From Burkholderiaceae bacterium (GTDB taxonomy: Bacteria; Pseudomonadota; Gammaproteobacteria; Burkholderiales; Burkholderiaceae_C): 64,000 nucleotides of DNA. This document shows positions 1-64,000 of this stretch, one piece after another. The translations under genes and the position numbers were made by a program. The stretch lies in contig JAMLIT010000012.1 in assembly GCA_023954035.1 (NCBI GenBank), positions 1 to 64,000 on the forward strand, written 5' to 3'. The first letter of the stretch is position 1. Every line of letters begins with the position of its first letter. Under the pieces are notes generated by a model that did not search any database, was not told the DNA's origin, and saw only the letters and a program-made list of their open reading frames with translations.

Positions 1-924
1 GCCCAGGTGACAGCAAAATTTGCCGTCACCTTGCCCGAGAAATCGCACCAAGGCCAGGGCGTCGCCAAGTTCATCGAGCTGGTCGACGCCAAGAGCGGCG
101 GCAAGATCAAGATCAAAGGCTTCTATGCCGGCGCGCTGGGCAACGACGTGCAGGTCACTTCGGCGCTGCAGGGCGGCACCATCGAATTCACCGTCCCGCA
201 GACGACCACGCTGACCGGCATGGTCAAGGAATACGAAATCCTTGATTTCCCTTTCCTGTTCTCGACCACGCAGCAAGCCGAAAAAGTGCTGGACGGTCCG
301 GTCGGCGACAAGCTGCTCGCCATGCTTCCCGAGAAGGGTCTCGTCGGCCTGGCCTACTGGGAAAACGGCTTCTTCAACGCCACCAACAGCAAGCACCCCA
401 TCGCCAAAGTGGAAGATTTTGAAGGCCTGAAATTCCGCTCGGTGCAAGCCAAGATTTCGCAGGAAACCATCAAGGCGCTGGGCGCCAATCCCGTACCTCT
501 GGCCGTGCCTGAGCTCTACACCGCGCTGGAAACCCGCACCATTGATGGCCAAGGAACGCCCACTGCGGTGATCGCCGCGCTCAAGCTCAACGAAGTGCAG
601 AAGTACCTCTCGCTGACCCGCCACAGCTACGGCGCCTTCCTGCCGCTGGTGTCCAAGAAATTCTGGGACAAGCTCTCGCCAGCGGACCAGAAAATCCTGA
701 AGGACGCCGCCATCGAGGCGCGTTCGTTCCAGCGCGGTGTGGCGCGCGACCAGGCCAAATCTGCGCAAGCAGCGATGGCGGCCAAGGGCCTCATAGTCAA
801 CGACGTGACCGACGCCGAGCATGCCCGCATGCGCGAGAAGGTGCAGCCGGTATGGAAGATGTTCATCCCCAGCGTCGGTGAAGGCCTCTACAAGGAAGTC
901 ACCGACCAGATCGCCGCCAAATAA
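1..924 (+). CDS. TRAP transporter solute receptor, DctP family (5' end missing)
   Basis: Periplasmic substrate-binding component of a tripartite ATP-independent (TRAP) carboxylate transporter, which passes a captured organic acid to the membrane DctQM pair. The frame is open from the first base. The visible protein begins AQVTAKFAV, which looks like the start of the mature receptor, so the signal peptide and start codon probably lie just outside the window. Family features are a central FPFLF segment, LVGLAYWENGF, and DFEGLKFRS, whose Arg normally binds the substrate carboxylate. About 307 codons are visible, close to a whole mature receptor. No dctQ or dctM follows. The next genes are aromatic ring-cleavage enzymes, so an aromatic or dicarboxylic acid substrate is plausible but inferred. 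Confidence 0.9.
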   Translation, partial: AQVTAKFAVTLPEKSHQGQGVAKFIELVDAKSGGKIKIKGFYAGALGNDVQVTSALQGGTIEFTVPQTTTLTGMVKEYEILDFPFLFSTTQQAEKVLDGPVGDKLLAMLPEKGLVGLAYWENGFFNATNSKHPIAKVEDFEGLKFRSVQAKISQETIKALGANPVPLAVPELYTALETRTIDGQGTPTAVIAALKLNEVQKYLSLTRHSYGAFLPLVSKKFWDKLSPADQKILKDAAIEARSFQRGVARDQAKSAQAAMAAKGLIVNDVTDAEHARMREKVQPVWKMFIPSVGEGLYKEVTDQIAAK

Positions 925-937
925 GGCACGACGCATT

Positions 938-967
938 GGCACCCCTGCCCAGCGCGGGCGGGGTGCC
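938..967 (+). terminator. Strong GC hairpin between TRAP receptor and FAH gene
   Basis: GGCACCCC at 938-945 pairs with GGGGTGCC at 960-967. The inner TGCCC/GGGC arms extend the stem with one bulge and a short loop. It starts 14 bases after the receptor stop. No T-run follows directly, so it may be an attenuator or 3'-stabilising hairpin rather than a full intrinsic terminator. Such hairpins are common after binding-protein genes, which are usually expressed above their neighbours. Confidence 0.5.
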
Positions 968-1025
968 TCTCCGGTGGCCGGCGCCTTTTGCGCCCGCCCG
1001 GTCTGTTTTTCTCAAGGATTTCCCC

Positions 1026-2048
1026 ATGAAACTCGCCACCCTCAAGGCCGGCGGTCGGGACGGCACGCTCGTTGTCGTGCGCCGCGACCTCTCGCAATGC
1101 GTCGCCGTCCCGCAAATTGCCCGCACCCTGCAGGCCGCGCTGGACGACTGGGAGCGCTGCGCTCCACTTTTGCAAACCGTGTCGGACAGCCTCAACGCCG
1201 GTACCGCGCAGGGCGCAACGGCCTTTGATGCTGCGGCCTGCCATTCCCCCCTGCCCCGCGCCTACCAATGGGCCGACGGCTCGGCCTATCTGAACCACGT
1301 CGAACTGGTGCGCAAGGCGCGCGGCAGCGAGGTGCCGGCCTCGTTCTGGACCGACCCGCTGATGTACCAGGGCGGTTCGGACTCGTTTGTCGGCCCCCGC
1401 GACACGATTGACGCGATCAGCGAAGACTGGGGCATCGACCTTGAGGCGGAAGTGGCTGTGGTCACCGGCGACGTGGCCATGGGCTCGGGCGTGGAGCGTT
1501 GCGCCAAGGCGATTCGCCTGGTCATGCTGGTGAACGATGTGTCGCTGCGCAACCTGATTCCGGCCGAGCTGGCCAAGGGCTTCGGCTTCTTCCAGGCCAA
1601 ACCAGCAAGCGCGTTTTCGCCGGTGGCGGTGACGCCCGACGAGCTCGGCGACGCCTGGCAGCAAGCCAAGCTCAAGGGCCAACTGCGCGTGCAGATCAAC
1701 GGCAAGCCGTTTGGCGAGCCCGACGCGGGCGAGGACATGGCCTTCAGCTTTGCGCAGCTTATCGCGCATGCCGCCAAGACCCGCGCGCTCTGCGCCGGCT
1801 CCATCATTGGCTCGGGCACGGTGTCGAACAAGCAGGGCAGTCTGCATGGATCGAGCGTTGCCAACGGCGGCGTGGGCTACTGCTGCCTGGCCGAAGTGCG
1901 CATGTACGAAACCATCGAAGGCGGCAAGCCGACGACGGATTTCTTGCACTTTGGTGACTGCGTGCGCATCGAAATGCTGGGCGCCGGTGGCGAGAGCATC
2001 TTCGGCGCCATCGAGCAGACGGTGCGCCAGATCCAACCTGCCGGCTGA
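1026..2048 (+). CDS. Fumarylacetoacetase (fumarylacetoacetate hydrolase family)
   Basis: Predicted to cleave fumarylacetoacetate to fumarate and acetoacetate, the last step of homogentisate (Phe/Tyr) breakdown, in the cytoplasm. 340 residues, with an N-terminal domain followed by the FAH fold. Expected metal ligands are visible: Glu140 and Glu142 in DLEAEVAV and Asp171 in LVNDVSLRN; YQGGSDSF supplies another acidic site. I chose ATG 1026 over an upstream in-frame start because AAGGATT lies just before it. maiA follows after 14 bases, and the pair acts consecutively in the pathway. A gentisate/fumarylpyruvate role is the main alternative, but the length fits the bacterial fumarylacetoacetase type better. 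Confidence 0.88.
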   Translation: MKLATLKAGGRDGTLVVVRRDLSQCVAVPQIARTLQAALDDWERCAPLLQTVSDSLNAGTAQGATAFDAAACHSPLPRAYQWADGSAYLNHVELVRKARGSEVPASFWTDPLMYQGGSDSFVGPRDTIDAISEDWGIDLEAEVAVVTGDVAMGSGVERCAKAIRLVMLVNDVSLRNLIPAELAKGFGFFQAKPASAFSPVAVTPDELGDAWQQAKLKGQLRVQINGKPFGEPDAGEDMAFSFAQLIAHAAKTRALCAGSIIGSGTVSNKQGSLHGSSVANGGVGYCCLAEVRMYETIEGGKPTTDFLHFGDCVRIEMLGAGGESIFGAIEQTVRQIQPAG

Positions 2049-2062
2049 GGAGCAGAGGCGCC

Positions 2063-2728
2063 ATGCTCACGCTCTACAGCTATTTCCGCAGTTCGGCGTC
2101 GTACCGCCTGCGCATTGCCCTGGCGCTCAAGGGCCTTGCGCACGAGACCGTGCCGGTGCACCTGCTCAAAGGCGGTGGCGAGCAACACCAAGCGGCTTAC
2201 CGGGCGGTCAATCCTGCCGGCCTGGTGCCGGTGCTGCAGGACGGGGACACCGTGCTCACGCAGTCGCTCGCCATCATGGAATACCTCGACGAGGCCTACC
2301 CCGCCTCGCCCCTGCTGCCGTCGGGTGCGCTGGACCGTGCCCGGGTGCGTGCGCTCGCGCTCACCATCGCCTGCGACATCCACCCGCTGGGCAACCTGCG
2401 CGTGCTCAACTACGTCGGCGATACCCTGGGCGCAGGCGAGGAGGGCCGCAAGGTCTGGGCCAGCCACTGGATTGCGCTGGGCTTTGAGGCATTCGAGGAA
2501 ATGCTCAGCCGCCCCGGTGCGCCTACCGGCCAGTTTTGCCACGGCGACACCCCCGGCATGGCCGACTGCTGCCTGGTACCGCAGGTGTTCAACGCGCGCC
2601 GCTTTGGTTTGGACCTGGCGCCCTATCCGACGATTGCACGCATCGCCAGCCGCTGTGAAACGCTCGCGCCCTTCGTGAAAGCGCACCCGGCGAATCAGGC
2701 AGACGCAAGAGAGGCGACAACCCCTTGA
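2063..2728 (+). CDS. maiA: Maleylacetoacetate isomerase (zeta-class GST)
   Basis: Glutathione-dependent cis-trans isomerase converting maleylacetoacetate to fumarylacetoacetate, the substrate of the enzyme encoded just upstream. 221 residues, the family's usual size. The zeta-class active-site stretch YFRSSASYRLRIAL is at residues 7-20, with Ser10-Ser11 as the glutathione-activating pair. NPAGLVPVL and the Q(S)LAIMEYLDE motif complete the thioredoxin-like domain, and a helical C-terminal domain follows. The last codons (Thr-Thr-Pro-stop) coincide with the edge of a family-B repeat, so the C-terminus was probably remodelled by that element. Maleylpyruvate isomerase is an alternative activity. 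Confidence 0.9.
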   Translation: MLTLYSYFRSSASYRLRIALALKGLAHETVPVHLLKGGGEQHQAAYRAVNPAGLVPVLQDGDTVLTQSLAIMEYLDEAYPASPLLPSGALDRARVRALALTIACDIHPLGNLRVLNYVGDTLGAGEEGRKVWASHWIALGFEAFEEMLSRPGAPTGQFCHGDTPGMADCCLVPQVFNARRFGLDLAPYPTIARIASRCETLAPFVKAHPANQADAREATTP

Positions 2729-2763
2729 GGCGCTGGTGGCCCTTGCGCGGCGGCCACTGGTGA
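2717..2763 (+). repeat. Family-B post-stop repeat, truncated copy (after maiA)
   Basis: Begins with CAACCCCTTGAGGCGC, which overlaps the maiA stop, and continues with CCCTTGCGCGG and GGCCACTGG. These are the same blocks, in the same order relative to the gene, as the fuller copies near 20.1 and 32.6 kb. GGTGGCC pairs with GGCCACT, so the RNA can form a hairpin and may serve as the maiA 3' end. The central part of the repeat is missing. Confidence 0.55.
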
Positions 2764-2810
2764 AAGAAACGCCCTTTTCAAAAGGCCACGAAAAAGCTGA
2801 TTCGTCGACG

Positions 2811-3719
2811 TTATGAACGAGCGCTCCGCAGCTCCTGCACCATGCCGCGCACGATGCAAAATTGCGCTGCGTAGTAGGTGGCGAGCACCCAGAACAGCGC
2901 CAGTGGCACCGGCTGGACAAAGCGGTCCACGGCGAGGACCGAGTCGCTCAGCATGAAGAGGCAGGCGCCCAGCGCCACGGTGCGAGACGCTTCGGTTTGC
3001 AGCTGTGCGGCGCGGCCCAGCGCCTGCGCCACCATCAAGGCAATCACCAGCACATACACAGCCACGGGGGCGCGCAGCTCGGCGGGCAGGCCACCCTGCC
3101 ACAGCCACGCGACCATGGCGGCGCCAATGCCCAGCGTGAGCAGCAGTGCGTCGCGGCGCGCCCACCAGCGCACGCCGCGCCCGAAAAGGACGATGTAGGC
3201 CAGATGCGCCAGCAGAAAGCTGACCAGCCCGGGGATGAACAAGTCCTGCAGCATCAGGAACACGTCGCCCGCCAGCGAGGCCAGCAGCGCTGCCAGCAGC
3301 CATGCCCAGGATTTTTGGCCTTTTTGGCCGCTAGCGCTTGCCAGATAAACGTTTGACGCTACGAACATAATAGCAAAGGCCATGGCAGCGGGCTTGAACG
3401 CCAGGTGCCAGGACCAGGCCCCCGTGGCGCCGCTGGCGGCCGCCAGCGCGCTGGCTTCAAGCATCCACAGTTCCAGGCTGGCGATGCGTGCGCGCCGCGC
3501 CGCCACCACGGCCAGCGCCGCAGCGCACAGGGCCATCAGCCAGACCAGCACATGCGTGCGCGTCAATGCGCCGGCCTGCCAGCTCAGTGCCCAGGTGGCC
3601 AGGCCTATGAGGACGGTGTGCAGCACGCTTTGCCACAGCGACAGGGCGGGCTCGGCCTCGACGTCCGCGGGCGGGGCAGGGTTCTTGGAGGGCGTGGATT
3701 GTGAGGCGAGCGGTTTCAT
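2811..3719 (-). CDS. YhhN family membrane protein (lysoplasmalogenase-like)
   Basis: Polytopic inner-membrane protein with about eight hydrophobic segments. YhhN/TMEM86 homologues include lysoplasmalogenases that hydrolyse the vinyl-ether bond of lysoplasmalogens; bacterial function is mostly unproven. Family motifs are LAGDVFLML, SFLLAHLAYIVLF and ACLFMLSDSVLA. At 302 residues it is longer than the usual ~210-240. Extra length comes from a charged N-terminus and from an internal stretch around VYLASASGQKGQK encoded by a family-A repeat, which fills a loop before the LAGDVFLML helix. It starts 4 bases after the phosphatase stop and is the last gene of a minus-strand operon. Confidence 0.82.
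   Translation of the reverse strand: MKPLASQSTPSKNPAPPADVEAEPALSLWQSVLHTVLIGLATWALSWQAGALTRTHVLVWLMALCAAALAVVAARRARIASLELWMLEASALAAASGATGAWSWHLAFKPAAMAFAIMFVASNVYLASASGQKGQKSWAWLLAALLASLAGDVFLMLQDLFIPGLVSFLLAHLAYIVLFGRGVRWWARRDALLLTLGIGAAMVAWLWQGGLPAELRAPVAVYVLVIALMVAQALGRAAQLQTEASRTVALGACLFMLSDSVLAVDRFVQPVPLALFWVLATYYAAQFCIVRGMVQELRSARS
3309..3378 (+). repeat. Family-A interspersed repeat inside yhhN
   Basis: Carries TTTTTGGCC, GCTAGCGCTTGCCAG and CATAATAGCAAAGG in the order seen in intergenic family-A copies (for example 23801-23862). It lies wholly inside the yhhN reading frame on the opposite strand and leaves the frame open, adding a loop between membrane segments. Confidence 0.7.
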
Positions 3720-3723
3720 GGAC

Positions 3724-4362
3724 TCAGGCGGTGCTTTCGTCGCGCGCGGCGCGCTCCAGGTGCTGGGCGTCGCCCCATCCGACCAGAGTCAAAGCCTCGG
3801 GGGTCCAGAGCAGGCGGTTGATGGCGGCGTTGGTCAGTTGCCAGGTGCGTGGTGCCTGCAGGGCCTGGCCGGTCGCCAAGCGGTAAAGCGCATCGAGTAC
3901 GCCGCCGTGCGCCACCAGCACGATCTGCTCGCCCAGGTGGCGCGCTGCCAGGCGGGCGGTCACGTCCGCGATGCGCGCCTGCAGCCGCACCAGGCTCTCC
4001 CCGCCCTCGGGCGCGTAGTGCGGGTCGCGCTTGCGCCAGCGCAGCGCCTGCTCGGGCGCTTCGGCCTCGATCTCGGCAAAGGTGCGCCCCTCGAAGGCGC
4101 CAAAGTGGCGCTCACGCAGCCGGGGCTCGGCGTGCAGCGGGGCGCCGGCGGCCTGCGCTATGGCTGCACCCGTGGCATGTGCACGCAGCAGGTCGCTGGC
4201 ATACACCGCCGCGATCTCCTCGCCGGCCAGCGCCCGCGCCACCTGCGCTGCCTGCCAGCGGCCGGTGTCGTTGAGCGCGATGTCCTGGTGGCCCTGGATG
4301 CGCGTGTCCACGTTCCAGGCGGTCTCGCCATGGCGCACGGCGACGATGCGGGTCGCGTCCAT
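3724..4362 (-). CDS. Histidine phosphatase family protein
   Basis: Cytoplasmic member of the phosphoglycerate-mutase-like superfamily (212 residues). The catalytic phospho-His is in VRHGETAWN near residue 10 and the second conserved His in LVAHGGVLDALY. RERHFGAFEG and the YASDLLRA stretch also fit small-molecule phosphatases such as CobC/PhoE-type enzymes. The natural substrate cannot be read from sequence. It lies 6 bases after the DUF4136 lipoprotein gene and 4 before yhhN, so it is co-transcribed with them. Confidence 0.88.
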   Translation of the reverse strand: MDATRIVAVRHGETAWNVDTRIQGHQDIALNDTGRWQAAQVARALAGEEIAAVYASDLLRAHATGAAIAQAAGAPLHAEPRLRERHFGAFEGRTFAEIEAEAPEQALRWRKRDPHYAPEGGESLVRLQARIADVTARLAARHLGEQIVLVAHGGVLDALYRLATGQALQAPRTWQLTNAAINRLLWTPEALTLVGWGDAQHLERAARDESTA

Positions 4363-4368
4363 GCGCGC

Positions 4369-5004
4369 TCAGCGAGAGGCTGCGCCGTCGGGTAGCAGCG
4401 GCAGGCGAATCTGCCGCGGCCCCACCGGGGGCGTGGGAAAGCCGGCCAGGGCAGCGTCGAGCAGCACGCCGAAGATGCGCGGCGCGTCGGTCCACACGTC
4501 TTCGTTGCTGGCCGAGGTCTCGTACACCGTCTTTTGTGTGGCGGCGTCGCGCAGCACCACGCTGACTTCGTTGCGGTACAGCACTGGCGGCATTTCGCGC
4601 AGCATCCAGCCGGCGTGCACGCCGGGCCCAAAGCCCCAGCCCAGGCCTCCCTGCAGGCCGCGCCGTCCGCCCCAAGGCCCCCAACCGCCCCAGGGGCCCA
4701 AGGGATACCAGGGCCCATCGGCATAGGCCACGCCGGTGCGCACGCCGATTTCGGCAATCAGCCGCGGCGCCGCGTCGTCGCGCTGCAGGCCAGCGCGCGC
4801 CAAGGCGGTGTGCGCCATCGGAACAATGGCGTCAAAACTGCGCTCCTGCTGTTGCGAGGGCAGCAGATCGAGCCGGTAGCTGGGTGGCTGGGGCAGGCGG
4901 GCCAGCGTGGACCAGCTCTGCACCTGGCTGTCCACTGTGCGCTGCACCGCGCAACCGGCCAGCGTGAGGGCCGTCAAGAGCAAAGCGACGAGACGTACGA
5001 GCAT
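4369..5004 (-). CDS. DUF4136 lipoprotein
   Basis: Outer-envelope lipoprotein of unknown function (211 residues). The N-terminus is a classic lipoprotein signal, MLVRLVALLLTALTLAGC, with lipobox LAGC and Cys18 as the lipidation site. A DUF4136-like body follows, with a Gly/Trp/Pro-rich segment (YPLGPWGGWGPWGG) in the middle and a VSVVLRDAATQKTVYE strand region typical of the family. I chose ATG 5004, preceded by AGGGAG, over an upstream in-frame start that would run into ttcA. It sits between ttcA and the phosphatase in a tight operon. Confidence 0.85.
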   Translation of the reverse strand: MLVRLVALLLTALTLAGCAVQRTVDSQVQSWSTLARLPQPPSYRLDLLPSQQQERSFDAIVPMAHTALARAGLQRDDAAPRLIAEIGVRTGVAYADGPWYPLGPWGGWGPWGGRRGLQGGLGWGFGPGVHAGWMLREMPPVLYRNEVSVVLRDAATQKTVYETSASNEDVWTDAPRIFGVLLDAALAGFPTPPVGPRQIRLPLLPDGAASR

Positions 5005-5026
5005 GGCTGACTCCCTTGAAAGGCGC

Positions 5027-5974
5027 TTATCCGAGCCGCAGGACCTGCATGCCGGGCAAGGCTGGGGGCGGCGGGAACTCTTCGGCGTCAAAAGCCTTGT
5101 CGCCGTTCTCGTCCGACACGCCCGTGGCGACGGTGCTCTGGAAATCGTACAGATTGGCGTCCAGCAAATGGCTGGGCACCACATTCTGCAAGGCGTTGAA
5201 CATGTTCTCGACGCGGCCCGGAAAGCGCTTTTCCCAGTCGCGCAGCATCTCACCGACCTGCTTGCGCTGCAGGTTTTCCTGGCTGCCGCAGAGGTTGCAG
5301 GGAATGATGGGGAAGTGGCGCTGCGCAGCCCACCGCGCCGTGTCTTTCTCCGTCACGAAGGCCAGCGGGCGGATCACCACATGCTTGCCGTCGTCGCTGA
5401 CCAGCTTGGGCGGCATGCTTTTGAGCTTGCCGCCAAAGAACATGTTGAGCAGCAACGTCTGCAGGATGTCATCGCGGTGGTGGCCGAGCGCTATTTTGGT
5501 GGCGCCCAGCTCGTCCGCTACCCGGTAAAGGATGCCGCGGCGCAGCCGGCTGCACAGGCTGCAGGTGGTCTTGCCCTCGGGGATCAGGCGCTTGACGATG
5601 CTGTAGGTGTCTTCGTTTTCGATGTGAAACGGCACGCCCGTGCTGGCCAGGTATTGCGGCAAGACATGCTCGGGGAAGCCCGGTTGTTTCTGGTCGAGGT
5701 TGACCGCCACCAGGTCGAAGTGGATGGGCGCGCGCGCCTTGAGCTTGATGAGGATGTCGAGCAGGGCGTAGCTGTCCTTGCCGCCTGACATGCAGACCAT
5801 GACCTTGTCGCCTTCCTCAATCATGTTGTAGTGCACGATGGCCTTGCCCACCTCGCGGCATAAACGCTTCTCCAGCTTGTGCGCCTCGCGCTCGATCTTG
5901 AAGTCGCGGCCGGGGGGCGCCGGGGCGGGCCCGGCGGGAGTGAAGGTGGTCGAGTCTTCTGCCCAGGTATTCAT
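5027..5974 (-). CDS. ttcA: tRNA 2-thiocytidine(32) synthetase TtcA
   Basis: Iron-sulfur enzyme that thiolates cytidine 32 in tRNA. The ATP PP-loop SGGKDS is at residues 63-68. Cluster-binding cysteines are visible in [12 protein letters not shown] and IPCNLCGSQ, and [15 protein letters not shown] is a family hallmark. 315 residues from ATG 5974. A GTG five codons upstream (5989) is possible, but GGTGA at the folB stop is well placed for the ATG. The gene is translationally coupled to the upstream folB in a seven-gene minus-strand operon. Confidence 0.95.
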
Positions 5975-5982
5975 GTCGGCGT

Positions 5983-6357
5983 TCACCACTGTCCTGTTTC
6001 CATGCGGATGGCGACTTCGCAGTCACCAAAAATTTCAAGTTTGGCGATTTTCACGCGCGCGCCCAGCACGCCGGGAAGCTGCATCAAGCGGTGCGAGAGT
6101 TTGCCAATCAAAGTCTCCAGCAGGTTCACGTGCTCTGCCGTGCACTCGTCGATGATGATTTGTCGCACGCGCCGGTAGTCGAGCACGTGCAGGATGTCGT
6201 CGTCGCGCGGCGCCAGGGGTTGCTCGCCCAGGCTCAGTTCGGCGTCCACCTGAATGGCCTGCGGGGCATTCTTCTCGTGCGCGAGGATGCCCACGTTGGC
6301 ATGGAAGCGCAGACCCGTGAGAGTCAGGGTCTGGCGACCCGATGCTGGAGCGGTCAT
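5983..6357 (-). CDS. folB: Dihydroneopterin aldolase/epimerase family protein (FolB paralogue 1)
   Basis: 124 residues of the tunnelling-fold FolB family, which acts on dihydroneopterin in folate synthesis. Visible motifs are [17 protein letters not shown] (the EK/H region forming the pterin pocket), [10 protein letters not shown] and [12 protein letters not shown], where the Glu normally anchors the pterin ring. ATG 6357 was chosen by alignment to the family's short N-terminus. A second FolB-like gene ends only 10 bases upstream. One of the pair is probably the aldolase and the other may be an epimerase (FolX-like). Which is which cannot be decided from sequence alone, though this copy looks closer to standard FolB. 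Confidence 0.85.
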
Positions 6358-6367
6358 GGTATGGGGC

Positions 6368-6757
6368 TCAGGGGTTGCGGGGTTTGGCTTTGAAGGCCTC
6401 GACCCCCACCGCATCGCAGTCGTCGTAGACATCGGGTTTGCGCGTCGAGACACGGGCCGCCACCACCAGCGGGTGCGCCAGCAAGGCGGCCAGCACCGCG
6501 TCGCACAGCGTCTCCTGCAGGTCGATGTGGCCGCGCTCGGTGATGCGGCTGACCTCGTTGCGAACGAAGTCGTAGTCCACCACTTCGTCGATGCGGTCGC
6601 GCTGCGGTGTCGTCTGGATGAGCGGCACGTACAGGTCGATATCGAAAAGAATGCGCTGGGCGGCAGCACGCTCGAAGTCGTGGATGCCGATGCGCACGCG
6701 GCGGCTGAGGCTGCGCAGAAAAATGCGCCGGCAATCGGCGAGCAAGGGGTCGGTCAT
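6368..6757 (-). CDS. Dihydroneopterin aldolase/epimerase family protein (FolB paralogue 2)
   Basis: 129-residue FolB-family protein with RIFLRSLSRRVRIGIHDFE, VVDYDFVRNEVSRI and HIDLQETLCDAVLAALL. The conserved Glu of the pterin pocket is present in LQETL. It overlaps the upstream SDR gene by 4 bases (ATGA), so the two are translationally coupled. In E. coli and Pseudomonas, FolX (a FolB homologue) and FolM (an SDR) together make tetrahydromonapterin. The coupling of this paralogue to a FolM-like SDR makes that role plausible here, as inference. Confidence 0.85.
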   Translation of the reverse strand: MTDPLLADCRRIFLRSLSRRVRIGIHDFERAAAQRILFDIDLYVPLIQTTPQRDRIDEVVDYDFVRNEVSRITERGHIDLQETLCDAVLAALLAHPLVVAARVSTRKPDVYDDCDAVGVEAFKAKPRNP

Positions 6758-7566
6758 GCGGCGCCTGGGGGCGCCGTCGGCGCCAGTTGTTCGGCCACGA
6801 ACATGATGTCGCGCGCCAGGGGGACGAGGTGCTGCCCTTTGTCGACCGCGAGGGTGACGCCGGTGATGGATGGGTTTTCCGCCAGAAAGACGGCGCTTCT
6901 TGCCACGTCGGCCGGGTCGGTCGCGCTTTGCAGCAGGTTCACGCGGCTGGCGCGGCGGAAGTTGTCCTCGCTCTGGGGGCCGCTCACGTAGACCAGCCCC
7001 GGCGCCACGCCATTTACCCGCACCCGCGGCGCCAGTGCCTGTGCCTGCAGGGCCACGGCGCGCTCCAGCGCCAGCTTGCTCAGGGTGTAGGAAAAATAAT
7101 CGGGGTTCAGGTTGAAGACCTTCTGGTCGAGCACATGGATGACGCAGGGACGGGTGGAGGCGTCAGCGCTTGCGGATCGGGCCAGCAGGCTGGCAAGCTG
7201 CAGCGGCGCCGAGAGGTTGATCTGCATCTGCCGCTGCAGCAGTTCAGGCGAAAAATCCAGACCGGTGTCGGGCTCGAAGGCTGAGGCGTTGTTCACCAGG
7301 GCGTCTGGCGCTTGTCCAAGCACAGCCACAGTGGCAGCGAACAGGGCGGCAATGGCATCGGGCTGGTTCAGGTCGCCCGGCACCGCATGCGCCTCCCGAC
7401 CCAGGGCGCGCACGGCCTCGCAGGTGTCCAGCGCTTCGTCGCCCGAGTGCTGGTAGTGACACACCACATTCCACCCCGCGCGGGCAAAAGCCAGGCAAAG
7501 CTCTTTGCCCAGGCGCCGAGCGCCACCCGTGACGAGCACGGCTCTGGGGCGGTCAGGAATGGGCAT
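6754..7566 (-). CDS. SDR oxidoreductase, pteridine reductase/FolM-like
   Basis: Short-chain dehydrogenase of 270 residues with the NADP-binding motif TGGARRLGKEL near residues 14-24, LVNNASAF, and catalytic Tyr/Lys in YFSYTLSK. The TGGARRLG variant of the Gly motif, with Arg residues favouring NADPH, and the long PGLVYVSGPQSEDNF loop resemble pteridine reductases/dihydromonapterin reductase. Coupling to two FolB paralogues supports a pterin substrate. It heads a minus-strand operon, and its start is only 21 bases from that of the divergent methyltransferase gene. A general SDR role cannot be excluded. Confidence 0.82.
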   Translation of the reverse strand: MPIPDRPRAVLVTGGARRLGKELCLAFARAGWNVVCHYQHSGDEALDTCEAVRALGREAHAVPGDLNQPDAIAALFAATVAVLGQAPDALVNNASAFEPDTGLDFSPELLQRQMQINLSAPLQLASLLARSASADASTRPCVIHVLDQKVFNLNPDYFSYTLSKLALERAVALQAQALAPRVRVNGVAPGLVYVSGPQSEDNFRRASRVNLLQSATDPADVARSAVFLAENPSITGVTLAVDKGQHLVPLARDIMFVAEQLAPTAPPGAA

Positions 7567-7587
7567 TGGGGGACAATCGCAGGCGTG

Positions 7588-8697
7588 ATGAATGAACCCA
7601 CAAGTTTAACGAGCGCTCTGCACGGGCGCATCGCAGAGGCCATGGCCGACGCCGACGGCTGGATGGGCTTTGACCGTTTCATGGCGCTGGCGCTGTATGC
7701 ACCGGGCCTGGGCTACTACGCCAACGACAGCACCAAGTTCGGCGCCATGCCGCAATCGGGCAGCGACTTTGTGACCGCGCCCGAGATGACGCCGCTGTTT
7801 GGCCAGACCATGGCCAAGCAGCTGGCCGAGGCCCTGGAGCGCACCGGCACACGCGAGATTTGGGAATTCGGCGCCGGCTCGGGTGCGCTGGCCTTGCAGT
7901 TGCTCGGCGCACTGGGCGAGCGGGTGGAGCGCTACACCATCGTCGATATTTCAGGCAGCCTGCGCGCGCGCCAGCAATTGCTGCTCGCCGGCCATGCCGA
8001 CAAGCTGCATTGGGCCGAGGCGCTGCCGGAGCGCTTCGAGGGCGTCGTGGTGGGCAACGAGGTGCTGGACGCCATGCCGGTCAAGCTTCTGGTTCGCCTG
8101 GCGGGCGAGTGGCACGAGCGCGGTGTGGCCAGGGAAGGCGGGGCCTTCGTCTGGCAGGACCGGCCTACGCCGCTGCGCCCGCCAGTGGAGATCCAGGGCG
8201 ATCACGACTACCTGACGGAAATCCATCCGCAGGCGGAGGCTTTCATCCACACCCTGGGCGATCGCCTCGAACGCGGTGCTGCCTTGTTTTTTGACTATGG
8301 TTTCGGCGAGAGTGAGTACTACCATCCGCAGCGCCACATGGGCACGGTGATGTGCCACCGCGCGCACCGATCCGACGACCACCCGCTGGTGGATGTCGGT
8401 CTCAAGGACATCACGGCCCACGTCAACTTCACCGGGATTGCGCTGGCGGCGCAGGAGCAGCCGTTGCCGGACGGCCAGGGCTGGAGCGTGCTGGGCTACA
8501 CCTCGCAGGCGCATTTCCTGATGAATTGCGGTTTGCTCTCAAAAATGGAGCTGCAACCGCAGTCTGGACGTGCGCTAGCGGCCAAATTGATCATGGAACA
8601 CGAGATGGGTGAGCTGTTCAAGGTGCTGCTGCTCGCCAAGGGCGAGCCGTGGGAACCCTGCGGATTCGTCCGGGGCGATCGTTCCCACAGGCTCTGA
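7588..8697 (+). CDS. Class I SAM-dependent methyltransferase, MidA/NDUFAF7 family
   Basis: 369-residue protein of the family whose eukaryotic members methylate an arginine of complex I subunit NDUFS2; the bacterial role is presumed protein methylation. Motifs: FDRFMALALYAPGLGYY, TAPEMTPLFGQ, SAM-binding EFGAGSGALALQLL, VVGNEVLDAMPV and ALFFDYGFGESEYY. ATG 7588 was preferred to a much longer upstream extension that lies antisense to the SDR gene. Near the C-terminus, SKMELQPQSGRALAAK is encoded by a family-A repeat in reverse orientation, replacing what is usually a short linker before the EMGELFKVL ending. Confidence 0.88.
   Translation: MNEPTSLTSALHGRIAEAMADADGWMGFDRFMALALYAPGLGYYANDSTKFGAMPQSGSDFVTAPEMTPLFGQTMAKQLAEALERTGTREIWEFGAGSGALALQLLGALGERVERYTIVDISGSLRARQQLLLAGHADKLHWAEALPERFEGVVVGNEVLDAMPVKLLVRLAGEWHERGVAREGGAFVWQDRPTPLRPPVEIQGDHDYLTEIHPQAEAFIHTLGDRLERGAALFFDYGFGESEYYHPQRHMGTVMCHRAHRSDDHPLVDVGLKDITAHVNFTGIALAAQEQPLPDGQGWSVLGYTSQAHFLMNCGLLSKMELQPQSGRALAAKLIMEHEMGELFKVLLLAKGEPWEPCGFVRGDRSHRL
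8529..8588 (-). repeat. Family-A interspersed repeat inside the MidA-type gene
   Basis: Read on the minus strand it gives TTTGGCCGCTAGCGC, then a CCAGACTGC block, GCAGCTCCATTTTTGAGAG and AGCAAA, the consensus order of family A. It lies inside the coding region without breaking the frame. Confidence 0.6.
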
Positions 8698-8702
8698 CGA
8701 AC

Positions 8703-8897
8703 ATGGTTCGCTGGCTGCTGGCCACCTTTGTGGCGCTGATCGTGCTCAACAGCTTCACGCCCTGGCTGCGCCGACTGGGCCTGGGGCGCCTGCCGGGCGA
8801 TTTTCAGTTCAAGCTGTGGGGCCGCGACGTGTTCGTTCCCCTGGCCAGCACGGTGCTGATCAGCGTACTGGTCAGTCTCATCGTGAAGTGGCTATGA
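8703..8897 (+). CDS. DUF2905 small membrane protein
   Basis: 64-residue protein with two hydrophobic segments: WLLATFVALIVLNSF near the N-terminus and FVPLASTVLISVLVSLIVKWL at the end. Between them lies LGRLPGDFQFKLWGRDVFVP, the DUF2905 signature. Function unknown. It begins 5 bases after the methyltransferase stop and is probably co-translated. Its last 20 bases overlap the 3' end of otsA on the opposite strand. Confidence 0.85.
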   Translation: MVRWLLATFVALIVLNSFTPWLRRLGLGRLPGDFQFKLWGRDVFVPLASTVLISVLVSLIVKWL

Positions 8898-10308
8898 GGG
8901 CGCGGGCGGTTTCGTCCGCGTCGGGCTGGGTCTCGGCCAGCGCCTGCAGGAATTGGCCCCGCCACCAGTGCACGTCGAACTCGCGCACATTGGCCAGCAG
9001 CGCGCGGTGGCGGCGCTGGCGTTCCTCCAGTGGCATGTTCAGCGCGCGGTAGATCGCGTCGGCCATGCCTTCGGTGTCGTAGGGGTTGACCAGCAGCGCG
9101 TCCTTGAGCTGCTCGGCCGCGCCGGCAAAACGCGAGAGCACGAGCACGCCGGGGTCGTCCGGATCCTGCGCCACCACGTATTCCTTGGCCACCAGGTTCA
9201 TGCCGTCGCGCAGCGGTGTGACCAGACCCACGCGCGCGGCCCGGCACAGGCCCGGGACGCGCTTGCGCGGCACCATGCGGTGGATGTAGCGCACCGGCAT
9301 CCAGTCTAGCTCGCCGTAGTCGCCGTTGGTCGCGCCGCACAGGCCTTCGAGCTCGTGGCGCAGGTCCGCATAGGCGTGGACGCTGTCGCGCGACGGCGAG
9401 GCAATCATGATCAGCGTGGCGTCGCTGTGCGTATCGGGGTAGCGAGAGAGCATGTTGCGAAAGGCGCGCACACGCTGGGGGATGCCCTTGGAATAGTCGA
9501 GCCGGTCGATGCCCAGCAGCAGTCGCCGCCGCGCGTATTCCTCGCGCATGTTTGCGCAGGTTTGTACCGCATCGGGCGCTTGCGTCAGGCGCTCGAATTC
9601 GGCGACGTCGATGCCGATGGGGAAAGCCTGGGCGCGCACCGTGGCGCCAAACGCGCGGTACTGGTGCACCGCCACCGGCTTGGCGTCGGCTTCGGCCTGC
9701 ACGTAGCGGTCGAAATGCGCCATGTCGGTCTCGCTCTGCAGGCCGACCAGGTCGTAAGCAAAAAGCGAGCGCATCAGCCACTGGTGCTGCGGAATCGCCG
9801 CCAGTATCACCGGCGGCGGCAGGGGAATGTGCAGAAAAAAGCCGATGCGCTGGCGGCAGCCCAGCGCCCGCAGTTCAGCGGCCAGGGGGATGAGGTGGTA
9901 GTCGTGCACCCAGATCACGTCGTCGTCCCGCAGCAGCGGCAGCAACTTGCGCGCCATCATGCGATTGACCCGGCGGTAGCCGGCAATGTCGCCGGTTTCG
10001 AAGTTGGCCAGGTCAAGACGGCAGTGGAACACCGGCCAGAGAACGCTGTTGCTGTAGCCAAGGTAGTAGGCGTCGTGGTCCTGGCGCGCCAGGTCGACCG
10101 TCGCCAGCGTCACGCGGCCTGCCTGCCGGGTCTGCAGCCGCCCTTCGCCGGGAAGCTCTTTTTCGTCGACCGTACCGCTCCAGCCAAACCACAGCCCGCC
10201 GCTTTGGGCCAGGGCTTCCCCCAGCGCGACGGCCAGTCCGCCGGCGGCGGGTTTGCGCGGATCGGCAATGCGGTTGGAAACGACGACGAGGCGGCTGGTT
10301 GGGTTCAT
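8878..10308 (-). CDS. otsA: Alpha,alpha-trehalose-phosphate synthase (UDP-forming)
   Basis: Cytoplasmic GT20 glycosyltransferase making trehalose 6-phosphate from UDP-glucose and glucose 6-phosphate, for osmotic and desiccation protection. 476 residues, normal for OtsA. Motifs: GLWFGWSG in the N-terminal loop, VWVHDYHLIPLA, FLHIPLPPP, RLDYSKGIPQR (phosphate/UDP binding) and LRDGMNLVAKEYV. ATG 10308 matches the short MNPTSRLVVVSNR start of the family; longer in-frame upstream extensions overlap otsB and are rejected. It lies 95 bases downstream of otsB, likely one operon. Confidence 0.95.
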   Translation of the reverse strand: MNPTSRLVVVSNRIADPRKPAAGGLAVALGEALAQSGGLWFGWSGTVDEKELPGEGRLQTRQAGRVTLATVDLARQDHDAYYLGYSNSVLWPVFHCRLDLANFETGDIAGYRRVNRMMARKLLPLLRDDDVIWVHDYHLIPLAAELRALGCRQRIGFFLHIPLPPPVILAAIPQHQWLMRSLFAYDLVGLQSETDMAHFDRYVQAEADAKPVAVHQYRAFGATVRAQAFPIGIDVAEFERLTQAPDAVQTCANMREEYARRRLLLGIDRLDYSKGIPQRVRAFRNMLSRYPDTHSDATLIMIASPSRDSVHAYADLRHELEGLCGATNGDYGELDWMPVRYIHRMVPRKRVPGLCRAARVGLVTPLRDGMNLVAKEYVVAQDPDDPGVLVLSRFAGAAEQLKDALLVNPYDTEGMADAIYRALNMPLEERQRRHRALLANVREFDVHWWRGQFLQALAETQPDADETARALIATSR

Positions 10309-10403
10309 TTCTTCATCATGCTCCAGGGGGCGCGCGGCGCGTGTCGGACGCCCGCTCAAATGCGTTCGCAGCAGGACGCCGGCAGCTTCGCGCGGATCCT
10401 GGC

Positions 10404-11147
10404 TCAAGCGGCTCGGGCATGCTCCAAAGCCGTGCGCGACGCCGACAACCAGCCCCGCAGGGCGGCAGGCGTCATGCAGCGGTATGGCGCGTTCGTCGGG
10501 CCTTCGCCCACCTTGATCGCCAGGCCGCCCAGCGCCATCACGCTGGCAAAACCGGCCTCGTCGGTGACGTCGTCGCCCACGAACACCGGTGTGCGGCCGG
10601 CGAAAGGCGCCTGGCGCATGAAAGCCGAGATGGCCTGGCCTTTGTGGATGCCGGCCGGTTTGACTTCGTAGACGCATTTGCCACTCAGCAGTTCAAGGCC
10701 CTGCAGGCCGGCCATCGCAAGCTCCAGGGTTTGGTGGCACTGCGCACCCAGATGCGGTGCCTGGCGGAAATGCAGTGCCACGCTGGCGCGCTTGACCTCC
10801 ACCAGCAGCTCGGGGTGGCGCTCGGCCAGATGCTGCGCCGCGGCCAGTACGGGCGCCAGATCGGGCGGGTCCACCGCAGGACGGCTGCCGTCGGAAAAGC
10901 GGTATTGCGCTCCGTGCTCGCTGGCCATCGGAAGCACCAGGGGATCGAGAAAACCGTCCACGTCGGCTTCTCGCCGGCCGGTGACGATGGCCAGCGCGCC
11001 GCCCAGCAGGCGGTGCAGCGCCGAGAGCGTGGGCGCCAGCCCGGAAGGCACCAGCACCGCGTGCGGCTGCGGCGCAATATCGGTGAGCGTGCCGTCGAAA
11101 TCGAGAAAAAGCGCGTGCGCGCGGGTCAAGGTAGGCATCAGAGGCAT
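10404..11147 (-). CDS. otsB: Trehalose-6-phosphate phosphatase
   Basis: HAD-superfamily phosphatase removing phosphate from trehalose 6-phosphate, the second and last step of the OtsA/OtsB pathway. 247 residues. Motif I is LFLDFDGTLTDI with nucleophile and acid/base Asp. VTGRREADVDGFL and SEHGA belong to motif II and the cap, and FVGDDVTDEAGF is motif IV. otsB precedes otsA. A 95-base gap separates its start from the divergent trxC, so its promoter is probably there. Confidence 0.95.
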   Translation of the reverse strand: MPLMPTLTRAHALFLDFDGTLTDIAPQPHAVLVPSGLAPTLSALHRLLGGALAIVTGRREADVDGFLDPLVLPMASEHGAQYRFSDGSRPAVDPPDLAPVLAAAQHLAERHPELLVEVKRASVALHFRQAPHLGAQCHQTLELAMAGLQGLELLSGKCVYEVKPAGIHKGQAISAFMRQAPFAGRTPVFVGDDVTDEAGFASVMALGGLAIKVGEGPTNAPYRCMTPAALRGWLSASRTALEHARAA

Positions 11148-11242
11148 TGGAGCAACACCTTAGCAGAGCGCGCGAGAGGGCTCTTGAATCGCGTGCAGGT
11201 GGCCGCCATGTGCTTGCATCCATCTGATCCGAGACACGCCCC

Positions 11243-11680
11243 ATGACAGACCAAGCCCTGCACATCGTCTGCCCGCACTGCCACACCACCAACCGCGTCC
11301 AGAGGGACCAGCTGGGCAGCGCCCCCGATTGCGGCAAATGCCACCAGCCCTTGTTCACCGCCAGTCCCCTGGCCCTGGATGCGACCAGCTTCGAGCGCCA
11401 CGTCGGCCGCAGCCAGATTCCCGTGCTGGTGGATTTCTGGGCGCCCTGGTGCGGGCCCTGCCGCCAGATGGCGCCAGCGTTCGCCCAGGCGGCGAAGGAG
11501 CTTGAGCCCGCAATGCGCTTGGCAAAACTGGACACCGAGGCACATCCGCAGACCGCGGGGCGCTTCCATATCCGCAGCATTCCAACCATGATTCTTTTCA
11601 AGAATGGGCAGGAGGCGGCGCGTGTCTCGGGTGCGCTTGGGGCTGCCGATATCGTTCGCTGGGCGCGCTCGGCGCTTTGA
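11243..11680 (+). CDS. trxC: Thioredoxin 2 (zinc-binding thioredoxin)
   Basis: 145-residue TrxC-type reductant. The N-terminal zinc ribbon is CPHC near residues 10-13 with CGKC near 31-34. The thioredoxin domain carries active-site WCGPC and the cis-proline loop SIPTMILF. In other bacteria TrxC responds to oxidative stress. It ends 1 base before the convergent DoxX gene of the bufferin operon. Confidence 0.95.
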   Translation: MTDQALHIVCPHCHTTNRVQRDQLGSAPDCGKCHQPLFTASPLALDATSFERHVGRSQIPVLVDFWAPWCGPCRQMAPAFAQAAKELEPAMRLAKLDTEAHPQTAGRFHIRSIPTMILFKNGQEAARVSGALGAADIVRWARSAL

Positions 11681-11681
11681 T

Positions 11682-12161
11682 TCAGCTGCGCAACAGCACG
11701 CGGTCCAGCGAAAGGGCGCCGCCGCCGCGCCCCACCAGATACAGCATGAGGCCCGCCCACGACAGGTGCGTGGGCCAGGCGTCGGGGTAGACGAAGAGCT
11801 GGATCACCGCCGTCATCCCGAGCAGCGCGAGTGCAGAGAACCGCGTGAACAGGCCAAGCACCAGCAGCACGGCGAACAAATGCTCGGAACCTGTCGCGAT
11901 CTGCGCCGCCCATTCGGGCGCAAGCACGGGCAGCTTGTATTCCTCGCGAAACAGCAGGTAGGTGCTGTCCTTGATGTCGAACCAGCCGTCGACCTTGGTG
12001 CGCGCCGACATCCAGAAGATGCTGGCAACGGCGAAGCGATTTGTCAGCGCCAGCAGGCTGTGCGGCGTGGCAGTTTCCAGCCCGGCGCGCCAGCGCGGCA
12101 AGCGCGCGGCACCCGTGGGCGTGGTCTGGGCGGTCGCCGAATTGCTGGAAAGTCTGGTCAT
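11682..12161 (-). CDS. DoxX family membrane protein, last gene of the bufferin operon
   Basis: 159-residue DoxX-like membrane protein with about four hydrophobic helices. Signature pieces are [22 protein letters not shown] near the N-terminus, [23 protein letters not shown] and [20 protein letters not shown]. DoxX proteins are frequent partners in bufferin/DUF2282 operons and may handle redox steps during maturation, but the role is unproven. It overlaps the bufC stop by 4 bases (ATGA), so it is translationally coupled to it. Confidence 0.86.
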
Positions 12162-12934
12162 GGGGTCTCCTTGGGTTCTGGTTCTGCAAGCGCGCCTGCG
12201 CCCAGCAGCAGGGCTATCAAGGTGGCGATGTCGGCGGGCGCCTCTGCGCCGCATTCCACGGCCGCTTGCGCTGCTTGCGTCAGGGTCTTGTGGGCGGCGC
12301 AGGCATCGAGAAACGCTACCCCGGCGCGCGGCAACGGGCACCATTGAACGCCGTCCTCTGGCCGGGTGATGAGGGCGCCCTGGGGCTCCCAGGGCAGCGC
12401 CTCGTCCATGGCCAGCCCTTCACGGTGGCGCTGCCAAATCGAATAGGCTGGGTGCGCATCGGACCACAGCCAGCGGGCGGCGGGGTGGGGCGGCAGGAGG
12501 GCAGCGCCCAGTGCCTCGGGCGCCTGGATGGTCATCCAGTTCGCGGCCAGTGGTGGCGCGTCGGGTGCCAGGTGCGCTTCGGTCCAGGCGCGGTCCAGTC
12601 GGGCAACGTCGCCCAGCCAGGGCAGTTCGGCGGCAGGCGCAAAGTTGTCCAGAAACGCAGGAAAGCCTGCGCCATAGCGCATCAACAGGCCGTCGGCAGG
12701 CGGTTGCTGCGCCAGGTAGCGTTGTGCAGCGCCGTGGAACCAATCCTTGCCTACCAGTTGTTCGATGGTGGGGTAGTTGGCGCGCAGCGCATCGACAGCG
12801 GCTTTGCATCCGCTGTTGCGGTAGACGGCAAAGCCGGGTTGCGCAGCGAGCGCGTCCATCCAGGCGGGCGCAGCGCCGACACCGCCAGGCTGTAGCGCCG
12901 CGACAAAACCGTCCAGAAATGCCGCTAATTGCAT
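12158..12934 (-). CDS. bufC: Bufferin maturation partner (DUF2063 / BufC-like)
   Basis: 258-residue protein of the DUF2063 family, the precursor-binding partner of MNIO (DUF692) enzymes. Motifs: [14 protein letters not shown] at the start, [28 protein letters not shown] (the YRN...LxxxYP signature) and [15 protein letters not shown] 12934 is preceded by GGGAGTTGG and overlaps the end of bufB by 10 bases, implying coupled translation. Cytoplasmic; expected to deliver the BufA core to BufB. Confidence 0.88.
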
Positions 12935-13797
12935 GGCGCCAACTCCCTCTGCATGCACATCAACGCGGTGTGAGCGCGTGCGCGTTCGGCCAACAACGCG
13001 ACCAGCGGCGGGAGTTCAGCGTCGCGCTCTATCAAGGTGGGCACCGGGCCGGTACGCGCCAATACGCGCTGGTACAAATTCCACACGGCCTCGGACACTG
13101 GGGCGTCATGGCTGTCGATGAGCAGCGCCTGGCCATGCACAGGGTCTTCGTGGTGGCCCGCAAGATGCAGCTCGACCACGGCGTGCCAGGGGAAGGCGGC
13201 CAGATAGTTGTTCAGGTAGGCAACCAGGCCTGAAGTGTCTGCACTGCGCAGGTTGCGGGCGCTCACATACACGTTGTTCACGTCGAGCAGCAATTGGCAG
13301 CCGGTGCGGCGCACCAGCTCGGCAAAAAATTCGGGCTCGCTGTAATCGTGATCAGCCAGTCGCACATAGTGGCTTGGGTTTTCCAGCGCTATCGGGCGTC
13401 TCAAAGCGTCTTGCGTGCGTGCGACGTTGTCTGCCACGCGCAGCAAGGCTTCGTGGGTGCGGGGGAAGGGCAGCAAATCGGGCTGGTAAACGCCGCGCCA
13501 ATGCGACCAGGCCAAGTGCTCGGAGACCAGCGCGGGCGCCAGGCGTTGCACCAGCCCTGCCAGGCGCGCCAGGTGTTGTGCGTCGGGCGGCGCATCGGCC
13601 GCGAGCGACAGCGACACGCCGTGCAGCGACAGCGGGTGGCGACTGCGGATGGCTTCAAGCCAGGCGATGCGCGGTCCGCCGCATTCCAGGTAGTTTTCAG
13701 GGTGCACTTCCCACCACAGGCCGGTGTCCTGGCAAGCCAGTGCGTCTGCATAGTGCTCAGGTTTGAGGCCCAAGCCTGCGGTCAATGGCTGATGCAT
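12925..13797 (-). CDS. bufB: Multinuclear non-heme iron oxidase, DUF692/MNIO (BufB-like)
   Basis: 290-residue TIM-barrel enzyme of the MNIO family, which oxidatively modifies cysteines of RiPP precursors using two or three iron ions. Likely metal ligands are in [39 protein letters not shown] and [12 protein letters not shown]. In characterised bufferins the enzyme converts core cysteines into thiooxazole groups that bind copper; this is known of the family, not shown here. A 262-base gap holding a family-B repeat separates it from bufA, while it overlaps bufC. Confidence 0.92.
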
Positions 13798-13874
13798 GGT
13801 GCACTCCAGTTCAATATCGATGACTCCGTTGCGCTTTGCGTCGCCAACAACGCAGGAGACCGGCGCGGTTCAGG

Positions 13875-14057
13875 CCAGGGCGCCCGCACAAGGGCCGCCC
13901 CGCCGCGCCGGGAGCGTCCCCCTGCCCGCCGCGCGCAGCGCTGCGAGAGCGGGGGCTGAGGGGCGCGGCTCCAAGCCTGCCTGCGCAGGCTTGGACGTCC
14001 CCGAAGGGCTGCCGCCTGTGGCGGCTGCACGGGGGAGCGAAGCGACAAAGGGGGGTG
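13875..14057 (-). repeat. Family-B repeat inserted between bufA and bufB
   Basis: On the minus strand it begins just after the bufA stop with ACACCCCCC and ends with the GGCGGGGCGGCCCTTGTGC block shared with other copies. It contains a perfect 10-base stem, CCAAGCCTGC at 13971-13980 and GCAGGCTTGG at 13985-13994, with a CTGC loop. It occupies most of the 262-base bufA-bufB gap. It could reduce read-through into bufB or protect the bufA message. Confidence 0.72.
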
Positions 14058-14059
14058 TT

Positions 14060-14353
14060 TCACTTCATCGCTTCGAGCGTGCCCATGCCTTTGGGCGTCT
14101 TGATGGTGGTGCAGGTGCCGGCTGGAACATATTTCCAGGCGTTGCCCTGGTAGTCGACCTTGGAGGTGCCGGCGCAGGTGGTGCCGGGGCCTGCGGCGCA
14201 GTCGTTCTTGCCAGCCATGGAGACGCCGTAGCACTTTTCCATTTTGGGTTTGGCCATGTCCGATTGCATACCGTCGCCTTTTGCCTGGGCTGTTGCAGCG
14301 CCGGAAACAAGGGCCAGGGCGAGGGCAGCGACGGTGAAGGATGGTGTGTTCAT
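14060..14353 (-). CDS. bufA: Bufferin precursor peptide, DUF2282 (BufA1-like)
   Basis: 97-residue precursor: a Sec-type signal ([24 protein letters not shown]) followed by a core with four cysteines at residues 41, 52, 60 and 81, in [25 protein letters not shown] and PAGTC. This four-Cys pattern is the DUF2282 hallmark. After modification by BufB, such peptides are exported to the periplasm and bind copper. The gene opens the operon bufA-bufB-bufC-DoxX. ATG 14353 gives a standard signal peptide. An ECF-type promoter lies 85-110 bases upstream. The metal bound here is inferred from relatives. Confidence 0.92.
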
Positions 14354-14437
14354 TTGAAAGTCTCCAGTGGGTAAAAGAAGGAACGAAAAGACCTGCCTTG
14401 AATGCCATGCAGTCGCGCCGGCTGGTCTGAGGTGTAA

Positions 14438-14463
14438 TTCGCAGCGTGGCAGGATGCGGTTAC
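14438..14463 (-). promoter_or_regulatory. ECF sigma promoter of the bufferin operon
   Basis: Read on the minus strand: GTAACC (14463-14458), exactly 16 bases, then CGAA (14441-14438). This matches the GTAACC-N16-CGAA pattern I recall for SigF-dependent promoters in Caulobacter. Predicted transcription would start near 14431, leaving a leader of about 78 bases before bufA. Confidence 0.8.
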
Positions 14464-14504
14464 AGCGTGGGCCTTCTTTTTCCAGTTTTTCTTTTTTCAC
14501 GCAT

Positions 14505-14530
14505 GTAACCCAGCCGCTTCGATCAACGAA
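14505..14530 (+). promoter_or_regulatory. ECF sigma promoter of the sigma/anti-sigma operon
   Basis: GTAACC at 14505-14510, 16 bases, then CGAA at 14527-14530, identical in motif and spacing to the divergent bufA promoter. The -10-like element ends 17 bases before the sigma start codon, so the transcript would have a very short leader. It implies autoregulation by the adjacent ECF factor. Confidence 0.8.
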
Positions 14531-14547
14531 TACCTCCCAAGACCACC

Positions 14548-15090
14548 ATGGAAATCGAAGAGCGTTTGCGCACGCTGCTGCTGCAAGGCCTGGCCGCAGA
14601 TGCGCAGGCTTACGAACGCTTTCTTTCGGTGCTGAGTTCCCACCTGCGTGCGTTCCTGCGCCGCAGGCTCGCCCAGTGGCCCGACGAAGTGGAGGATTTG
14701 GTGCAGGAAACTTTGCTCGCGGTGCACAACCAGCGCCACACCTATCGCGCCGACATGCCGGTCACGGCCTGGGCGCACGCGATTGCGCGCTACAAGCTGG
14801 TGGATTGGTTTCGTGCCCACGCGGTGCGTGGTGCGCGCACAGTGCCGCTGGACAGCACGGAGGAATTGTTTTCCATGCAGGATGCCGATGCTGCACAGGC
14901 GCGGCGCGACCTGCGGGTGCTGCTTGCGAGCCTGCCCGACAAGCAGCGCCTGCCCATTGAGCACGTCAAGCTGGAGGGCCGGTCCGTGGTCGAGACAGCG
15001 CAGCTCACCGGGTTGTCGGAATCCGCGGTGAAGGTGGGCGTGCACCGTGGGCTCAAGGCGCTCGCGGCACGCATCAGAGGAGCGACATGA
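14548..15090 (+). CDS. ECF RNA polymerase sigma factor (SigF-like)
   Basis: 180-residue sigma-70 family ECF factor. Region 2 includes [23 protein letters not shown] and [17 protein letters not shown]; region 4 is the [26 protein letters not shown]. It overlaps the downstream NrsF-type anti-sigma gene by 4 bases. Its position opposite a bufferin operon and the paired promoters match the SigF-NrsF arrangement that controls metal-responsive bufferin genes in Caulobacter. Expected to be held at the membrane by the anti-sigma and released on metal or thiol stress. Confidence 0.93.
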
Positions 15091-15728
15091 GAACCGAGGA
15101 ATTGATTGGCTTGCTGGCCGCTGGCGCGCGGCCGGTGGAGCGCCATGGGGTAGAGCGGCGCTTTGCCGGTGCCGGTCTGCTGGGGCTCGTGGGCGCTGCG
15201 CTGCTGATGCTGCTTTTGTACGGCGTGCGTCCTGACTTGGGCCAGGCCATGCAACTGCCCATGTGGTGGCTGAAACTTGGTTTTGCTGCGGGACTGGCGG
15301 CAGCAGCGGCGCTGGCGCTGCTGCGCCTGGCGCGGCCCGGCATGCCCACGGGGTATGCCCTGGCCTGGGTGGCGCTGCCTCCGCTGATGCTGTGGGCGCT
15401 GGCCGCAGCGGCGCTGCAGGGCGCAGCGCCTGCGGAACGGGCAGCCATGGTGCTGGGCAGCACCTGGCGCAGTTGTCCATTCAATATCGCGCTTTTGTCC
15501 CTGCCCGGCTTTGCCGCGCTGATGTGGGGGCTGCGCCAGGCCGCTCCCACCCGCCTGCGCCTGGCGGGGGCCGCGGCGGGCCTGCTGGCCGGCGCGCTGG
15601 CCGCGCTGGCCTACGCGCTGCACTGCCCGGAAATGCAGGCGCCGTTCCTGGCCGTTTGGTATGTGCTGGGCATTGGCTTGCCAACCGGTGTTGGTGCGTT
15701 GCTCGGGCCGCGTCTGCTGCGCTGGTAG
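15087..15728 (+). CDS. nrsF: NrsF/DUF1109 family membrane anti-sigma factor
   Basis: 213-residue inner-membrane protein with a short cytoplasmic N-terminus ([18 protein letters not shown]) for sigma binding and about six transmembrane helices. Cys130 in [12 protein letters not shown] and Cys180 in [11 protein letters not shown] are the conserved pair expected to sense metal or oxidative stress. It starts within the sigma stop region (4-base overlap), so the two are made together. It ends 20 bases before the convergent cca gene. Confidence 0.9.
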
Positions 15729-15748
15729 TTCTTCTGGAACAGATGTGC

Positions 15749-16993
15749 TCAGGCGGAGGCCGCCAGGGCCGCGTCGATGGCGCGCGCCCGCGCCCCATGG
15801 ATCTGCGCGCCCACCTGCGGCCCCTTGAGGCCGCGCGCTGCAGCCTCTTGGGCCAGTGGGGCCGTGTCCACAGAACGCGCTGCGCTCAAGGCCGCACGCA
15901 AGCGCTCGCGTTGGGGATAGGCAGTTGCCTCAAAGCCCAGGCGTCCGCGGGCATCGCATTCGCAGGCCAGCAGCACCTCCTCGAAGCGCGCCGGCTTGCG
16001 GATGGCATCGCAGCGCTCCAGCAGGCGCAGCAGCGCGGCCGCGTTCAGCTCGCCGCTGCGGTGGATGTTGCCATGCTCGCGTGCCACCACATCGGCCAGC
16101 TCGCGGCACTCCACCGGCACGCGCAGGCGCTGGCAGACCCCGCGCAGCAGTTGGGCGCTGCGCTGTTCGTGTCCGATGTGCCGTGGCAGTACCTCCTTCG
16201 GGGTCGTCCCTTTGCCCAGGTCGTGCGTCAGGCAGGCAAAGCGCACGCCGAGCGGGGCGTGCAGGCGCGCTGCCATGTCGAGCACCATCATCAGGTGCAC
16301 GCCGGTGTCCACCTCCGGGTGGTACTCGGCGCGCTGGGGTACGCCCCACAGACCATCGACTTCGGGGAGCAGCACGGCGAGCGCGCCGCACGCGCGCAAC
16401 AGCTCGAACATGCGCGACGGCTGGACCTGCATCAGTCCGCGCGCGAGTTCCTGCCAGACGCGCTCGGGCACCAGGTGGTCGGCCTCGCCGGCGTCTACCA
16501 TTTCGCGCATCAGCACCAGCGTTTCGGGCGCGACGGAAAAATCGGGAAAGCGCGCCGCAAAACGCGCCACGCGCAATATGCGTACAGGGTCTTCGCGAAA
16601 GGCATCGCCGACATGGCGCAGCACGCGTGCCTGCAGGTCGCGCTGGCCGAAATAGGGGTCAAAAAGGGCGCTAGGGCTTATATCTCCTGCGTTGGCAGCT
16701 ATTGCATTGATAGTAAGATCGCGCCGAGCGAGGTCTTCTTCCAGCGTGACGTCGGGCGCCGCGTGCACCACAAAGCCGCGGTAACCGCGGCCGCTCTTGC
16801 GCTCGGTGCGCGCCAGCGCGTATTCCTCATGCGTTTCGGGGTGCAGAAAAACCGGAAAGTCGCGCCCCACGGGCCTGAAGCCCTGCGCTGCCATGTCCTC
16901 GGGCGTGGCGCCGACCACCACCCAGTCGCGGTCCTGCACCGGCAACCCCAGCAGGGCGTCGCGCACCGCACCTCCGACCATGTACATCTTCAT
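15749..16993 (-). CDS. cca: CCA tRNA nucleotidyltransferase with HD domain
   Basis: Multifunctional CCA-adding enzyme that builds or repairs the tRNA 3' end. 414 residues. Motif A is [11 protein letters not shown] with catalytic DRDW following; [10 protein letters not shown] and [16 protein letters not shown] are further class II motifs; HDLGKGTTP is the HD phosphohydrolase domain. Inside the head domain, after NAIA, the stretch [10 protein letters not shown] is encoded by a family-A repeat where relatives have a short linker before DP(F/Y)FGQRDL. The frame is intact and motif residues are present, so it is probably functional. Confidence 0.95.
16656..16716 (+). repeat. Family-A interspersed repeat inside cca
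   Basis: GGTCAAAAAGGGCGCTAGGGCTTATATC followed by GGCAGCTATTGCATTGATAGTA. This reproduces the order CTAGCGCTTAT...GCAGCTAT...ATAGTA of intergenic copies, with a few substitutions. It lies antisense inside cca and codes for an inserted loop. Confidence 0.65.
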
Positions 16994-17119
16994 GGGACAA
17001 GTTTAGGGGCAGCGCCCGGGCGCGGCTGTCCTACACGAGTGTGTGGCAGTGGACCGCTGCCGCAGCCCGGCAGGCGCGCCGAAGATAGCGACTCTTTGGA
17101 CAGGAGCGCAGGCAAGCCC

Positions 17120-17350
17120 ATGGACTGGATCGATCTCTTGCAGTGGCCCGCCATGGTGGTGACCGTCGTGGCCGCTTGGTACGTCGCCTCCGAGCGCGAG
17201 CGCAAGCGCAACTGGGGGTTCTGGTTGTTCCTGGCGAGCAATGTCTTGTGGGTTGCCTGGGGCCTGTATTCCGGTGCGCATGCGCTGGTCGTGCTGCAAC
17301 TGTGCCTCGCGGCGATGAACATCCGCGGTGCGGTGAAGGCCGCGTCCTGA
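17120..17350 (+). CDS. Small two-helix membrane protein
   Basis: 76-residue hypothetical protein. Hydrophobic segment LLQWPAMVVTVVAAWYV precedes a basic loop (ASERERKRN). A second region, GFWLFLASNVLWVAWGLYSGAHALVVLQLCLA, contains one or two more helices. The NWGFWLFLASNVLWVAWG stretch resembles small PnuC/SWEET-like membrane proteins, but I cannot assign a function. CAGGAGCG lies upstream of the ATG. It stands alone between cca and a GST gene. Confidence 0.65.
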   Translation: MDWIDLLQWPAMVVTVVAAWYVASERERKRNWGFWLFLASNVLWVAWGLYSGAHALVVLQLCLAAMNIRGAVKAAS

Positions 17351-17391
17351 CGCCCGCCCGCGCCATGGACTGCGTCCCCCCCCCAAGCGAA

Positions 17392-18075
17392 TCAGCGCCT
17401 CAAGCGGTAGGGCTCTTCGAATTCCCGGAAATCCTGCTCTGCCTTGGCCGCGGCAATCCATTCCTGCATCGCCGGCAAGGCTTCCACGCGCTGGATGTAC
17501 GCCGCGATGTGCGCAGGCACCGGCAGCCCATAGCGCGACAGGCGCATGCAGACGGGAGCGTAAAACGCATCGGACACGGTGAACCGACCGAACAGCATGG
17601 GGCCGCCGTACTGTGTCAGCAGGCCGCCCCACATGTCGATCAGGCGCTGCACGTCGGCGCGCACGGCCGGGCGGTCGCGCCAGAGCAGGGCGCCTTGCTG
17701 GGCCAGGTCGGCTTCGATGTTCATGGGGCAGGCACCGCGCAGGGCCGCAAAGCCGCTATGCATTTCGGCGGTGACGCTGCGCGCCTGGGCGCGGGCGGCC
17801 TTGTCCTCGGGCCAGAGCCCGTGCTCGGGATAGGTTTCGGCCAGGTATTCGGCGATCGCCAGGGTGTCCCACACCGTCAGGTCACCGTCGACCAGGACAG
17901 GCACCTTGCCGGTCGGGGAGACGCCGGCCAGCGTCGCCTTGAACTGCGAATCGGCGTCGAAGCTGTCGAAGCGAACCACCACTTCCTCGAAAGGAATGCC
18001 GGCCTGGCGCATCAGCACCCAGGGGCGCAGGGACCAGGACGAGTAGTTCTTGTTGCCAATGTAGAGCTTGAGCAT
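17392..18075 (-). CDS. Glutathione S-transferase family protein
   Basis: 227-residue GST with an N-terminal thioredoxin-like domain: LYIGNKNYSSWSLRPWVLM, where the SSWS serines are the likely glutathione-activating residues, then SPTGKVPVLVDGDLTVWDTLAIAEYL. The SSWSLRPW motif resembles the YfcF/zeta-like bacterial GSTs. Substrate unknown. It is downstream of the AidB-like gene on the same strand but separated by a family-B repeat. Confidence 0.9.
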   Translation of the reverse strand: MLKLYIGNKNYSSWSLRPWVLMRQAGIPFEEVVVRFDSFDADSQFKATLAGVSPTGKVPVLVDGDLTVWDTLAIAEYLAETYPEHGLWPEDKAARAQARSVTAEMHSGFAALRGACPMNIEADLAQQGALLWRDRPAVRADVQRLIDMWGGLLTQYGGPMLFGRFTVSDAFYAPVCMRLSRYGLPVPAHIAAYIQRVEALPAMQEWIAAAKAEQDFREFEEPYRLRR

Positions 18076-18129
18076 GGGTCACCTTGGTGGGGAGAAAGTC
18101 TGCTGATCATTGTGCGGCATGGGGCAATT

Positions 18130-18256
18130 CCATCCTGGCATGTCGGGCCCGGGCGCATGCATCGGCCCCAACCCAGGGCACCCGTGGAACCGGCTTTGCC
18201 GGGCCACTGGGTGCGTCTCCCTCTTGGGGGAAGGCGCGAAGCGCCTCAGGGGGCTA
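18130..18256 (-). repeat. Family-B post-stop repeat after the AidB-like gene
   Basis: On the minus strand, CCCCCTGAGGCGCTTCGCGCC begins 1 base after the acyl-CoA dehydrogenase stop, followed by TTCCCCC, CACCCAGTGGCCCGGC and further GC-rich arms. GGCGCTTCGCGCC is itself a hairpin. The far half diverges from other copies. Confidence 0.6.
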
Positions 18257-19936
18257 TCCGATCTTTGGCGTGGCCCGCTCGATGATGGCGGCCACATCGA
18301 CGCCGCGCGGCAGAGCGCCGTAGTTGAAGCTGCCCTCGGGCGCGAGGCGCGAGGCACAGAACGCGTCGGCCACGAAGGCGGGCGCGCCGCGCACCAGCAG
18401 CGAGGCCTGCAGCGCCAGGGCCATGCGCTCGACGACGTGGCGGGCACGGTACTGCAGGTCGGCGGTGTCGGCAAATTCCTTGCCCAGGTCGCGCACATGT
18501 TCGTCCAGCAAGCGGTTCTGGCCCTGGGTGTGGCGCAGCTCGGCAAAGAAGGCCTCCACCACCTCGGGGGTCTTGCCCATGGCGCGCAGCACGTCCAGGC
18601 ACTGGATGTTGCCGCTGCCTTCCCAGATGGCGTTGACCGGTGATTCGCGGAACAGGCGCGGGAACATGCTGTCCTCCATCACGCCGCTGCCGCCGATGCA
18701 TTCCATGGCCTCGTAGGCGTGGCCCGGCGTGCGCTTGCAGATCCAGTATTTGCCCACGGCGGTCACCAGGCGCACCAGCAGGTCCTCGTGGCGGTTGTCG
18801 CGGTGGTCCAGCGCGCGCGCCACGCGCATCGACAGGGTCATGGCGGCCTCGCTCTCCAGCGCCAGGTCGGCCAGCACGTTCTGCATCAGCGGCTGCTGGT
18901 TGAGGCGGGCACCAAAGGCGCTGCGGTGCGCACAGTGGTGCAGCGCCTGCGACAGCGCCATGCGCATGCCGGCGCTCGACCCCACCATGCAGTCAAAGCG
19001 CGTCATGGCCACCATCTCGATGATGTTGCGCACGCCGCGCCCTTCCTCGCCCACCATCCAGGCCAGCGCGCCGCGCAGCTCGGTCTCGCTCGATGCGTTG
19101 GAGGCGTTGCCCATCTTCTTCTTCAGGCGCAGCACCTGGAACGGGTTTTTCGTACCGTCCGGGCGCCAGCGCGGCAGCAGGAAGCACGACAGGCCCTTGT
19201 CGGTGTGCGCCAGCACCAGGAAGGCGTCGCACATGGGCGCCGAGACGAAATACTTGTGGCCCACCAGTTCGTACGCCTGGCCGGGGCCGCCCTGGCCCAC
19301 GGGGTAGGCGCGCGTGCTGTTGGCCTGCACGTCGGAGCCGCCCTGCTTCTCGGTCATGGCCATGCCGATGGTCACGCCCTGCTTTTGCTCCACCGGCACA
19401 TTGCGCGGGTCGTACACGCGGGCGGTGATCTTGGGCTCCCACAAGGCTGCCAGATCAGGCTGCAGGCGCAGCGCGGGGATGGCGGCAAACGTCATGGTGA
19501 TGGGGCAGCCGTGGCCTGCCTCGACCTGGGATTGCAGGTAGTTGCCGGCAGCGCGCGCCACATGGGCGCCGTCCTTGGGGTCGGTCCAGGGCGAGGAGTG
19601 CAGGCCCTGCTCGATGGCCGTGCCCATGAACTGGTGGTAGGCGGGGTGGAACTTCACCAGATCAATGCGGTTGCCGAAGCGGTCGTGCGTCTCCAGCTCG
19701 GGCTGGTGTTTGTTGGCCAGGTGGCCTTGCTCCAGGTAGTCGGCCGAGCCGGTGCGCTGGCCGAACTGCTGCAGCTCGGCGTCGGCCCAGGCTGCGCCCT
19801 CGCGCTGCACGGCCTCGCGCAGGGCGGTGTCCTGCGCGTACATGTTGTAGTCGGCCAGTTCACAGGACACGTTTTCGACCACATGGGTGTTGGCCAGGTA
19901 GCGGGTGTTCAGGGTGGTGTCGTCAAGAGTGTTCAT
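18254..19936 (-). CDS. Acyl-CoA dehydrogenase, AidB-like
   Basis: 560-residue flavoprotein of the acyl-CoA dehydrogenase superfamily. Size and layout are those of AidB, including the extra N-terminal segment and the MTEKQGGSDVQ and GSGVMEDSMFPRLFRESPVNAIWEGSGN motifs. E. coli AidB is induced by alkylation damage and binds DNA, but many AidB-like proteins are simply acyl-CoA dehydrogenases. ATG 19936 was chosen over an upstream start inside the leader. The PaaX-family regulator gene lies 208 bases upstream on the same strand, with a repeat between, and may control it. Confidence 0.88.
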   Translation of the reverse strand: MNTLDDTTLNTRYLANTHVVENVSCELADYNMYAQDTALREAVQREGAAWADAELQQFGQRTGSADYLEQGHLANKHQPELETHDRFGNRIDLVKFHPAYHQFMGTAIEQGLHSSPWTDPKDGAHVARAAGNYLQSQVEAGHGCPITMTFAAIPALRLQPDLAALWEPKITARVYDPRNVPVEQKQGVTIGMAMTEKQGGSDVQANSTRAYPVGQGGPGQAYELVGHKYFVSAPMCDAFLVLAHTDKGLSCFLLPRWRPDGTKNPFQVLRLKKKMGNASNASSETELRGALAWMVGEEGRGVRNIIEMVAMTRFDCMVGSSAGMRMALSQALHHCAHRSAFGARLNQQPLMQNVLADLALESEAAMTLSMRVARALDHRDNRHEDLLVRLVTAVGKYWICKRTPGHAYEAMECIGGSGVMEDSMFPRLFRESPVNAIWEGSGNIQCLDVLRAMGKTPEVVEAFFAELRHTQGQNRLLDEHVRDLGKEFADTADLQYRARHVVERMALALQASLLVRGAPAFVADAFCASRLAPEGSFNYGALPRGVDVAAIIERATPKIG

Positions 19937-20019
19937 GGTGCAGTACTCCAAAGTACAGGGATGAGAAATTAGTTGTCCACGGCACTTCGCATTGCCCACG
20001 GCCCGCGGAATTGGCGTAA

Positions 20020-20137
20020 CCCAGGCCAGTGGCCCCCGCGCAAGGGCCGCCCCGCCGCGCTGGGGGCGTCACCCTTCCGCATCGCGAAGCGATGCAAGAG
20101 AAGGGGGAAGGCGCGAAGCGCCACAGGGGGATGTTGC
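20020..20137 (-). repeat. Family-B post-stop repeat after the PaaX-family gene
   Basis: Near-complete copy. Minus strand: CATCCCCCTGTGGCGCTTCGCGCC, TTCCCCCTTCTC, GCATCGCTTCGCGATGC, then CAGCGCGGCGGGGCGGCCC and TTGCGCGGGGGCCACTGG. The palindrome around GCATCGC/GCGATGC and the pairing CCCCCTTCTC/GAGAAGGGGG give a branched hairpin. It starts about 8 bases past the regulator's stop. Confidence 0.8.
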
Positions 20138-20144
20138 ATATTTT

Positions 20145-20990
20145 TCAGGCGACGCGCAGGCGCGCCTTGCGGCTGACAGCGTCCGGGGCGGGCAGGGTGT
20201 CGTAAAAGCGGTTCCAGATGGTGCGGCCGGCCGCGTCGAAGGCGTGCACGCTGTCGATGAAGGCCTGGCGCAGGGCGCCGTCCACCATGGGCTCTGGCAG
20301 CAGCGGGTCATAGACGAGCTGGCGGATGGCCGCGCCGCCCAGAAAGAAGGCTTCGCGTGCGGCCTGGTCAATGGGCAGGCGCGCCGCGCCGTCCAGCCAG
20401 CGCTGCAGGCGCTGCCGCGTGGCGCGGTAGCCATGGTTGAGCGCAGCGCCATCCCACAGACTGTCGATGGTGGTTTCGGTGGCTGCGTCAAACGAGTTGC
20501 AACTGCACACCACGGCCGATGCTTCCAGTCCCAGGATGTGCAAACGCTGGCGGATGGCGGCAATGTCCGCCTCGATGTTGTCGGGGCGCAGGTAGAAATC
20601 GCGCTGCAATTGGGCAAAGCCCAGCAGGTGCAGGGCGCGCTCGCGCTGTCGGCTGGCGCTGCGGTCGCTGCGTGCAAGCAACCCGCAGTGCACGGCCACG
20701 TACTGGCCAGTCCAGGGGCGCAGGCGTTGCTCTGCGCTGCGCCAGTTGGCCACGTCCTGGGCCAGGCGCTGCGCTGCCGGGCCCAGGCGCCAGGCGCCGC
20801 GCTCGGTGGCCCGCACCATGTCCTGCGCGGCCAGCCGCGCCAGCGTCACGCGCACATGGTTTTCGCTGATGCCGAACACCGCGCACGCCGCCACGGCGTG
20901 GCTGACCGGCAGCGGGTTGTCGCCGCTGGCCAGCAGCAGTTCCAGTAGCAGGTGCTTGGGTTGGATTTTGGTGTCGGGGGCGTGGAGCAT
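20145..20990 (-). CDS. PaaX-family transcriptional regulator
   Basis: 281-residue regulator with an N-terminal winged helix (AACAVFGISENHVRVTLARLAAQDMV) followed by PaaX-type central and C-terminal domains (WTGQYVAVHCGLL, LQRDFYLRPDNIE, FLGGAAIRQLVYDPLLPEP). PaaX represses phenylacetate catabolism and is released by phenylacetyl-CoA; family members near other acyl-CoA genes probably sense related CoA esters. The inverted repeat just upstream of its start suggests autoregulation. Its likely target is the AidB-like gene downstream. Confidence 0.85.
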   Translation of the reverse strand: MLHAPDTKIQPKHLLLELLLASGDNPLPVSHAVAACAVFGISENHVRVTLARLAAQDMVRATERGAWRLGPAAQRLAQDVANWRSAEQRLRPWTGQYVAVHCGLLARSDRSASRQRERALHLLGFAQLQRDFYLRPDNIEADIAAIRQRLHILGLEASAVVCSCNSFDAATETTIDSLWDGAALNHGYRATRQRLQRWLDGAARLPIDQAAREAFFLGGAAIRQLVYDPLLPEPMVDGALRQAFIDSVHAFDAAGRTIWNRFYDTLPAPDAVSRKARLRVA

Positions 20991-21000
20991 GCGCTTGAAT

Positions 21001-21037
21001 ATTACACAAAATATTTTTCTATAAAAATATGTGTAAT
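21001..21037 (-). promoter_or_regulatory. AT-rich inverted repeat upstream of the PaaX-family gene
   Basis: ATTACAC (21001-21007) is matched by GTGTAAT (21031-21037), and ATATTTTT by AAAAATAT inside, with a small bulge and a 4-base centre. It lies 11-47 bases upstream of the regulator start, in a conspicuously AT-rich patch where a promoter is expected. Candidate operator; an RNA hairpin is the alternative. Confidence 0.5.
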
Positions 21038-21120
21038 AAAACAGTACGTACCGATACTTGGCCCTTCTCGTTGCGATGCGGTGGGCGTACTTCTCGATTC
21101 GTCTGATGCCTGTGCGGCGG

Positions 21121-21204
21121 GGGATCAGCAGACACTACGCAAGGACCCCCGCAGCGCAGGCTTGGAGGCGCCCGAAGAGCGGCTGCCTCAGGGGGATGTC
21201 CCTG
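21121..21204 (-). repeat. Family-B post-stop repeat after the 5-FCL gene (variant)
   Basis: Minus strand: GGGACATCCCCCTGAGGCAGCCGC, GGGCGCCTCCAAGCCTGCGC, GGGGGTCCTTGCG. It shares the CCCCCTGAGG edge with other copies, and the CCAAGCCTGC block with the bufA-bufB copy. It starts directly after the stop codon. Confidence 0.5.
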
Positions 21205-21777
21205 CTACACCGGCCAGACGATGCCGTTGTCGTTCAGGATCGCGTCGAGCGGCAGGTCGTGCGGCTCGGGCGCGAAGTCGTCCAGAAAACCTTGCGTATA
21301 GCCCAGGCCCACGGTCACCGGGCGGGGCTGCAGCGTGGCCAGCGTGCGGTCGTAAAAGCCGCCGCCGTAGCCCAGGCGGTAGCCGCCGGCCGCATAGCCC
21401 ACGCAGGGCACGAAGAGCAGTGTCGGCACAATCACTTCGGTGTCCTTGGGCTTGGGAATGCCATAGGCGTCTTCTTCCATCTCGCAGCCCGGGTACCAGG
21501 CGTGGAAGGTGAGGGTTTTGTGCTGCTTGTTTACCACCGGAAGGCCAATGCGGCGCGGCTGGGGTTCGTCCAGCAGTTCCCCGTCTTCCTTCCAGCGGTG
21601 CAGCGCCGGCAGGGGGTCGAACTCGCCCTTGATCGGCCAGTAGGCGCCAATGATGGTGTCGGGGCGGTCGACAAGCCAGATGCGCATCACGCGCTGCAGC
21701 GAGTCGGCGCGTTCGAGCCGGTCGGGCATATTCAGGCGCTGCTGTACCAGCGCGCGGCGCAAGGCTGCTTTGTCCAT
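21205..21777 (-). CDS. 5-formyltetrahydrofolate cyclo-ligase
   Basis: Converts 5-formyl-THF to 5,10-methenyl-THF using ATP, recycling a dead-end folate. 190 residues. The ATP/folate site is seen in VPCVGYAAGGYRLGYGGGFYDRTL; IGAYWPIKGEFDPLPAL and the basic N-terminus KAALRRALVQQR are typical. I chose ATG 21777 because longer in-frame forms run antisense into slt. Its start is separated from the divergent slt start by only 15 bases, so the two promoters must overlap the opposing coding regions. Confidence 0.92.
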   Translation of the reverse strand: MDKAALRRALVQQRLNMPDRLERADSLQRVMRIWLVDRPDTIIGAYWPIKGEFDPLPALHRWKEDGELLDEPQPRRIGLPVVNKQHKTLTFHAWYPGCEMEEDAYGIPKPKDTEVIVPTLLFVPCVGYAAGGYRLGYGGGFYDRTLATLQPRPVTVGLGYTQGFLDDFAPEPHDLPLDAILNDNGIVWPV

Positions 21778-21792
21778 CACATAATTCCCCCC

Positions 21793-23793
21793 ATGCATTG
21801 GATGAAGATTCTGACACCCCTGGTGCTTTCGTTTTTCCTCATGGGCGTGGCGGGAGGCGTCCAGGCGCTGGCCGTGGGGTCCGCGCCCACGGCGGCAGAC
21901 CAGGTGCTGATCGACATGCAGCAGGCGTTTCGCAAGAAAGACCGCGTGCGTTTGGCGCAACTTTTGCCGCAGGCGCGTGGCCACGCCCTGGAGCCCTGGG
22001 CGGCGTATTGGGAGCTGCGCGCGCGCCTGGAAGACGCGCATGCCAGCGAAGTCGAAGCCTTTTTGCAGCGCTGGGCCGGCACCTACCAGGAGGATCGCCT
22101 GCGCAACGACTGGCTGCTGCTGCTGGGCCAGCGGCGCGAATGGTCACGCTTTGGCGCCCTGCACCCGCAGTTTCGCATGGGCGACGACCGCGAGGTGCGC
22201 TGCTATGCACTGACCATCGCACAGATCGAGGGGCGCGCGCCGCCGAATGCCGCTGACCTGCTGCGGGAGAACTGGTTTGCCCAGCGCGATGCCGATGACG
22301 GTTGTACCCATGCGGCGGGCGAGCTGTTTTCGGCGAAAGTGCTGCCCGCCATAGACGTCTGGCGCAAGGCGCGCCTGGCCATCGAAGCCAACCGCGTACG
22401 GGCCGCACGCGACGCGGTCGCCATCGTCGCGCCCGATCTGCTGCCCCAAGTTGCGCAGTTGAACGATGCGCCGACCAAGTTTCTGCGTGCGCGCGCCACG
22501 GCGCCGGGCCGTGAGCGCAAGGAAATCATGGTGCTGGCGCTGATCAAGCTGGCCACCAGCGACCCCGACAACGCGGCGCAGATGCTGGATTCGAAATGGT
22601 CCGTCCACTTCAATGCCGAGGAGCGCAACTGGACCTGGGGCGTGATCGGCAAGCAGGCCGCGCTGCGCCTCTCGCCGACCGCAAGCGACTACTTTTCCAA
22701 GATCAGCCGCGACGCCGACCTGAACGACGAGCTGCTCGCCTGGAAAGTGCGCGCCGCCTTGCGCGCTGGTCAGTGGGGCATGGTGCGCAAGGCGATCAAC
22801 GCCATGTCACCCGAGGCGCAAAAGGACAGCGCCTGGGCCTACTGGAAAGCGCGTGCCTTGCTGCAAGGCCGGGTCAGCGATGCCGAACGCACCGAGGCCA
22901 CCGCCCTGCTGCGCAGCATAGCCGGCCCCGGTGGCTTTTACGAGCAGCTGGCGCTGGAAGAACTGGGCGAGCGCATCAGCGTGCCACCCGCTCCCGCGCC
23001 GCTGACGGCCGAAGAAAAAGCGGCAGCGCGCGCCAACCCGGCGCTCAACCGCGGGCTTTACGCCATCCTGATCGGGCTGCGGCGCGAGGGCGTGCGCGAA
23101 TGGAACTACGCCACCAACCTGCACGAACGTGGGGGTATGGGCGAACGCGAACTGCTTGCCGCTGCCGATTTCGCCTGCCAGTACGAGGTCTGGGACCGCT
23201 GCATCAACACCAGCGAGCGCACCGATACGGTGGCCGATTATTCGCAGCGCTACCCCATGCCGTTCGAGGGGGCCGTGGTGGCGCACAGCCGCCAGGTGGG
23301 GCTGGACCCGGCCTACGTGTATGGCCTGATCCGCCAGGAGAGCCGCTTCATCATGGACGCGCGCTCGGGGGTCGGTGCCTCGGGCCTGATGCAGGTGATG
23401 CCGGCCACGGCGCGCTGGACGGCGAAAAAAATTGGCCTGACCGGCTTCAGCACCGACCAGCTCAATGACCGCGACACCAACATCACCATCGGCACCGCTT
23501 ATCTGAAGCTGGCCTTGGACGACTTCGCCGGCTCCATGCCGCTGGCCGCTGCCGCCTACAACGCCGGCCCCGGCCGGCCGCGCAACTGGCGCAATGGCCC
23601 GGTGCTGGACGCCGCCATCTGGGCCGAAAACGTGCCCTTCACCGAAACCCGCGACTACGTGAAGAAAGTGCTGGCCAACACCACCAACTACGCCGCCCTG
23701 CTCACCGGCAAGCCCCAGTCGCTGCGCGAGCGCCTCGGGACCGTCGGCCCGCGCGACGCCGCCACGCCCGAAGTCAACAAGGACTTGCCTTGA
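21793..23793 (+). CDS. slt: Soluble lytic murein transglycosylase
   Basis: Periplasmic enzyme cleaving peptidoglycan between MurNAc and GlcNAc to form 1,6-anhydro ends. 666 residues from ATG 21793; ATG 21802 is an equally good start. A signal peptide (ILTPLVLSFFLMGVAGGVQALA) leads to a long alpha-superhelical region and then the catalytic SLT domain. Catalytic Glu516 is in IRQESRF, followed by GASGLMQVMPATA, NITIGTAYL and AAAYNAGPGRPRNW. Normal length for Slt70-like enzymes. Confidence 0.94.
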   Translation: MHWMKILTPLVLSFFLMGVAGGVQALAVGSAPTAADQVLIDMQQAFRKKDRVRLAQLLPQARGHALEPWAAYWELRARLEDAHASEVEAFLQRWAGTYQEDRLRNDWLLLLGQRREWSRFGALHPQFRMGDDREVRCYALTIAQIEGRAPPNAADLLRENWFAQRDADDGCTHAAGELFSAKVLPAIDVWRKARLAIEANRVRAARDAVAIVAPDLLPQVAQLNDAPTKFLRARATAPGRERKEIMVLALIKLATSDPDNAAQMLDSKWSVHFNAEERNWTWGVIGKQAALRLSPTASDYFSKISRDADLNDELLAWKVRAALRAGQWGMVRKAINAMSPEAQKDSAWAYWKARALLQGRVSDAERTEATALLRSIAGPGGFYEQLALEELGERISVPPAPAPLTAEEKAAARANPALNRGLYAILIGLRREGVREWNYATNLHERGGMGERELLAAADFACQYEVWDRCINTSERTDTVADYSQRYPMPFEGAVVAHSRQVGLDPAYVYGLIRQESRFIMDARSGVGASGLMQVMPATARWTAKKIGLTGFSTDQLNDRDTNITIGTAYLKLALDDFAGSMPLAAAAYNAGPGRPRNWRNGPVLDAAIWAENVPFTETRDYVKKVLANTTNYAALLTGKPQSLRERLGTVGPRDAATPEVNKDLP

Positions 23794-23800
23794 ATTTCTG

Positions 23801-23862
23801 GTGTTTTCGGCCTCTAGCGCTTATATGGTAATTTTTAGAAGCTATCAATAGAGTAGCAATTG
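23801..23862 (+). repeat. Family-A interspersed repeat after slt
   Basis: TGTTTTCGGCCTCTAGCGCTTAT, then TTTTTAGAAGCTATCAATAG and AGTAGCAATT. This is one of the clearest intergenic copies and starts 8 bases after the slt stop. It sits upstream of the second GST gene. Confidence 0.75.
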
Positions 23863-23902
23863 CTGCGACTGAGCAGGCCGGCACATCCCTGGATTTTCCT
23901 CT

Positions 23903-24604
23903 ATGAAGGCAAGCATGCTCACCGTTCACCACCTCGAAACCTCACGCTCACAGCGCATCCTCTGGTTACTGGAAGAACTGGGCATTCCCTACGAGCTGAA
24001 GGTCTATGCGCGCGACCCGCGCACCCGTCTGGCCCCTGCGGCGCTGCGCAAGGTGCACCCGCTGGGCAAGTCGCCGGTGATCACCGAGAACGGCGAGACG
24101 ATCGCCGAATCGGGCGCCATCATCGAGTACCTCGTGGAAATGCATGGCGCCGGCGCCACGGGCGACCTGGCGCACTTGCAGCCCCGGCCCGGCACGCCGG
24201 AACACCGGCGCTGCCGCTTCTGGATGCACTACGCCGAAGGCTCGCTGATGAACTGGCTGGTGATGAAGCTGGTCTTTGCCAGCATTCCCAACCAGCCCAT
24301 GCCCTTCTTTGTCAAACCCATTGCGAAGGCGATTTGCGCCAAGGTGCAGCAGCAACTGGTGGACCCGAACGTCGACACCGCACTCGCCTTCATGAACGAG
24401 CACCTGGGCCGCCACCGCTGGTTTGCCGGTGAACACCTGAGCATGGCCGATTTCCAGATGAGCTTTGGCGTGGAGGCGGCGCTCTCGCGCTCTGCCCAGG
24501 CCAGGCAATGCGCCCATCTGCAGGCCTATTGCGCGCGCATGCAGGCGCGGCCAGCGTACCAACGGGCGATCGCCAAGGGCGGGCCGGTGGTGATGGCCGC
24601 CTGA
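23903..24604 (+). CDS. Glutathione S-transferase family protein
   Basis: 233-residue GST. N-terminal domain LTVHHLETSRSQRILWLLEELGIPYEL with SRSQR at the active site, then HPLGKSPVITENGETIAESGAIIEYL. The C-terminal helices contain FAGEHLSMADFQMSFGVEAA with the conserved N-capping Asp. It is closest in style to the fungal/bacterial Gtt1-like group. ATG 23903 or the internal ATG 23915 could be used. It ends 15 bases before a convergent gene. Confidence 0.9.
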   Translation: MKASMLTVHHLETSRSQRILWLLEELGIPYELKVYARDPRTRLAPAALRKVHPLGKSPVITENGETIAESGAIIEYLVEMHGAGATGDLAHLQPRPGTPEHRRCRFWMHYAEGSLMNWLVMKLVFASIPNQPMPFFVKPIAKAICAKVQQQLVDPNVDTALAFMNEHLGRHRWFAGEHLSMADFQMSFGVEAALSRSAQARQCAHLQAYCARMQARPAYQRAIAKGGPVVMAA

Positions 24605-24619
24605 CGGCGCAGCGGTGGC

Positions 24620-26017
24620 TCAGAGCGTGGAACAGGCCACAATGCGACAGGCCTTGCCGCTGCGCCCGCGCGGCGTGGCATGGCCCAGCTTTCCCCGCAC
24701 TTCGATGGTGTCGAGCCCCATGGTGCGGGCAAAGGACTGCAACTCGTCTCGGCAGCGCGCCAGTGCCTTGCGGCCGCCGTCGCCTTCCAGAGGCAGCTGC
24801 AGCTCCAGAGTGCAGCCGTCGATCTGGCGCAGGGTGAAGTCGAACACCCCGGCGCGGTCCTCCAGCACGGTGGACAGGGCGAGCGGAAGCAGCGTGACGC
24901 GCTGGCCGCCCGCGGTGCGCATGACAAGCGGCTCATCGTGGCGACCCAGCACCTGGACCACTGGCAGCGGGGAGCCGCAACCGCAGCGCTCGGCGAGCAG
25001 GCTGACCTGGTCGCCCAGGTCGTAGCGCACCAGCGGCTGCACGTGGTTGGCCAGGTTGGTCAGCAGCACGCTGCTCGACGGCTGGCCGGCGGGCACCGGG
25101 CGCAAGCGCTCGTCCACCGGCTCCAGAATCACCCAGTCGGCGTTGACATGCATCTGGCCGTGGGCGCATTCCCAGCCGATGGCCAGGAACTCGGAGGCAC
25201 CGTAGCTGTTGCGCACCGCAGCGCCGAGTTGCCGCGCAATGTGGGCCCGCATCGCGGGTGCCAGATATTCGCCACCGGTCCAGATTTCGCGCGGCCGGAT
25301 GTGCAGCGCGCCGCGCGCGGCTTCGTCGGCCAGCAGGGCAGCGGCCGTGGGGTAGGTAGCGATGGCCGTGGGCGCAAAGGCATTGAGCGCCTGTACCAGT
25401 GCGCCTAGAGGCTGGAGCAGTGAAAAGCTGCGCGTGCTGTGGGCCAGCCACGGGTTGATGGCACACAGCCGCCGCACCGACACGGTGCTGGCAAAGTGCC
25501 CGTCGATGGCGCCGATGAAGGCCGTGCGCTCGCCCAGGCCCAGCGGGTCCCACATGCTCGATATCAGGGGTTTGGGTGGTGGACTGCGGCGCAGGGCTTC
25601 GAGCGCGTCGTACACCGCCATGGCCTGGGCATCCTGTACAAAAATGCCTGGCTGGCCGCTGGTGCCCGAGCTTTCCCACACCATGTAGCGGTCCAGCCAA
25701 GGTTCTGCGATCCGGGTCGGGTCGGCGGTGAAGGCGCGCAGCGCATCGAACTGGAGCTGCGGGTCGGTCACCCAGTCGTCAAAGTGCGCCATCAGCTGCG
25801 ACCGCGTCACCACAGGCAGTTGTTCGATTGCGGTGCCCGGCGTGGTGCCGGCCGGCCACAGCGAGCGGTACAGACGGGAGCCGCGCAGGGTGAAGTTCAG
25901 CAGCGCAGCCAGCCGGGTCTGCTGGCGCTGCGCAATGCCCTGCGGCGTTCCGCGCTGGGCGGCAGACACATCCAGCGACACGGCGGACAGGCGCAGCGCG
26001 TCGAATACGGCGCTCAT
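24620..26017 (-). CDS. Adenylate-forming enzyme, PaaK/F390-synthetase-like
   Basis: 465-residue member of the phenylacetate-CoA ligase-like branch of adenylate-forming enzymes. Visible: ESSGTSGQPGIFVQ (the phosphate-binding loop), NSYGASEFLAIGWEC, and VRYDLGDQVSLLAERCGCGSPLPVVQVLGR. It activates a carboxylate as acyl-AMP, possibly then as a thioester. Substrate unknown. It is the last gene of a minus-strand series with MBL hydrolase, crotonase and FadD genes, so an acyl-CoA role is likely. Confidence 0.8.
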   Translation of the reverse strand: MSAVFDALRLSAVSLDVSAAQRGTPQGIAQRQQTRLAALLNFTLRGSRLYRSLWPAGTTPGTAIEQLPVVTRSQLMAHFDDWVTDPQLQFDALRAFTADPTRIAEPWLDRYMVWESSGTSGQPGIFVQDAQAMAVYDALEALRRSPPPKPLISSMWDPLGLGERTAFIGAIDGHFASTVSVRRLCAINPWLAHSTRSFSLLQPLGALVQALNAFAPTAIATYPTAAALLADEAARGALHIRPREIWTGGEYLAPAMRAHIARQLGAAVRNSYGASEFLAIGWECAHGQMHVNADWVILEPVDERLRPVPAGQPSSSVLLTNLANHVQPLVRYDLGDQVSLLAERCGCGSPLPVVQVLGRHDEPLVMRTAGGQRVTLLPLALSTVLEDRAGVFDFTLRQIDGCTLELQLPLEGDGGRKALARCRDELQSFARTMGLDTIEVRGKLGHATPRGRSGKACRIVACSTL

Positions 26018-26153
26018 GCGGGCCCTGCCACGCTGCGCGCCCGCGCAGGCGCGCAGCGCGGGTGCAGCGTCCAGCGGGCCATGGTTGATCCTGGGGTGTC
26101 CACGGTGCCCATCATAGGCGCGCGGCTCGCAGGCAAAGCCGCAGCCCGGCTGC

Positions 26154-27080
26154 TCAGGCGTTCAAGAGCATCTCCCCCTGGCGGCGGGCTGCGCCCGAGC
26201 GGACCAGGTCGTCCACCAGGCCCTGCAGCCACGCCGCATGGGTTTGCTCGGAAAAGTAGCGCGCGTGCATCAGGTTGAAATGCGGTGTCGCCTGCGCCCA
26301 GGCGTACAGGTCGGCCAGGGAAATCAGCTGCCACTCCAGCAACTTGTACTTGAGCAGCACCTTGGCGGCGTACAGGCCATGCTTGCGCGGGTCGCTCACG
26401 AAGCCGGCGAGGCGCTTGCGCGCGGTGGCCAGGGCGCGGGGGACTTCGGAAAACACCGCGCCGTGGCCCGGAATCACCACGGCGGGCGAAAGCCGCTCGA
26501 TCAGGTCCAGCGTGGCCGCCACATCGGCAAAAGCGTCGATGCCCTCGAGCTCGGGAAAGACGACGCCAAAACCGCTTTCCCACAGGGCGTCCGCCGAGAT
26601 CAGGAGGCGCCCCTGGGGTTCGAACAGGACGACGGAATGGGGATCGTGCCCCGGCGTGGCATGCACCTGCCAGGATTTGCCGCCGAGCGCCACCTCACTG
26701 CCTGGTTGCAACAGGCCGCTGCACGCAAAGCGCGGACAGTCCTGCCCGGTCGGCGTATAGCCCAGTGCGACCGGGTCCCATTGGCGCACCCGCTGGGCTT
26801 GCCCGGGCGGGATGAGCGTCTGCACACCTGGCCAGGCGCGCTGCAATGCGGCGTTGCCACCGCAGTGGTCGCTGTGCAAATGGGTGTTGAGGATGCGCGC
26901 CAGCGGCGCGTCGCCCAGGGCCGCGCGCACCAGCGCCACCGTCTGGTCGGCGTGGCTGCTGTAGCCGGTGTCCACCAGTGCAGCGCCCTCCGGCCCGGTG
27001 AACAGGATGTTGTTGGAGGACAGCCAGCCGCGCTCAAACACAGCAATTTCGGGCGGCAGCGCAGGCGGGACTAGCGTCAT
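26154..27080 (-). CDS. MBL-fold metallo-hydrolase
   Basis: 308-residue metallo-beta-lactamase fold protein with the metal motif HLHSDHCGGN near residue 68, a second His in ATPGHDPHS and a third in IPGHGAVF. The N-terminal half is the hydrolase; a ~90-residue helical tail (KRLAGFVSDPRKHGLYAAKVLLKYKLL) resembles the winged-helix extension of LACTB2-like proteins. Probably hydrolyses a thioester or lactone. The start codon lies inside a partial family-A repeat. It is flanked by crotonase and PaaK-like genes. Confidence 0.87.
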   Translation of the reverse strand: MTLVPPALPPEIAVFERGWLSSNNILFTGPEGAALVDTGYSSHADQTVALVRAALGDAPLARILNTHLHSDHCGGNAALQRAWPGVQTLIPPGQAQRVRQWDPVALGYTPTGQDCPRFACSGLLQPGSEVALGGKSWQVHATPGHDPHSVVLFEPQGRLLISADALWESGFGVVFPELEGIDAFADVAATLDLIERLSPAVVIPGHGAVFSEVPRALATARKRLAGFVSDPRKHGLYAAKVLLKYKLLEWQLISLADLYAWAQATPHFNLMHARYFSEQTHAAWLQGLVDDLVRSGAARRQGEMLLNA

Positions 27081-27101
27081 AAGCTACGAATAGTGTAGCG
27101 T
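27070..27101 (+). repeat. Partial family-A repeat spanning an MBL-hydrolase start codon
   Basis: GGACTAGCGTCATAAGCTACGAATAGTGTAGCG: a shortened copy with CTAGCG, AGCTA and ATAGT-GTAGC. The start ATG of the minus-strand hydrolase (27080-27078) lies in its centre. The GC-rich arm of the element is missing. Confidence 0.45.
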
Positions 27102-27146
27102 ATGCGCCCGCGGGACGGTGGCCGCACGGGGTCCGGCGGCCGAGAC

Positions 27147-28073
27147 TCAGGCACCGGCCTGCAGGCGCTTTTCCAGCTCGGCAATCAGCGCGCGCGCCTC
27201 ATCGCCCTCGGGAATGGGCCGGCCGCTATCGCGCCAATGCACCGCTTCCTTGAAGCCGCCGACCTGCGCCTGGCGGCGGAACCACAGGCCTTCGGGGTTG
27301 TGGCGGGTGATGCCGTCGAACACGGTGGCAAACATCTGCGTCTGCTCCAGCCCCATGCTCAGCCAGACCTGGTTGACGACAAGCTTGTGCATCATCAGAT
27401 GCCCTCGCGGCACCCCCGCAATGCGCGTGGCCAGCGCCAGCGTTGCAGCGTCGAGTTCGCTGGCAGGAACCGACTGGCTGGCCAGGCCCCATTCGGCCGC
27501 CTGCGCCCCGCTGATCGTGTCGCCGGTGAACATCAGCTGCTTGGCCCGCATCGCCCCCAACCGGTAGGTCCACATGGCCGTGGTGGGGCAGCCCCACACG
27601 CGCGTAGGCATGTAGCCAATGCGGGCGTCGTCGGCCATGATGAGCAGGTCGCAGCACAGGGCGATGTCGCTGCCGCCTGCGACCGCATAGCCTTGCACCT
27701 TGGCAATGGTCGGCTTGGTGCAGCGCCACAGCGCCATGAAGTCTTCGGTGTTGCGCTTCATCGCGGCGTAGTCGACCATCGGGTCCCAGGGCGTTTTCTC
27801 CTGCCGGCAGGGGTGATCGCCGGTCCGGTTTTCGGGGTCCACGCCCTCGGCGTATTCGTCCAGGTCGTAGCCTGCGCAGAAAGCGCGGCCTTCGCCCTCC
27901 AGCACGATGACGTGCACCTCATCGAGCGCCTCGGCCCAGGCCACCGCATTGCGGATGTCCGAGGGCATGGAGCTGTTGATGGCGTTGAGCTTGTCGGGTC
28001 GGTTCAGACGCAACCTGGCGATGCGCGGGTGCTCGGTATCCTGGCTGGCGACGACGGTGTTGAAAACGGGCAT
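27147..28073 (-). CDS. Crotonase/enoyl-CoA hydratase family protein
   Basis: 308-residue enoyl-CoA hydratase-fold protein. [16 protein letters not shown] and [13 protein letters not shown] (first oxyanion-hole region) precede an insert of about 30 residues, then [28 protein letters not shown] with the second oxyanion-hole Gly. The catalytic Glu pair of classical hydratases is not obvious ([10 protein letters not shown] in place of GGGCELA), so isomerase, hydrolase or dehalogenase activity is possible. It lies 95 bases downstream of fadD on the same strand. Confidence 0.85.
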
Positions 28074-28168
28074 GGTGGTTCTCCGTTGAAGGGGGCTTGC
28101 TCTGCGGTAAATGAATGTCTGGGAACAAAAGGTCCGTGCGGCCAGGCACCTGGACTGCGTGCGCTGCA

Positions 28169-29848
28169 CTATGCGCGCAACTCGCGGCGCAAAATTTTTC
28201 CGACGTTGCTCTTGGGCAGCTCGTCGCGAAATTCGATGCGGCTGGGGCGTTTGTAGCCGGTCAGGTTGTCGTGGCAATAGCGCGCCACCTCGTCTTCCGT
28301 CAGGCTGGCGTCGCTGCGCACAACGAACAGTTTGACCGCCTCGCCCTGGCGCTCGTCGGGCACGCCCACGGCCGCGCATTCGAGCACGCCGGGGCACAGC
28401 GACACGAGGTTTTCAATTTCGCTGGGGAATACGTTGAAGCCGCTGACCAGAATCATGTCCTTTTTGCGGTCGATGATGCGGGTGTAGCCCTGGCTGTCCA
28501 TGATGCCGATGTCCCCAGTGCGCAGAAACCCGTCCGGGGTGAAGGCGGCGGCGTTTTCCTCGGGCTTCTGGTAGTAGCCGGGCGTCACGTTCGGGCCGCG
28601 AATGCAGATTTCGCCGCTCTCGCCCAGCGGCAGGCTGTTGCCCGCGTCGTCCTTGATGGCAATGTCGATACCGGGCAGCGGCAGGCCGATGCTGCCGGAA
28701 AACTCCTCGGTGTTCACCGGGTTGTTGGTGCCGATGGCGCAGGTCTCGCTCATGCCCCAACCTTCGACCATCGCGGTGCCCGTGACTTTTTGCCACTGGC
28801 GCGCCGTCCCTTCGGCTGCCGCCATGCCGCCGGCCTGGGCGACGCAGAGATGGGAAAAATCGAGCCCGCGGAACTGGGCGTTGTGCAACAGCGCATTGAA
28901 CAGCGTGTTGACCGCCGGCAGCATGTGGAAGGGGCGCTTTTTCAGCACCTCGACAAACTTGGGGATATCGCGCGGGTTGGGAATGAGTGTCAGGTGCGAG
29001 CCCTGGCGAATCGCCAGCAGGCACAGCGTCAGCGCAAAGATGTGGTACAGCGGCAGCGCGGCGATGCTGTTGGCGCGGGTCACATCACCCATCTTGGCCA
29101 GGGCTGGCGTGAACCACGCCTCGGCCTGGAGCGTGGCGGCGACGATGTTGCGGTGGGTCAGCACCGCGCCTTTGGACAGGCCCGTGGTGCCGCCGGTGTA
29201 CTGCAGGAATGCGGTGTCGTCCAGCGTGGCGCTGCTGGCCGTAAGCGTGCGCCGCGCGCCATCGGACAGGGCCTGGCGGAAGCTCACCAGCGTGCGCCCA
29301 GCCGAGAGCGGCAGATCGTAGGCCGGCACCATCTTGGCCAGGTGGCGTACGGCGAAGGTGATCCAGCGGCCGTACCAGAAGCCCAGCAGGTCGCCCATGG
29401 ACGCCATCACCACGCGCTGCACGCCGGTGTGCTCGATCACCTCGGCCAGCGTGTGGGCAAAGTTCTCCAGGATGACAATGGCGGATGCGCCCGAATCCTT
29501 GAGCTGGTGCTCCAGCTCGCGCGCGGTGTAGAGCGGGTTGACGTTGACGCACACATAACCCGCCCGCAGCACCGCCGCCATGGTCACGGCGAACTGGGGG
29601 ATGTTGGGCAGCATGATGGCCACGCGCGCGCCCGGCTCGAGCCCTTGCGACTGCAGCCACGCGCCGAGCGCCGCCGACAGGCGGTCGAGTTCCGCATAGC
29701 CCATCCATTGCTCCATGCAGACCGAGAAGGGCCTGCCCGCATGCTGGCGCAGCGCCTCCTCGATCATGTGGGCTGCCGAGCGGTATTGCTCGGGATGGAC
29801 GTCGTGTGCGACGCCTGCGGGGTAGTTTTTGAGCCAGATTTTGTCCAT
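28169..29848 (-). CDS. fadD: Long-chain fatty acid-CoA ligase
   Basis: 559-residue acyl-CoA synthetase that activates fatty acids for beta-oxidation at the inner membrane. Motifs: [18 protein letters not shown] (AMP-binding P-loop, near residue 210), [39 protein letters not shown] and the catalytic-Lys C-terminus [16 protein letters not shown] 29848 gives the standard [13 protein letters not shown] start. It is preceded on the same strand by the FFLEELY-motif gene (61-base gap) and followed by the crotonase. Confidence 0.95.
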
Positions 29849-29909
29849 GCGACGGGGGAGGTGCGAAGCCAGCGAAGCCCCAGATTCTGTGGGACGCCCC
29901 CGGGACGGC

Positions 29910-30650
29910 CTACCGGGCTTGTCCCAGGGTGCGTGCCAGTTCCGTCTCGCAGGCGACAAGAGGAGCGTCAAACAGCAGGTCCATCAGTTGGGTTTCGCGC
30001 GTTTTCACCGTCTGCAGAAATCCCTCCACCGCGCCGCGCTTGCTGGCCAGCGCGCCAAAGGTGTCAAAGCCTGCCTCCAGAAAGTGCTGGAGCGCGCCCA
30101 TGCCGGCCGCCCGGGCAGGCCCGCGCATGGTGCGCAGCAGCAGGCGCAGGCCCGGCGTGCGGGTAAAGCGCGTCAGGTCGTGCCCCAGCTCCATCACCCA
30201 GAGCAATTGCTGGTGCCGGGTCTCGGGCTGGCCCACGGTCTTCCAGGCTGCGGCGTAGCGCTGGGCCTCGGGCGTCATTTCGGGCTGTGCCAGCCAGGCC
30301 TGGGCCATGGCGTGGTCCAGCTCCTCGGTCTTGGCGTGCAGCAGCGCCAGCGTCAGTGCAGTGTGGACCACCGGGCGGGGAAAGACGGTTTGCAGCGTGC
30401 CGGCAATGCGTGCGAACTGCGCGTCGCGCTCGCTGTAGTCGCCAGGGCTGTACAGCTCATCCAGGAAAAACTGCGTGGCGGGCCGCACCGTGGGGTCGCG
30501 CATCAGGTCGGCGTAGCTTCCCATGAAGCGGCGCGACTGAAACAGCTTGATGTTGCGCACGGCCGTGGCCAGCGCCAGGCTGGAGGTTTGCGCGGCGCGC
30601 AGTTCGGTGACGCGGGCGATGCTTTGGCGGATGTTCTCTGCGGCGTCCAT
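29910..30650 (-). CDS. FFLEELY-motif protein
   Basis: 246-residue, mostly helical cytoplasmic protein carrying the motif FFLDELYSPGDYSERD that names a small family of unknown function. AVRNIKLFQSRRF precedes it. I see no signal peptide or membrane helix. ATG 30650 lies 48 bases from the divergent alpha/beta hydrolase start. Its position directly upstream of fadD suggests a link with lipid metabolism, as inference only. Confidence 0.78.
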   Translation of the reverse strand: MDAAENIRQSIARVTELRAAQTSSLALATAVRNIKLFQSRRFMGSYADLMRDPTVRPATQFFLDELYSPGDYSERDAQFARIAGTLQTVFPRPVVHTALTLALLHAKTEELDHAMAQAWLAQPEMTPEAQRYAAAWKTVGQPETRHQQLLWVMELGHDLTRFTRTPGLRLLLRTMRGPARAAGMGALQHFLEAGFDTFGALASKRGAVEGFLQTVKTRETQLMDLLFDAPLVACETELARTLGQAR

Positions 30651-30698
30651 AGCGGGGCTTGCACAATGGGAAGTCGTTTTTTCCATTACACCATCGCC

Positions 30699-31616
30699 AT
30701 GATCGCCCGCATGCAAGCCACCTGGACCGTTCTTCTGCTGCTTGGCGCCGGCTGCTGGGTGGGCTATGCGGCGCAGCGTTCCTGGGCCCTGGCCGGCGGT
30801 GGCATTGCCGTGGGGGTGCTGGTGTACCTGGGCGTGATGGCGCTGCAGTTCACGCTGATGCAGCGCGTGAATGCCGCAGACCCGGCGCCGCGCGCCCGGC
30901 CCCTGCAGGTGCTGCGCGCCTGGTGGGCCGAGTTGGGCGTGGCGCTGCACGTGTTCTGCTGGGATCAGCCCTTTCGCAGCCGCGCCGAGCCCAACTGGCT
31001 GCCCACAGCACCTACCGGCCAGCGCGGCGTGGTGCTGGTGCATGGATTTTTGTGCAACCGCGCGCTCTGGCGCACCTGGTTTGCGCCGCTGCGCGCTGCG
31101 GGCCACGCCTACGAGGCGGTCAACCTGGAACCGGTATTTGGCTCGATAGACGACTACGCGCCCACCATCGATGCGGCTGTGCAGCGCGTGCATGCGGCCA
31201 CCGGCATGGCACCGGTGCTTATCTGCCACAGCATGGGAGGGCTGGCCGCGCGCGCCTGGCTGCGCGCCTGCGCCGGCGACGCTCGGGTGCAGCATGTGGT
31301 CACGCTGGGCACGCCGCACCGCGGCACCTGGGCCGGGCGATTTGCGCGCGCCGTCAACGCCCGGCAGATGGCGCTCGACGGTGATTGGGTGGGACAGCTC
31401 AGCGGCGCCGAGCCGGCAGGGCGTGCAGCACTGTTCACCTGTTGGTATTCCAACTGCGACAACATCGTTTTCCCCACCAGCACCGCGACCTTGCCCAAGG
31501 CCGACAACCGCCATCTTCCCGGCGTGGCGCACGTGGAGATGGCGCGCCGCACCGAGGTGCTGCGGGGCTGCCTGGCCTTGCTGATATCAGAAGCGGATTC
31601 TGCAGCGAAAATTTAA
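30699..31616 (+). CDS. Alpha/beta hydrolase, membrane-anchored lipase-like
   Basis: 305-residue protein with two N-terminal hydrophobic helices (WTVLLLLGAGCWVGYA, GGIAVGVLVYLGVMALQFTL) and an alpha/beta-hydrolase domain. GVVLVHGFLCN gives the oxyanion-hole region, the nucleophile Ser is in LICHSMGGLAAR, and TLGTPHRGTW is typical of lipases/PGAP1-like enzymes. A late His (LPGVAHVEMARR) completes the likely triad. ATG 30699 or 30711. It is divergent from the FFLEELY/fadD series, so likely esterase or lipase. Confidence 0.85.
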   Translation: MIARMQATWTVLLLLGAGCWVGYAAQRSWALAGGGIAVGVLVYLGVMALQFTLMQRVNAADPAPRARPLQVLRAWWAELGVALHVFCWDQPFRSRAEPNWLPTAPTGQRGVVLVHGFLCNRALWRTWFAPLRAAGHAYEAVNLEPVFGSIDDYAPTIDAAVQRVHAATGMAPVLICHSMGGLAARAWLRACAGDARVQHVVTLGTPHRGTWAGRFARAVNARQMALDGDWVGQLSGAEPAGRAALFTCWYSNCDNIVFPTSTATLPKADNRHLPGVAHVEMARRTEVLRGCLALLISEADSAAKI

Positions 31617-31674
31617 GCAAAACAGGGCTCTAGCGCTTATCTATAAAAAGAAAGCAGCTATCAAAAAAGAAGTA
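31612..31674 (+). repeat. Family-A interspersed repeat between hydrolase and phhA
   Basis: AACAGGGCTCTAGCGCTTAT, then AAAGCAGCTATCAAAAAAGAAGTA. A clear copy that begins at the hydrolase stop (TAA 31614-31616) and ends just past the 3' end of phhA. It may serve as a shared 3' element for the two convergent genes. Confidence 0.72.
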
Positions 31675-31687
31675 TTCGTCCGCTTGC

Positions 31688-32518
31688 TCAGTTGCCCGAT
31701 GCGTTGGCGGCCAACTCCGGCAGACCACGCAGGCGCTCGTACACCGGCGCGAAATCGGCCGCCGTCATGTCGAACAGGTCCTGGAAGCTGTCGATGACGA
31801 AATACGTTTCCTGGAAGCTGTCGATCTTGTAGCGCGTGCGCATGGTGCGCTCGAGTTGCAGCGGCAGGCGCTGCGGATCGGGGCTTTGCACTGCATACGG
31901 CAATTCGCCCGACGAACTCAGAATGCCCGCCCCATAGGCACGCAGGCCGCCCGCTTCGCGGATCAGGCCGAACTCGATGGTGTACCAATACAGGCGTGAG
32001 AGCATCTCGCAGGCTCCCAGGTGATCGGCCTTGAGACCGCCCTGGCCGTAGCGCTGCACGTAGTCGGCAAATACCGGGTTGAACAGCAGCGGCACATGGC
32101 CGAACAGGTCGTGGAAGATGTCCGGCTCGACGATGTAATCGAACTCCTCAGGTGTGCGGATCCAGTCGGTCACCGGGAACTTGCGGTTCGCCAGCAGGGT
32201 GAAGAAAGGCACTTCGGGGATCAAGCCCGGCACGCCGACGATCTCCCAGCCGGTGGCGGGTTTCAGGCGCGTGTTGATGTCCTCAAAGCGCGGAATGCGG
32301 TCCTCTGCACCCAGCGACGGCAACGCGGCAATGAAGGCCTCGCTGGCCAGGCCTGGCAGCAAAGCCGACTGGCGCGCGTAGAGGCGCCGGTAGGTGTCGT
32401 GGTCCTGCTCGGTGTAGCGGGCGTAGTCCTGCGGGCAGGTGTAGTCGGCGCCAGCGCGGGCGTAGTCGCCGCGCGGTGGGCGCTCGCTGGCGCCATAGAC
32501 AACGGGTTCGACGGCCAT
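31688..32518 (-). CDS. phhA: Phenylalanine 4-monooxygenase
   Basis: Iron- and pterin-dependent hydroxylase converting phenylalanine to tyrosine. 276 residues, the single-domain bacterial type without a regulatory domain. The two iron His are in DIFHDLFGHVPLL and the Glu ligand in LYWYTIEFGL; FLANRKFPVT-like and RTPEEFDYI segments form the pterin site. It is downstream of hppD on the same strand, the enzyme two steps later, with a family-B repeat in between. The cofactor is probably tetrahydromonapterin or tetrahydrobiopterin-like, possibly from the FolB/SDR genes at 6-7.6 kb. Confidence 0.95.
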   Translation of the reverse strand: MAVEPVVYGASERPPRGDYARAGADYTCPQDYARYTEQDHDTYRRLYARQSALLPGLASEAFIAALPSLGAEDRIPRFEDINTRLKPATGWEIVGVPGLIPEVPFFTLLANRKFPVTDWIRTPEEFDYIVEPDIFHDLFGHVPLLFNPVFADYVQRYGQGGLKADHLGACEMLSRLYWYTIEFGLIREAGGLRAYGAGILSSSGELPYAVQSPDPQRLPLQLERTMRTRYKIDSFQETYFVIDSFQDLFDMTAADFAPVYERLRGLPELAANASGN

Positions 32519-32577
32519 GGGGTCTCCTTTCTGGTTTTGCTTGGTGCAAGCACTATTTGTGCGGCATATGGCACTGG

Positions 32578-32697
32578 CGCAGCCCAAGCCAGTGCTCCCG
32601 CGCAAGGGCCGCCCCGCCGCGCTGGGAGCGTCCCCCTTCCCGAAATGGCGTAGCCATTCGAGAGAAGGGGGAAGGCGCCGCAGGCGACTCAGGGGGT
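32578..32697 (-). repeat. Family-B post-stop repeat overlapping the hppD stop
   Basis: Full copy. Minus strand: ACAACCCCCTGAGTCGCC, where TGA is the hppD stop, then TTCCCCCTTCTC, GAATGGCTACGCCATTTC, GGGAAGGGGGACGC and the shared CAGCGCGGCGGGGCGGCCC and CTTGCGCGGG blocks. CTTCCCCCTTCTC and GAAGGGGGA can pair around the GAATGGC/GCCATTT loop. Confidence 0.8.
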
Positions 32698-33843
32698 TGT
32701 TGCCCCCGCTGGCGCCTTGAGCACGCCGCGGCGGATCTGGTCGAGTTCGATGCTTTCGAACAGCGCCTTGAAGTTGCCGTTGCCAAAGCCGTCGTCGCCT
32801 TTCCTCTGGATGAACTCGAAGAAGATCGGACCGAGCTGGTTTTCGCTGAAGATCTGCAGCAGCAGGGCATCCTTCTTGCCGTCGATCAGGATCTTGCGCT
32901 TGTGCAGCTCTTCGAGCGGCTCACCATGGCCGGGGATGCGCTTGTCCACCAGTTCGTAGTAGGTGTCAATGGTGTCAAGCAGGCGCACGCCGCTCTCGCG
33001 CAGGCGGTCCACGGTTTGGTACAGGTCGTCCGAGCCCATGGCGATGTGCTGGATGCCCTCGCCCTTGTACATGTCCAGGTATTCCTGGATCTGGCCGGGG
33101 TTCTCTTTGCCTTCCTCGTTGATCGGGATGCGGATCTTGCCGCAGGGGCTGGTCATGGCCTTGCTCTTGACGCCCGTCACCTGGCCTTCGATATCGAAGT
33201 ACTTGATTTCCCGGAAGTTGAACAGGCGCTCGTAGAAATCCGCCCACTCACCCATGCGCCCCCGGTGCACGTTGTGCGTGAGGTGGTCGATGTAGGTCAG
33301 GCCATGGCCAAACGGGTGCAGGGCCTCCTGGGCGCTGATGCCGGGCAGGGCCTCGAAATCGACATCAAAGAAGCCGATGTTGCCAATGTCGCCGGGCTGC
33401 GCACCGCCCTTGCCGCGCCAGCGGTCGACAAAGTAGATCAGGCTGTCGCCAATGCCCTTGATGGCCGGGATGTTCAGCTCGCCCGGGCCTGCCTTGCCGG
33501 CGTAGCCCCACGCGCCGAGCGACACGGCGCGCTCGTAGGCGGCCTTGGCGTCGTGCACCCGGAAGGCAATCGCGCACACGCTGGGGCCGTGCAGGCGGGC
33601 AAAGCGCTGGGCAAAGCTGTCGGGTTCGGCGTTGATGAGGAAGTTGATCGTGCCCTGGCGGTACAGCAGCACGTTCTTGTGGCGGTGGCGTGCCACCGGC
33701 TTGAAACCCATGGCTTCAAAGGCGCGGCCCATGGCGGCGGGGTCGGGTGCGGCGTATTCGATGAATTCAAAGCCGTCGGTGCCCATGGGGTTGTCCCAGG
33801 CCGCATGGGCGTCTGTGGACGCAAGGGTCTCGGTGGGGTGCAT
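32689..33843 (-). CDS. hppD: 4-hydroxyphenylpyruvate dioxygenase
   Basis: Iron enzyme turning 4-hydroxyphenylpyruvate into homogentisate. 384 residues with two vicinal-oxygen-chelate domains. Iron ligands are His in IDHLTHNVHRG, His in GIQHIAMGS and Glu in GPIFFEFIQRKG, the last in the classic C-terminal motif. The final Thr-Thr-Pro-stop is written by the edge of a family-B repeat, as in maiA. phhA lies 170 bases downstream. The 220-base region upstream is AT-richer than average and presumably holds the promoter. Confidence 0.95.
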   Translation of the reverse strand: MHPTETLASTDAHAAWDNPMGTDGFEFIEYAAPDPAAMGRAFEAMGFKPVARHRHKNVLLYRQGTINFLINAEPDSFAQRFARLHGPSVCAIAFRVHDAKAAYERAVSLGAWGYAGKAGPGELNIPAIKGIGDSLIYFVDRWRGKGGAQPGDIGNIGFFDVDFEALPGISAQEALHPFGHGLTYIDHLTHNVHRGRMGEWADFYERLFNFREIKYFDIEGQVTGVKSKAMTSPCGKIRIPINEEGKENPGQIQEYLDMYKGEGIQHIAMGSDDLYQTVDRLRESGVRLLDTIDTYYELVDKRIPGHGEPLEELHKRKILIDGKKDALLLQIFSENQLGPIFFEFIQRKGDDGFGNGNFKALFESIELDQIRRGVLKAPAGATTP

Positions 33844-34063
33844 GCTGTCTCCGTCTGGTGGAAGGTTCCCGGCGCTGGTACGCGAAGCCAGGATGCGGCG
33901 CGGCCGCGCCGTTGCGAACGAAACCTTGCACTGTAGAGGCCATTTACATCAACATTTAGGCGAATTGTTGTGCTATTACGCAGGTTTATTCTGTGAAGTT
34001 GCGCTATGTCAACGCGCTGCGCGGCGCGATTCGTCCAGCGCCGTCGTGGCGCCGAGGCGTTGT

Positions 34064-35011
34064 TCAGCGGATCGACGCTGCGCGCAGCGCGAGCGCCCCG
34101 TCCAGTCGCAATTGCTCCTGGGGCGTGAAGCTGCGATCGCGCAGTTGCGCCAGGGCTTGGGCGTCGGTCTGGCTCGCCTGCGCACGTGCATAGGCATCGA
34201 GCCGCGTATTCCACTCGCGGTCCTGCGCGTCGAGCTGGGCCAGGCGCTGGGCCGCGTCATCGCCAAAGCGCGCGCTGCGCTCTGCGTAGCGCGTGCGATC
34301 GTCGGTGCCGGCGGCGTTGAAAGCGGCGGTCTGCGCGCCCACGTCGTGCTGCAGCACGCTGTGGGCGCGCTCGGCGCGTTGCTGCGGGTCGAGTTCGTTT
34401 TCAGCGGAGGCAAGTGCCTCCTGGCGCTGCTGCGCCGTCAGAGCCCGGTTGCGTTCGATCTCCAGGCGAGCCAGGGTGTAGCGGTCCAGCGCCTGCTGGT
34501 CAGCAAACAGCGCGTCAAATTCAGATTCATCGAAATACTGGCGGCGCAGCGCGTCGCGCGCCTGCAGCGCGTCGCGCAGGGCCCGTGGGTCGGTGGCGTC
34601 CTGGGGGGGCTGCAGCTCGCCCAGCGCGACGCGGTAGTCCACATAGCGTTCTGCCAGGGCCAGGGCGCGGGTGCTGAGGGCCTCACCAAAGCGCAGCCTC
34701 ACCAGTTCGGCCAGGCGGCGCTTGAGGGCTTGTGGGTCGGGCGCGTCACTGGCCTCCAGCAGCATCGCTTCGAGTTCATCGCGCAACCCCGGTGCGAGCA
34801 AGGGGTCGGCGGCAACGGAGGCCAGCGTCGACACGCCCTGGAGCGCAAGCGGTCTGCCACTGGGCTGCGCTGCGCTTTTCAAGCCCCCAGATGTATGGGC
34901 CGCGCTCTGTGCTACTGATCCCTGATTTTTTGCCGGCACCAGCCACCACGCACCCGCTGCAAGGGCTGCGGCGGCGCCGGTGAAAATCAGCGCGATGGCG
35001 CGCCCATTCAC
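34064..35011 (-). CDS. Lipase chaperone (steric foldase, Lif)
   Basis: 315-residue inner-membrane-anchored periplasmic foldase that folds the secreted lipase encoded immediately upstream. It has an N-terminal membrane anchor (AIALIFTGAAAALAAGAWWLV), a Ser/Ala/Gly-rich variable linker, then long helical domains. The Lif signature is RRQYFDESEFDALF, followed by LARLEIERNRAL. It overlaps the lipase stop by 4 bases (ATGA), so the pair is translationally coupled, as is usual for lipA-lif. Confidence 0.92.
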   Translation of the reverse strand: MNGRAIALIFTGAAAALAAGAWWLVPAKNQGSVAQSAAHTSGGLKSAAQPSGRPLALQGVSTLASVAADPLLAPGLRDELEAMLLEASDAPDPQALKRRLAELVRLRFGEALSTRALALAERYVDYRVALGELQPPQDATDPRALRDALQARDALRRQYFDESEFDALFADQQALDRYTLARLEIERNRALTAQQRQEALASAENELDPQQRAERAHSVLQHDVGAQTAAFNAAGTDDRTRYAERSARFGDDAAQRLAQLDAQDREWNTRLDAYARAQASQTDAQALAQLRDRSFTPQEQLRLDGALALRAASIR

Positions 35012-35946
35012 AGACCGGCGTTCTTCAGGCGGTTGGCGTGCTGGCGGTACAGCGCCACCGGATCCGGCGAGAACCAGTCGCGCAGGCCCACCATCTGGTT
35101 GACCTCGTCCAGATGGTTCTGGCGGTAGTCGCCCAGATGGCGGCCCAGGCGCGCCGAGCAGGCCGACACCAGGCCGTCATTGGCTTCGCCGAACACCAGG
35201 CCGGTCGCAACCAGCGCAGCGTCGCTCGGGTCGAGTACGTTGGTGAGCGTGTTCTTGCCGGTCCAGGAGTAGTAGCGCACGCCAGCCACCTGCTCTGCGC
35301 CGTTGCCGCAGCCGCTGGAGGGAACGCCAGCGCCAAAACGCTGATTGAAGCGTGCCGAACCGGCGGTGGTCAATGAGTCCAGCGCGGCGACGGGCATCTG
35401 CGGCAGGCCGCTGCCGCCCGAAGCCAGGTTGATGAGCGTGACCAGCGCGCCGGCGGCGCCATTGGCCACCGCCTCGCTGACGCTGCCCGCCGGCGCCACG
35501 CCGCGAATGACGTCGGCAAAGCGCGATCCCCGGTTCACGCCGCCCACCGAGGTGACGGAGGCGACGAGCTGGGGCGCCACGCCGGCGACGTAGCGGGCCG
35601 TCGGGCCGCCATGCGAATGGCCGATCAGGTTGACCTTGGGTGCGCCGGTGACCGCCAGGATGTTGCGTACCTGCGCGAGCAGCTGCTCGCCGCGCACTTC
35701 GGTGCTGTTGGCAGCGGAGACCTGGGCCACGTAGACGCTGGCGCCACTCTGACGCAGATTGCTGGGGATGCCATAGAAGTAGTCGACGCCAAAGACCGAA
35801 TCGAAGCCGAACAATCCATGCACCAGGACGATGGGATAACGTGTCTGGGCGTAGTTGCTGGCGGCGGTGGCGGGCAGGGCCGCGGCGAGCAGAACGGCAA
35901 AAGCGAACAGCCAGCGCAGTGGCAACTGGCGGAAGAAAACGTTCAT
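35008..35946 (-). CDS. Secreted triacylglycerol lipase (family I.1/I.2)
   Basis: 312-residue extracellular lipase with a Sec signal (LRWLFAFAVLLAAALPATAA). Mature domain: YPIVLVHGLFGFDS (oxyanion hole), nucleophile Ser in LIGHSHGGPTARYVA, acid Asp in GEANDGLVSACS and His in YRQNHLDEVNQ. Two cysteines (PSSGCGNG, VSACSAR) match the disulfide of Burkholderia/Pseudomonas lipases. Dependent on the adjacent foldase and normally exported by type II secretion. A 13-base inverted repeat lies 23 bases upstream of its start. Confidence 0.93.
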   Translation of the reverse strand: MNVFFRQLPLRWLFAFAVLLAAALPATAASNYAQTRYPIVLVHGLFGFDSVFGVDYFYGIPSNLRQSGASVYVAQVSAANSTEVRGEQLLAQVRNILAVTGAPKVNLIGHSHGGPTARYVAGVAPQLVASVTSVGGVNRGSRFADVIRGVAPAGSVSEAVANGAAGALVTLINLASGGSGLPQMPVAALDSLTTAGSARFNQRFGAGVPSSGCGNGAEQVAGVRYYSWTGKNTLTNVLDPSDAALVATGLVFGEANDGLVSACSARLGRHLGDYRQNHLDEVNQMVGLRDWFSPDPVALYRQHANRLKNAGL

Positions 35947-35969
35947 GGGTGGTCTCCTGGATGTTATGG

Positions 35970-35997
35970 ACAAAAAAGAACGCTCGTTCGTTTTTGT
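35970..35997 (-). promoter_or_regulatory. Candidate operator upstream of the lipase operon
   Basis: ACAAAAAAGAACG (35970-35982) and CGTTCGTTTTTGT (35985-35997) form an inverted repeat with a 2-base centre and one mismatch. The GAACG..CGTTC core resembles TetR-type operators. It lies 24-51 bases upstream of the lipase start, in the probable promoter. No TetR gene is adjacent; an Lrp-type gene starts about 100 bases away. Confidence 0.5.
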
Positions 35998-36098
35998 GAG
36001 GAGAATTATTTATGCAATGGAACGCGCCGCGCATTCGGGGATACCCGCGTTGCCGCGTGTACCGGGCGCGCACCAGCGATTCGATAAAATCCTGCAGG

Positions 36099-36581
36099 AT
36101 GCAGACCCATTACGCACTCGACAAGCTGGATCGCTCCATTTTGCGCTCGCTGCAAGCCAACGGCAGGGAAACCTACGACCTCATCGGCGAGCAGGTGGGC
36201 CTTTCGCCCAGCGCCGTCTTGCGCCGCGTCAAGCGCCTGGAAGAGGCCGGGGTGATCGATCGCTACGTGGCACTGGTCAAGCCGGAATCGGTGGGCCTGG
36301 GGCTGACCGCCTACCTCAACGTGCGGCTTGAAAAGGCGACCGAGAGCCACAAGCGCAATCCCATGGACGTGTTTCGCGCAGCGGTCCAGACCTGGCCCGA
36401 GGTGGTGGAATGTGCTTCGCTGACGGGGGAGATGGACTACTTGCTGCGTGTGGTCGTCGCCGACATGGCACATTACAGCCGCTTCATCATGGAAACGCTG
36501 CTCAAGCACCCCAGCGTCCAGGACTGCAAGACGAGTTTTGTGCTCGACCACGTCAAGGCGACGACGGCCGTCCCCGTCTGA
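36099..36581 (+). CDS. Lrp/AsnC family transcriptional regulator
   Basis: 160-residue regulator with an N-terminal AsnC-type HTH (LDRSILRSLQANGRETYDLIGEQVGLSPSAVLRRVKRLEEAG) and a C-terminal RAM domain (VVECASLTGEMDYLLRVVV). The ligand is probably an amino acid. ATG 36099 is favoured because it gives the family's short N-terminus and follows CTGCAGG; the longer upstream extension is unlike the family. Divergent from the lipase operon with 152 bases between, so it could regulate either side. Confidence 0.88.
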   Translation: MQTHYALDKLDRSILRSLQANGRETYDLIGEQVGLSPSAVLRRVKRLEEAGVIDRYVALVKPESVGLGLTAYLNVRLEKATESHKRNPMDVFRAAVQTWPEVVECASLTGEMDYLLRVVVADMAHYSRFIMETLLKHPSVQDCKTSFVLDHVKATTAVPV

Positions 36582-36722
36582 CTGCGTTTCGGGCCTTTTT
36601 CCTACCCTGAACGTTCAATGCAAGTCCTTGATTTGATTATTTAATTTGGCTTTCGAGTCTAATTTGCTGCATTGCAGCAAAAATGGCTTGGAAAGCGGGG
36701 CCGCAGCGCCTATATTGTCTGC

Positions 36723-37445
36723 ATGACTGAAACCAAAGAACGGCTCAAGACGTCCTGGAATGCCGGCATGGACCGCTTGCTTCCCTCGGCGTCGCTGGCC
36801 TCGGGCGCCTCGCGCAGCCCATTGATGATTCCAATTCGATCGCTCGGCCCCCACCACCGTGAGCGCATTGCGCAGCATTTGCTCCAGCTCGCGCCCGCCG
36901 ACCGCTACCTGCGCTTTGGCTACTCCGCCAGCGACGAGCAGGTGCGCCGCTACGTGGAGCAGCTCGACTTCGAGCGCGACGACATCTTCGGCATCTACAA
37001 CCGTCGCCTCGAACTGATTGCCATGGCGCACCTTGCATTTGCGCCCAGCGAGGCCCTCAGCGAATGCGCGGAATTCGGTGTCTCGGTGCTTGCGCACGCG
37101 CGAGGACGCGGCTACGGCGCGCGTCTGTTCGAGCGTGCTTGCATCCACGCACGCAATGAAGGCGTTCGCATGCTCTTCATCCATGCGCTTTCGGAAAACA
37201 CGCCCATGCTCAACATCGCCCGCTCCGCCGGTGCGGTGGTGCGTCGCGAGGGCTCCGAGTCCGAAGCCTTCCTCGAGCTGGCACCGGCCAGCCTGGACTC
37301 GCGCATGACCGAGGTGGTCGAGCAGCAGTTTGCCGAACTGGACTACCGCTTCAAGCAGCAGGCGCACCAGTTCTGGTCCTTTCTTGGCAGCATGCAGGCG
37401 CTGCGCTGGGGCCCGCCTGGCGACGGGCCTGCGCCGCGCGCCTGA
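36723..37445 (+). CDS. GNAT family N-acetyltransferase
   Basis: 240-residue acetyltransferase-fold protein. An N-terminal extension of ~40 residues precedes RYLRFGYSASDEQVRRYVEQL. The acetyl-CoA site is in FGVSVLAHARGRGYGARLFERA and the later β strand in GVRMLFIHALSENTPMLNIARSAGA. The C-terminal tail (LDYRFKQQAHQFWSFLGSM) is helical. Acceptor unknown. It stands alone between an Lrp gene and corC. Confidence 0.85.
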   Translation: MTETKERLKTSWNAGMDRLLPSASLASGASRSPLMIPIRSLGPHHRERIAQHLLQLAPADRYLRFGYSASDEQVRRYVEQLDFERDDIFGIYNRRLELIAMAHLAFAPSEALSECAEFGVSVLAHARGRGYGARLFERACIHARNEGVRMLFIHALSENTPMLNIARSAGAVVRREGSESEAFLELAPASLDSRMTEVVEQQFAELDYRFKQQAHQFWSFLGSMQALRWGPPGDGPAPRA

Positions 37446-37536
37446 GGAGCGGCCCTGGAGCGGGGCTGGAGCCCTGGCGCGGGCGCCACTACACTAGCGC
37501 TCTGTTTCACTACCGCACGTCCTGCACCCGAAGGCA

Positions 37537-38415
37537 GTGTCAGACCCCCACCCCGCGCGCGCGCTTGACAAGGAAGACAAGCGCAGTTTTCTGCAAAAGC
37601 TCGTCGAGTTCATCCACCCCGGCCCCGATTCCATCGAGGAGTTGGTGGTCATTCTTTCCGAGGCCGAAGACAACGAGTTGATCGGCCCCGAATCGCGCGT
37701 CATGCTCGAGCGCGTGCTGCGCATGGCCGACCGCACCGCCGGCGATGTCATGGTGGCCGCGCCCCGCATGGACCTGCTGGACATCGACGCGCCCATGGAT
37801 GAGGTGCTGCGTGTCGTCATCAACACCGCGCATTCGCGCTTCCCGGTTTACCAGGGCGAGCGCGAGAACATCATTGGTGTGCTGATGGCCAAGGACCTGC
37901 TCAAGCTTCAGCGTGCGCCCGAATTGCACATTCGCACGCTGCTGCGCCCGGCGACCTTCGTTCCCGAAACCAAGGGCCTGAACGATTTGTTGCGCGAGTT
38001 CCGCAGCAACCGCAGCCACCTGGCGGTGGTCATCGACGAGTTCGGCCGCGTGGCCGGACTGGTGACCATCGAAGACGTGCTCGAAGAAATCGTCGGCGAG
38101 ATCGAGGACGAGTTCGACATTCCGGAAGACGAGGGCGACATCTTCGCCCTGGCCGACCGCACCTACCGCGTCAGCGGCGACACGCCGGTCGAGCGCGTCG
38201 CCGAAGCGTTTGGCGTGCCGATTGCCAGCAGCGACCCCGAGGACGAGTTCGAGACCATTGGCGGGCTCATCGCCCACGAAATGGGCCACGTACCCCAGCG
38301 CGGCGAGCATCTGCAATTCTGTGGCCTGCACTTCGTGGTCTTGCACACCAAGGGTGGCGCGGTGCGCTGGTTCAAGGTGACAGGCGCCACGCAAGACCTC
38401 GCTCGGCCCGATTGA
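37537..38415 (+). CDS. corC: CorC/HlyC family CBS-domain protein
   Basis: 292-residue cytoplasmic protein with two CBS domains (from VMVAAPRMDLLDIDAPMDE, with HSRFPVYQGERENIIGVLMAKDLL, and LNDLLREFRSNRSHLAVVIDEFG) followed by the CorC_HlyC domain (EIVGEIEDEFD to VVLHTKGG). Linked in E. coli (YbeX) to magnesium/cobalt efflux and late ribosome maturation. It starts with GTG 37537. The downstream lnt start overlaps its stop by one base (TGATG), matching the conserved corC-lnt pairing. Confidence 0.93.
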   Translation: MSDPHPARALDKEDKRSFLQKLVEFIHPGPDSIEELVVILSEAEDNELIGPESRVMLERVLRMADRTAGDVMVAAPRMDLLDIDAPMDEVLRVVINTAHSRFPVYQGERENIIGVLMAKDLLKLQRAPELHIRTLLRPATFVPETKGLNDLLREFRSNRSHLAVVIDEFGRVAGLVTIEDVLEEIVGEIEDEFDIPEDEGDIFALADRTYRVSGDTPVERVAEAFGVPIASSDPEDEFETIGGLIAHEMGHVPQRGEHLQFCGLHFVVLHTKGGAVRWFKVTGATQDLARPD

Positions 38416-40004
38416 TGCGCGAACCCGGCAGCGCTGCGCGCGCAGGACTCGCGTGCGCCGCGGGGCTGGCGCAAGCAGCGTCGCTCGCCTTGCCGGGCAG
38501 CGGCGCGCCGCTCTGGTGGCTGCAGATTTTGTCGCTCGCGGCGCTTGCGGGGCTGCTGCGATCCACCGCGCAGCCCTTGCGTGGCGCTTTTCTGGCTGGC
38601 CTTTTCGCCACGGCGTGGTTGTGCGGAACCTTCTGGTGGCTTTTCACTTCGCTGCACACCTACGGGGGCCTGCCGGCGCCGCTGGCGGTTCTTTCCGTGC
38701 TGGGACTGGCGCTGTTCCTGGCCTCGTACTACGCGGTTGCGGGCGCGCTCTGCGTGCGGCTGGCGCCGCACTCCCGCCTCGGCGTGGCACTGCTCTTTGC
38801 CGGGCTCTGGCTGTTGGCCGAACTGGCGCGCAACACGCTCTGGACGGGGTTTCCCTGGGGCGCGGGAGGCTACGCCCACGTGGATGGACCGCTCGCGGCC
38901 TTGGCTCGGTGGGTCGGTGTCTACGGCATGGGCTTTGTGGCGGCGCTGCTGGCCATGGGCGTCGCCAGCCTGCGCGCTGCGGATCTGCGGCGAACCTCGG
39001 CCTGGCTGCTGCTGGTCACGCTGGCGGGCGGACTGGCTGCAGCGAGCGGGCTGCGCGAATGCGCGCTCGGCGGCTGCAACGGCGCCGCGATCGCGCGGCA
39101 CGCGCCACTGAGTCTCGCTCTGCTTCAGGGCAACATCCCGCAGGATGAAAAATTCCAAGCGGGCAGCGGCGTCCCGACTGCGCTGGCCTGGTACGCGCGC
39201 CAGCTCGACTCGGCCAGCGCAAGCCTCGTGGTGGCGCCCGAGACGGCACTGCCTTTGCTGCCGGCGCAATTGCCCCCCGGTTACCTGCAGGCCATCGCCC
39301 GGCGCTATGCCCAGGGCGAGCAGGCCGCCCTGGTCGGTATCCCGCTGGGCGACATGCAGGCGGGGTATACCAATTCCGTGCTCGGGTTTGCACCCGGGCA
39401 GACCGCGCCGTATCGCTATGACAAGCACCACCTGGTGCCTTTCGGTGAGTTCATTCCCCCGCTGTTTCGCTGGTTCACCGAGATGATGAACATTCCCCTG
39501 GGCGACTTCGCGCGGGGCCCCTTGGGGCAAGCGGCCTTCCTGTGGCGGGGCGAGCGCATTGCGCCCAACATCTGCTACGAGGACCTTTTTGGCGACGAGA
39601 TCGCTGCGCATTTTCTCGTGCCCGAGCGTGCTCCTACGCTGCTGCTCAATCTGAGCAACATCGGCTGGTTTGGGACCAGCCTGGCCATCGACCAGCACCT
39701 TGCGATCAGCCGCATGCGCGCGCTGGAATTCGAGCGCCCCATGGTGCGCGCCACCAATACCGGCGCCACTGCCGTGATCGACTATCGCGGGCAAGTGACG
39801 CACGTGCTGGCGCGCGCTACGCGCGGCGTCCTGCTGGCGCAGGTCGAGGGGCGGGGTGGCCCCGTGACGCCGTTCGCATGGTGGGCGGCGCGCTGGCGGC
39901 TCGCGCCGTTGTGGGGCCTGGGCACGCTGTGCGTCCTGGGCGCTGTGCTGGCGCGTCGGCGCGCGCACAGGCAGGGTCGAAAGCCTCTCTACAATCGGGT
40001 CTAG
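38415..40004 (+). CDS. lnt: Apolipoprotein N-acyltransferase
   Basis: Inner-membrane enzyme adding the third acyl chain to the N-terminal Cys of lipoproteins. 529 residues: about six N-terminal membrane helices, a periplasmic nitrilase domain and a C-terminal helix. The catalytic triad is visible as Glu in VVAPETALPLL, Lys in YRYDKHHLVPFGEF and Cys in PNICYEDLFGDE. ATG 38415 overlaps the corC stop; a TTG one codon earlier is less likely. Confidence 0.95.
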   Translation: MREPGSAARAGLACAAGLAQAASLALPGSGAPLWWLQILSLAALAGLLRSTAQPLRGAFLAGLFATAWLCGTFWWLFTSLHTYGGLPAPLAVLSVLGLALFLASYYAVAGALCVRLAPHSRLGVALLFAGLWLLAELARNTLWTGFPWGAGGYAHVDGPLAALARWVGVYGMGFVAALLAMGVASLRAADLRRTSAWLLLVTLAGGLAAASGLRECALGGCNGAAIARHAPLSLALLQGNIPQDEKFQAGSGVPTALAWYARQLDSASASLVVAPETALPLLPAQLPPGYLQAIARRYAQGEQAALVGIPLGDMQAGYTNSVLGFAPGQTAPYRYDKHHLVPFGEFIPPLFRWFTEMMNIPLGDFARGPLGQAAFLWRGERIAPNICYEDLFGDEIAAHFLVPERAPTLLLNLSNIGWFGTSLAIDQHLAISRMRALEFERPMVRATNTGATAVIDYRGQVTHVLARATRGVLLAQVEGRGGPVTPFAWWAARWRLAPLWGLGTLCVLGAVLARRRAHRQGRKPLYNRV

Positions 40005-40135
40005 ACGCAATCATCTAGAAATGGCACTTTCCGCCTGTCCTGAAGCGCTTCTCGCGAGCGTCCGGGGCCATCGGGGCGGGGCAGGGCAAACCCACAGAAT
40101 GAGCGCTGCGCGGGCAGCCCTGGAGCAGGACGTAC

Positions 40136-40672
40136 ATGGCAGATTCTTTTTCCTACGAACAGTTGATCGCTTCGGGCGAGGGTCGGCTTTTTTCGCCCGA
40201 CAGCGGTCGCCTGCCGCTGCCACCCATGCTGATGTTCGATCGCATTACGCACATCGACAGCGACGGCGGCGCGCACGGCCTGGGAAGAATCCGCGCGGAA
40301 CTCGACGTGCGTCCCGACCTCTGGTTCTTTGACTGCCATTTCCAGGGCGACCCCGTGATGCCCGGCTGCCTGGGGCTGGACGCCATGTGGCAATTGATCG
40401 GCTTTTATCTGACGTGGCTGCAACTGCCCGGCAAAGGCCGTGCGCTCGGGGCGGGCGAGGTCAAATTCACCGGCGAAGTGGGTCCCGAGGTGAAGCTTGT
40501 CACCTACGAGATCGACATCAAGCGCGTCATCAAGCGCAAGCTTGTCATGGCCATCGGCGACGCCCGCCTGCTCGCGGATGGCCAGGAAATCTACGTAGCC
40601 AGCGACCTGCGCGTCGGCCTGTTCAAGAAGGACGACGCGCCCGCCGCTGCGAATGCAGGAGAAACTCCATGA
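40136..40672 (+). CDS. fabA: 3-hydroxydecanoyl-ACP dehydratase/isomerase
   Basis: Hot-dog-fold enzyme that dehydrates 3-hydroxydecanoyl-ACP and isomerises it to the cis-3 form, the branch point for unsaturated fatty acids. 178 residues. The catalytic His and Asp are in [14 protein letters not shown] and [13 protein letters not shown]. It overlaps fabB by 4 bases (ATGA). Together FabA and FabB form the anaerobic unsaturated fatty acid pathway. Confidence 0.96.
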
Positions 40673-41886
40673 AACGGGTGGTGATCACGGGCGCGGGCAT
40701 CGTCTCGTGCATTGGCAACGACAAGGCATCGGTCACGCAGTCGTTGCGCGAGAGCCGCTCGGGCATTCGCGCCATGCCAAAGTTTGCCGAAATGGGCCTG
40801 CGCAGCCAGGTGGCCGGAGTGCCGCAGATCGACCTGGAAGCCTTGATCGACCGCAAGCAACTGCGTTTCATGGGGGACGCGGCGGCGTACGCGCACATTT
40901 CGCTGGCCAACGCCATCGATGAAGCCGGCCTGCCGCCGGAAAGGGTCTCGCACCCGCGCACGGGTCTCATCATGGGATCGGGGGGGGGCTCGCCCGCCAA
41001 CCAGATCGAGTCGGCCGACATCCTGCGGACCAAGGGCATTCGCCGCGTCGGGCCGTACCAGGTGACGCGCTGCATGAGTTCCACGGTGTCGGCCTGCCTG
41101 TCGACCAACTTTGCCATCAAGGGAATCAACTACTCCATCACCTCGGCGTGCAGCACCTCGGCGCATTGCATAGGCGCGGCGGCCCAGCAAATCGCCTGGG
41201 GCATGCAGGACGTGATGTTTGCCGGCGGCGGCGAGGAAGTCACCTGGGGCATGGGCATGCTGTTTGACGCCATGGGCGCCATGTCGAGTGCCTACAACGC
41301 CACGCCGGAGAAGGCCTCGCGTGCCTACGACGCGAACCGCGACGGCTTCGTGCTCTCGGGCGGCGGCGGTGCCGTAGTGCTGGAGAGCCTGGAGCACGCG
41401 CAGGCGCGCGGCGCCACCATTCTGGGTGAAATCGTGGGTTTTGGCGCCACATCCGACGGTGCCGACATGGTGGCACCCTCAGGTGAAGGAGCCATTGCCT
41501 GCATGCAGCAGGCGATTGCCGGGCTGGACCAGCCCATCGACTACATCAACACCCACGGCACCTCCACACCCGTGGGCGACGTGCCTGAGCTGCGCGCCAT
41601 CAAGGCCGTGTTTGGCGACGCGATTCCGCGCTTCTCGTCCACCAAATCGCTCACCGGCCACTCGCTGGGCGCGACCGGCGTGCAGGAAGCCATCTATTGC
41701 CTGCTGATGCTGCAACAAGGCTTCATTGCCGGCTCGGCCAACATTGAAACGCTGGACCCCGCCGCCGAAGGCATGCCACTCGTGCGCACCACGGTCGACG
41801 CGCCGATTCGGACTGCGCTCTCGAACAGCTTTGGTTTTGGTGGCACCAACGCCAGCCTGGTGCTGCGGCGCTGGGACGGCGCCTGA
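40669..41886 (+). CDS. fabB: Beta-ketoacyl-ACP synthase I
   Basis: Condensing enzyme that elongates cis-3-decenoyl-ACP and saturated chains. 405 residues, with the Cys-His-His triad in [22 protein letters not shown] and [12 protein letters not shown], and the C-terminal [15 protein letters not shown]. Translationally coupled to fabA. A 111-base gap separates it from glyQ, which has its own likely promoter. Confidence 0.96.
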
Positions 41887-41997
41887 TCGCCGGGCCGCCC
41901 GGGCCCTGCGTAAAATCAAGGGCTTGCGCGCCGCTCTGGCGTGCCAAGGGCCTGGCCCCACTTTTTCTCGCGCGGCCCGCGCCGCGCAGCACCCCCC

Positions 41998-42903
41998 ATG
42001 TTGACCTTCCAGCAAATCATTCTCAAGCTCCAGTCGTACTGGGACGCGCAAGGCTGCGCGCTGTTGCAGCCCATCGACATGGAAGTGGGCGCTGGCACGT
42101 CGCATACCGCGACTTTTTTGCGCGCCATCGGCCCCGAACCCTGGAAGGCCGCCTACGTGCAACCCAGCCGCCGCCCCAAGGACGGCCGCTACGGCGAGAA
42201 CCCCAACCGCCTGCAGCACTACTACCAATACCAGGTGGTCTTGAAGCCCGCGCCCAGCAACATCCTGGAGCTTTACCTCGGTTCGCTCGAAGCTCTGGGT
42301 TTTGATTTGAAGCAAAACGACATCCGCTTTGTCGAAGACGACTGGGAAAATCCCACGCTGGGCGCCTGGGGCCTGGGCTGGGAGGTCTGGCTCAATGGCA
42401 TGGAGGTGACGCAGTTCACCTACTTCCAGCAGGTCGGCGGCATCGACTGCAAGCCCGCCACGGGCGAGATCACCTACGGCCTGGAGCGCCTGGCCATGTA
42501 CCTGCAGGGCGTGGACAACGTCTACAACCTCAAGTGGACCGACACGCTGAGCTACGGTGACGTGTACAAGCAAAACGAGGTGGAGCAGTCCACCTACAAC
42601 TTCGAGCACAGCGACGCGGACTTTCTGTTCACCGCCTTCAATGCGCACGAAAAGCAGGCCAAGCACCTGATGGAGCAGCAGCTCGCGCTGCCCGCCTACG
42701 AGCAGGTGCTCAAGGCTGCGCACAGCTTCAACCTGCTGGATGCGCGCGGCGCCATCAGCGTGACCGAGCGCGCGGCCTACATCGGCCGCATCCGCAACCT
42801 GGCGCGCAGCGTGGCGCAGAGCTACTACGACAGCCGCGAGCGCCTGGGCTTCCCCATGGCTCCCCGCGAGTGGGTGGACCAGATGGTCAAAAAGGCCGCG
42901 TGA
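41998..42903 (+). CDS. glyQ: Glycine-tRNA ligase alpha subunit
   Basis: Catalytic subunit of the heterotetrameric bacterial glycyl-tRNA synthetase. 301 residues, standard. Class II motifs: [53 protein letters not shown] (motif 2) and [14 protein letters not shown] (motif 3). The beta subunit gene follows after 20 bases. Confidence 0.97.
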
Positions 42904-42923
42904 ACGAGCGAAAGAACAAGAAC

Positions 42924-45176
42924 ATGACGACCCAAAACCTCCTCGTTGAACTGTTTGTCGAAGAACTGCCCCCCAAGGCGTTGCAAAAACTGGGCGATGC
43001 CTTTGCCACCGTGCTGGGCGACCAGCTCAAGGCCCAGGGCCTGGCTACGGCTGCTTCGGTGGTCACGCCCTTTGCCTCGCCCCGCCGCCTGGCTGCGCAC
43101 GTGACCGCCGTGGCCGACAAGGCCGCCGACAAGGCCGTGCAGCAAAAGCTGATGCCCGTGACCGTGGGCTTGGACAAGGATGGCAACGCCACGCCCGTGC
43201 TGCTGAAAAAGCTGCAGGCGCTGGGCGCCGATGTGTCCAACCCCGCAGCCGCCGTGGCCGCGCTCAAGCGCGCCCAGGACGGCAAGGCCGAAGCCCTGTT
43301 CTACGACAGCGTGGTGCCCGGCGCGACGCTGCAGGCGGGTCTGCAAAAGGCGCTGGACGAAGCCATTGCCAAGCTGCCCATCCCCAAGGTGATGAGCTAC
43401 CAGCTTGAAACAGACTGCGAGCTGCCCGGCTGGACCAGCGTGAACTTTGTGCGCCCTGCGCACGGCCTGGTCGCGCTGCATGGCAGCACGGTGGTGCCCG
43501 TGAAGGCGCTGGGCCTGACGGCCGGTAACAGCACCACCGGCCACCGTTTTGAAGCTGCCGTGTCGCCCGTGGTGCTGCGGGACGCCGACAGCTACGCCGC
43601 CACGCTGAAGAAAGACGGTGCTGTGATCGCCACCTTTGCCGAGCGCAAGGCCGAGATCGCGCGCCAGCTGGCCGCAGCGGCTGCGAAGGTGGGCAACGGC
43701 GCCCGTCCCATCGAAGACGAAGCCCTGCTGGACGAAGTGACCGCGCTGGTCGAACGGCCCAATGTGCTGGTGTGTGCGTTCGAGCAGGAGTTTCTTGGCG
43801 TGCCGCAAGAGTGCCTCATCCTCACGATGAAGGCCAACCAGAAGTACTTCCCGCTGCTGGACGCCGCAGGCAAGCTCACCAACAAGTTCCTGGTGGTCAG
43901 CAACATCAGCCCCGAAGACACCAGCTTTGTGACCGGCGGCAACGAGCGCGTGGTGCGCCCGCGCCTGGCCGATGCCAAGTTCTTTTTCGACCAGGACCGC
44001 AAGAAGACGCTGGCCTCGCGCGTCGAGGGCCTGGGCAAGGTCGTGTACCACAACAAGCTGGGCACGCAGGGCGAGCGCGTGGAGCGCGTGCGCGCCATCG
44101 CCAAGGCCATCGCACAGCAACTGGGCGACGCTCAATTGGTGGCAGACGCTGACCAAGCCGCTTTGCTGGCCAAGACCGACCTCGTGACCGACATGGTGGG
44201 CGAGTTCCCCGAGCTGCAGGGCATCATGGGCGGCTACTACGCCCTGAACGACGGCCTGGGCGAGACCGTGGCGCACGCCATCGAAGACCACTACAAGCCG
44301 CGCTTCGCGGGCGATGCGCTGCCCCGCAACACGGCGGGTGTGGTGGTGGCCCTGGCCGACAAGCTCGAAACCCTGGTCGGCATGTTCGGCATTGGCAACC
44401 TGCCCACGGGCGACCGCGACCCGTTCGCGCTGCGCCGCCATGCGCTGGGCGTGATCCGCATGCTGGTCGAAAAAGACCTGCCTCTGGACCTCCACGCATT
44501 GGTTCAATCGACTTTCTCCATATTCGGCGAACGAGTGTTTGCTAGTGCTGTCTCCGAAAAGTCCGTGCAGGAGATTGAGGCGGTGAATAGGTCACGTGGG
44601 GGAGTTCAGTTCGGTGTGGCAACTGTTCGTATCGGCACTTCAATGAATACGGCGGCGGCAGATCAGTTGACAGACTTCATCTACGACCGCCTCGCCGGCA
44701 GTCTGCGCGAGCAGGGCTACAGCGCGCAGGAGGTAGATGCCGTGCTGGCCTTGCGCCCCCAGCGCCTGGCCTTGGTGGAAAAGCAACTTGCTGCCGTGCG
44801 CGCCTTTGCTGCGCTCCCCGAAAGCCCGGCCCTGGCCACGGCGAACAAGCGCATTGCCAACATCCTCAAGAAGGCCGAGGCCGAAGGGCCGGTCGACCCG
44901 CATGTCAACCCCGAGTTGCTGCAGGAGCAGGCGGAGCAGGACCTCTACGCCGCGCTGCAGCGCTTTGTTCCCGAAGCCAATGCCCAGTTCGACGCCGGCG
45001 ACTTCACCGGTTCGCTGCAAACGCTCGCCGTGCTGCGCGCGCCGGTGGACGCCTTTTTTGACGATGTGATGGTCAACGCCGAGCAAATGGACCTGCGTCT
45101 GAACCGCCAGGGGCTGCTCAAAAGCCTGCATCTGGCGATGAACCGCGTCGCCGATCTTTCGCGCCTGGCGGTGTGA
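42924..45176 (+). CDS. glyS: Glycine-tRNA ligase beta subunit, with atypical internal segment
   Basis: tRNA-recognising subunit paired with GlyQ. It starts LLVELFVEELPPKALQKLG and ends in an anticodon-binding domain (MNRVADLSRLAV). At 750 residues it is longer than the usual ~690-720. Residues ~525-590 (44495-44690) are encoded by DNA of much lower GC and different codon use: 31 of 60 bases are G/C at 44521-44580, against 46 of 60 at 44401-44460. The protein there (STFSIFGERVFASAVSEK and onward) does not look like the family until IYDRLAGSLREQGYS. The frame is intact. Recombination or a foreign in-frame insertion is the likely cause. Confidence 0.95.
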   Translation: MTTQNLLVELFVEELPPKALQKLGDAFATVLGDQLKAQGLATAASVVTPFASPRRLAAHVTAVADKAADKAVQQKLMPVTVGLDKDGNATPVLLKKLQALGADVSNPAAAVAALKRAQDGKAEALFYDSVVPGATLQAGLQKALDEAIAKLPIPKVMSYQLETDCELPGWTSVNFVRPAHGLVALHGSTVVPVKALGLTAGNSTTGHRFEAAVSPVVLRDADSYAATLKKDGAVIATFAERKAEIARQLAAAAAKVGNGARPIEDEALLDEVTALVERPNVLVCAFEQEFLGVPQECLILTMKANQKYFPLLDAAGKLTNKFLVVSNISPEDTSFVTGGNERVVRPRLADAKFFFDQDRKKTLASRVEGLGKVVYHNKLGTQGERVERVRAIAKAIAQQLGDAQLVADADQAALLAKTDLVTDMVGEFPELQGIMGGYYALNDGLGETVAHAIEDHYKPRFAGDALPRNTAGVVVALADKLETLVGMFGIGNLPTGDRDPFALRRHALGVIRMLVEKDLPLDLHALVQSTFSIFGERVFASAVSEKSVQEIEAVNRSRGGVQFGVATVRIGTSMNTAAADQLTDFIYDRLAGSLREQGYSAQEVDAVLALRPQRLALVEKQLAAVRAFAALPESPALATANKRIANILKKAEAEGPVDPHVNPELLQEQAEQDLYAALQRFVPEANAQFDAGDFTGSLQTLAVLRAPVDAFFDDVMVNAEQMDLRLNRQGLLKSLHLAMNRVADLSRLAV

Positions 45177-45787
45177 GTCCGGGCCGCGCGTCGCAGGAAT
45201 CCGGCGACCGCAGGCGCCCGGCGGCCTTGTTTCTGGCTTGGGGCCCGCCCCTGCTTCTCGCTTGCGTTCGAGCGTGGCTGCAATGGCAGGACGGCCGGCA
45301 CCCTCCGACCCCAGCGTTTCCGGTTGCACCCCTGCCGGTTTCCGATTCTGTCGCTGCGCTGTTTCTGCCCTGGCTGCTTGGCGCTGTGGCGCTGCTGCTC
45401 CTGGCGGTGGGGTTGGGGTGGTGGGGGCAGCGAGGCGGCGCACGCGCCGTGCAGCGCGTGCTGCTGGCCCTGTGGGCGCTGCTGTGGCTGAGCGGCGCCG
45501 GCGCGCTTTGGGTCTCCCATGCCAACACCTCAGGGCTGGCGCCGCTGCCGCAAGAGGGGGCCCGCGTGCTGGGCCTGCGCCCGCGCCCGCCCACGCTGCA
45601 CCAGCCGGGCGGAACCGAAGTGGTGCTGGCGCTGGCCACCTACGCCGGCCCGCAGCGCGTGCGCATCGACGACGAGCGGGTCACGCTCTGGCAGCCGGGC
45701 CAGCGGCTGCGGGTTGGGCTCGCGCAGGGGCGCTTCTACGGCCTCTACCTCACCGGCTGGGACCGTCTGGAGCCAGCGTCGCAATAG
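45173..45787 (+). CDS. Hypothetical membrane protein
   Basis: 204-residue protein of unknown function starting at GTG 45173, inside the glyS stop (GTGA overlap). It has three hydrophobic segments: ALFLAWGPPLLLACVRAWL, ALFLPWLLGAVALLLLAVGLGWW and VLLALWALLWLSGAGALWV. A ~75-residue C-terminal domain (GGTEVVLALATYAGPQRVRIDDERVT) is probably exposed to the periplasm. Continuous coupling with glyS and gmhB suggests it is really expressed. Confidence 0.7.
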   Translation: MSPGRASQESGDRRRPAALFLAWGPPLLLACVRAWLQWQDGRHPPTPAFPVAPLPVSDSVAALFLPWLLGAVALLLLAVGLGWWGQRGGARAVQRVLLALWALLWLSGAGALWVSHANTSGLAPLPQEGARVLGLRPRPPTLHQPGGTEVVLALATYAGPQRVRIDDERVTLWQPGQRLRVGLAQGRFYGLYLTGWDRLEPASQ

Positions 45788-45802
45788 CCGGATAATCGTT
45801 CC

Positions 45803-46381
45803 ATGAAACTCGTGATTCTTGAGCGCGACGGAACCCTCAACGCGTTGACAGAGGGGGAAGAGTTCGTCGGCTCGCCCGACGACTGGCATCCGCTTCCGGG
45901 CGCGCTCGAGGCGGTGGCGCGCATCAATCGCCAGGGCTGGCATGCGGTGGTCGCCACCAACCAGCCCGGCCTGGGCCGCGGTTTGTTCGATGTGGCTGCA
46001 CTCAATGCCATCCATGCCAAGATGCACCGCCTGCTGTCGGCCGCGGGCGGGCGGATCGATGCGGTCTTCTACTGTCCCCACGCACCCGACGAGAACTGCT
46101 CGTGCCGCAAACCGGCGCCCGGACTGCTTGAGCAAATTTGCGAACGCTACGGCGTGGACGCGGCCGACGTGCAGGTCGTGGGTTGCGGCGCCGCCCATCT
46201 GCAGGCGGGAGCGGCCATCGGAGCACAGTTGCATTGGCTGCGCTCGCTGGCGCCCGGACCGTCCCTGGGCGGCGCGCCCTTGCCCGCCGGGCTGCCGCCG
46301 CAAACGCAGGTGCACCAGGATCTTTCCGCCTTTGCGGACTATCTGGGGCGCGAGGAAGCGCTCGCGCAGCAAGCCTCCTGA
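45803..46381 (+). CDS. gmhB: GmhB-like HAD phosphatase with altered catalytic motifs
   Basis: 192-residue homologue of D-glycero-D-manno-heptose-1,7-bisphosphate 7-phosphatase (LPS inner-core heptose pathway). The zinc motif is intact (Cys91, His93, Cys99, Cys101 in CPHAPDENCSCRKP), as is ATNQPGLGRG. However, the nucleophile position of motif I is Glu7 (ILERDGTLN, normally LDRDG), and motif IV reads GCGAAH where relatives have GDxxxD, so Cys128 and His132 replace both magnesium-binding Asp. Codons confirm these are not misreadings. Possibly inactive or changed in function. It follows the standard glyQ-glyS order. Confidence 0.82.
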   Translation: MKLVILERDGTLNALTEGEEFVGSPDDWHPLPGALEAVARINRQGWHAVVATNQPGLGRGLFDVAALNAIHAKMHRLLSAAGGRIDAVFYCPHAPDENCSCRKPAPGLLEQICERYGVDAADVQVVGCGAAHLQAGAAIGAQLHWLRSLAPGPSLGGAPLPAGLPPQTQVHQDLSAFADYLGREEALAQQAS

Positions 46382-46396
46382 CGTCGGCGCTCTGGC

Positions 46397-47341
46397 ATGC
46401 AGGCACTGCTTCAACTGGCGCTGGATTTTTTCGGCCCACCCCCGGACCGGCCGGAGCCCTCGCAGGTCGAGAATTTTGGGTCAAATCGGCCTCCAGCGCT
46501 TATCCCGTCTGCGCAAAAAGCTCCTCATTTCGGAGCAAAAACCCATGCTGCTGTGCCGCCCGCGTCTGCAGGCACTCTGGTGGCACCCTTGGTTTTTCGC
46601 CATCCGCAAGCGCGCCGCGAGCTGCGCTTGGGCGACGCCGTCGTGGGCTACGCGCTGGTGCGTACGCGCCGCCGCAGCATCGGCTTTACCGTGGGGGCCG
46701 AGGGGCTTTGCGTGCGCGCGCCGCAGGCGGTCACGCTGGCGGCCATCGATGCCGCGCTACAGACCAAGGCGGGGTGGATCGTACGCAAGCTCGGCGAGAC
46801 GCGCGCACGCGAGCGGCGCCTGCAGGAGGCACGGATCGTCTGGGGCGACGGCGCGCAGCTGCCCTATCTCGGCCGCCCGCTCGTGGTGCGCCTGGATCCG
46901 GCGGCTCCCGTGGTGGGGCGGCTGGAGGGCCTGCCGCATGCGCCGGCCACCCTGCGCATGGGCCTGCCTGCAGGCGCCACGCCGCAGCAGGTGCGCGATG
47001 CCGTTCAGGCCTGGCTGGGGCGCAGCGCCCGCGCGCATTTCACCCAGCGGCTGGAGCATTTCGCGCCCCAAATGGGCGTGCGCTGGCAGCGGCTGGCGCT
47101 CACCAATGCCCGCACGCGGTGGGGGAGCGCGCGCAGCGACGGGTCGATCCGCCTCAATTGGCGCTTGATGCACTTTGCCCCGGAGCTGCTCGACTACGTC
47201 GTGGTGCATGAATTGGCCCATCTGCGCGTCATGGACCACAGCCCGCGCTTCTGGGCCGAAGTGGCGGCCGTGCTACCCCACCATGCGCAATTGCGCCAGC
47301 GCCTGCGCGAAGCCACCGCGCCCCATTGGGACCCGGACTGA
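46397..47341 (+). CDS. SprT/YgjP-like zinc metallopeptidase (M48-related)
   Basis: 314-residue protein of the DUF45/YgjP type. The C-terminal half carries the zinc motif VVHELAHLRVMDHSPRFW preceded by NARTRWGSARSDGSIRLNWRL, the family hallmark. The N-terminal ~50 residues (SQVENFGSNRPPALIPSAQKAPHFGAK region) are encoded by a family-A repeat and look like an unstructured addition. It lies 15 bases after gmhB and is probably co-transcribed. Biological role unknown. Confidence 0.85.
   Translation: MQALLQLALDFFGPPPDRPEPSQVENFGSNRPPALIPSAQKAPHFGAKTHAAVPPASAGTLVAPLVFRHPQARRELRLGDAVVGYALVRTRRRSIGFTVGAEGLCVRAPQAVTLAAIDAALQTKAGWIVRKLGETRARERRLQEARIVWGDGAQLPYLGRPLVVRLDPAAPVVGRLEGLPHAPATLRMGLPAGATPQQVRDAVQAWLGRSARAHFTQRLEHFAPQMGVRWQRLALTNARTRWGSARSDGSIRLNWRLMHFAPELLDYVVVHELAHLRVMDHSPRFWAEVAAVLPHHAQLRQRLREATAPHWDPD
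46472..46545 (+). repeat. Family-A interspersed repeat inside the SprT-like gene
   Basis: GAATTTTGGGTCAAATCGGCCTCCAGCGCTTAT, then GTCTGCGCAAAAAGCTCC and TTTCGGAGCAAAAACC. It matches the consensus order TTTTGG, GGCCTCTAGCGCTTAT, AGCT, TAGCAAA. It is in-frame near the N-terminus and leaves the protein open. Confidence 0.65.
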
Positions 47342-47364
47342 GCGCGCGCAGCGGCGCGGCGGCC

Positions 47365-48036
47365 TCAGGCGTGCGTCAGCCAGTCCGCGTGTTCCAGGCC
47401 ACCCAGATGCGGCAGCGTGTTGAAGGTCTGCAGCATCAGGCGCTTGGGCGAAATGCTCATTTCGCTCACCGCGCTGTTGCGAATGCGCATGTTGAGCGCG
47501 ATGGTGACTTCGGGCGCCGTGCCCAGCACCTGACCAACGGCGGCCGAAATGGGCCCGCCGCTGGACACCAGCAGCACGTTCGTGCCGGCATGGGCGTGGC
47601 GAATTTCCTCCAGCGTCGCGTGCACGCCCGCGGAAAACGCCTCCCAGCTGGTCATGCCCGCAGGGCTGATCACGCCGGCCATCCATTGCGCCAGTGCGTC
47701 GCACAGCAGGCGAAAGTGGTGGCGGTAGCGTTCCGGGGTGTCGGGGCGCTCCAGCGGCTCGGGGTGGATGGCGTGGATCAGCGCCAGGCTGTCGTATTCG
47801 TTCAGGCCGGGGGTGCGGGTGGCCTGCGGCGCGCCGCCCAGACCTTGCACGATGCCCGCCAGCGTTTCGTCATGCCGGCGCAGGGTTCCGCTGTACACCG
47901 CGTCAAACACCATGCCGCGTTCGCGCCAGAACTCGCCCAGGCGCAGCGCCTGGCGGTGCCCCATGGGGCTGAGCTGGTCGTAGTTGTCCGCGCCAAACGA
48001 GGCCTGGCCATGGCGCACGAGGTAGAGGGTTCCCAT
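47365..48036 (-). CDS. Histidine phosphatase family protein (RHGQAS type)
   Basis: 223-residue phosphoglycerate-mutase-like protein with LVRHGQASFGADNYDQLS at the N-terminus, giving the catalytic His. The second conserved motif, usually SHGG, reads LLVSSGGPISAAVG, so the second His is replaced by Ser; I believe this is a trait of the RHGQASFG subfamily. TLRRHDETLAG is also typical. Substrate unknown. Convergent with the SprT-like gene. Confidence 0.87.
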   Translation of the reverse strand: MGTLYLVRHGQASFGADNYDQLSPMGHRQALRLGEFWRERGMVFDAVYSGTLRRHDETLAGIVQGLGGAPQATRTPGLNEYDSLALIHAIHPEPLERPDTPERYRHHFRLLCDALAQWMAGVISPAGMTSWEAFSAGVHATLEEIRHAHAGTNVLLVSSGGPISAAVGQVLGTAPEVTIALNMRIRNSAVSEMSISPKRLMLQTFNTLPHLGGLEHADWLTHA

Positions 48037-48117
48037 GCGCCCAGTAAGCCAGAACCGGCCGCACGTGTTTGTCGCGCGGGTGACGGCTCCGTGGTCGTTG
48101 GCCCCGTCTCGCCCGTC

Positions 48118-49086
48118 TCAGGCTGCGGTCAGCACGCCAGCAAAGACATCGGCGTCCACATTGCCGCCGGTGAGCGCCAGGCCCACCACCTGGTTGGCCA
48201 GTGGTTCGCGCTCTTGCAGGGCCCCCGCCAGAGCCGCAGCGCCAGCGCCTTCGGCTGTGTTGTGGGTGTCGGTAAACAGGGCGTGCATGGCGGCGCCCAC
48301 TTGCGTGTCGCTGACTTGCACGATGTGGTCGATGTGGGGCGCGATGATGGCCAGCGCCTGCGCGTCGGCCACCCGGCAGGCCATGCCGTCGGCCAGTTGG
48401 GTGGTGACGGGTGATTCCACGACGCGGCCCGCAGCCACCGAGTCGGCATAGGTGGTGGCGTGGCTGCTGACCACGCCCACGATGCGCACGCCATGGCCCA
48501 GGGCAAGCTTTGCGGCAATGGCCGAGCAGGCGCCCGAGCCCTGGCCGATGGGCACGTACACGACATCGAGCTGCGGCACAGCGCGCAAAAACTCCCACCA
48601 GTAGGTGCTGACACCGCGCAGCAGATCAAAGTGAAAGCTGGGCACCATGTGCGCGCCGCGCTCGGCGGCCAGCTGTATGGCGTGCTCGCGCGCCTCCTGG
48701 AAGTCGCTGCCGTGCTCGATGAGCGTGACGCCCAAGGCGCGCATGGCAGCATTTTTTTCGACCGAATTGCCCTGCGGCACCACGATGGTGCAAGCCACGC
48801 CGTGCTTGCGCGCGGCCCAGCCCATGCTCTGGCCATGGTTGCCGCGCGTGGCGCTGATCACCTCGCGCGGCATGGCACCGCGTTGCGCCAGCTGGTCGAA
48901 GTAGGTCAGCCCGCCCCGAATTTTGAAGGCGCCGACGGGGGTGTGGTTTTCGTGCTTGACCCAACAAGTCGCGCCCAGGCGCTCGCTCAGCAGCGGCCAG
49001 CGGTACTGGGGTGTGGCGGGAAACTCCTGGTAGACGAGCCGGGCGGCGGCTTCGATGTCGGACAGCGTGGGCAGAACAGTGGTCAT
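48118..49086 (-). CDS. Threonine/serine dehydratase-like PLP enzyme
   Basis: 322-residue fold-type II PLP enzyme. The PLP Lys is in TPVGAFKIRGG, the phosphate-binding SATRGNHGQSMGWAA and the glycine loop PIGQGSGACSAIAA are present, and a C-terminal ALTGGNVD closes the active site. It lacks a regulatory ACT domain, so it is a catabolic threonine or serine dehydratase, or a 3-hydroxyaspartate dehydratase-like enzyme. ATG 49086 was chosen; the longer form has an unrelated N-terminus. It is followed upstream on the same strand by phzF-like and aminotransferase genes. Confidence 0.87.
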   Translation of the reverse strand: MTTVLPTLSDIEAAARLVYQEFPATPQYRWPLLSERLGATCWVKHENHTPVGAFKIRGGLTYFDQLAQRGAMPREVISATRGNHGQSMGWAARKHGVACTIVVPQGNSVEKNAAMRALGVTLIEHGSDFQEAREHAIQLAAERGAHMVPSFHFDLLRGVSTYWWEFLRAVPQLDVVYVPIGQGSGACSAIAAKLALGHGVRIVGVVSSHATTYADSVAAGRVVESPVTTQLADGMACRVADAQALAIIAPHIDHIVQVSDTQVGAAMHALFTDTHNTAEGAGAAALAGALQEREPLANQVVGLALTGGNVDADVFAGVLTAA

Positions 49087-49105
49087 GGACTGGTTGAAGA
49101 AGTGG

Positions 49106-49972
49106 TTACGGAAAATGCACTCGCCCTTCAATGGCGGTGAGGCATCTCCCGCCCACCCACACCTGTCCGTCACTGTCCTGATGAATGTGCACCCGACCGG
49201 CCCGGCCCCGGCATTCGCCTTGGGCCACCCGGTACGCCGCAGGTGCCAGGTTTTCAGGAATCAGCCACTGCGCCAGACTGGCGTTCAGGCTGCCGGTGAC
49301 GGGGTCTTCGCTGGTGCCCAGCGAAGGTGAGAAGGCGCGGATCGCCGAGTTCGGTGTGCCGTCGTGCGATGTGTCGGCAGCGATATAGGCCACGCCCACG
49401 TCCTGGCCCAGGTCGTGCAGGCGGGCGTGGTCGGGCTGCAGGCCGAGCACCGCTTCGCGGCTGTCCACCAGCAACGCCAGCCAGCGTGGGCCGTTGTCGA
49501 GCACGCGGGCGGCGCGAATCTGCTGGGGCCGCAGCCCCAGGGCGCCGGTCACCAGCGCCAGCAGGGCGGGGTTGGGCTCGCTTTGCTGCATGGGCGGCGC
49601 GGCGAAGGCCAGCAGACCCTCGTTCTGGCGAATCTGCACCAGCTCCCCTGCGCACTCCTGCACGACGCAGCCGGGCGTGCGCGGCCGACCGCCGGCCTGC
49701 AGCCAGGCATGGCAACTGCCCAGCGTCGGGTGGCCGGCAAAACGCAGTTCGCCGCTGGGCGTAAAAATGCGCACGCGGTAATCGGCGCCGCGTGCGCGCC
49801 CGGCCTCGCTGGGCGGCAGCAGAAAGGTGGTCTCCGACAGGTTGGTCCAGGCGGCAAACCGTTTGAGCGTGCGCTCGGGCAGGTTTTCTGCGTCCAGCAC
49901 CACGGCCAGCGGATTGCCATCACCGTGACGTTCGCTGAACACGTCAATCTGCAGAAACGGGAGATAGGTCAC
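49106..49972 (-). CDS. PhzF family isomerase/epimerase
   Basis: 288-residue PhzF-like protein with the two-fold diaminopimelate-epimerase-like fold. The catalytic Glu47 is in WTNLSETTFLLPP. RIFTPSGELRFAGHPTLGSCH and PSLGTSEDPVTGSLNASLAQWL are the conserved halves. True phenazine genes are absent, so it is an isomerase of unknown substrate. It lies between a dehydratase and an aminotransferase gene on the same strand, and may act on an amino-acid derivative. Confidence 0.88.
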   Translation of the reverse strand: MTYLPFLQIDVFSERHGDGNPLAVVLDAENLPERTLKRFAAWTNLSETTFLLPPSEAGRARGADYRVRIFTPSGELRFAGHPTLGSCHAWLQAGGRPRTPGCVVQECAGELVQIRQNEGLLAFAAPPMQQSEPNPALLALVTGALGLRPQQIRAARVLDNGPRWLALLVDSREAVLGLQPDHARLHDLGQDVGVAYIAADTSHDGTPNSAIRAFSPSLGTSEDPVTGSLNASLAQWLIPENLAPAAYRVAQGECRGRAGRVHIHQDSDGQVWVGGRCLTAIEGRVHFP

Positions 49973-49996
49973 TCGGCGCCCTCCAGAGCCAAACCG

Positions 49997-51187
49997 CTAC
50001 AGTGTAGAGCGCTCCTGCAGTGCGCGGACGGCATCAGCCAGCGCGGCGATGCCGGTGTCAATCTGCGCGCTGCTGGCTGTCACGAAGGACAGGCGCAGGG
50101 TGCGCGGATCGGCTTGGCCGGCATAGAACGCGGCGCCCGGAACAAAGGCCACGTTGCGCTCCACCGCCAACGCCAGCAGTGCGCTGGCGTCCATGCCTTC
50201 GGGCAGGCGCAGCCACAGGAACATGCCGCCGACGGGCCGGTTCCATTGCACGTCCAGGCCGTCCATTTCCCGCTCCAGCGCTGCCAGCATGGCATCGCGT
50301 TGCAGGCGGTAGAGCGTGCGGATGGTGGGCACATGCTGCTGCAGAAAACCGCCTTGCATCACCTCGACCACCATGCGCTGGTTGAAACCGGGCGTGTGCA
50401 GATCCGCGGCTTGCTTGGCCTGCAGCAGCTTGGGGAAGACTTCGGGCGGCGCCACCAGATAGCCCAGGCGCAGGCCGGGTGCCAGCACCTTGGAAAAGCT
50501 GCCAAGGTAAATGCAGCCCGCCGGGTTGCGCGCCGTGAGCGGCGCGGGCGGTGGCGCGTCGAACCACAACTCGCCGTAGGGGTTGTCTTCCAGCAGCGGC
50601 AAGCCGAGTTCGGCAGCAGTTTCCACCAGCGCGGCGCGGCGCGCTTCGCTCATGGTGCGGCCGGTCGGGTTCTGGAAATTGGGCAGTACATACAGAAAAC
50701 GCGCCTTGTCGGTGCCGCTGCCCGCCAGGCGGGCCAGCGCATCGATCTGCACGCCCTCGTCGTCGCTGGGAACCGATTGCACCACGGGTTCCATGGGTGC
50801 AAAGGCCTGCAGCGCGCCCAGATAGGTGGGGGTTTCGACCAGTACGCGGCTGCCGGGGTCGATCAGCACTTTGGCCACCAGGTCCAGGCCCTGCTGCGAG
50901 CCGGTGGTGATGAGCACCTGCGCCGGGTCCACATCCCAGGGCAACTGCGCTGCCACCGCTTCGCGCAGCGGACCGTAGCCCTCACTGGCGGCGTACTGCA
51001 GGGAGGCCGCGCCGTCGTGTTGCAGCACGGCAGCGCAGGCGCGCGCAAAGTCGTCCACCGGAAAAGTGCGCGGAGACGGCAAGCCACCGGCCAGGCTGAC
51101 GATGCCCGGTTTCTCTGTGAGTTTCAGAATTTCGCGGATGACCGAGGGGTTCATCTTTTCGGTGCGCGTGGCAAGTGTCCAGGACAT
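49997..51187 (-). CDS. PLP-dependent aminotransferase, class I/II (LysN/2-aminoadipate-like)
   Basis: 396-residue fold-type I aminotransferase. The PLP Lys is in YLGSFSKVLAPGLRLGYLVAP. ITTGSQQGLDLVAKVLIDPG, LPNFQNPTGRTMSEARR and EDNPYGEL are typical of the MocR-related/2-aminoadipate transaminase group. The N-terminus (MSWTLATRTEKMNPSVIREILKLT) is the short non-fused form. It is downstream of the EamA exporter gene and upstream of phzF on the minus strand. Substrate inferred to be an amino acid. Confidence 0.9.
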   Translation of the reverse strand: MSWTLATRTEKMNPSVIREILKLTEKPGIVSLAGGLPSPRTFPVDDFARACAAVLQHDGAASLQYAASEGYGPLREAVAAQLPWDVDPAQVLITTGSQQGLDLVAKVLIDPGSRVLVETPTYLGALQAFAPMEPVVQSVPSDDEGVQIDALARLAGSGTDKARFLYVLPNFQNPTGRTMSEARRAALVETAAELGLPLLEDNPYGELWFDAPPPAPLTARNPAGCIYLGSFSKVLAPGLRLGYLVAPPEVFPKLLQAKQAADLHTPGFNQRMVVEVMQGGFLQQHVPTIRTLYRLQRDAMLAALEREMDGLDVQWNRPVGGMFLWLRLPEGMDASALLALAVERNVAFVPGAAFYAGQADPRTLRLSFVTASSAQIDTGIAALADAVRALQERSTL

Positions 51188-51232
51188 GTTGGTCTCCTTG
51201 GGTTGGGAAGGTGCGCTCACTGGTGCCGGGGT

Positions 51233-52174
51233 TCAGCGCAGCGGCGATGTCGCCACCCCTGCCGGGTGGGCGGGGGTGGCTGGGCGGGAAAATTGTTTTC
51301 CAATCACGACCGTTGCGACGACGGCGGCCGCAAACGCGAGCGTGACGCCGTCCAGCGCCTCGCCCAGGAGCGGCACGGCCGCGAGGATGGAAAGAAAGGG
51401 TTGCAGCAGTTGCGCCTGGCTGACGCGCAGGGCGCCGCCCAGCACCAGACCGCGGTACCAGGCAAAGAAGCCAGCCCACATGGAGAACACGCCGACATAC
51501 AGCAGACCGCCCCAAGCCGAGGCGGCCACCGCATGCTGCGGCCACAGCCACAGTGCGCCGGGCAGGGAGACGGGCAGTGCCATCACGCAGACCCAGCAGA
51601 TCACGCGCTCCGCGCCGAGCGCGGGCGTCACCTGGGCGCCGTAGATGTAGCCGATGGCGGCGGCGAATACGGCGCCCAGCAGCAGCAGGTCGGCCCATTC
51701 GAAGCCGAAGCCAGCACCGCCCTGGTGCGCCCGCAGCACCGAGAACGCCACAACCAGCAGGCTGCCGGCGACAGCACAGACCCAAAACCCCAGTTTTGCG
51801 CGCTGGTGCAGTACCCAGGCGGCGACGGCTGCGGTGACCAGGGGCAGAAGTGCGGTGATCACGGCGGCGTGGCTGGCTGTGACGATGCGCAGTGCGTACC
51901 CCAGCAGCAGCGGATAGCCCAGCGTATTGCCCAGCACGGCGAGGCCCAGCGGCTTCCAGTGGTGGCGCTGTGGCAAGGGCGAGCGGGTGGCGAGCAGAAA
52001 AATGATGGACAGGCAGCCCGCGAGCGCGGCACGCGCCAGCGTCACGAACCAGGGTGAGAGCTGGGGTGCGTCGTGCGTTCCGGTGGCCAGCCGCGTCATC
52101 GGCAGCGTCACGGCAAAGATCGCGACGCCCAGAATGCCCAAGGCCAGCCCCAAGGTTTCGTCCTTGAGCTTCAT
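51233..52174 (-). CDS. EamA-family (DMT) transporter
   Basis: 313-residue inner-membrane transporter with ten predicted helices in two EamA repeats: LALGILGVAIFAVTLPMTRLA opening the first and LLLGAVFAAAIGYIYGAQV opening the second. PFLSILAAVPLLGEALDG is a family motif. Members export amino acids or metabolites. It overlaps the upstream LysE gene by 4 bases (ATGA), so two exporters are co-translated. Confidence 0.9.
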   Translation of the reverse strand: MKLKDETLGLALGILGVAIFAVTLPMTRLATGTHDAPQLSPWFVTLARAALAGCLSIIFLLATRSPLPQRHHWKPLGLAVLGNTLGYPLLLGYALRIVTASHAAVITALLPLVTAAVAAWVLHQRAKLGFWVCAVAGSLLVVAFSVLRAHQGGAGFGFEWADLLLLGAVFAAAIGYIYGAQVTPALGAERVICWVCVMALPVSLPGALWLWPQHAVAASAWGGLLYVGVFSMWAGFFAWYRGLVLGGALRVSQAQLLQPFLSILAAVPLLGEALDGVTLAFAAAVVATVVIGKQFSRPATPAHPAGVATSPLR

Positions 52175-52770
52175 GTGCCCACCATCCACACGGCCGTGAG
52201 CACCAGCACCAGCGCCATGGTGCGGTTGAACCACAGCAGGCGTGCGCCGCGCGCCAGCCAGTGGCGCAAGAGAGCGCCGGTGCTGGCGTAGAGGAAATTG
52301 CTGGCAAAGGCGAACGCCAGCATCACTGGCAGCACGACAGCCAATCGCTGCAGGCTGTCGGGGCGCCCGGCGATCCAGCCGGCCACGATGGTCAGCGCCA
52401 GCAGCCAGGCCTTGATGTTGACGAACTGCAGCAGCACGCCCTGCCAGAAGCCCACGCGCATGCGGCTGCTGTCGGCTTCGGCGAGCTGGCTGGTCTGTGA
52501 GAGCTTCCAGGCCAGCCACACCAGGTAGCCAATGCCCAGCGCCTTGATGGCCAGGCGCAGCATCGGTGCGGCCACCACGGCCGCGCCCACGCCACCTGCG
52601 CACAGCAGCAAGAGCGCCGCCCAGCCCACCGGCACGGCAAGAACGAAACGCATCGCAGGCCCCAGGCCCCGGTTGGCCGCCAATGCGGTCGACAGCGTCG
52701 TGTTCGGTCCGGGGGTAAAGCTCAAGGCCGTGGCCAGGGCGAGCAGGGCGGTGAATTCCGTAAGCGGCAT
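52171..52770 (-). CDS. LysE/RhtB-family amino acid exporter
   Basis: 199-residue LysE-superfamily exporter with about six helices. The N-terminal signature is FTPGPNTTLSTALAANRGLG, and LLQFVNIKAWLLALTIV is the equivalent of the conserved NPKA region. Likely exports an amino acid. It is the first gene of a minus-strand operon with EamA, aminotransferase and PhzF genes, and diverges from the MocR regulator across a 140-base region with a perfect operator-like palindrome. Confidence 0.92.
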   Translation of the reverse strand: MPLTEFTALLALATALSFTPGPNTTLSTALAANRGLGPAMRFVLAVPVGWAALLLLCAGGVGAAVVAAPMLRLAIKALGIGYLVWLAWKLSQTSQLAEADSSRMRVGFWQGVLLQFVNIKAWLLALTIVAGWIAGRPDSLQRLAVVLPVMLAFAFASNFLYASTGALLRHWLARGARLLWFNRTMALVLVLTAVWMVGT

Positions 52771-52820
52771 AGGGGGTGCAAAAAATATCCCTCCAATGTA
52801 GAGAGCTTGCCGTTACAGTC

Positions 52821-52859
52821 CCAGTACAGTTGTCCGTACAAAAACAACATCTGTACTGG
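52821..52859. promoter_or_regulatory. MocR-type operator palindrome between lysE-like and mocR genes
   Basis: CCAGTACAG (52821-52829) and CTGTACTGG (52851-52859) are exact reverse complements, with partial inner symmetry (GTTGT / ACAAC) and GTACA near the centre. It lies in the divergent promoter region, 52 bases before the regulator start. GTAC-containing repeats are frequent operators of MocR/GntR proteins. Confidence 0.65.
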
Positions 52860-52910
52860 TAGAAGTGTCGGCACACCCGCAGCGCCGGGGTCCCGCTTGG
52901 AAAGGCTCGC

Positions 52911-54428
52911 ATGTTGACCCGCACTCCCCGCCGTTCGCTGACCGATCAGCTGGCCGAACGCTTTGCCGAACGCATTCGCGCGCGCCTGCTTGCGCCGGGT
53001 GCGCGCATGCCCTCGGTGCGCGAGTGCGCGCGCCAGCAGCAGGTCAGTCCCTGGACGGTGGTGGCAGCCTACGACCAGCTGCTGGCGCAAGGCCTGATCG
53101 AGGCGCGCAGGCAGCGCGGCTTCTACGTCCGGGATTTAATGCAAAAAGTGCCTCTAGGGCATATAGATAAAGCGCAAGCAGCTATAAAAACTAGAGTGAA
53201 TGAGGCGGGCGGTACCAGCGCGCCGTTTGCGGGCCTGCCGTCTGGCTCGCGCATTCACGCCACAGCCCTGATCCGTGGCATGTTCCACCCGCCCTCGGGC
53301 CAGGCCCAGCCGGGTGCGGGCGTGTTTCCGGCCGCCTGGCTGGAAGATGCGCGCTTCATGCTGGCGGCGGTGCGCAAAGTCGCGGCCAGCCAGGCACTGC
53401 GCGAAGCCTCGTTCAGCTATGGCGAACCCATGGGCGACGCAGGCTTTCGGCACATGCTGGTGAGCCGGTTGGCGGAGCTGAGCGTTCCGGCGCAGACCGG
53501 CCAGATCATGACCACGCTGGGCGCGACGCACGCCCTGGACATCGTGAGCCGAACCCTGCTCAAGGCGGGCGACCCGGTGATGGTCGAGGAGCCGGGCTGG
53601 TCGGTCGAGTTCGCCCGGCTCGATGCCCTGGGCATGCGCGTGCTGCCGGTGCCGCGCGGCCCCGACGGCCCCGATCTCGCCGTCATGGAGCGCTACTGCG
53701 AGGCGCACGCGCCGCGCCTGTACGTCAGTGTGAGTGTGCTGCACAACCCCACGGGATACAGCCTGTCTCCGGCCAGCGCGCACCAGGTGTTGCAGCTGGC
53801 GCAAAAGCACGATTTCCACATCGTCGAAGACGACAGCTACAGCCACCTGGCCCCCGACCACGCCACGCGGCTGTGCGCGCTCGATGGGCTGCGCCGCACG
53901 GTGTATGTCGGCGGTTTTGCCAAGATTCTGGCGCCCAACTGGCGCATCGGCTTTCTGGCCGCGCCGCCCGCGCTGACCGAGCGCCTGCTCGACACCAAGC
54001 TGCTGTCGGCGCTGACCACGCCGTCGATTCTGGAAAAAGCCCTGGCCTCGTGCATGGAACAAGGCCAGTTGCGGCGCCATGCCGAGCGCATGCGCCGGCG
54101 CCTGGCCCAGGCCCGCGTGCGCTGCGTGCAACTGGCGCACGCCGCGGGCTGCCGCTTTGCTGCCGAGCCGGCGGGCCTGTTTGGCTGGGTGGAAACGGGG
54201 GTCGACACCGATGCGCTGGCCCAGCGCATGCTGGACGAGGGCTATCTGCTGGCGCCGGGCGCGCTGTTCCACGCCGGCCGCCAGCCCAGCACGCTGATGC
54301 GCGTGAACTTCGCCACCTCGCAGGACGCCGCTTTCTGGCGTGTCTTCGAGCGGGTACGAGCGCAAATGGGCTCCATCAGCGGCGTTGAACTTCCAGGGCC
54401 GCCAGCACACGCAGCAGCGCGCGGTTGA
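52911..54428 (+). CDS. MocR-type (GntR/aminotransferase) transcriptional regulator
   Basis: 505-residue fusion of a GntR winged helix (RRSLTDQLAERFAERIRARLL, RMPSVRECARQQQVSPWTVVAAYDQL) and a class I aminotransferase-like domain with PLP Lys in VGGFAKILAPNWRIGFLAAP. Such regulators sense PLP or PLP-amino acid adducts. The linker just after the helix (VRDLMQKVPLGHIDKAQAAIKT) is encoded by a family-A repeat. It is divergent from the exporter operon and probably regulates it through the palindrome. Its last 53 bases overlap the 3' end of the HDOD gene on the other strand. Confidence 0.93.
   Translation: MLTRTPRRSLTDQLAERFAERIRARLLAPGARMPSVRECARQQQVSPWTVVAAYDQLLAQGLIEARRQRGFYVRDLMQKVPLGHIDKAQAAIKTRVNEAGGTSAPFAGLPSGSRIHATALIRGMFHPPSGQAQPGAGVFPAAWLEDARFMLAAVRKVAASQALREASFSYGEPMGDAGFRHMLVSRLAELSVPAQTGQIMTTLGATHALDIVSRTLLKAGDPVMVEEPGWSVEFARLDALGMRVLPVPRGPDGPDLAVMERYCEAHAPRLYVSVSVLHNPTGYSLSPASAHQVLQLAQKHDFHIVEDDSYSHLAPDHATRLCALDGLRRTVYVGGFAKILAPNWRIGFLAAPPALTERLLDTKLLSALTTPSILEKALASCMEQGQLRRHAERMRRRLAQARVRCVQLAHAAGCRFAAEPAGLFGWVETGVDTDALAQRMLDEGYLLAPGALFHAGRQPSTLMRVNFATSQDAAFWRVFERVRAQMGSISGVELPGPPAHAAARG
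53134..53200 (+). repeat. Family-A interspersed repeat inside the MocR gene
   Basis: GATTTAATGCAAAAAGTGCCTCTAGGGCATAT, then GCGCAAGCAGCTATAAAAAC. It follows the consensus CTCTAGCGCTTAT-AGCGC-AGCAGCTATAAAA order with some substitutions, and forms the flexible linker between the DNA-binding and aminotransferase domains. Confidence 0.7.
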
Positions 54429-55611
54429 CTTCCTCCAGGCCCATGTCGTAGGTTTCGCTCAGCTCGCGGATCGCCGCGCAGTCCTCCCCTTCCAGCGCCA
54501 GCGCCATTTCCAGCGGCGGCGCGTAAGGGCCGGTGTGCAGCACAACTGCGTCGTAGATGCGTTCGGAGAGGGGAATGCGGTGCAGTGCGTTGCCCAGGGG
54601 CTCGCGCAGCAGGTCGCCCAGGCCGTGGAAAAGGCCGCACAGGTAGACCTCGCGGCGCAATTCGTTCTGGATGCCGGCTTCGAGCAGGTGGTCCGTCAGC
54701 CGCCCACGCAGCACCGCTGCGGCGCGCACCGGTTCCATGTCGGGCTCGGTGCTGGCGTGCGGCAACTGGTCGGAAAGCCAGCGCTTGAGCGATCCGTAGC
54801 CCATCATCACAAAGCCGCGGCGCAGCGAATCGACGCCGGTGCGCAGCCCAAGCGCCGCCGAGTTGGTGTAGACCATGAAGCGGTAGGCAAGCACCGGGTC
54901 TTCGCTCAGGATGTCTTCGAACGCCTCCAGCGACTGGTCCGAATCGATGGCCTTCATGAGTCGCTGGATCACGTGGTGCGAGGGCGCAGCCGGCTGGTGG
55001 CGCAGCGAATACAGGATGTCTTCCACCGGCCAGCCGGCCACCGCCAGGGCCTGGTGTTCGTCCAGGCAATGCGCCAGAAGCACGCGGCTGGGCAGGTTTT
55101 CGTACATCTGCCCGTCAATCACCGGGCTTGCCGCGGGAGCCGGTTTGTCGCCCTTGGCCGCTGCGCGTGTTCCCGACTGCGCCTGCAAAGCCGCGGCGGC
55201 GTCTTCGGCGGCGAGGCTAAGCAAGCTGTTGTCAAAACATGCGGCAATGCCGGGCTCGGGCAGGCGCGAGAGCTCGCCACGCCACACCAGGCGCAAACCG
55301 CGATGGTGCGCGGCCTTGACGCGGCCGTGAATCGCCGAATCCTCCAGCCACGCGCCGGGCACGGCGATCCAGGGGGTGCCGCGTGGGGCGTGTTCCAGCA
55401 TGTCGCACAGCAACTGGCGGTTTTGCGGCGCCAGCAACAGCGGCGGGCTGCTCGCCGTCCACAGCTCGACCAGCGTGCGCAGCAAGTGCGGCGTGTCCAC
55501 GGGGGCGAGCGCGTCGCTCTGCACCTTCAGTTCGATGCCGGCCAGCGTGCGCGCACGGCCCCACAAGGGGCGGTACGCCAGAACCAGGCTGCCGAGAACG
55601 GATTGGACCAT
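54376..55611 (-). CDS. HDOD-domain signalling protein
   Basis: 411-residue protein with a degenerate EAL-like N-terminal region (SLVLAYRPLWGRARTLAGIELK), a linker rich in Ala and Gly, and a C-terminal HDOD domain (LLAHCLDEHQALAVAG to LCGLFHGLGDLL). HDOD proteins signal in chemotaxis, motility and cyclic-di-GMP networks. It lies just downstream of flgL, so it may be read from the flagellar operon. ATG 55611 was chosen; a GTG at 55632 is an alternative. Confidence 0.83.
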   Translation of the reverse strand: MVQSVLGSLVLAYRPLWGRARTLAGIELKVQSDALAPVDTPHLLRTLVELWTASSPPLLLAPQNRQLLCDMLEHAPRGTPWIAVPGAWLEDSAIHGRVKAAHHRGLRLVWRGELSRLPEPGIAACFDNSLLSLAAEDAAAALQAQSGTRAAAKGDKPAPAASPVIDGQMYENLPSRVLLAHCLDEHQALAVAGWPVEDILYSLRHQPAAPSHHVIQRLMKAIDSDQSLEAFEDILSEDPVLAYRFMVYTNSAALGLRTGVDSLRRGFVMMGYGSLKRWLSDQLPHASTEPDMEPVRAAAVLRGRLTDHLLEAGIQNELRREVYLCGLFHGLGDLLREPLGNALHRIPLSERIYDAVVLHTGPYAPPLEMALALEGEDCAAIRELSETYDMGLEEVNRALLRVLAALEVQRR

Positions 55612-55642
55612 GCGCTGTGCGGCGTGCAGCACACGCCAGAGA

Positions 55643-56911
55643 TCAAGATATGAAGTTGAACAGCGACAGCTTCTGCACCATGGCGTAGGACTTCAGGGCT
55701 GCCTCGTAACCGACTTGCTGGTTCTGAAAGTCGGAAATCCCCTGAATCATATCGAGGTCCTCGGCGCGCGAGCGGTCGGCTTCCAGCTGCACGCTGCGGG
55801 TGTCCTGGTTGCCGCTGATGCGGTCGGCGCGGTTGAGCAGTTCGCCCGCGTAGCTGCGCACCGCGTGCAGGCGCTCGAGTCCGCGATCCATGTTGGCCAG
55901 TGCCTGGCCCACTTCCTGGGTGGCCGCGCTGGCGCTGCCCGAGGCGAGGCCGCGGATGGCGGTGTCCACCGTGTCGAAGATGCTGGCGCTGGGCTTGAGC
56001 GCCAGCGTCATCGTGTCGCCCAGTTCGGGGTTTCCGGTGAAGTTCAGGCTCAGGCCCGGGATGGCATCGACCGCAATCGATGCCGGCTGCCCGGGCACAT
56101 GGTCGGCCGAGGTAAACGGGTTGGCGCCGTTCAGCGGGGCACCTGGCGGGGTGCTGGTCACGCTGTACTGCGCTGCCAGGGTGCCGGGTGCACTGCCCGC
56201 GACATAGGTGACGCTGATCTGGTAGTCGTACGCACTGCCCCCAGGCGTCAGGGCAATCTGGGCGGGTTGCGTGGGGGTGATTGCGCTGCTTCCCAGCGCG
56301 TGGGTGGCGGGGGTGGCTGCACTCACGCTTGCGTGAAAAACCCCGTCGCGCTGCGGCTGGAACATGAAGGCAGCGTCGCCATCGAGCGTGGTGGGAATGC
56401 CTACCGCCGAGCCGGCCATTTGCCCGGCCAGGCCGTCGAACCCGCCCAGGGCGCTCAGGAACGGCGTGGCCGCGCTCCCCAGAGCGCTCAGCAGCGGCAC
56501 GCCGTTGGTGTCCTTGCGGTTGGCCACGTCGAGCAATTGCGCGCGCAGCCCCTGCAACTGGCTCGCTACCGAGGCCCGGTCGCTGGTGCTCAGTACGCCG
56601 TTGCCGGCGGAAACCACCAATTCGCGCATCTGCTGCATCACACCCACCGCGTCGCCCAGCGTCGACTCGGCCTGGGCCACCGCATTGCGCTGCAGTTCGA
56701 GCGCGCGCTGCTCGGTCTGGATGCGGGTGATGCGCGTCATGGAGCGCTCGGCCTGCGCTGCCGCCACCGGGTCGTCGCTGGCGCGCACCACGCGCTTGCC
56801 GGATGTCAGGTTCTCCTGCAGGTTGGCCAGCGAAGTCTGCCGCGACGTCATGTTGCGCAGTGCGCTGTCGTACATGTTGGCGGTGGACAAGCGGTTGAGT
56901 GCGTTGCTCAT
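55643..56911 (-). CDS. flgL: Flagellar hook-filament junction protein FlgL (HAP3)
   Basis: 422-residue axial protein joining hook and filament. The N-terminal flagellin-like coiled coil (YDSALRNMTSRQTSLANLQENLTSGKRVVRASDDP) and a C-terminal helical region (GISDFQNQQVGYEAALKSYAMV) enclose a variable central domain. It is the most distal gene of the flg series in the window, after flgK. No signal peptide, as expected for type III export. Confidence 0.95.
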   Translation of the reverse strand: MSNALNRLSTANMYDSALRNMTSRQTSLANLQENLTSGKRVVRASDDPVAAAQAERSMTRITRIQTEQRALELQRNAVAQAESTLGDAVGVMQQMRELVVSAGNGVLSTSDRASVASQLQGLRAQLLDVANRKDTNGVPLLSALGSAATPFLSALGGFDGLAGQMAGSAVGIPTTLDGDAAFMFQPQRDGVFHASVSAATPATHALGSSAITPTQPAQIALTPGGSAYDYQISVTYVAGSAPGTLAAQYSVTSTPPGAPLNGANPFTSADHVPGQPASIAVDAIPGLSLNFTGNPELGDTMTLALKPSASIFDTVDTAIRGLASGSASAATQEVGQALANMDRGLERLHAVRSYAGELLNRADRISGNQDTRSVQLEADRSRAEDLDMIQGISDFQNQQVGYEAALKSYAMVQKLSLFNFIS

Positions 56912-56936
56912 GGCGGATTCCTTGGCGTGCTGGCGC

Positions 56937-58922
56937 TCAGCGGCCCATGGTCTGGATCAGGGTGTCGAAGACGTTCTGGGCGATCTGAACCATCTTGGCC
57001 GAGGCCTGGTAGGCCTGCTGGTACTGGATCAGGCGCGCGGCCTCTTCGTCGAGGTTGACGCCGGAGACCGCCGTGCGGTCGCGCTCCAGGTTGGCGGCGA
57101 AGGACGAAGACAGTTCTGCGGCAAATTGCGCGCTCTGGGCGCGCGTGCCGATCTGTGCCATGGCGCCGGCAAAGCCGTCGCTGAGCGTGGCGCCGTCGAA
57201 CATTCGGGTATCGCGCAAAGCCATCATGGCTGCGGCATTGCCTGTGTTGCGCTGGTACCAGGTGCCGTATTGCGGATCGGCGGCATTGCCCACGGTGACG
57301 CTGTCGCCGGTTTTCGGCGTGCCGCCCAGCGTGATCTCCCAGCCGTCGATGCTGATGGCCTGGCCCGCAGTGAAGCTGTAGGGCGGACCGGCCAGCGGGG
57401 TCGGCGGTGTGGTGGAAGCGTCAAAGGGTGCGCCGGTGTTGCCTGTCAGAGTGAAGGTGGCCGGCGTGCCGGCAGTGAAGCTCAGCACCACGCCCGTCGG
57501 TGGGGGCAGTGTCAAGGGCGCAGGATTGCCGCTGGCCTTGAGCGATGCCAGTTGCAGCGATCCCGCATTGGATGCGCCCATGGCCGCGTTGACCGGGTTG
57601 GCGGCAGCCAGCTGGCTGGGAGAGAACTGCAGCGCCTGCATCTTGCCCGCAGCGTTTTTCAGCGGATCGACGAAGAACTGGTCGTTGGCGTTGAACGGGC
57701 CGCCAGGCGTGAGCTGCAAGCCGCGGTCGCTGAAGAACGTCTGCAGGTCTGCCATGTTGGCGAAAGCCCGGGCCTGGCCGCCGGGATGGGTCGTGATGGT
57801 GCCGGTGCTGGCGCCCGTAAATACCACCACGAAGCTGGCAGCGGGCAGCTTGTTCGGGTCGGAGATCGACAATGCGAGGCTGCCTGCCGAGGTGTTGGTG
57901 GTGGCGGGCTGGGGCTGCACGGCCACCACGTCGGAGAGCAAGGCCTGGCCCATGCTGCCGTCCAGCGTCAGTCCGAGCTGGTTTTGCGCATTCAGGTTCA
58001 GAGAGATCGCCGCCGCCATGCGGTTCAGGAGTTGGAAGCCCTCCTGCAGGTCGCTGTTGTGAAAGCGCAGCAGGCCCGCGACCGAGCCGCCGCCCAGCGT
58101 GCTCTCGCCCAGCTCGGCCTTGAGCGACGCGCCCGGCTGCTGGAAGTACAAGCGCTTCTGGCCGCTGGCGGCGCCAAAATCCTGGGGGTCGTCCATCGAC
58201 AGCGAGGCTGCCAGGTTGCCCAGCACCAGCGGCTGGCTGCCCGCCACGAAGACGCTGACCGTGCCGTCGTCAGCCGCTACCTGGGTGGTCTGGATATGCT
58301 GGTTGAGGTTGCGAATCAACTGGTCGCGCTGGTCCAGCAAGTCGTTGGCGGGCTGGCCATTGCCTTTGGCGCGCGCAATCTGCTCATTGACGCTGGCAAT
58401 ATTTTGCGAAAGCAGGTTGATGGCCTGGATGTCGCCCTTGAGCTGCTCTGTCACGGTGGCCGCAATCTCGTCGAGCCGGCCCGATGCTCCCACCATGCGC
58501 TTGGCGGTTTCGTCAATGCGGGTCAGAACGATGTTGCGCGCCGTCAGATCGGTGGGGCTGTTCACCACGTCGGAGAAGGCGTTCATCATGTCGTTGATCG
58601 CGGCGCCCAGGCCCGTGGTGCCGCCGGAAAAAACGTCCTGCAACTGCCGCAGCCGCTCCACGCGGGCCGAATCGCTGGCGTCGACCGACGCGGCAGCCGT
58701 GGCCTGGCGGGTGAGCAGTTCGCTCTGGTTGCGCAGGATCGTTTTCACGTCCACGCCCTTGCCGATGTAGCCGCCGCCGGTGAACTGCCCCGGCACGGTC
58801 TGCAGCACCACGCTCTGGCGCGAATAGCCCTGGGTGTTGACGTTGGCGATGTTGTGGCCGGCCGTCTGCAGGCCGACCTGGTTGGCCAACAGGGCCCGCG
58901 ATCCGACGTTGAGCAGGCTCAT
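56937..58922 (-). CDS. flgK: Flagellar hook-associated protein FlgK (HAP1)
   Basis: 661-residue hook-filament junction protein. The N-terminal rod-type motif SRALLANQVGLQTAGHNIANVNTQGYSRQ and the C-terminal FLDEEAARLIQYQQAYQASAKMVQIAQNVFDTL-like ending are conserved; the long centre is variable. Longer than the 547 residues of E. coli FlgK but normal for betaproteobacteria. It lies between flgJ and flgL. Confidence 0.96.
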   Translation of the reverse strand: MSLLNVGSRALLANQVGLQTAGHNIANVNTQGYSRQSVVLQTVPGQFTGGGYIGKGVDVKTILRNQSELLTRQATAAASVDASDSARVERLRQLQDVFSGGTTGLGAAINDMMNAFSDVVNSPTDLTARNIVLTRIDETAKRMVGASGRLDEIAATVTEQLKGDIQAINLLSQNIASVNEQIARAKGNGQPANDLLDQRDQLIRNLNQHIQTTQVAADDGTVSVFVAGSQPLVLGNLAASLSMDDPQDFGAASGQKRLYFQQPGASLKAELGESTLGGGSVAGLLRFHNSDLQEGFQLLNRMAAAISLNLNAQNQLGLTLDGSMGQALLSDVVAVQPQPATTNTSAGSLALSISDPNKLPAASFVVVFTGASTGTITTHPGGQARAFANMADLQTFFSDRGLQLTPGGPFNANDQFFVDPLKNAAGKMQALQFSPSQLAAANPVNAAMGASNAGSLQLASLKASGNPAPLTLPPPTGVVLSFTAGTPATFTLTGNTGAPFDASTTPPTPLAGPPYSFTAGQAISIDGWEITLGGTPKTGDSVTVGNAADPQYGTWYQRNTGNAAAMMALRDTRMFDGATLSDGFAGAMAQIGTRAQSAQFAAELSSSFAANLERDRTAVSGVNLDEEAARLIQYQQAYQASAKMVQIAQNVFDTLIQTMGR

Positions 58923-58950
58923 GGCTTGCCTCGCGATCCGTGTGCCATCG

Positions 58951-59856
58951 TCAGGCCTGCTGCTGCGCGCGCAGCGCGCTCTGGATCGCGCCGCCCAGCT
59001 TCCTGGCGTACGCCGGGTCCGTGGCGTAGCCGGCCTTTTGCAGCTCGGCTGCGTAAGCGCTGGCCGATCCCGTCCTGGCGCTGGCCTGGGCCTTGTCGTA
59101 GCGCGGGTTGTCGTTGATCAGGCGGGCGTAATCGCGAAACGATTCTTCGTAGGAGTCGTAGGCGCGGAACTTGGCAACGACCTTGTGCGCCACACCGTTT
59201 TCATATTCGGTGGTGGTTATTTCGGCCACCTTTCCGGTCCAGCCGCGCCCGGCCTTGATGCCGAACAGGTTGAACGAGGTCGAGCCGTCGGCGTTCTTGA
59301 TTTCGCTCTTGCCCCAGCCGGTTTCGTGCCCGGCCTGGCCCAGCATGAAGCTGGCCGGAATGCCGCTGTCCAGGGCGACGCGCTCGGCGGCCTCCTGGTG
59401 GTACTGCACAAAATCGTCGCGTCCCTTGGGCGCCGGGCCCATGGGTGCGGCCGGCGTGGATAGCGGGGCGCTGCGTGCAGCCGGGCGCGCCAGACTGAGC
59501 GTGGAGGGCGAGACCAGGTTCACATCGCCGCCCATGAGCTGCTGCGCCAGCTGGCGCGAGATCGCTTCGGACAGGCCACCAGGTCGGCCCGACATTTGCA
59601 CCGACAGCTGCTGGTCCAGCAGGTCGGCGCCCAGGTCGCCCTGGGGGCTGTCGAACAGCCCCGACTTCATGGTCGCCTCGCGCATGCTTTTGATCATCTC
59701 GCGCATGAACAGCGACTCGAACTGCTTGGCGGCCTCCTTGGTGGCCTCAGGATTGTTCTGGCCAGCCTGGTACTTGAGGTTGTTGAGCGAACGGGCATCC
59801 ACGGCCAGCGCGCTGGACGTACTGGCGGATGTGGTGGCGGAGAGCGAGAAAGCCAT
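58951..59856 (-). CDS. flgJ: Flagellar rod assembly protein / muramidase FlgJ
   Basis: 301-residue two-domain protein. The N-terminal rod-capping domain (KEAAKQFESLFMREMIKSMREA) helps assemble the rod. The C-terminal glucosaminidase/muramidase domain (FMLGQAGHETGWGKSEIKN, catalytic Glu) opens the peptidoglycan for the rod. Ends with DPAYARKLGGAIQSAL. The dual-domain form is the standard of beta- and gammaproteobacteria. Confidence 0.95.
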   Translation of the reverse strand: MAFSLSATTSASTSSALAVDARSLNNLKYQAGQNNPEATKEAAKQFESLFMREMIKSMREATMKSGLFDSPQGDLGADLLDQQLSVQMSGRPGGLSEAISRQLAQQLMGGDVNLVSPSTLSLARPAARSAPLSTPAAPMGPAPKGRDDFVQYHQEAAERVALDSGIPASFMLGQAGHETGWGKSEIKNADGSTSFNLFGIKAGRGWTGKVAEITTTEYENGVAHKVVAKFRAYDSYEESFRDYARLINDNPRYDKAQASARTGSASAYAAELQKAGYATDPAYARKLGGAIQSALRAQQQA

Positions 59857-59889
59857 GTCAGTCCTCCTTTCGCGGGCCGTGCGCGAACA

Positions 59890-61029
59890 TCAGATCACCT
59901 CCAGCTCGGCGTTGAGCGCGCCGGCGGCCTTGATCGCCTGCAAGATCGCCAGCAGGTCGCCCGGCGTGGCGCCCAGGGCGTTGAGCGCGCGCACCACGTC
60001 GGCCAGTTGCGGCGAGGGCGGCACCTGGATGATGGCGCCGGGCTCCTGGTTGATCTTGATGCTGCTTTGTTGCGTCACCACCGTTTCGCCTTTGGAGAAC
60101 GGAGCCGGCTGGCTGATGACCGGCGTCGAGCTGATGGTGATCGACAGGTTGCCGTGCGCGATGGCGCAGGGCCCGAGCGTGACCGCCTGGTTCAGCACCA
60201 CCGAACCGGTGCGTGCATTGATGACCACCTTGGCCGCCGGTGCAATGGCATCGAGCTGCAGCTCTTCGAGTTCGGCGATGAAGCCGACGCGGGCGCCCGG
60301 GTCGGTGGGTGCGCTCACTTGCACCGTGCGCCCGTCGAGCGCAGTAGCGCGGCCCGCGCCCATGCGCTTGTTGATGGTGTCGGCCACGCCGCGCGCCGTC
60401 TGGAAGTCCGATGCGTTGAGGCCCAGGGTGATGAAGTCGCCTTCATTGAGCGGGGTGGGTACCGAGCGCTCCACCTGTGCCCCCTGCGGAATGCGGCCTG
60501 CGCTCAGGTGGTTGATCTGTACCTTGCTGCCGCCCGACGAGGCGCCGGCGCCGCTGATCACGACGCTGCCCTGGGCCAGCGCGTAGATCTCGCCGTCGGC
60601 ACCGCGCAGCGGCGTCATCATCAGCATGCCGCCCTTGAGCGACTTGGAGTTGCCCATGGACGAGACGGTGACGTCGATCTGCTGGCCCGGCTGGGCAAAC
60701 GCGGGCAATTGCGCCGTGACGACCACGGCGGCCACGTTCTTGAGCTGCAACTGTGACGAGGCGCCGGCCGGCAGGCTGATGCCCATCTGCTGCAGGTAGT
60801 TCTGCATGGCCTGCGTGGTGTAGGGCATCTGGGTGGTCTGGTCGCCCGTGCCGTCCAGCCCCACCACCAGGCCATAGCCCGTCAACTGGTTGCTGCGCAC
60901 GCCTTGCACGGCCGCCACTTCCTTCACGCGCATCGCGTGCGCAGGCAGGGCGGCGACCAGCGCCAGCATCAGGCCAGCGCAGAGCGCCGTCCAGGGCATG
61001 CGGAAAAGGAGTGGGCGCACGGTGGTCAT
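59890..61029 (-). CDS. flgI: Flagellar P-ring protein FlgI
   Basis: 379-residue periplasmic protein forming the P ring around the rod in the peptidoglycan layer. A cleavable signal peptide (FRMPWTALCAGLMLALVAALPAHA) precedes MRVKEVAAVQGVRSNQLTGYGLVVGLDGTGDQ. I chose ATG 61029, which matches the signal peptide. The 209-base gap to flgH contains a family-A repeat with a perfect 14-base hairpin. Confidence 0.96.
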   Translation of the reverse strand: MTTVRPLLFRMPWTALCAGLMLALVAALPAHAMRVKEVAAVQGVRSNQLTGYGLVVGLDGTGDQTTQMPYTTQAMQNYLQQMGISLPAGASSQLQLKNVAAVVVTAQLPAFAQPGQQIDVTVSSMGNSKSLKGGMLMMTPLRGADGEIYALAQGSVVISGAGASSGGSKVQINHLSAGRIPQGAQVERSVPTPLNEGDFITLGLNASDFQTARGVADTINKRMGAGRATALDGRTVQVSAPTDPGARVGFIAELEELQLDAIAPAAKVVINARTGSVVLNQAVTLGPCAIAHGNLSITISSTPVISQPAPFSKGETVVTQQSSIKINQEPGAIIQVPPSPQLADVVRALNALGATPGDLLAILQAIKAAGALNAELEVI

Positions 61030-61120
61030 GGAGCCATTGTGCGATCGGCTCGCCGATGCGAAGCGGCGATAAAGCCCGGCAAAGCCCGCCAATTGGCGCA
61101 GTTGCTGCGCCGGTCCCATC

Positions 61121-61200
61121 GGGTCAAAAAAACAAGTAAAAATGGCTTCTAGCGCTTATCCAGTAAGCGCTAGAAGCTATCAAAAAAATAGTAACTTGGC
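61121..61200. repeat. Family-A repeat with a perfect hairpin, between flgI and flgH
   Basis: GCTTCTAGCGCTTA (61145-61158) and TAAGCGCTAGAAGC (61164-61177) are exact reverse complements around a TCCAG loop, followed by AGCTATCAAAAAAATAGTA. This is the most symmetric copy in the window and lies inside the flg operon, where it could influence message stability. Confidence 0.78.
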
Positions 61201-61238
61201 GCGTCTGCCGCGGGCCTTCGCGGGCGCTTGGAAGGCGC

Positions 61239-61943
61239 CTAGAACGGCGTCACGTTGTTGAAAAATCGCCCCAGCCAGCCCGTGACCTGTGCCTCTCCCT
61301 GCGCGCCGCGTCCGCGCGACTCGACGCGCACATTGGCCACCTGGGTCGAGTTGACGATGCTGCCCGGCTGCAGCGTGCGGGGGTCCACCGTGCCCGAGAA
61401 GCGCAGCACGTCCACGTTCTGGTTCACGCCAATCTGCTTTTCTCCGGCCACCACCAGATGCCCGTTGGGCAGCACCTGCACCACGGTGGCGGTGATGGAA
61501 CCGGTGAAGGTGTTGGCGCTTTCCGTGCCGCCCTTGCCGGCAAAGGTGTTGCTGGACTTGGCGCCCAGCTTGGTCTTGTCGGTAAAGCTCGAACCGACAA
61601 AGGGCAGGGCAGTGACGCCCGCCTCGACGCCGGAGGCGCGGTCCACGGTGGACGAGGATTTCTGGCTGGCCGAGACGTTCTCCACGATCACCACGGTGAC
61701 GTTGTCGCCCACCATGCGCGCGCGCCGGTCTTCGAAAGCCGGGCGGTAGCTGGCGGTGTGGAACAGACTGCCAGTGGCCGGCCCCTGCACCACGGGTTGC
61801 GGCGCAATGGGCACCGGCGTGGTCGGCAGAATGTCCACTGGCGGCGCTGGCGAGAGGCTGGCGCAGCCGCTCAGCAGCAGGGCAAAAGCTGCGCTGGCCA
61901 GGGAAGCAAGCCCAGACGCTGAGAAATGCTTGAACGTGCGCAT
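61239..61943 (-). CDS. flgH: Flagellar L-ring lipoprotein FlgH
   Basis: 234-residue outer-membrane lipoprotein forming the L ring. The signal peptide ends at lipobox LLSGC (about residue 27). SLFHTASYRPAFEDRRARMVGDNVTVVIVEN and IVNSTQVANVRVESRGRG are conserved. Fits the canonical flgG-flgH-flgI order. Confidence 0.96.
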   Translation of the reverse strand: MRTFKHFSASGLASLASAAFALLLSGCASLSPAPPVDILPTTPVPIAPQPVVQGPATGSLFHTASYRPAFEDRRARMVGDNVTVVIVENVSASQKSSSTVDRASGVEAGVTALPFVGSSFTDKTKLGAKSSNTFAGKGGTESANTFTGSITATVVQVLPNGHLVVAGEKQIGVNQNVDVLRFSGTVDPRTLQPGSIVNSTQVANVRVESRGRGAQGEAQVTGWLGRFFNNVTPF

Positions 61944-61965
61944 GGCAGTGGCCTTTTGAAAAGCT

Positions 61966-62748
61966 TCAGAGCTGGGCCAGCTTGGCCAGCATCTGGTCGG
62001 AGGTTTGCACTGCCTTGGAATTCATTTCGTAGGCGCGCTGCGTCTGGATCATGCTGACCAGTTCCTGCACAACGTTCACGTTGGAAGTCTCCAGGTAGCC
62101 CTGCACCACGGTGCCCAGGCCGTTGGTGCCGGGCGTGCCTTGCGTGGGCTGACCCGAAGCAGCCGTTTCGATGTAGAGGTTCTCGCCGCGCGGCTCCAGG
62201 CCGGGCGGGTTGATGAAGTTGGCCATGGCGAGGTTTCCCAGCGGCTGCGGCGCGGTGTTGCCGGGCAGCAGGGCGGCCACGGCGCCGTCGGCGCTGATGC
62301 TGATCGCAGTGGCGCTGGGCGGAATGGTGATGCCATTGGCGACGGGCAGACCGCTGGCCGTGACCAGACGGCCCTGCGCGTCCACCTGAAAGGAGCCGTC
62401 GCGGGTGTAGCCGGCCGTGCCGTCGGGCAGGGTCACCTGGAAAAAGCCATTGCCTTTGATGGCGACGTCCAGATTGCTGTTGGACTGCTGCAGGCCGCCC
62501 TGCATGAAGTTGCGGCTGGTGGCCACGGTGCGCACGCCCAGGCCCAGGTGCAGGCCGGTCGGCAATTGGTTTTGCTCGGTGGTCTGGCTGCCCACCTGGC
62601 GCAGGTTCTGGTAGATCAGGTCTTCAAACACCGCATTGGCGCGCTTGTAGCCCGTGGTGGAGACGTTGGCGAGGTTGTGCGAGATGACGTCCAGCTGCGT
62701 CTGCTGCGCTTCCATGCCGGTCTTGGCGATCCAGAGGGAATTGATCAT
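61966..62748 (-). CDS. flgG: Flagellar distal rod protein FlgG
   Basis: 260-residue rod protein, the most conserved of the rod set. The N-terminal motif [41 protein letters not shown] and C-terminal [20 protein letters not shown] are typical of rod-hook-family proteins. It lies between flgF and flgH. Confidence 0.97.
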
Positions 62749-62792
62749 GGGGGCTCCTTGCGTTAGGTCTGGGCTGCTGGGTGCGCCGCGCT

Positions 62793-63533
62793 CTAACCGT
62801 TAAGGCTCAGCAACTGGCTGGCCGACTTGTCGTTGGTCTCGGCGGTCTGCAGCAAGCGCATTTGCTGCTCGAACTGGCGCGAGGCGGCAATCATTCCGAC
62901 CATGCTCTCCACCGGGTTCACGTTGGACCCTTCCAGGGCGCCTGGCAACAGGCGCGCTGCAGCGTCCTGCGGCAGCGGTTCCCTGGATCGCGCGCGAAAC
63001 AGGCCGTCATCACCACGCACCAGCGGGTCTTCCGCCGTGGGCGTCGCCAGTTTGAGGCGTCCGATGGCGGACGGCGGCTGGCCTGCCACTTTGGCGGTGA
63101 TGGTGCCGTCGGAACCCAGGGACACTTCCGCCCCAGGTGGCACGTCAATCGGCGCGCCCCCGTCCGAGAGCACGGGCAGGCCGGCGCCGGTGAGCATCTG
63201 CCCGTTGGCGTTCACCTCGAAAGCCCCGCCGCGCGTATAGGCCTCGGTGCCGTCCAGACCTTGCACGGCAAACCAGGCATTGCCCGTGGCCATGGCGTCC
63301 AGACTGCGCCCGGTGCGCTGCACGGCGCCGGGCGTGTCGCGGTAGCCGGAGGTGGCTTCCAGCGCGAACACGCGCGTGCTGGCGCCATCGCCCTGCAGCG
63401 GCACCGCGCGAAACGCCGACAGCTCGGCCCGAAAACCGGTGGTCGAGGCATTGGCCAGGTTGTTGGACAGCACCGACTGCCGCTGCGCGGCGGCGTTGGC
63501 GCCCGTCATGGCGGTGTAGATGATGCGGTCCAT
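62793..63533 (-). CDS. flgF: Flagellar proximal rod protein FlgF
   Basis: 246-residue rod protein. It starts [35 protein letters not shown] and ends [27 protein letters not shown], both family-typical. 44 bases upstream of flgG and 188 downstream of flgE, with a family-B repeat in that gap. Confidence 0.96.
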
Positions 63534-63599
63534 GGTCCAGCCTTTCCTTTTCTATGCGTTGCTTCAAGAAGCCAGGGATGCGACGTTCGTTCCTGGCGC

Positions 63600-63718
63600 G
63601 GCCTGTGCCAGCGACCGCCGCGCAAGGGCCGCCCCGCCGCGCTGGCGGTGTCCCCCTTCCCGCAGCGCGCAGCGATGCGAGAGAAGGGGGAAGGCGCGCA
63701 GCGACGCAGGGGGTCGCT
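63600..63718 (-). repeat. Family-B post-stop repeat after flgE
   Basis: Minus strand: ACCCCCTGCGTCGCTGCGCGCC, TTCCCCCTTCTC, GCATCGCTGCGCGCTGC, GGGAAGGGGGACACC, then CAGCGCGGCGGGGCGGCCC and TTGCGCGGCGG. A full copy starting a few bases past the flgE stop and occupying most of the flgE-flgF gap. Confidence 0.8.
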
Positions 63719-63721
63719 CTC

Positions 63722-64000
63722 TCATCGCAGATTCACCATGGTGGACATCACCTGGTCCTGTGTCTTGATCGTCTGGGCGTTGGCCTGGTAGGTGCGCTGC
63801 GCGGTCATCATGTTGACCAGCTCGGCGGTCAGGTCGACGTTGGAGTCCTCCAGCGCGCCAGAGCGCAGCATGCCCAGGTTGCCCACGCCGGGCTTGCCCA
63901 TGACGGGTGGGCCGGAATCGTTGGATTCCACCCAGTTGTTCCCGCCCACGGCAATCAATCCTTGTGGGTTGCGGAACGCGGCCAACGCCACCTGAGCCTC
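63722..64000 (-). CDS. flgE: Flagellar hook protein FlgE (N-terminus beyond window)
   Basis: Only the C-terminal ~92 residues are present; the frame is open to the window edge. LGMLRSGALEDSNVDLTAELVNMMTAQRTYQANAQTIKTQDQVMSTMVNLR is the conserved rod/hook C-terminus (D0 coiled coil). Its position before flgF identifies it as the hook protein. Confidence 0.93.
   Translation of the reverse strand, partial: EAQVALAAFRNPQGLIAVGGNNWVESNDSGPPVMGKPGVGNLGMLRSGALEDSNVDLTAELVNMMTAQRTYQANAQTIKTQDQVMSTMVNLR

Follow-up and report, generated by a model that had tools for sequence, protein, structure and literature searches.

Background

In Caulobacter crescentus, both sigF-nrsF and CC3254-CC3257 are transcribed from the SigF promoter GTAACC-N16-CGAA (PMC3511200). 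This system resembles the locus described here in the motif, in the gene content of both operons and in an NrsF protein with two conserved cysteines (C131/C181); it differs in having a second bufferin-type operon, CC2907-2905, and in that sigF is not strongly autoregulated (PMC3511200). In Brucella melitensis, the locus bcrS-abcS/bcrXQP likewise combines an ECF16 sigma factor and an NrsF-family anti-sigma factor with the consensus on both promoters; 5'-RACE located the promoters of both the sigma and the target operon, and the sigma factor regulates its own operon (PMC8315932). Its cargo is different, being MsrQP-like with an MXKDX protein, as is its signal, hypochlorous acid (PMC8315932).

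The same genes in the same divergent layout are found in another betaproteobacterium, C. metallidurans, as gigPABT/rpoQ-rsqA (PMC10304878, PMC7563307). Expression of gig is induced by copper and gold (PMC10304878), and copper raises the whole gig cluster together with rpoQ (PMC7563307). Control of gig by RpoQ is called unproven in PMC10304878, where deletion of rpoQ raised gig expression and no gig promoter is reported as identified, while PMC7563307 states that such control exists. The latter also cites work in which none of ten ECF factors was needed for the metal-shock operons.

In this work, we are presenting a locus of this kind from a betaproteobacterial DNA stretch of 64,000 nucleotides (hereafter the window), together with a comparative analysis of its paired promoters in other genomes. 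The SigF-bufferin switch is already known and the window locus is a further case of it, which brings a comamonad into the system and links the switch with methionine-sulfoxide repair. The part most worth following is a helical-turn rule in the spacing of paired SigF promoters, which is apparently new: no precedent for helical phasing with divergent promoters was met in the literature searched, which omits most subscription journals.

Results

Genes and promoters of the locus

Features of the locus are collected in Table 1. The first-pass annotation of the window, made from the letters only, had described two identical GTAACC-N16-CGAA sites placed back to back on opposite strands, and both were found exactly where it had put them, with 16-bp spacers. 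The window contains two matches to this pattern against a chance mean of 0.02, and two or more were obtained in none of 100 shuffles. The divergent region does exist, counted by us as 194 bases between the start codons (14354-14547) instead of the 195 originally given. The pattern, named at that stage as the SigF motif of Caulobacter, is indeed that motif and belongs there to the same operon (PMC3511200). In addition, the ECF16 consensus (T/C)GTAAC-N17-CGAA (PMC8315932) is present upstream of the window sigma gene and of its targets. We are confident that the window holds a SigF divergon, with two SigF (ECF16) promoters pointing away from each other, and we infer that in this organism both promoters depend on SigF.

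Table 1. Coordinates of the features of the SigF-bufferin locus in the window (aa, amino acids; nt, nucleotides)
Feature	Position	Strand	Details	Basis
Putative SigF-type promoter of sigF-nrsF	14505..14530	+	-35 box GTAACC 14505-14510; CGAA 14527-14530	pattern match
Putative SigF-type promoter of the bufferin operon	14438..14463	-	-35 box GTAACC 14463-14458; CGAA 14441-14438	pattern match
Gap between both -35 boxes	14464..14504		41 bp; each box preceded at about 11-18 bp by a UP-element-like A/T tract
Inferred transcription start of sigF	14540	+	A; inferred leader 14540..14547, 8 nt, without Shine-Dalgarno
Inferred transcription start of bufA	14428	-	A; leader 75 nt with GGAGA Shine-Dalgarno-like element
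sigF, ECF16-type sigma factor, SigF homologue	14548..15090	+		Pfam; NCBIfam PRK12536 above cut-off
nrsF, NrsF-family anti-sigma factor	15087..15728	+		Pfam NrsF, E 3e-75, 253 bits (cut-off 27)
bufA, DUF2282 bufferin precursor	14060..14353	-	97 aa; four Cys (41, 52, 60, 81)	Pfam
bufA-bufB intergenic stretch	13798..14059	-	GC-rich; predicted strong hairpins (z -2.8); dispersed repeat
bufB, MNIO bufferin maturase	12925..13797	-		Pfam; NCBIfam MNIO_BufB, 344 bits (cut-off 310)
bufC, DUF2063 partner protein	12158..12958	-	listed ORF; likely ATG near 12934, by eye	Pfam
DoxX-family membrane protein	11682..12161	-	start codon by eye	Pfam

The flanking genes had been named as an ECF sigma factor with NrsF on one side and bufA-bufB-bufC-doxX on the other, and Pfam confirmed all of these families. 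The ECF sigma gene is followed by the DUF1109/NrsF anti-sigma gene, and the two cysteines pointed out earlier in NrsF, Cys130 and Cys180, are present and are the only ones in the protein. We place the window NrsF in the Pfam NrsF family and not in the NCBIfam equivalog AntiSigF_NrsF, because it scores 137 bits against the latter, for which the cut-off is 300 bits. On the bufferin side the MNIO maturase, the DUF2063 partner and DoxX that make up a Bufferin-1 cluster are all found, and BufA carries the four cysteines typical of DUF2282 bufferin precursors (PMC12452194), as well as a putative signal peptide (judged by eye). The hairpin stretch between bufA and bufB may lower the expression of the distal genes; similar copies of its dispersed repeat lie near positions 20022, 32573 and 63618 of the window. 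Within the 126 rows of a SigF tree, the window protein stands closest to one from a Giesbergeria MAG (Comamonadaceae), to which it is 88% identical.

Alignment of 288 sites (144 pairs) from other loci gave a T before GTAACC in 82% and a purine (A or G 85%, C 3%) at a distance of 35 bases from the first position of the -35 box, which likely marks the transcription start; both starts in the window were placed by this conserved position. For comparison, the mapped starts of two DUF2282 genes of Caulobacter lie at -7 (CC2907) and -61 (CC3254) (PMC3511200). An A/T tract located 11-17 bp upstream of the -35 box was seen in 286 paired and also in 74 unpaired sites, so it belongs to the promoter, and the idea that it is special to paired sites is ruled out. 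In 27 of 34 loci compared, the site is situated 37-67 bases before the homology-based sigF start, a hint that sigF may be translated in a leaderless-like way.

Sites elsewhere in the genome

Scanning the genome for the same pattern had been proposed as a way of defining the regulon, and it brought one promoter-like site beyond the pair and no genome-wide excess. The exact pattern occurs five times in the 76 contigs (89% complete), compared with four times for the reversed control, which rules out a regulon defined by the exact pattern alone. A lone match thus weighs little genome-wide, and it is pairing, position and conservation that bear the weight. Apart from the divergent pair, one of the five sites is intergenic, directly upstream of msrP-msrQ, and two lie within reading frames (in an LptF/LptG-family gene and at the start of an ORF without Pfam match) and were set aside. 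Both msrP and msrQ exceed their NCBIfam cut-offs, and the site before them can be regarded as a third promoter-like SigF site. In this respect the genome resembles Caulobacter, where the YedY/MsrP-like CC2748 belongs to the SigF regulon (PMC3511200).

Occurrence of the pair in other genomes

NrsF is carried by 26 of 150 genomes of the window's family. The exact divergent pair (gap 20-50) was found in 10 of the 150, all of them NrsF carriers, and in none of the 124 genomes devoid of NrsF; the reversed-pattern control gave 0. When genome_contigs was scanned, blind to proteins, for divergent pairs 22-52 bp apart, at least 120 loci were obtained. Among the matches listed (120 loci), SigF/NrsF was detected within 1.5 kb at 108 (tblastn with the window proteins) and six more adjoin bufferin genes only, which gives 114 with SigF/NrsF or bufferin genes. 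The other six of the listed loci have neither, and Pfam searches of one or two flanking ORFs at each revealed MsrA at two, YceI, a sulphur transporter and DUF1223; at the last of them, one flank was without Pfam match and the other had a weak Lactonase match. Two Variovorax loci (L093, L140) have the exact divergent pair next to the gene of a peptide methionine sulfoxide reductase (MsrA), and SigF/NrsF was not detected there within 1.5 kb. The place of the window's bufferin genes is taken by msrP-type genes in SigF divergons of Caballeronia and in some others.

The gig/rpoQ region of C. metallidurans CH34 contains an exact pair with a 34-bp gap, which provides a sequence basis for the unsettled control of gig by RpoQ. 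The transcription starts predicted for this pair fall near 1315238 and 1315133 of NC_007974.2. It differs from the window in that the rpoQ start assigned by homology is much further from its site. In that region (L074, 5306-5456) the start lies about 150 bases after the inferred transcription start, and an in-frame upstream ATG at 5330 points to either a long leader or an N-terminal extension.

Spacing of the paired promoters

Gaps between paired -35 boxes are unevenly distributed: they cluster near 24, 33-34, 43-45 and about 55 bp, in steps of approximately one helical turn. Among the matches listed from the protein-blind scan (120 loci), the peaks are at 23-24, 33-34 and 43-46, with four gaps at 27-31, one at 38-40 and none at 47-48; eight gaps at 49-52 are out of phase. 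We also searched gaps of 0-200 at 114 loci anchored on NrsF, a set that does not take in every NrsF match and leaves out six loci under the NrsF cut-off (L215-L220). The exact pair was present in 28 of these loci, and a pair with at most one mismatch per site in 40. Their gaps fall at 22-24, 32-37, 41-45, 51-56 and 63-65, with one at 59 and scattered values at 82-133; none under 22 bp was seen in these 114 loci within the range searched.

Altogether 144 distinct pairs were available, of which four with a gap above 70 bp were dropped before the phase tests. The remaining 140 gave nR2 45.1 at 10.5 bp, and favoured gaps near 23.5, 33.5, 44, 54.5 or 65 bp. The 22 gaps that came from the NrsF-anchored set and were absent from the blind set, with that of the window included, gave nR2 8.9. 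Phasing is sharper when bufferin genes are nearby (R 0.66, 101 pairs) than without them (R 0.33, 39 pairs). As to controls, the distance separating the site from bufA still shows some unevenness (nR2 3.2, n=96), and that separating it from sigF was uninformative, the distances being too narrowly spread. The window gap of 41 bp comes near the bottom of the 40-46 group (cos -0.16 at the fitted phase) and fits its class poorly, so the window itself is a weak example of the rule.

A conceivable reason for such a pattern is shared ancestry: the sites would be ordinary SigF promoters, and the steps would go back to a handful of ancestral lengths (24, 34, 44) passed down to many species. Kin do share gaps, as shown by most Erythrobacteraceae at 23-25 in the SigF tree. 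When one gap was drawn per SigF cluster among SigF-bearing loci, the signal held at 80% (n=67, p 2e-9) and 70% identity (n=28, p 5e-4) and was lost at 65% (n=18, p 0.10) and 60% (n=14, p 0.34); at 60-65%, single linkage gathers 75-78 loci into one cluster. Counting singly the 16 loci without usable SigF gave p 4e-5 at 70% (n=43), 0.008 at 65% and 0.024 at 60%, the last of which falls within the smoothed null (0.075).

Against this explanation stand simulations that keep kinship, run on the SigF tree with 123 tips (at most one duplicate). Four models, three of Ornstein-Uhlenbeck type with different settings and one with jumps, were given 2000 runs each. None of them reached the observed value; under the hardest, the jump model, the maximum was 35.3 versus 40.8 observed. 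Furthermore, there are three instances in which the gap changes by 9-11 bp between relatives whose SigF is 95-96% identical (44/53, 33/42, 45/34), and when record titles are sorted by hand, the phasing is seen both in the 44 loci with alpha titles and in the remaining 75 (phases 2.3 and 1.7, respectively). Among 58 disjoint sister pairs, 11 of the 17 differing by 4-24 bp do so near whole turns, compared with 57% expected (hand count), which favours whole-turn steps only mildly. On this evidence, we consider inheritance of a few gaps an unlikely source of the phasing.

In a follow-up, the phase was fixed beforehand and two new gap sets were drawn: set 1 from the order of G719, where 33 among 396 genomes had a gap of 20-50, and set 2 from the window's family, where 9 among 399 had a gap of 46-76. 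Twelve of the 39 fetched pairs were removed as duplicates of earlier regions. Among rows without a locus, G1146 (gap 45) was counted from its coordinates, and two gap-32 rows were omitted as duplicates, G719 being the genome of L222 and the gap of G1050 being equal to that of L134 (by eye). The resulting 28 new gaps agreed with the fixed phase (V-test p 1.3e-5, ignoring kinship). Set 2 alone (6 gaps) gave p 0.12, and set 1, which holds many kin, gave p 3e-4 when thinned to one per genus and gap (16) and p 0.012 with one per genus (9). That the window sites are SigF promoters and that the spacing rule is real, both together, seems to us quite likely.

Discussion

The first-pass annotation had read the locus as one autoregulated metal-stress switch, and by homology this interpretation appears largely right. 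It agrees with the ECF16 promoters and autoregulation of Brucella (PMC8315932) and with the copper-dependent rise of gig and rpoQ (PMC7563307); the regulon is wider than the divergent pair, since the msrPQ operon also has a site. That Caulobacter sigF is not strongly autoregulated counts against such a switch, and the rpoQ-deletion result together with the dispensable ECF factors argues against a simple one, unless another sigma factor stands in. Very probably, the stress switch of the window controls the genes of copper-buffering peptides. In the scheme that we propose, NrsF, a membrane anti-sigma factor with two cysteines, would hold SigF until metal or thiol-oxidising stress in the envelope frees it, and SigF-RNA polymerase would then fire sigF-nrsF and the bufferin operon, plus msrPQ elsewhere. 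The motif, the role of NrsF, autoregulation and induction are taken in this scheme from papers on homologues, and the sites, including the third one, the genes, their conservation, the gap clusters and the tracts from the present analysis.

If the spacing rule is true, it would constrain promoter architecture, and selection would act on the two divergent promoters of an alternative sigma factor together and not singly. Spacing of the -35 boxes held in steps of about 10 bp across Proteobacteria would keep two polymerases in a fixed rotational relation. In E. coli, docking of the alpha subunit at UP elements and with class I activators is helically phased and tolerated only at whole turns. That case concerns an activator or UP element versus one polymerase, whereas here there are two divergent promoters and one ECF sigma factor. 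The A/T tract about 14 bp upstream of each -35 box could be the docking place for the C-terminal domain of the alpha subunit. With tracts at that distance, the favoured gaps set them about 5, 15 or 26 bp apart, i.e. at half-integer turns, which would put them on opposite faces of the helix and allow both polymerases to be bound at once; the sparse gaps would set them on the same face or atop each other. We tentatively propose alpha-subunit docking, the likeliest of the readings considered, as the reason for the phasing. Equally speculative is a wider view of SigF divergons as two-polymerase machines, in which promoters in rotational register would evolve by whole turns and fire jointly, with output needing both to be occupied.

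A dimeric regulator bound at the centre of the gap could also set the phase, and in short gaps a near-palindromic AnTn tract is often found mid-gap. In the 42-46 bp class, however, each tract keeps a distance of about 14 bp to its -35 box and exceeds the centre in A/T content, and the tract of unpaired promoters marks it as a promoter element. Longer gaps are without a conserved centre, for which reason a central operator was rejected, and we regard a regulator of this type as distinctly improbable. Whole-turn steps might come from mutation itself, since A/T tracts are prone to slippage, and slippage between them could change the gap by fixed lengths. The tracts of the 43-bp class are about 15-16 bp apart, though, and their slippage should lead to gaps of about 27 bp, a sparse region, and not to 33, which makes such a bias a very doubtful source. 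That the sites are not sigma-factor promoters at all but operators for a metal regulator that works with the bufferin operon is hardly credible: bufferins do help other bacteria to grow under copper stress (PMC12452194), but the same sites occur at SigF/NrsF loci with msrP-type or other cargo, they have a purine at the expected start position, and 5'-RACE in two organisms identified the motif as a promoter (PMC3511200, PMC8315932).

Besides the SigF divergon, other arrangements of these genes were encountered. At two loci of the window's family (L061, L063) the bufferin operon is located upstream of sigF-nrsF on the same strand, with no SigF-like site found within 420 bases upstream of sigF. 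Conjugative plasmids of Pseudomonas/Stenotrophomonas contain a bufferin operon with NrsF and too little room for a sigma gene (L077, 5386-6642; L080 likewise), and the same plasmids carry a second locus, in which a lone bufA is divergent from sigma-NrsF (L077, 9722-11419; L080 likewise).
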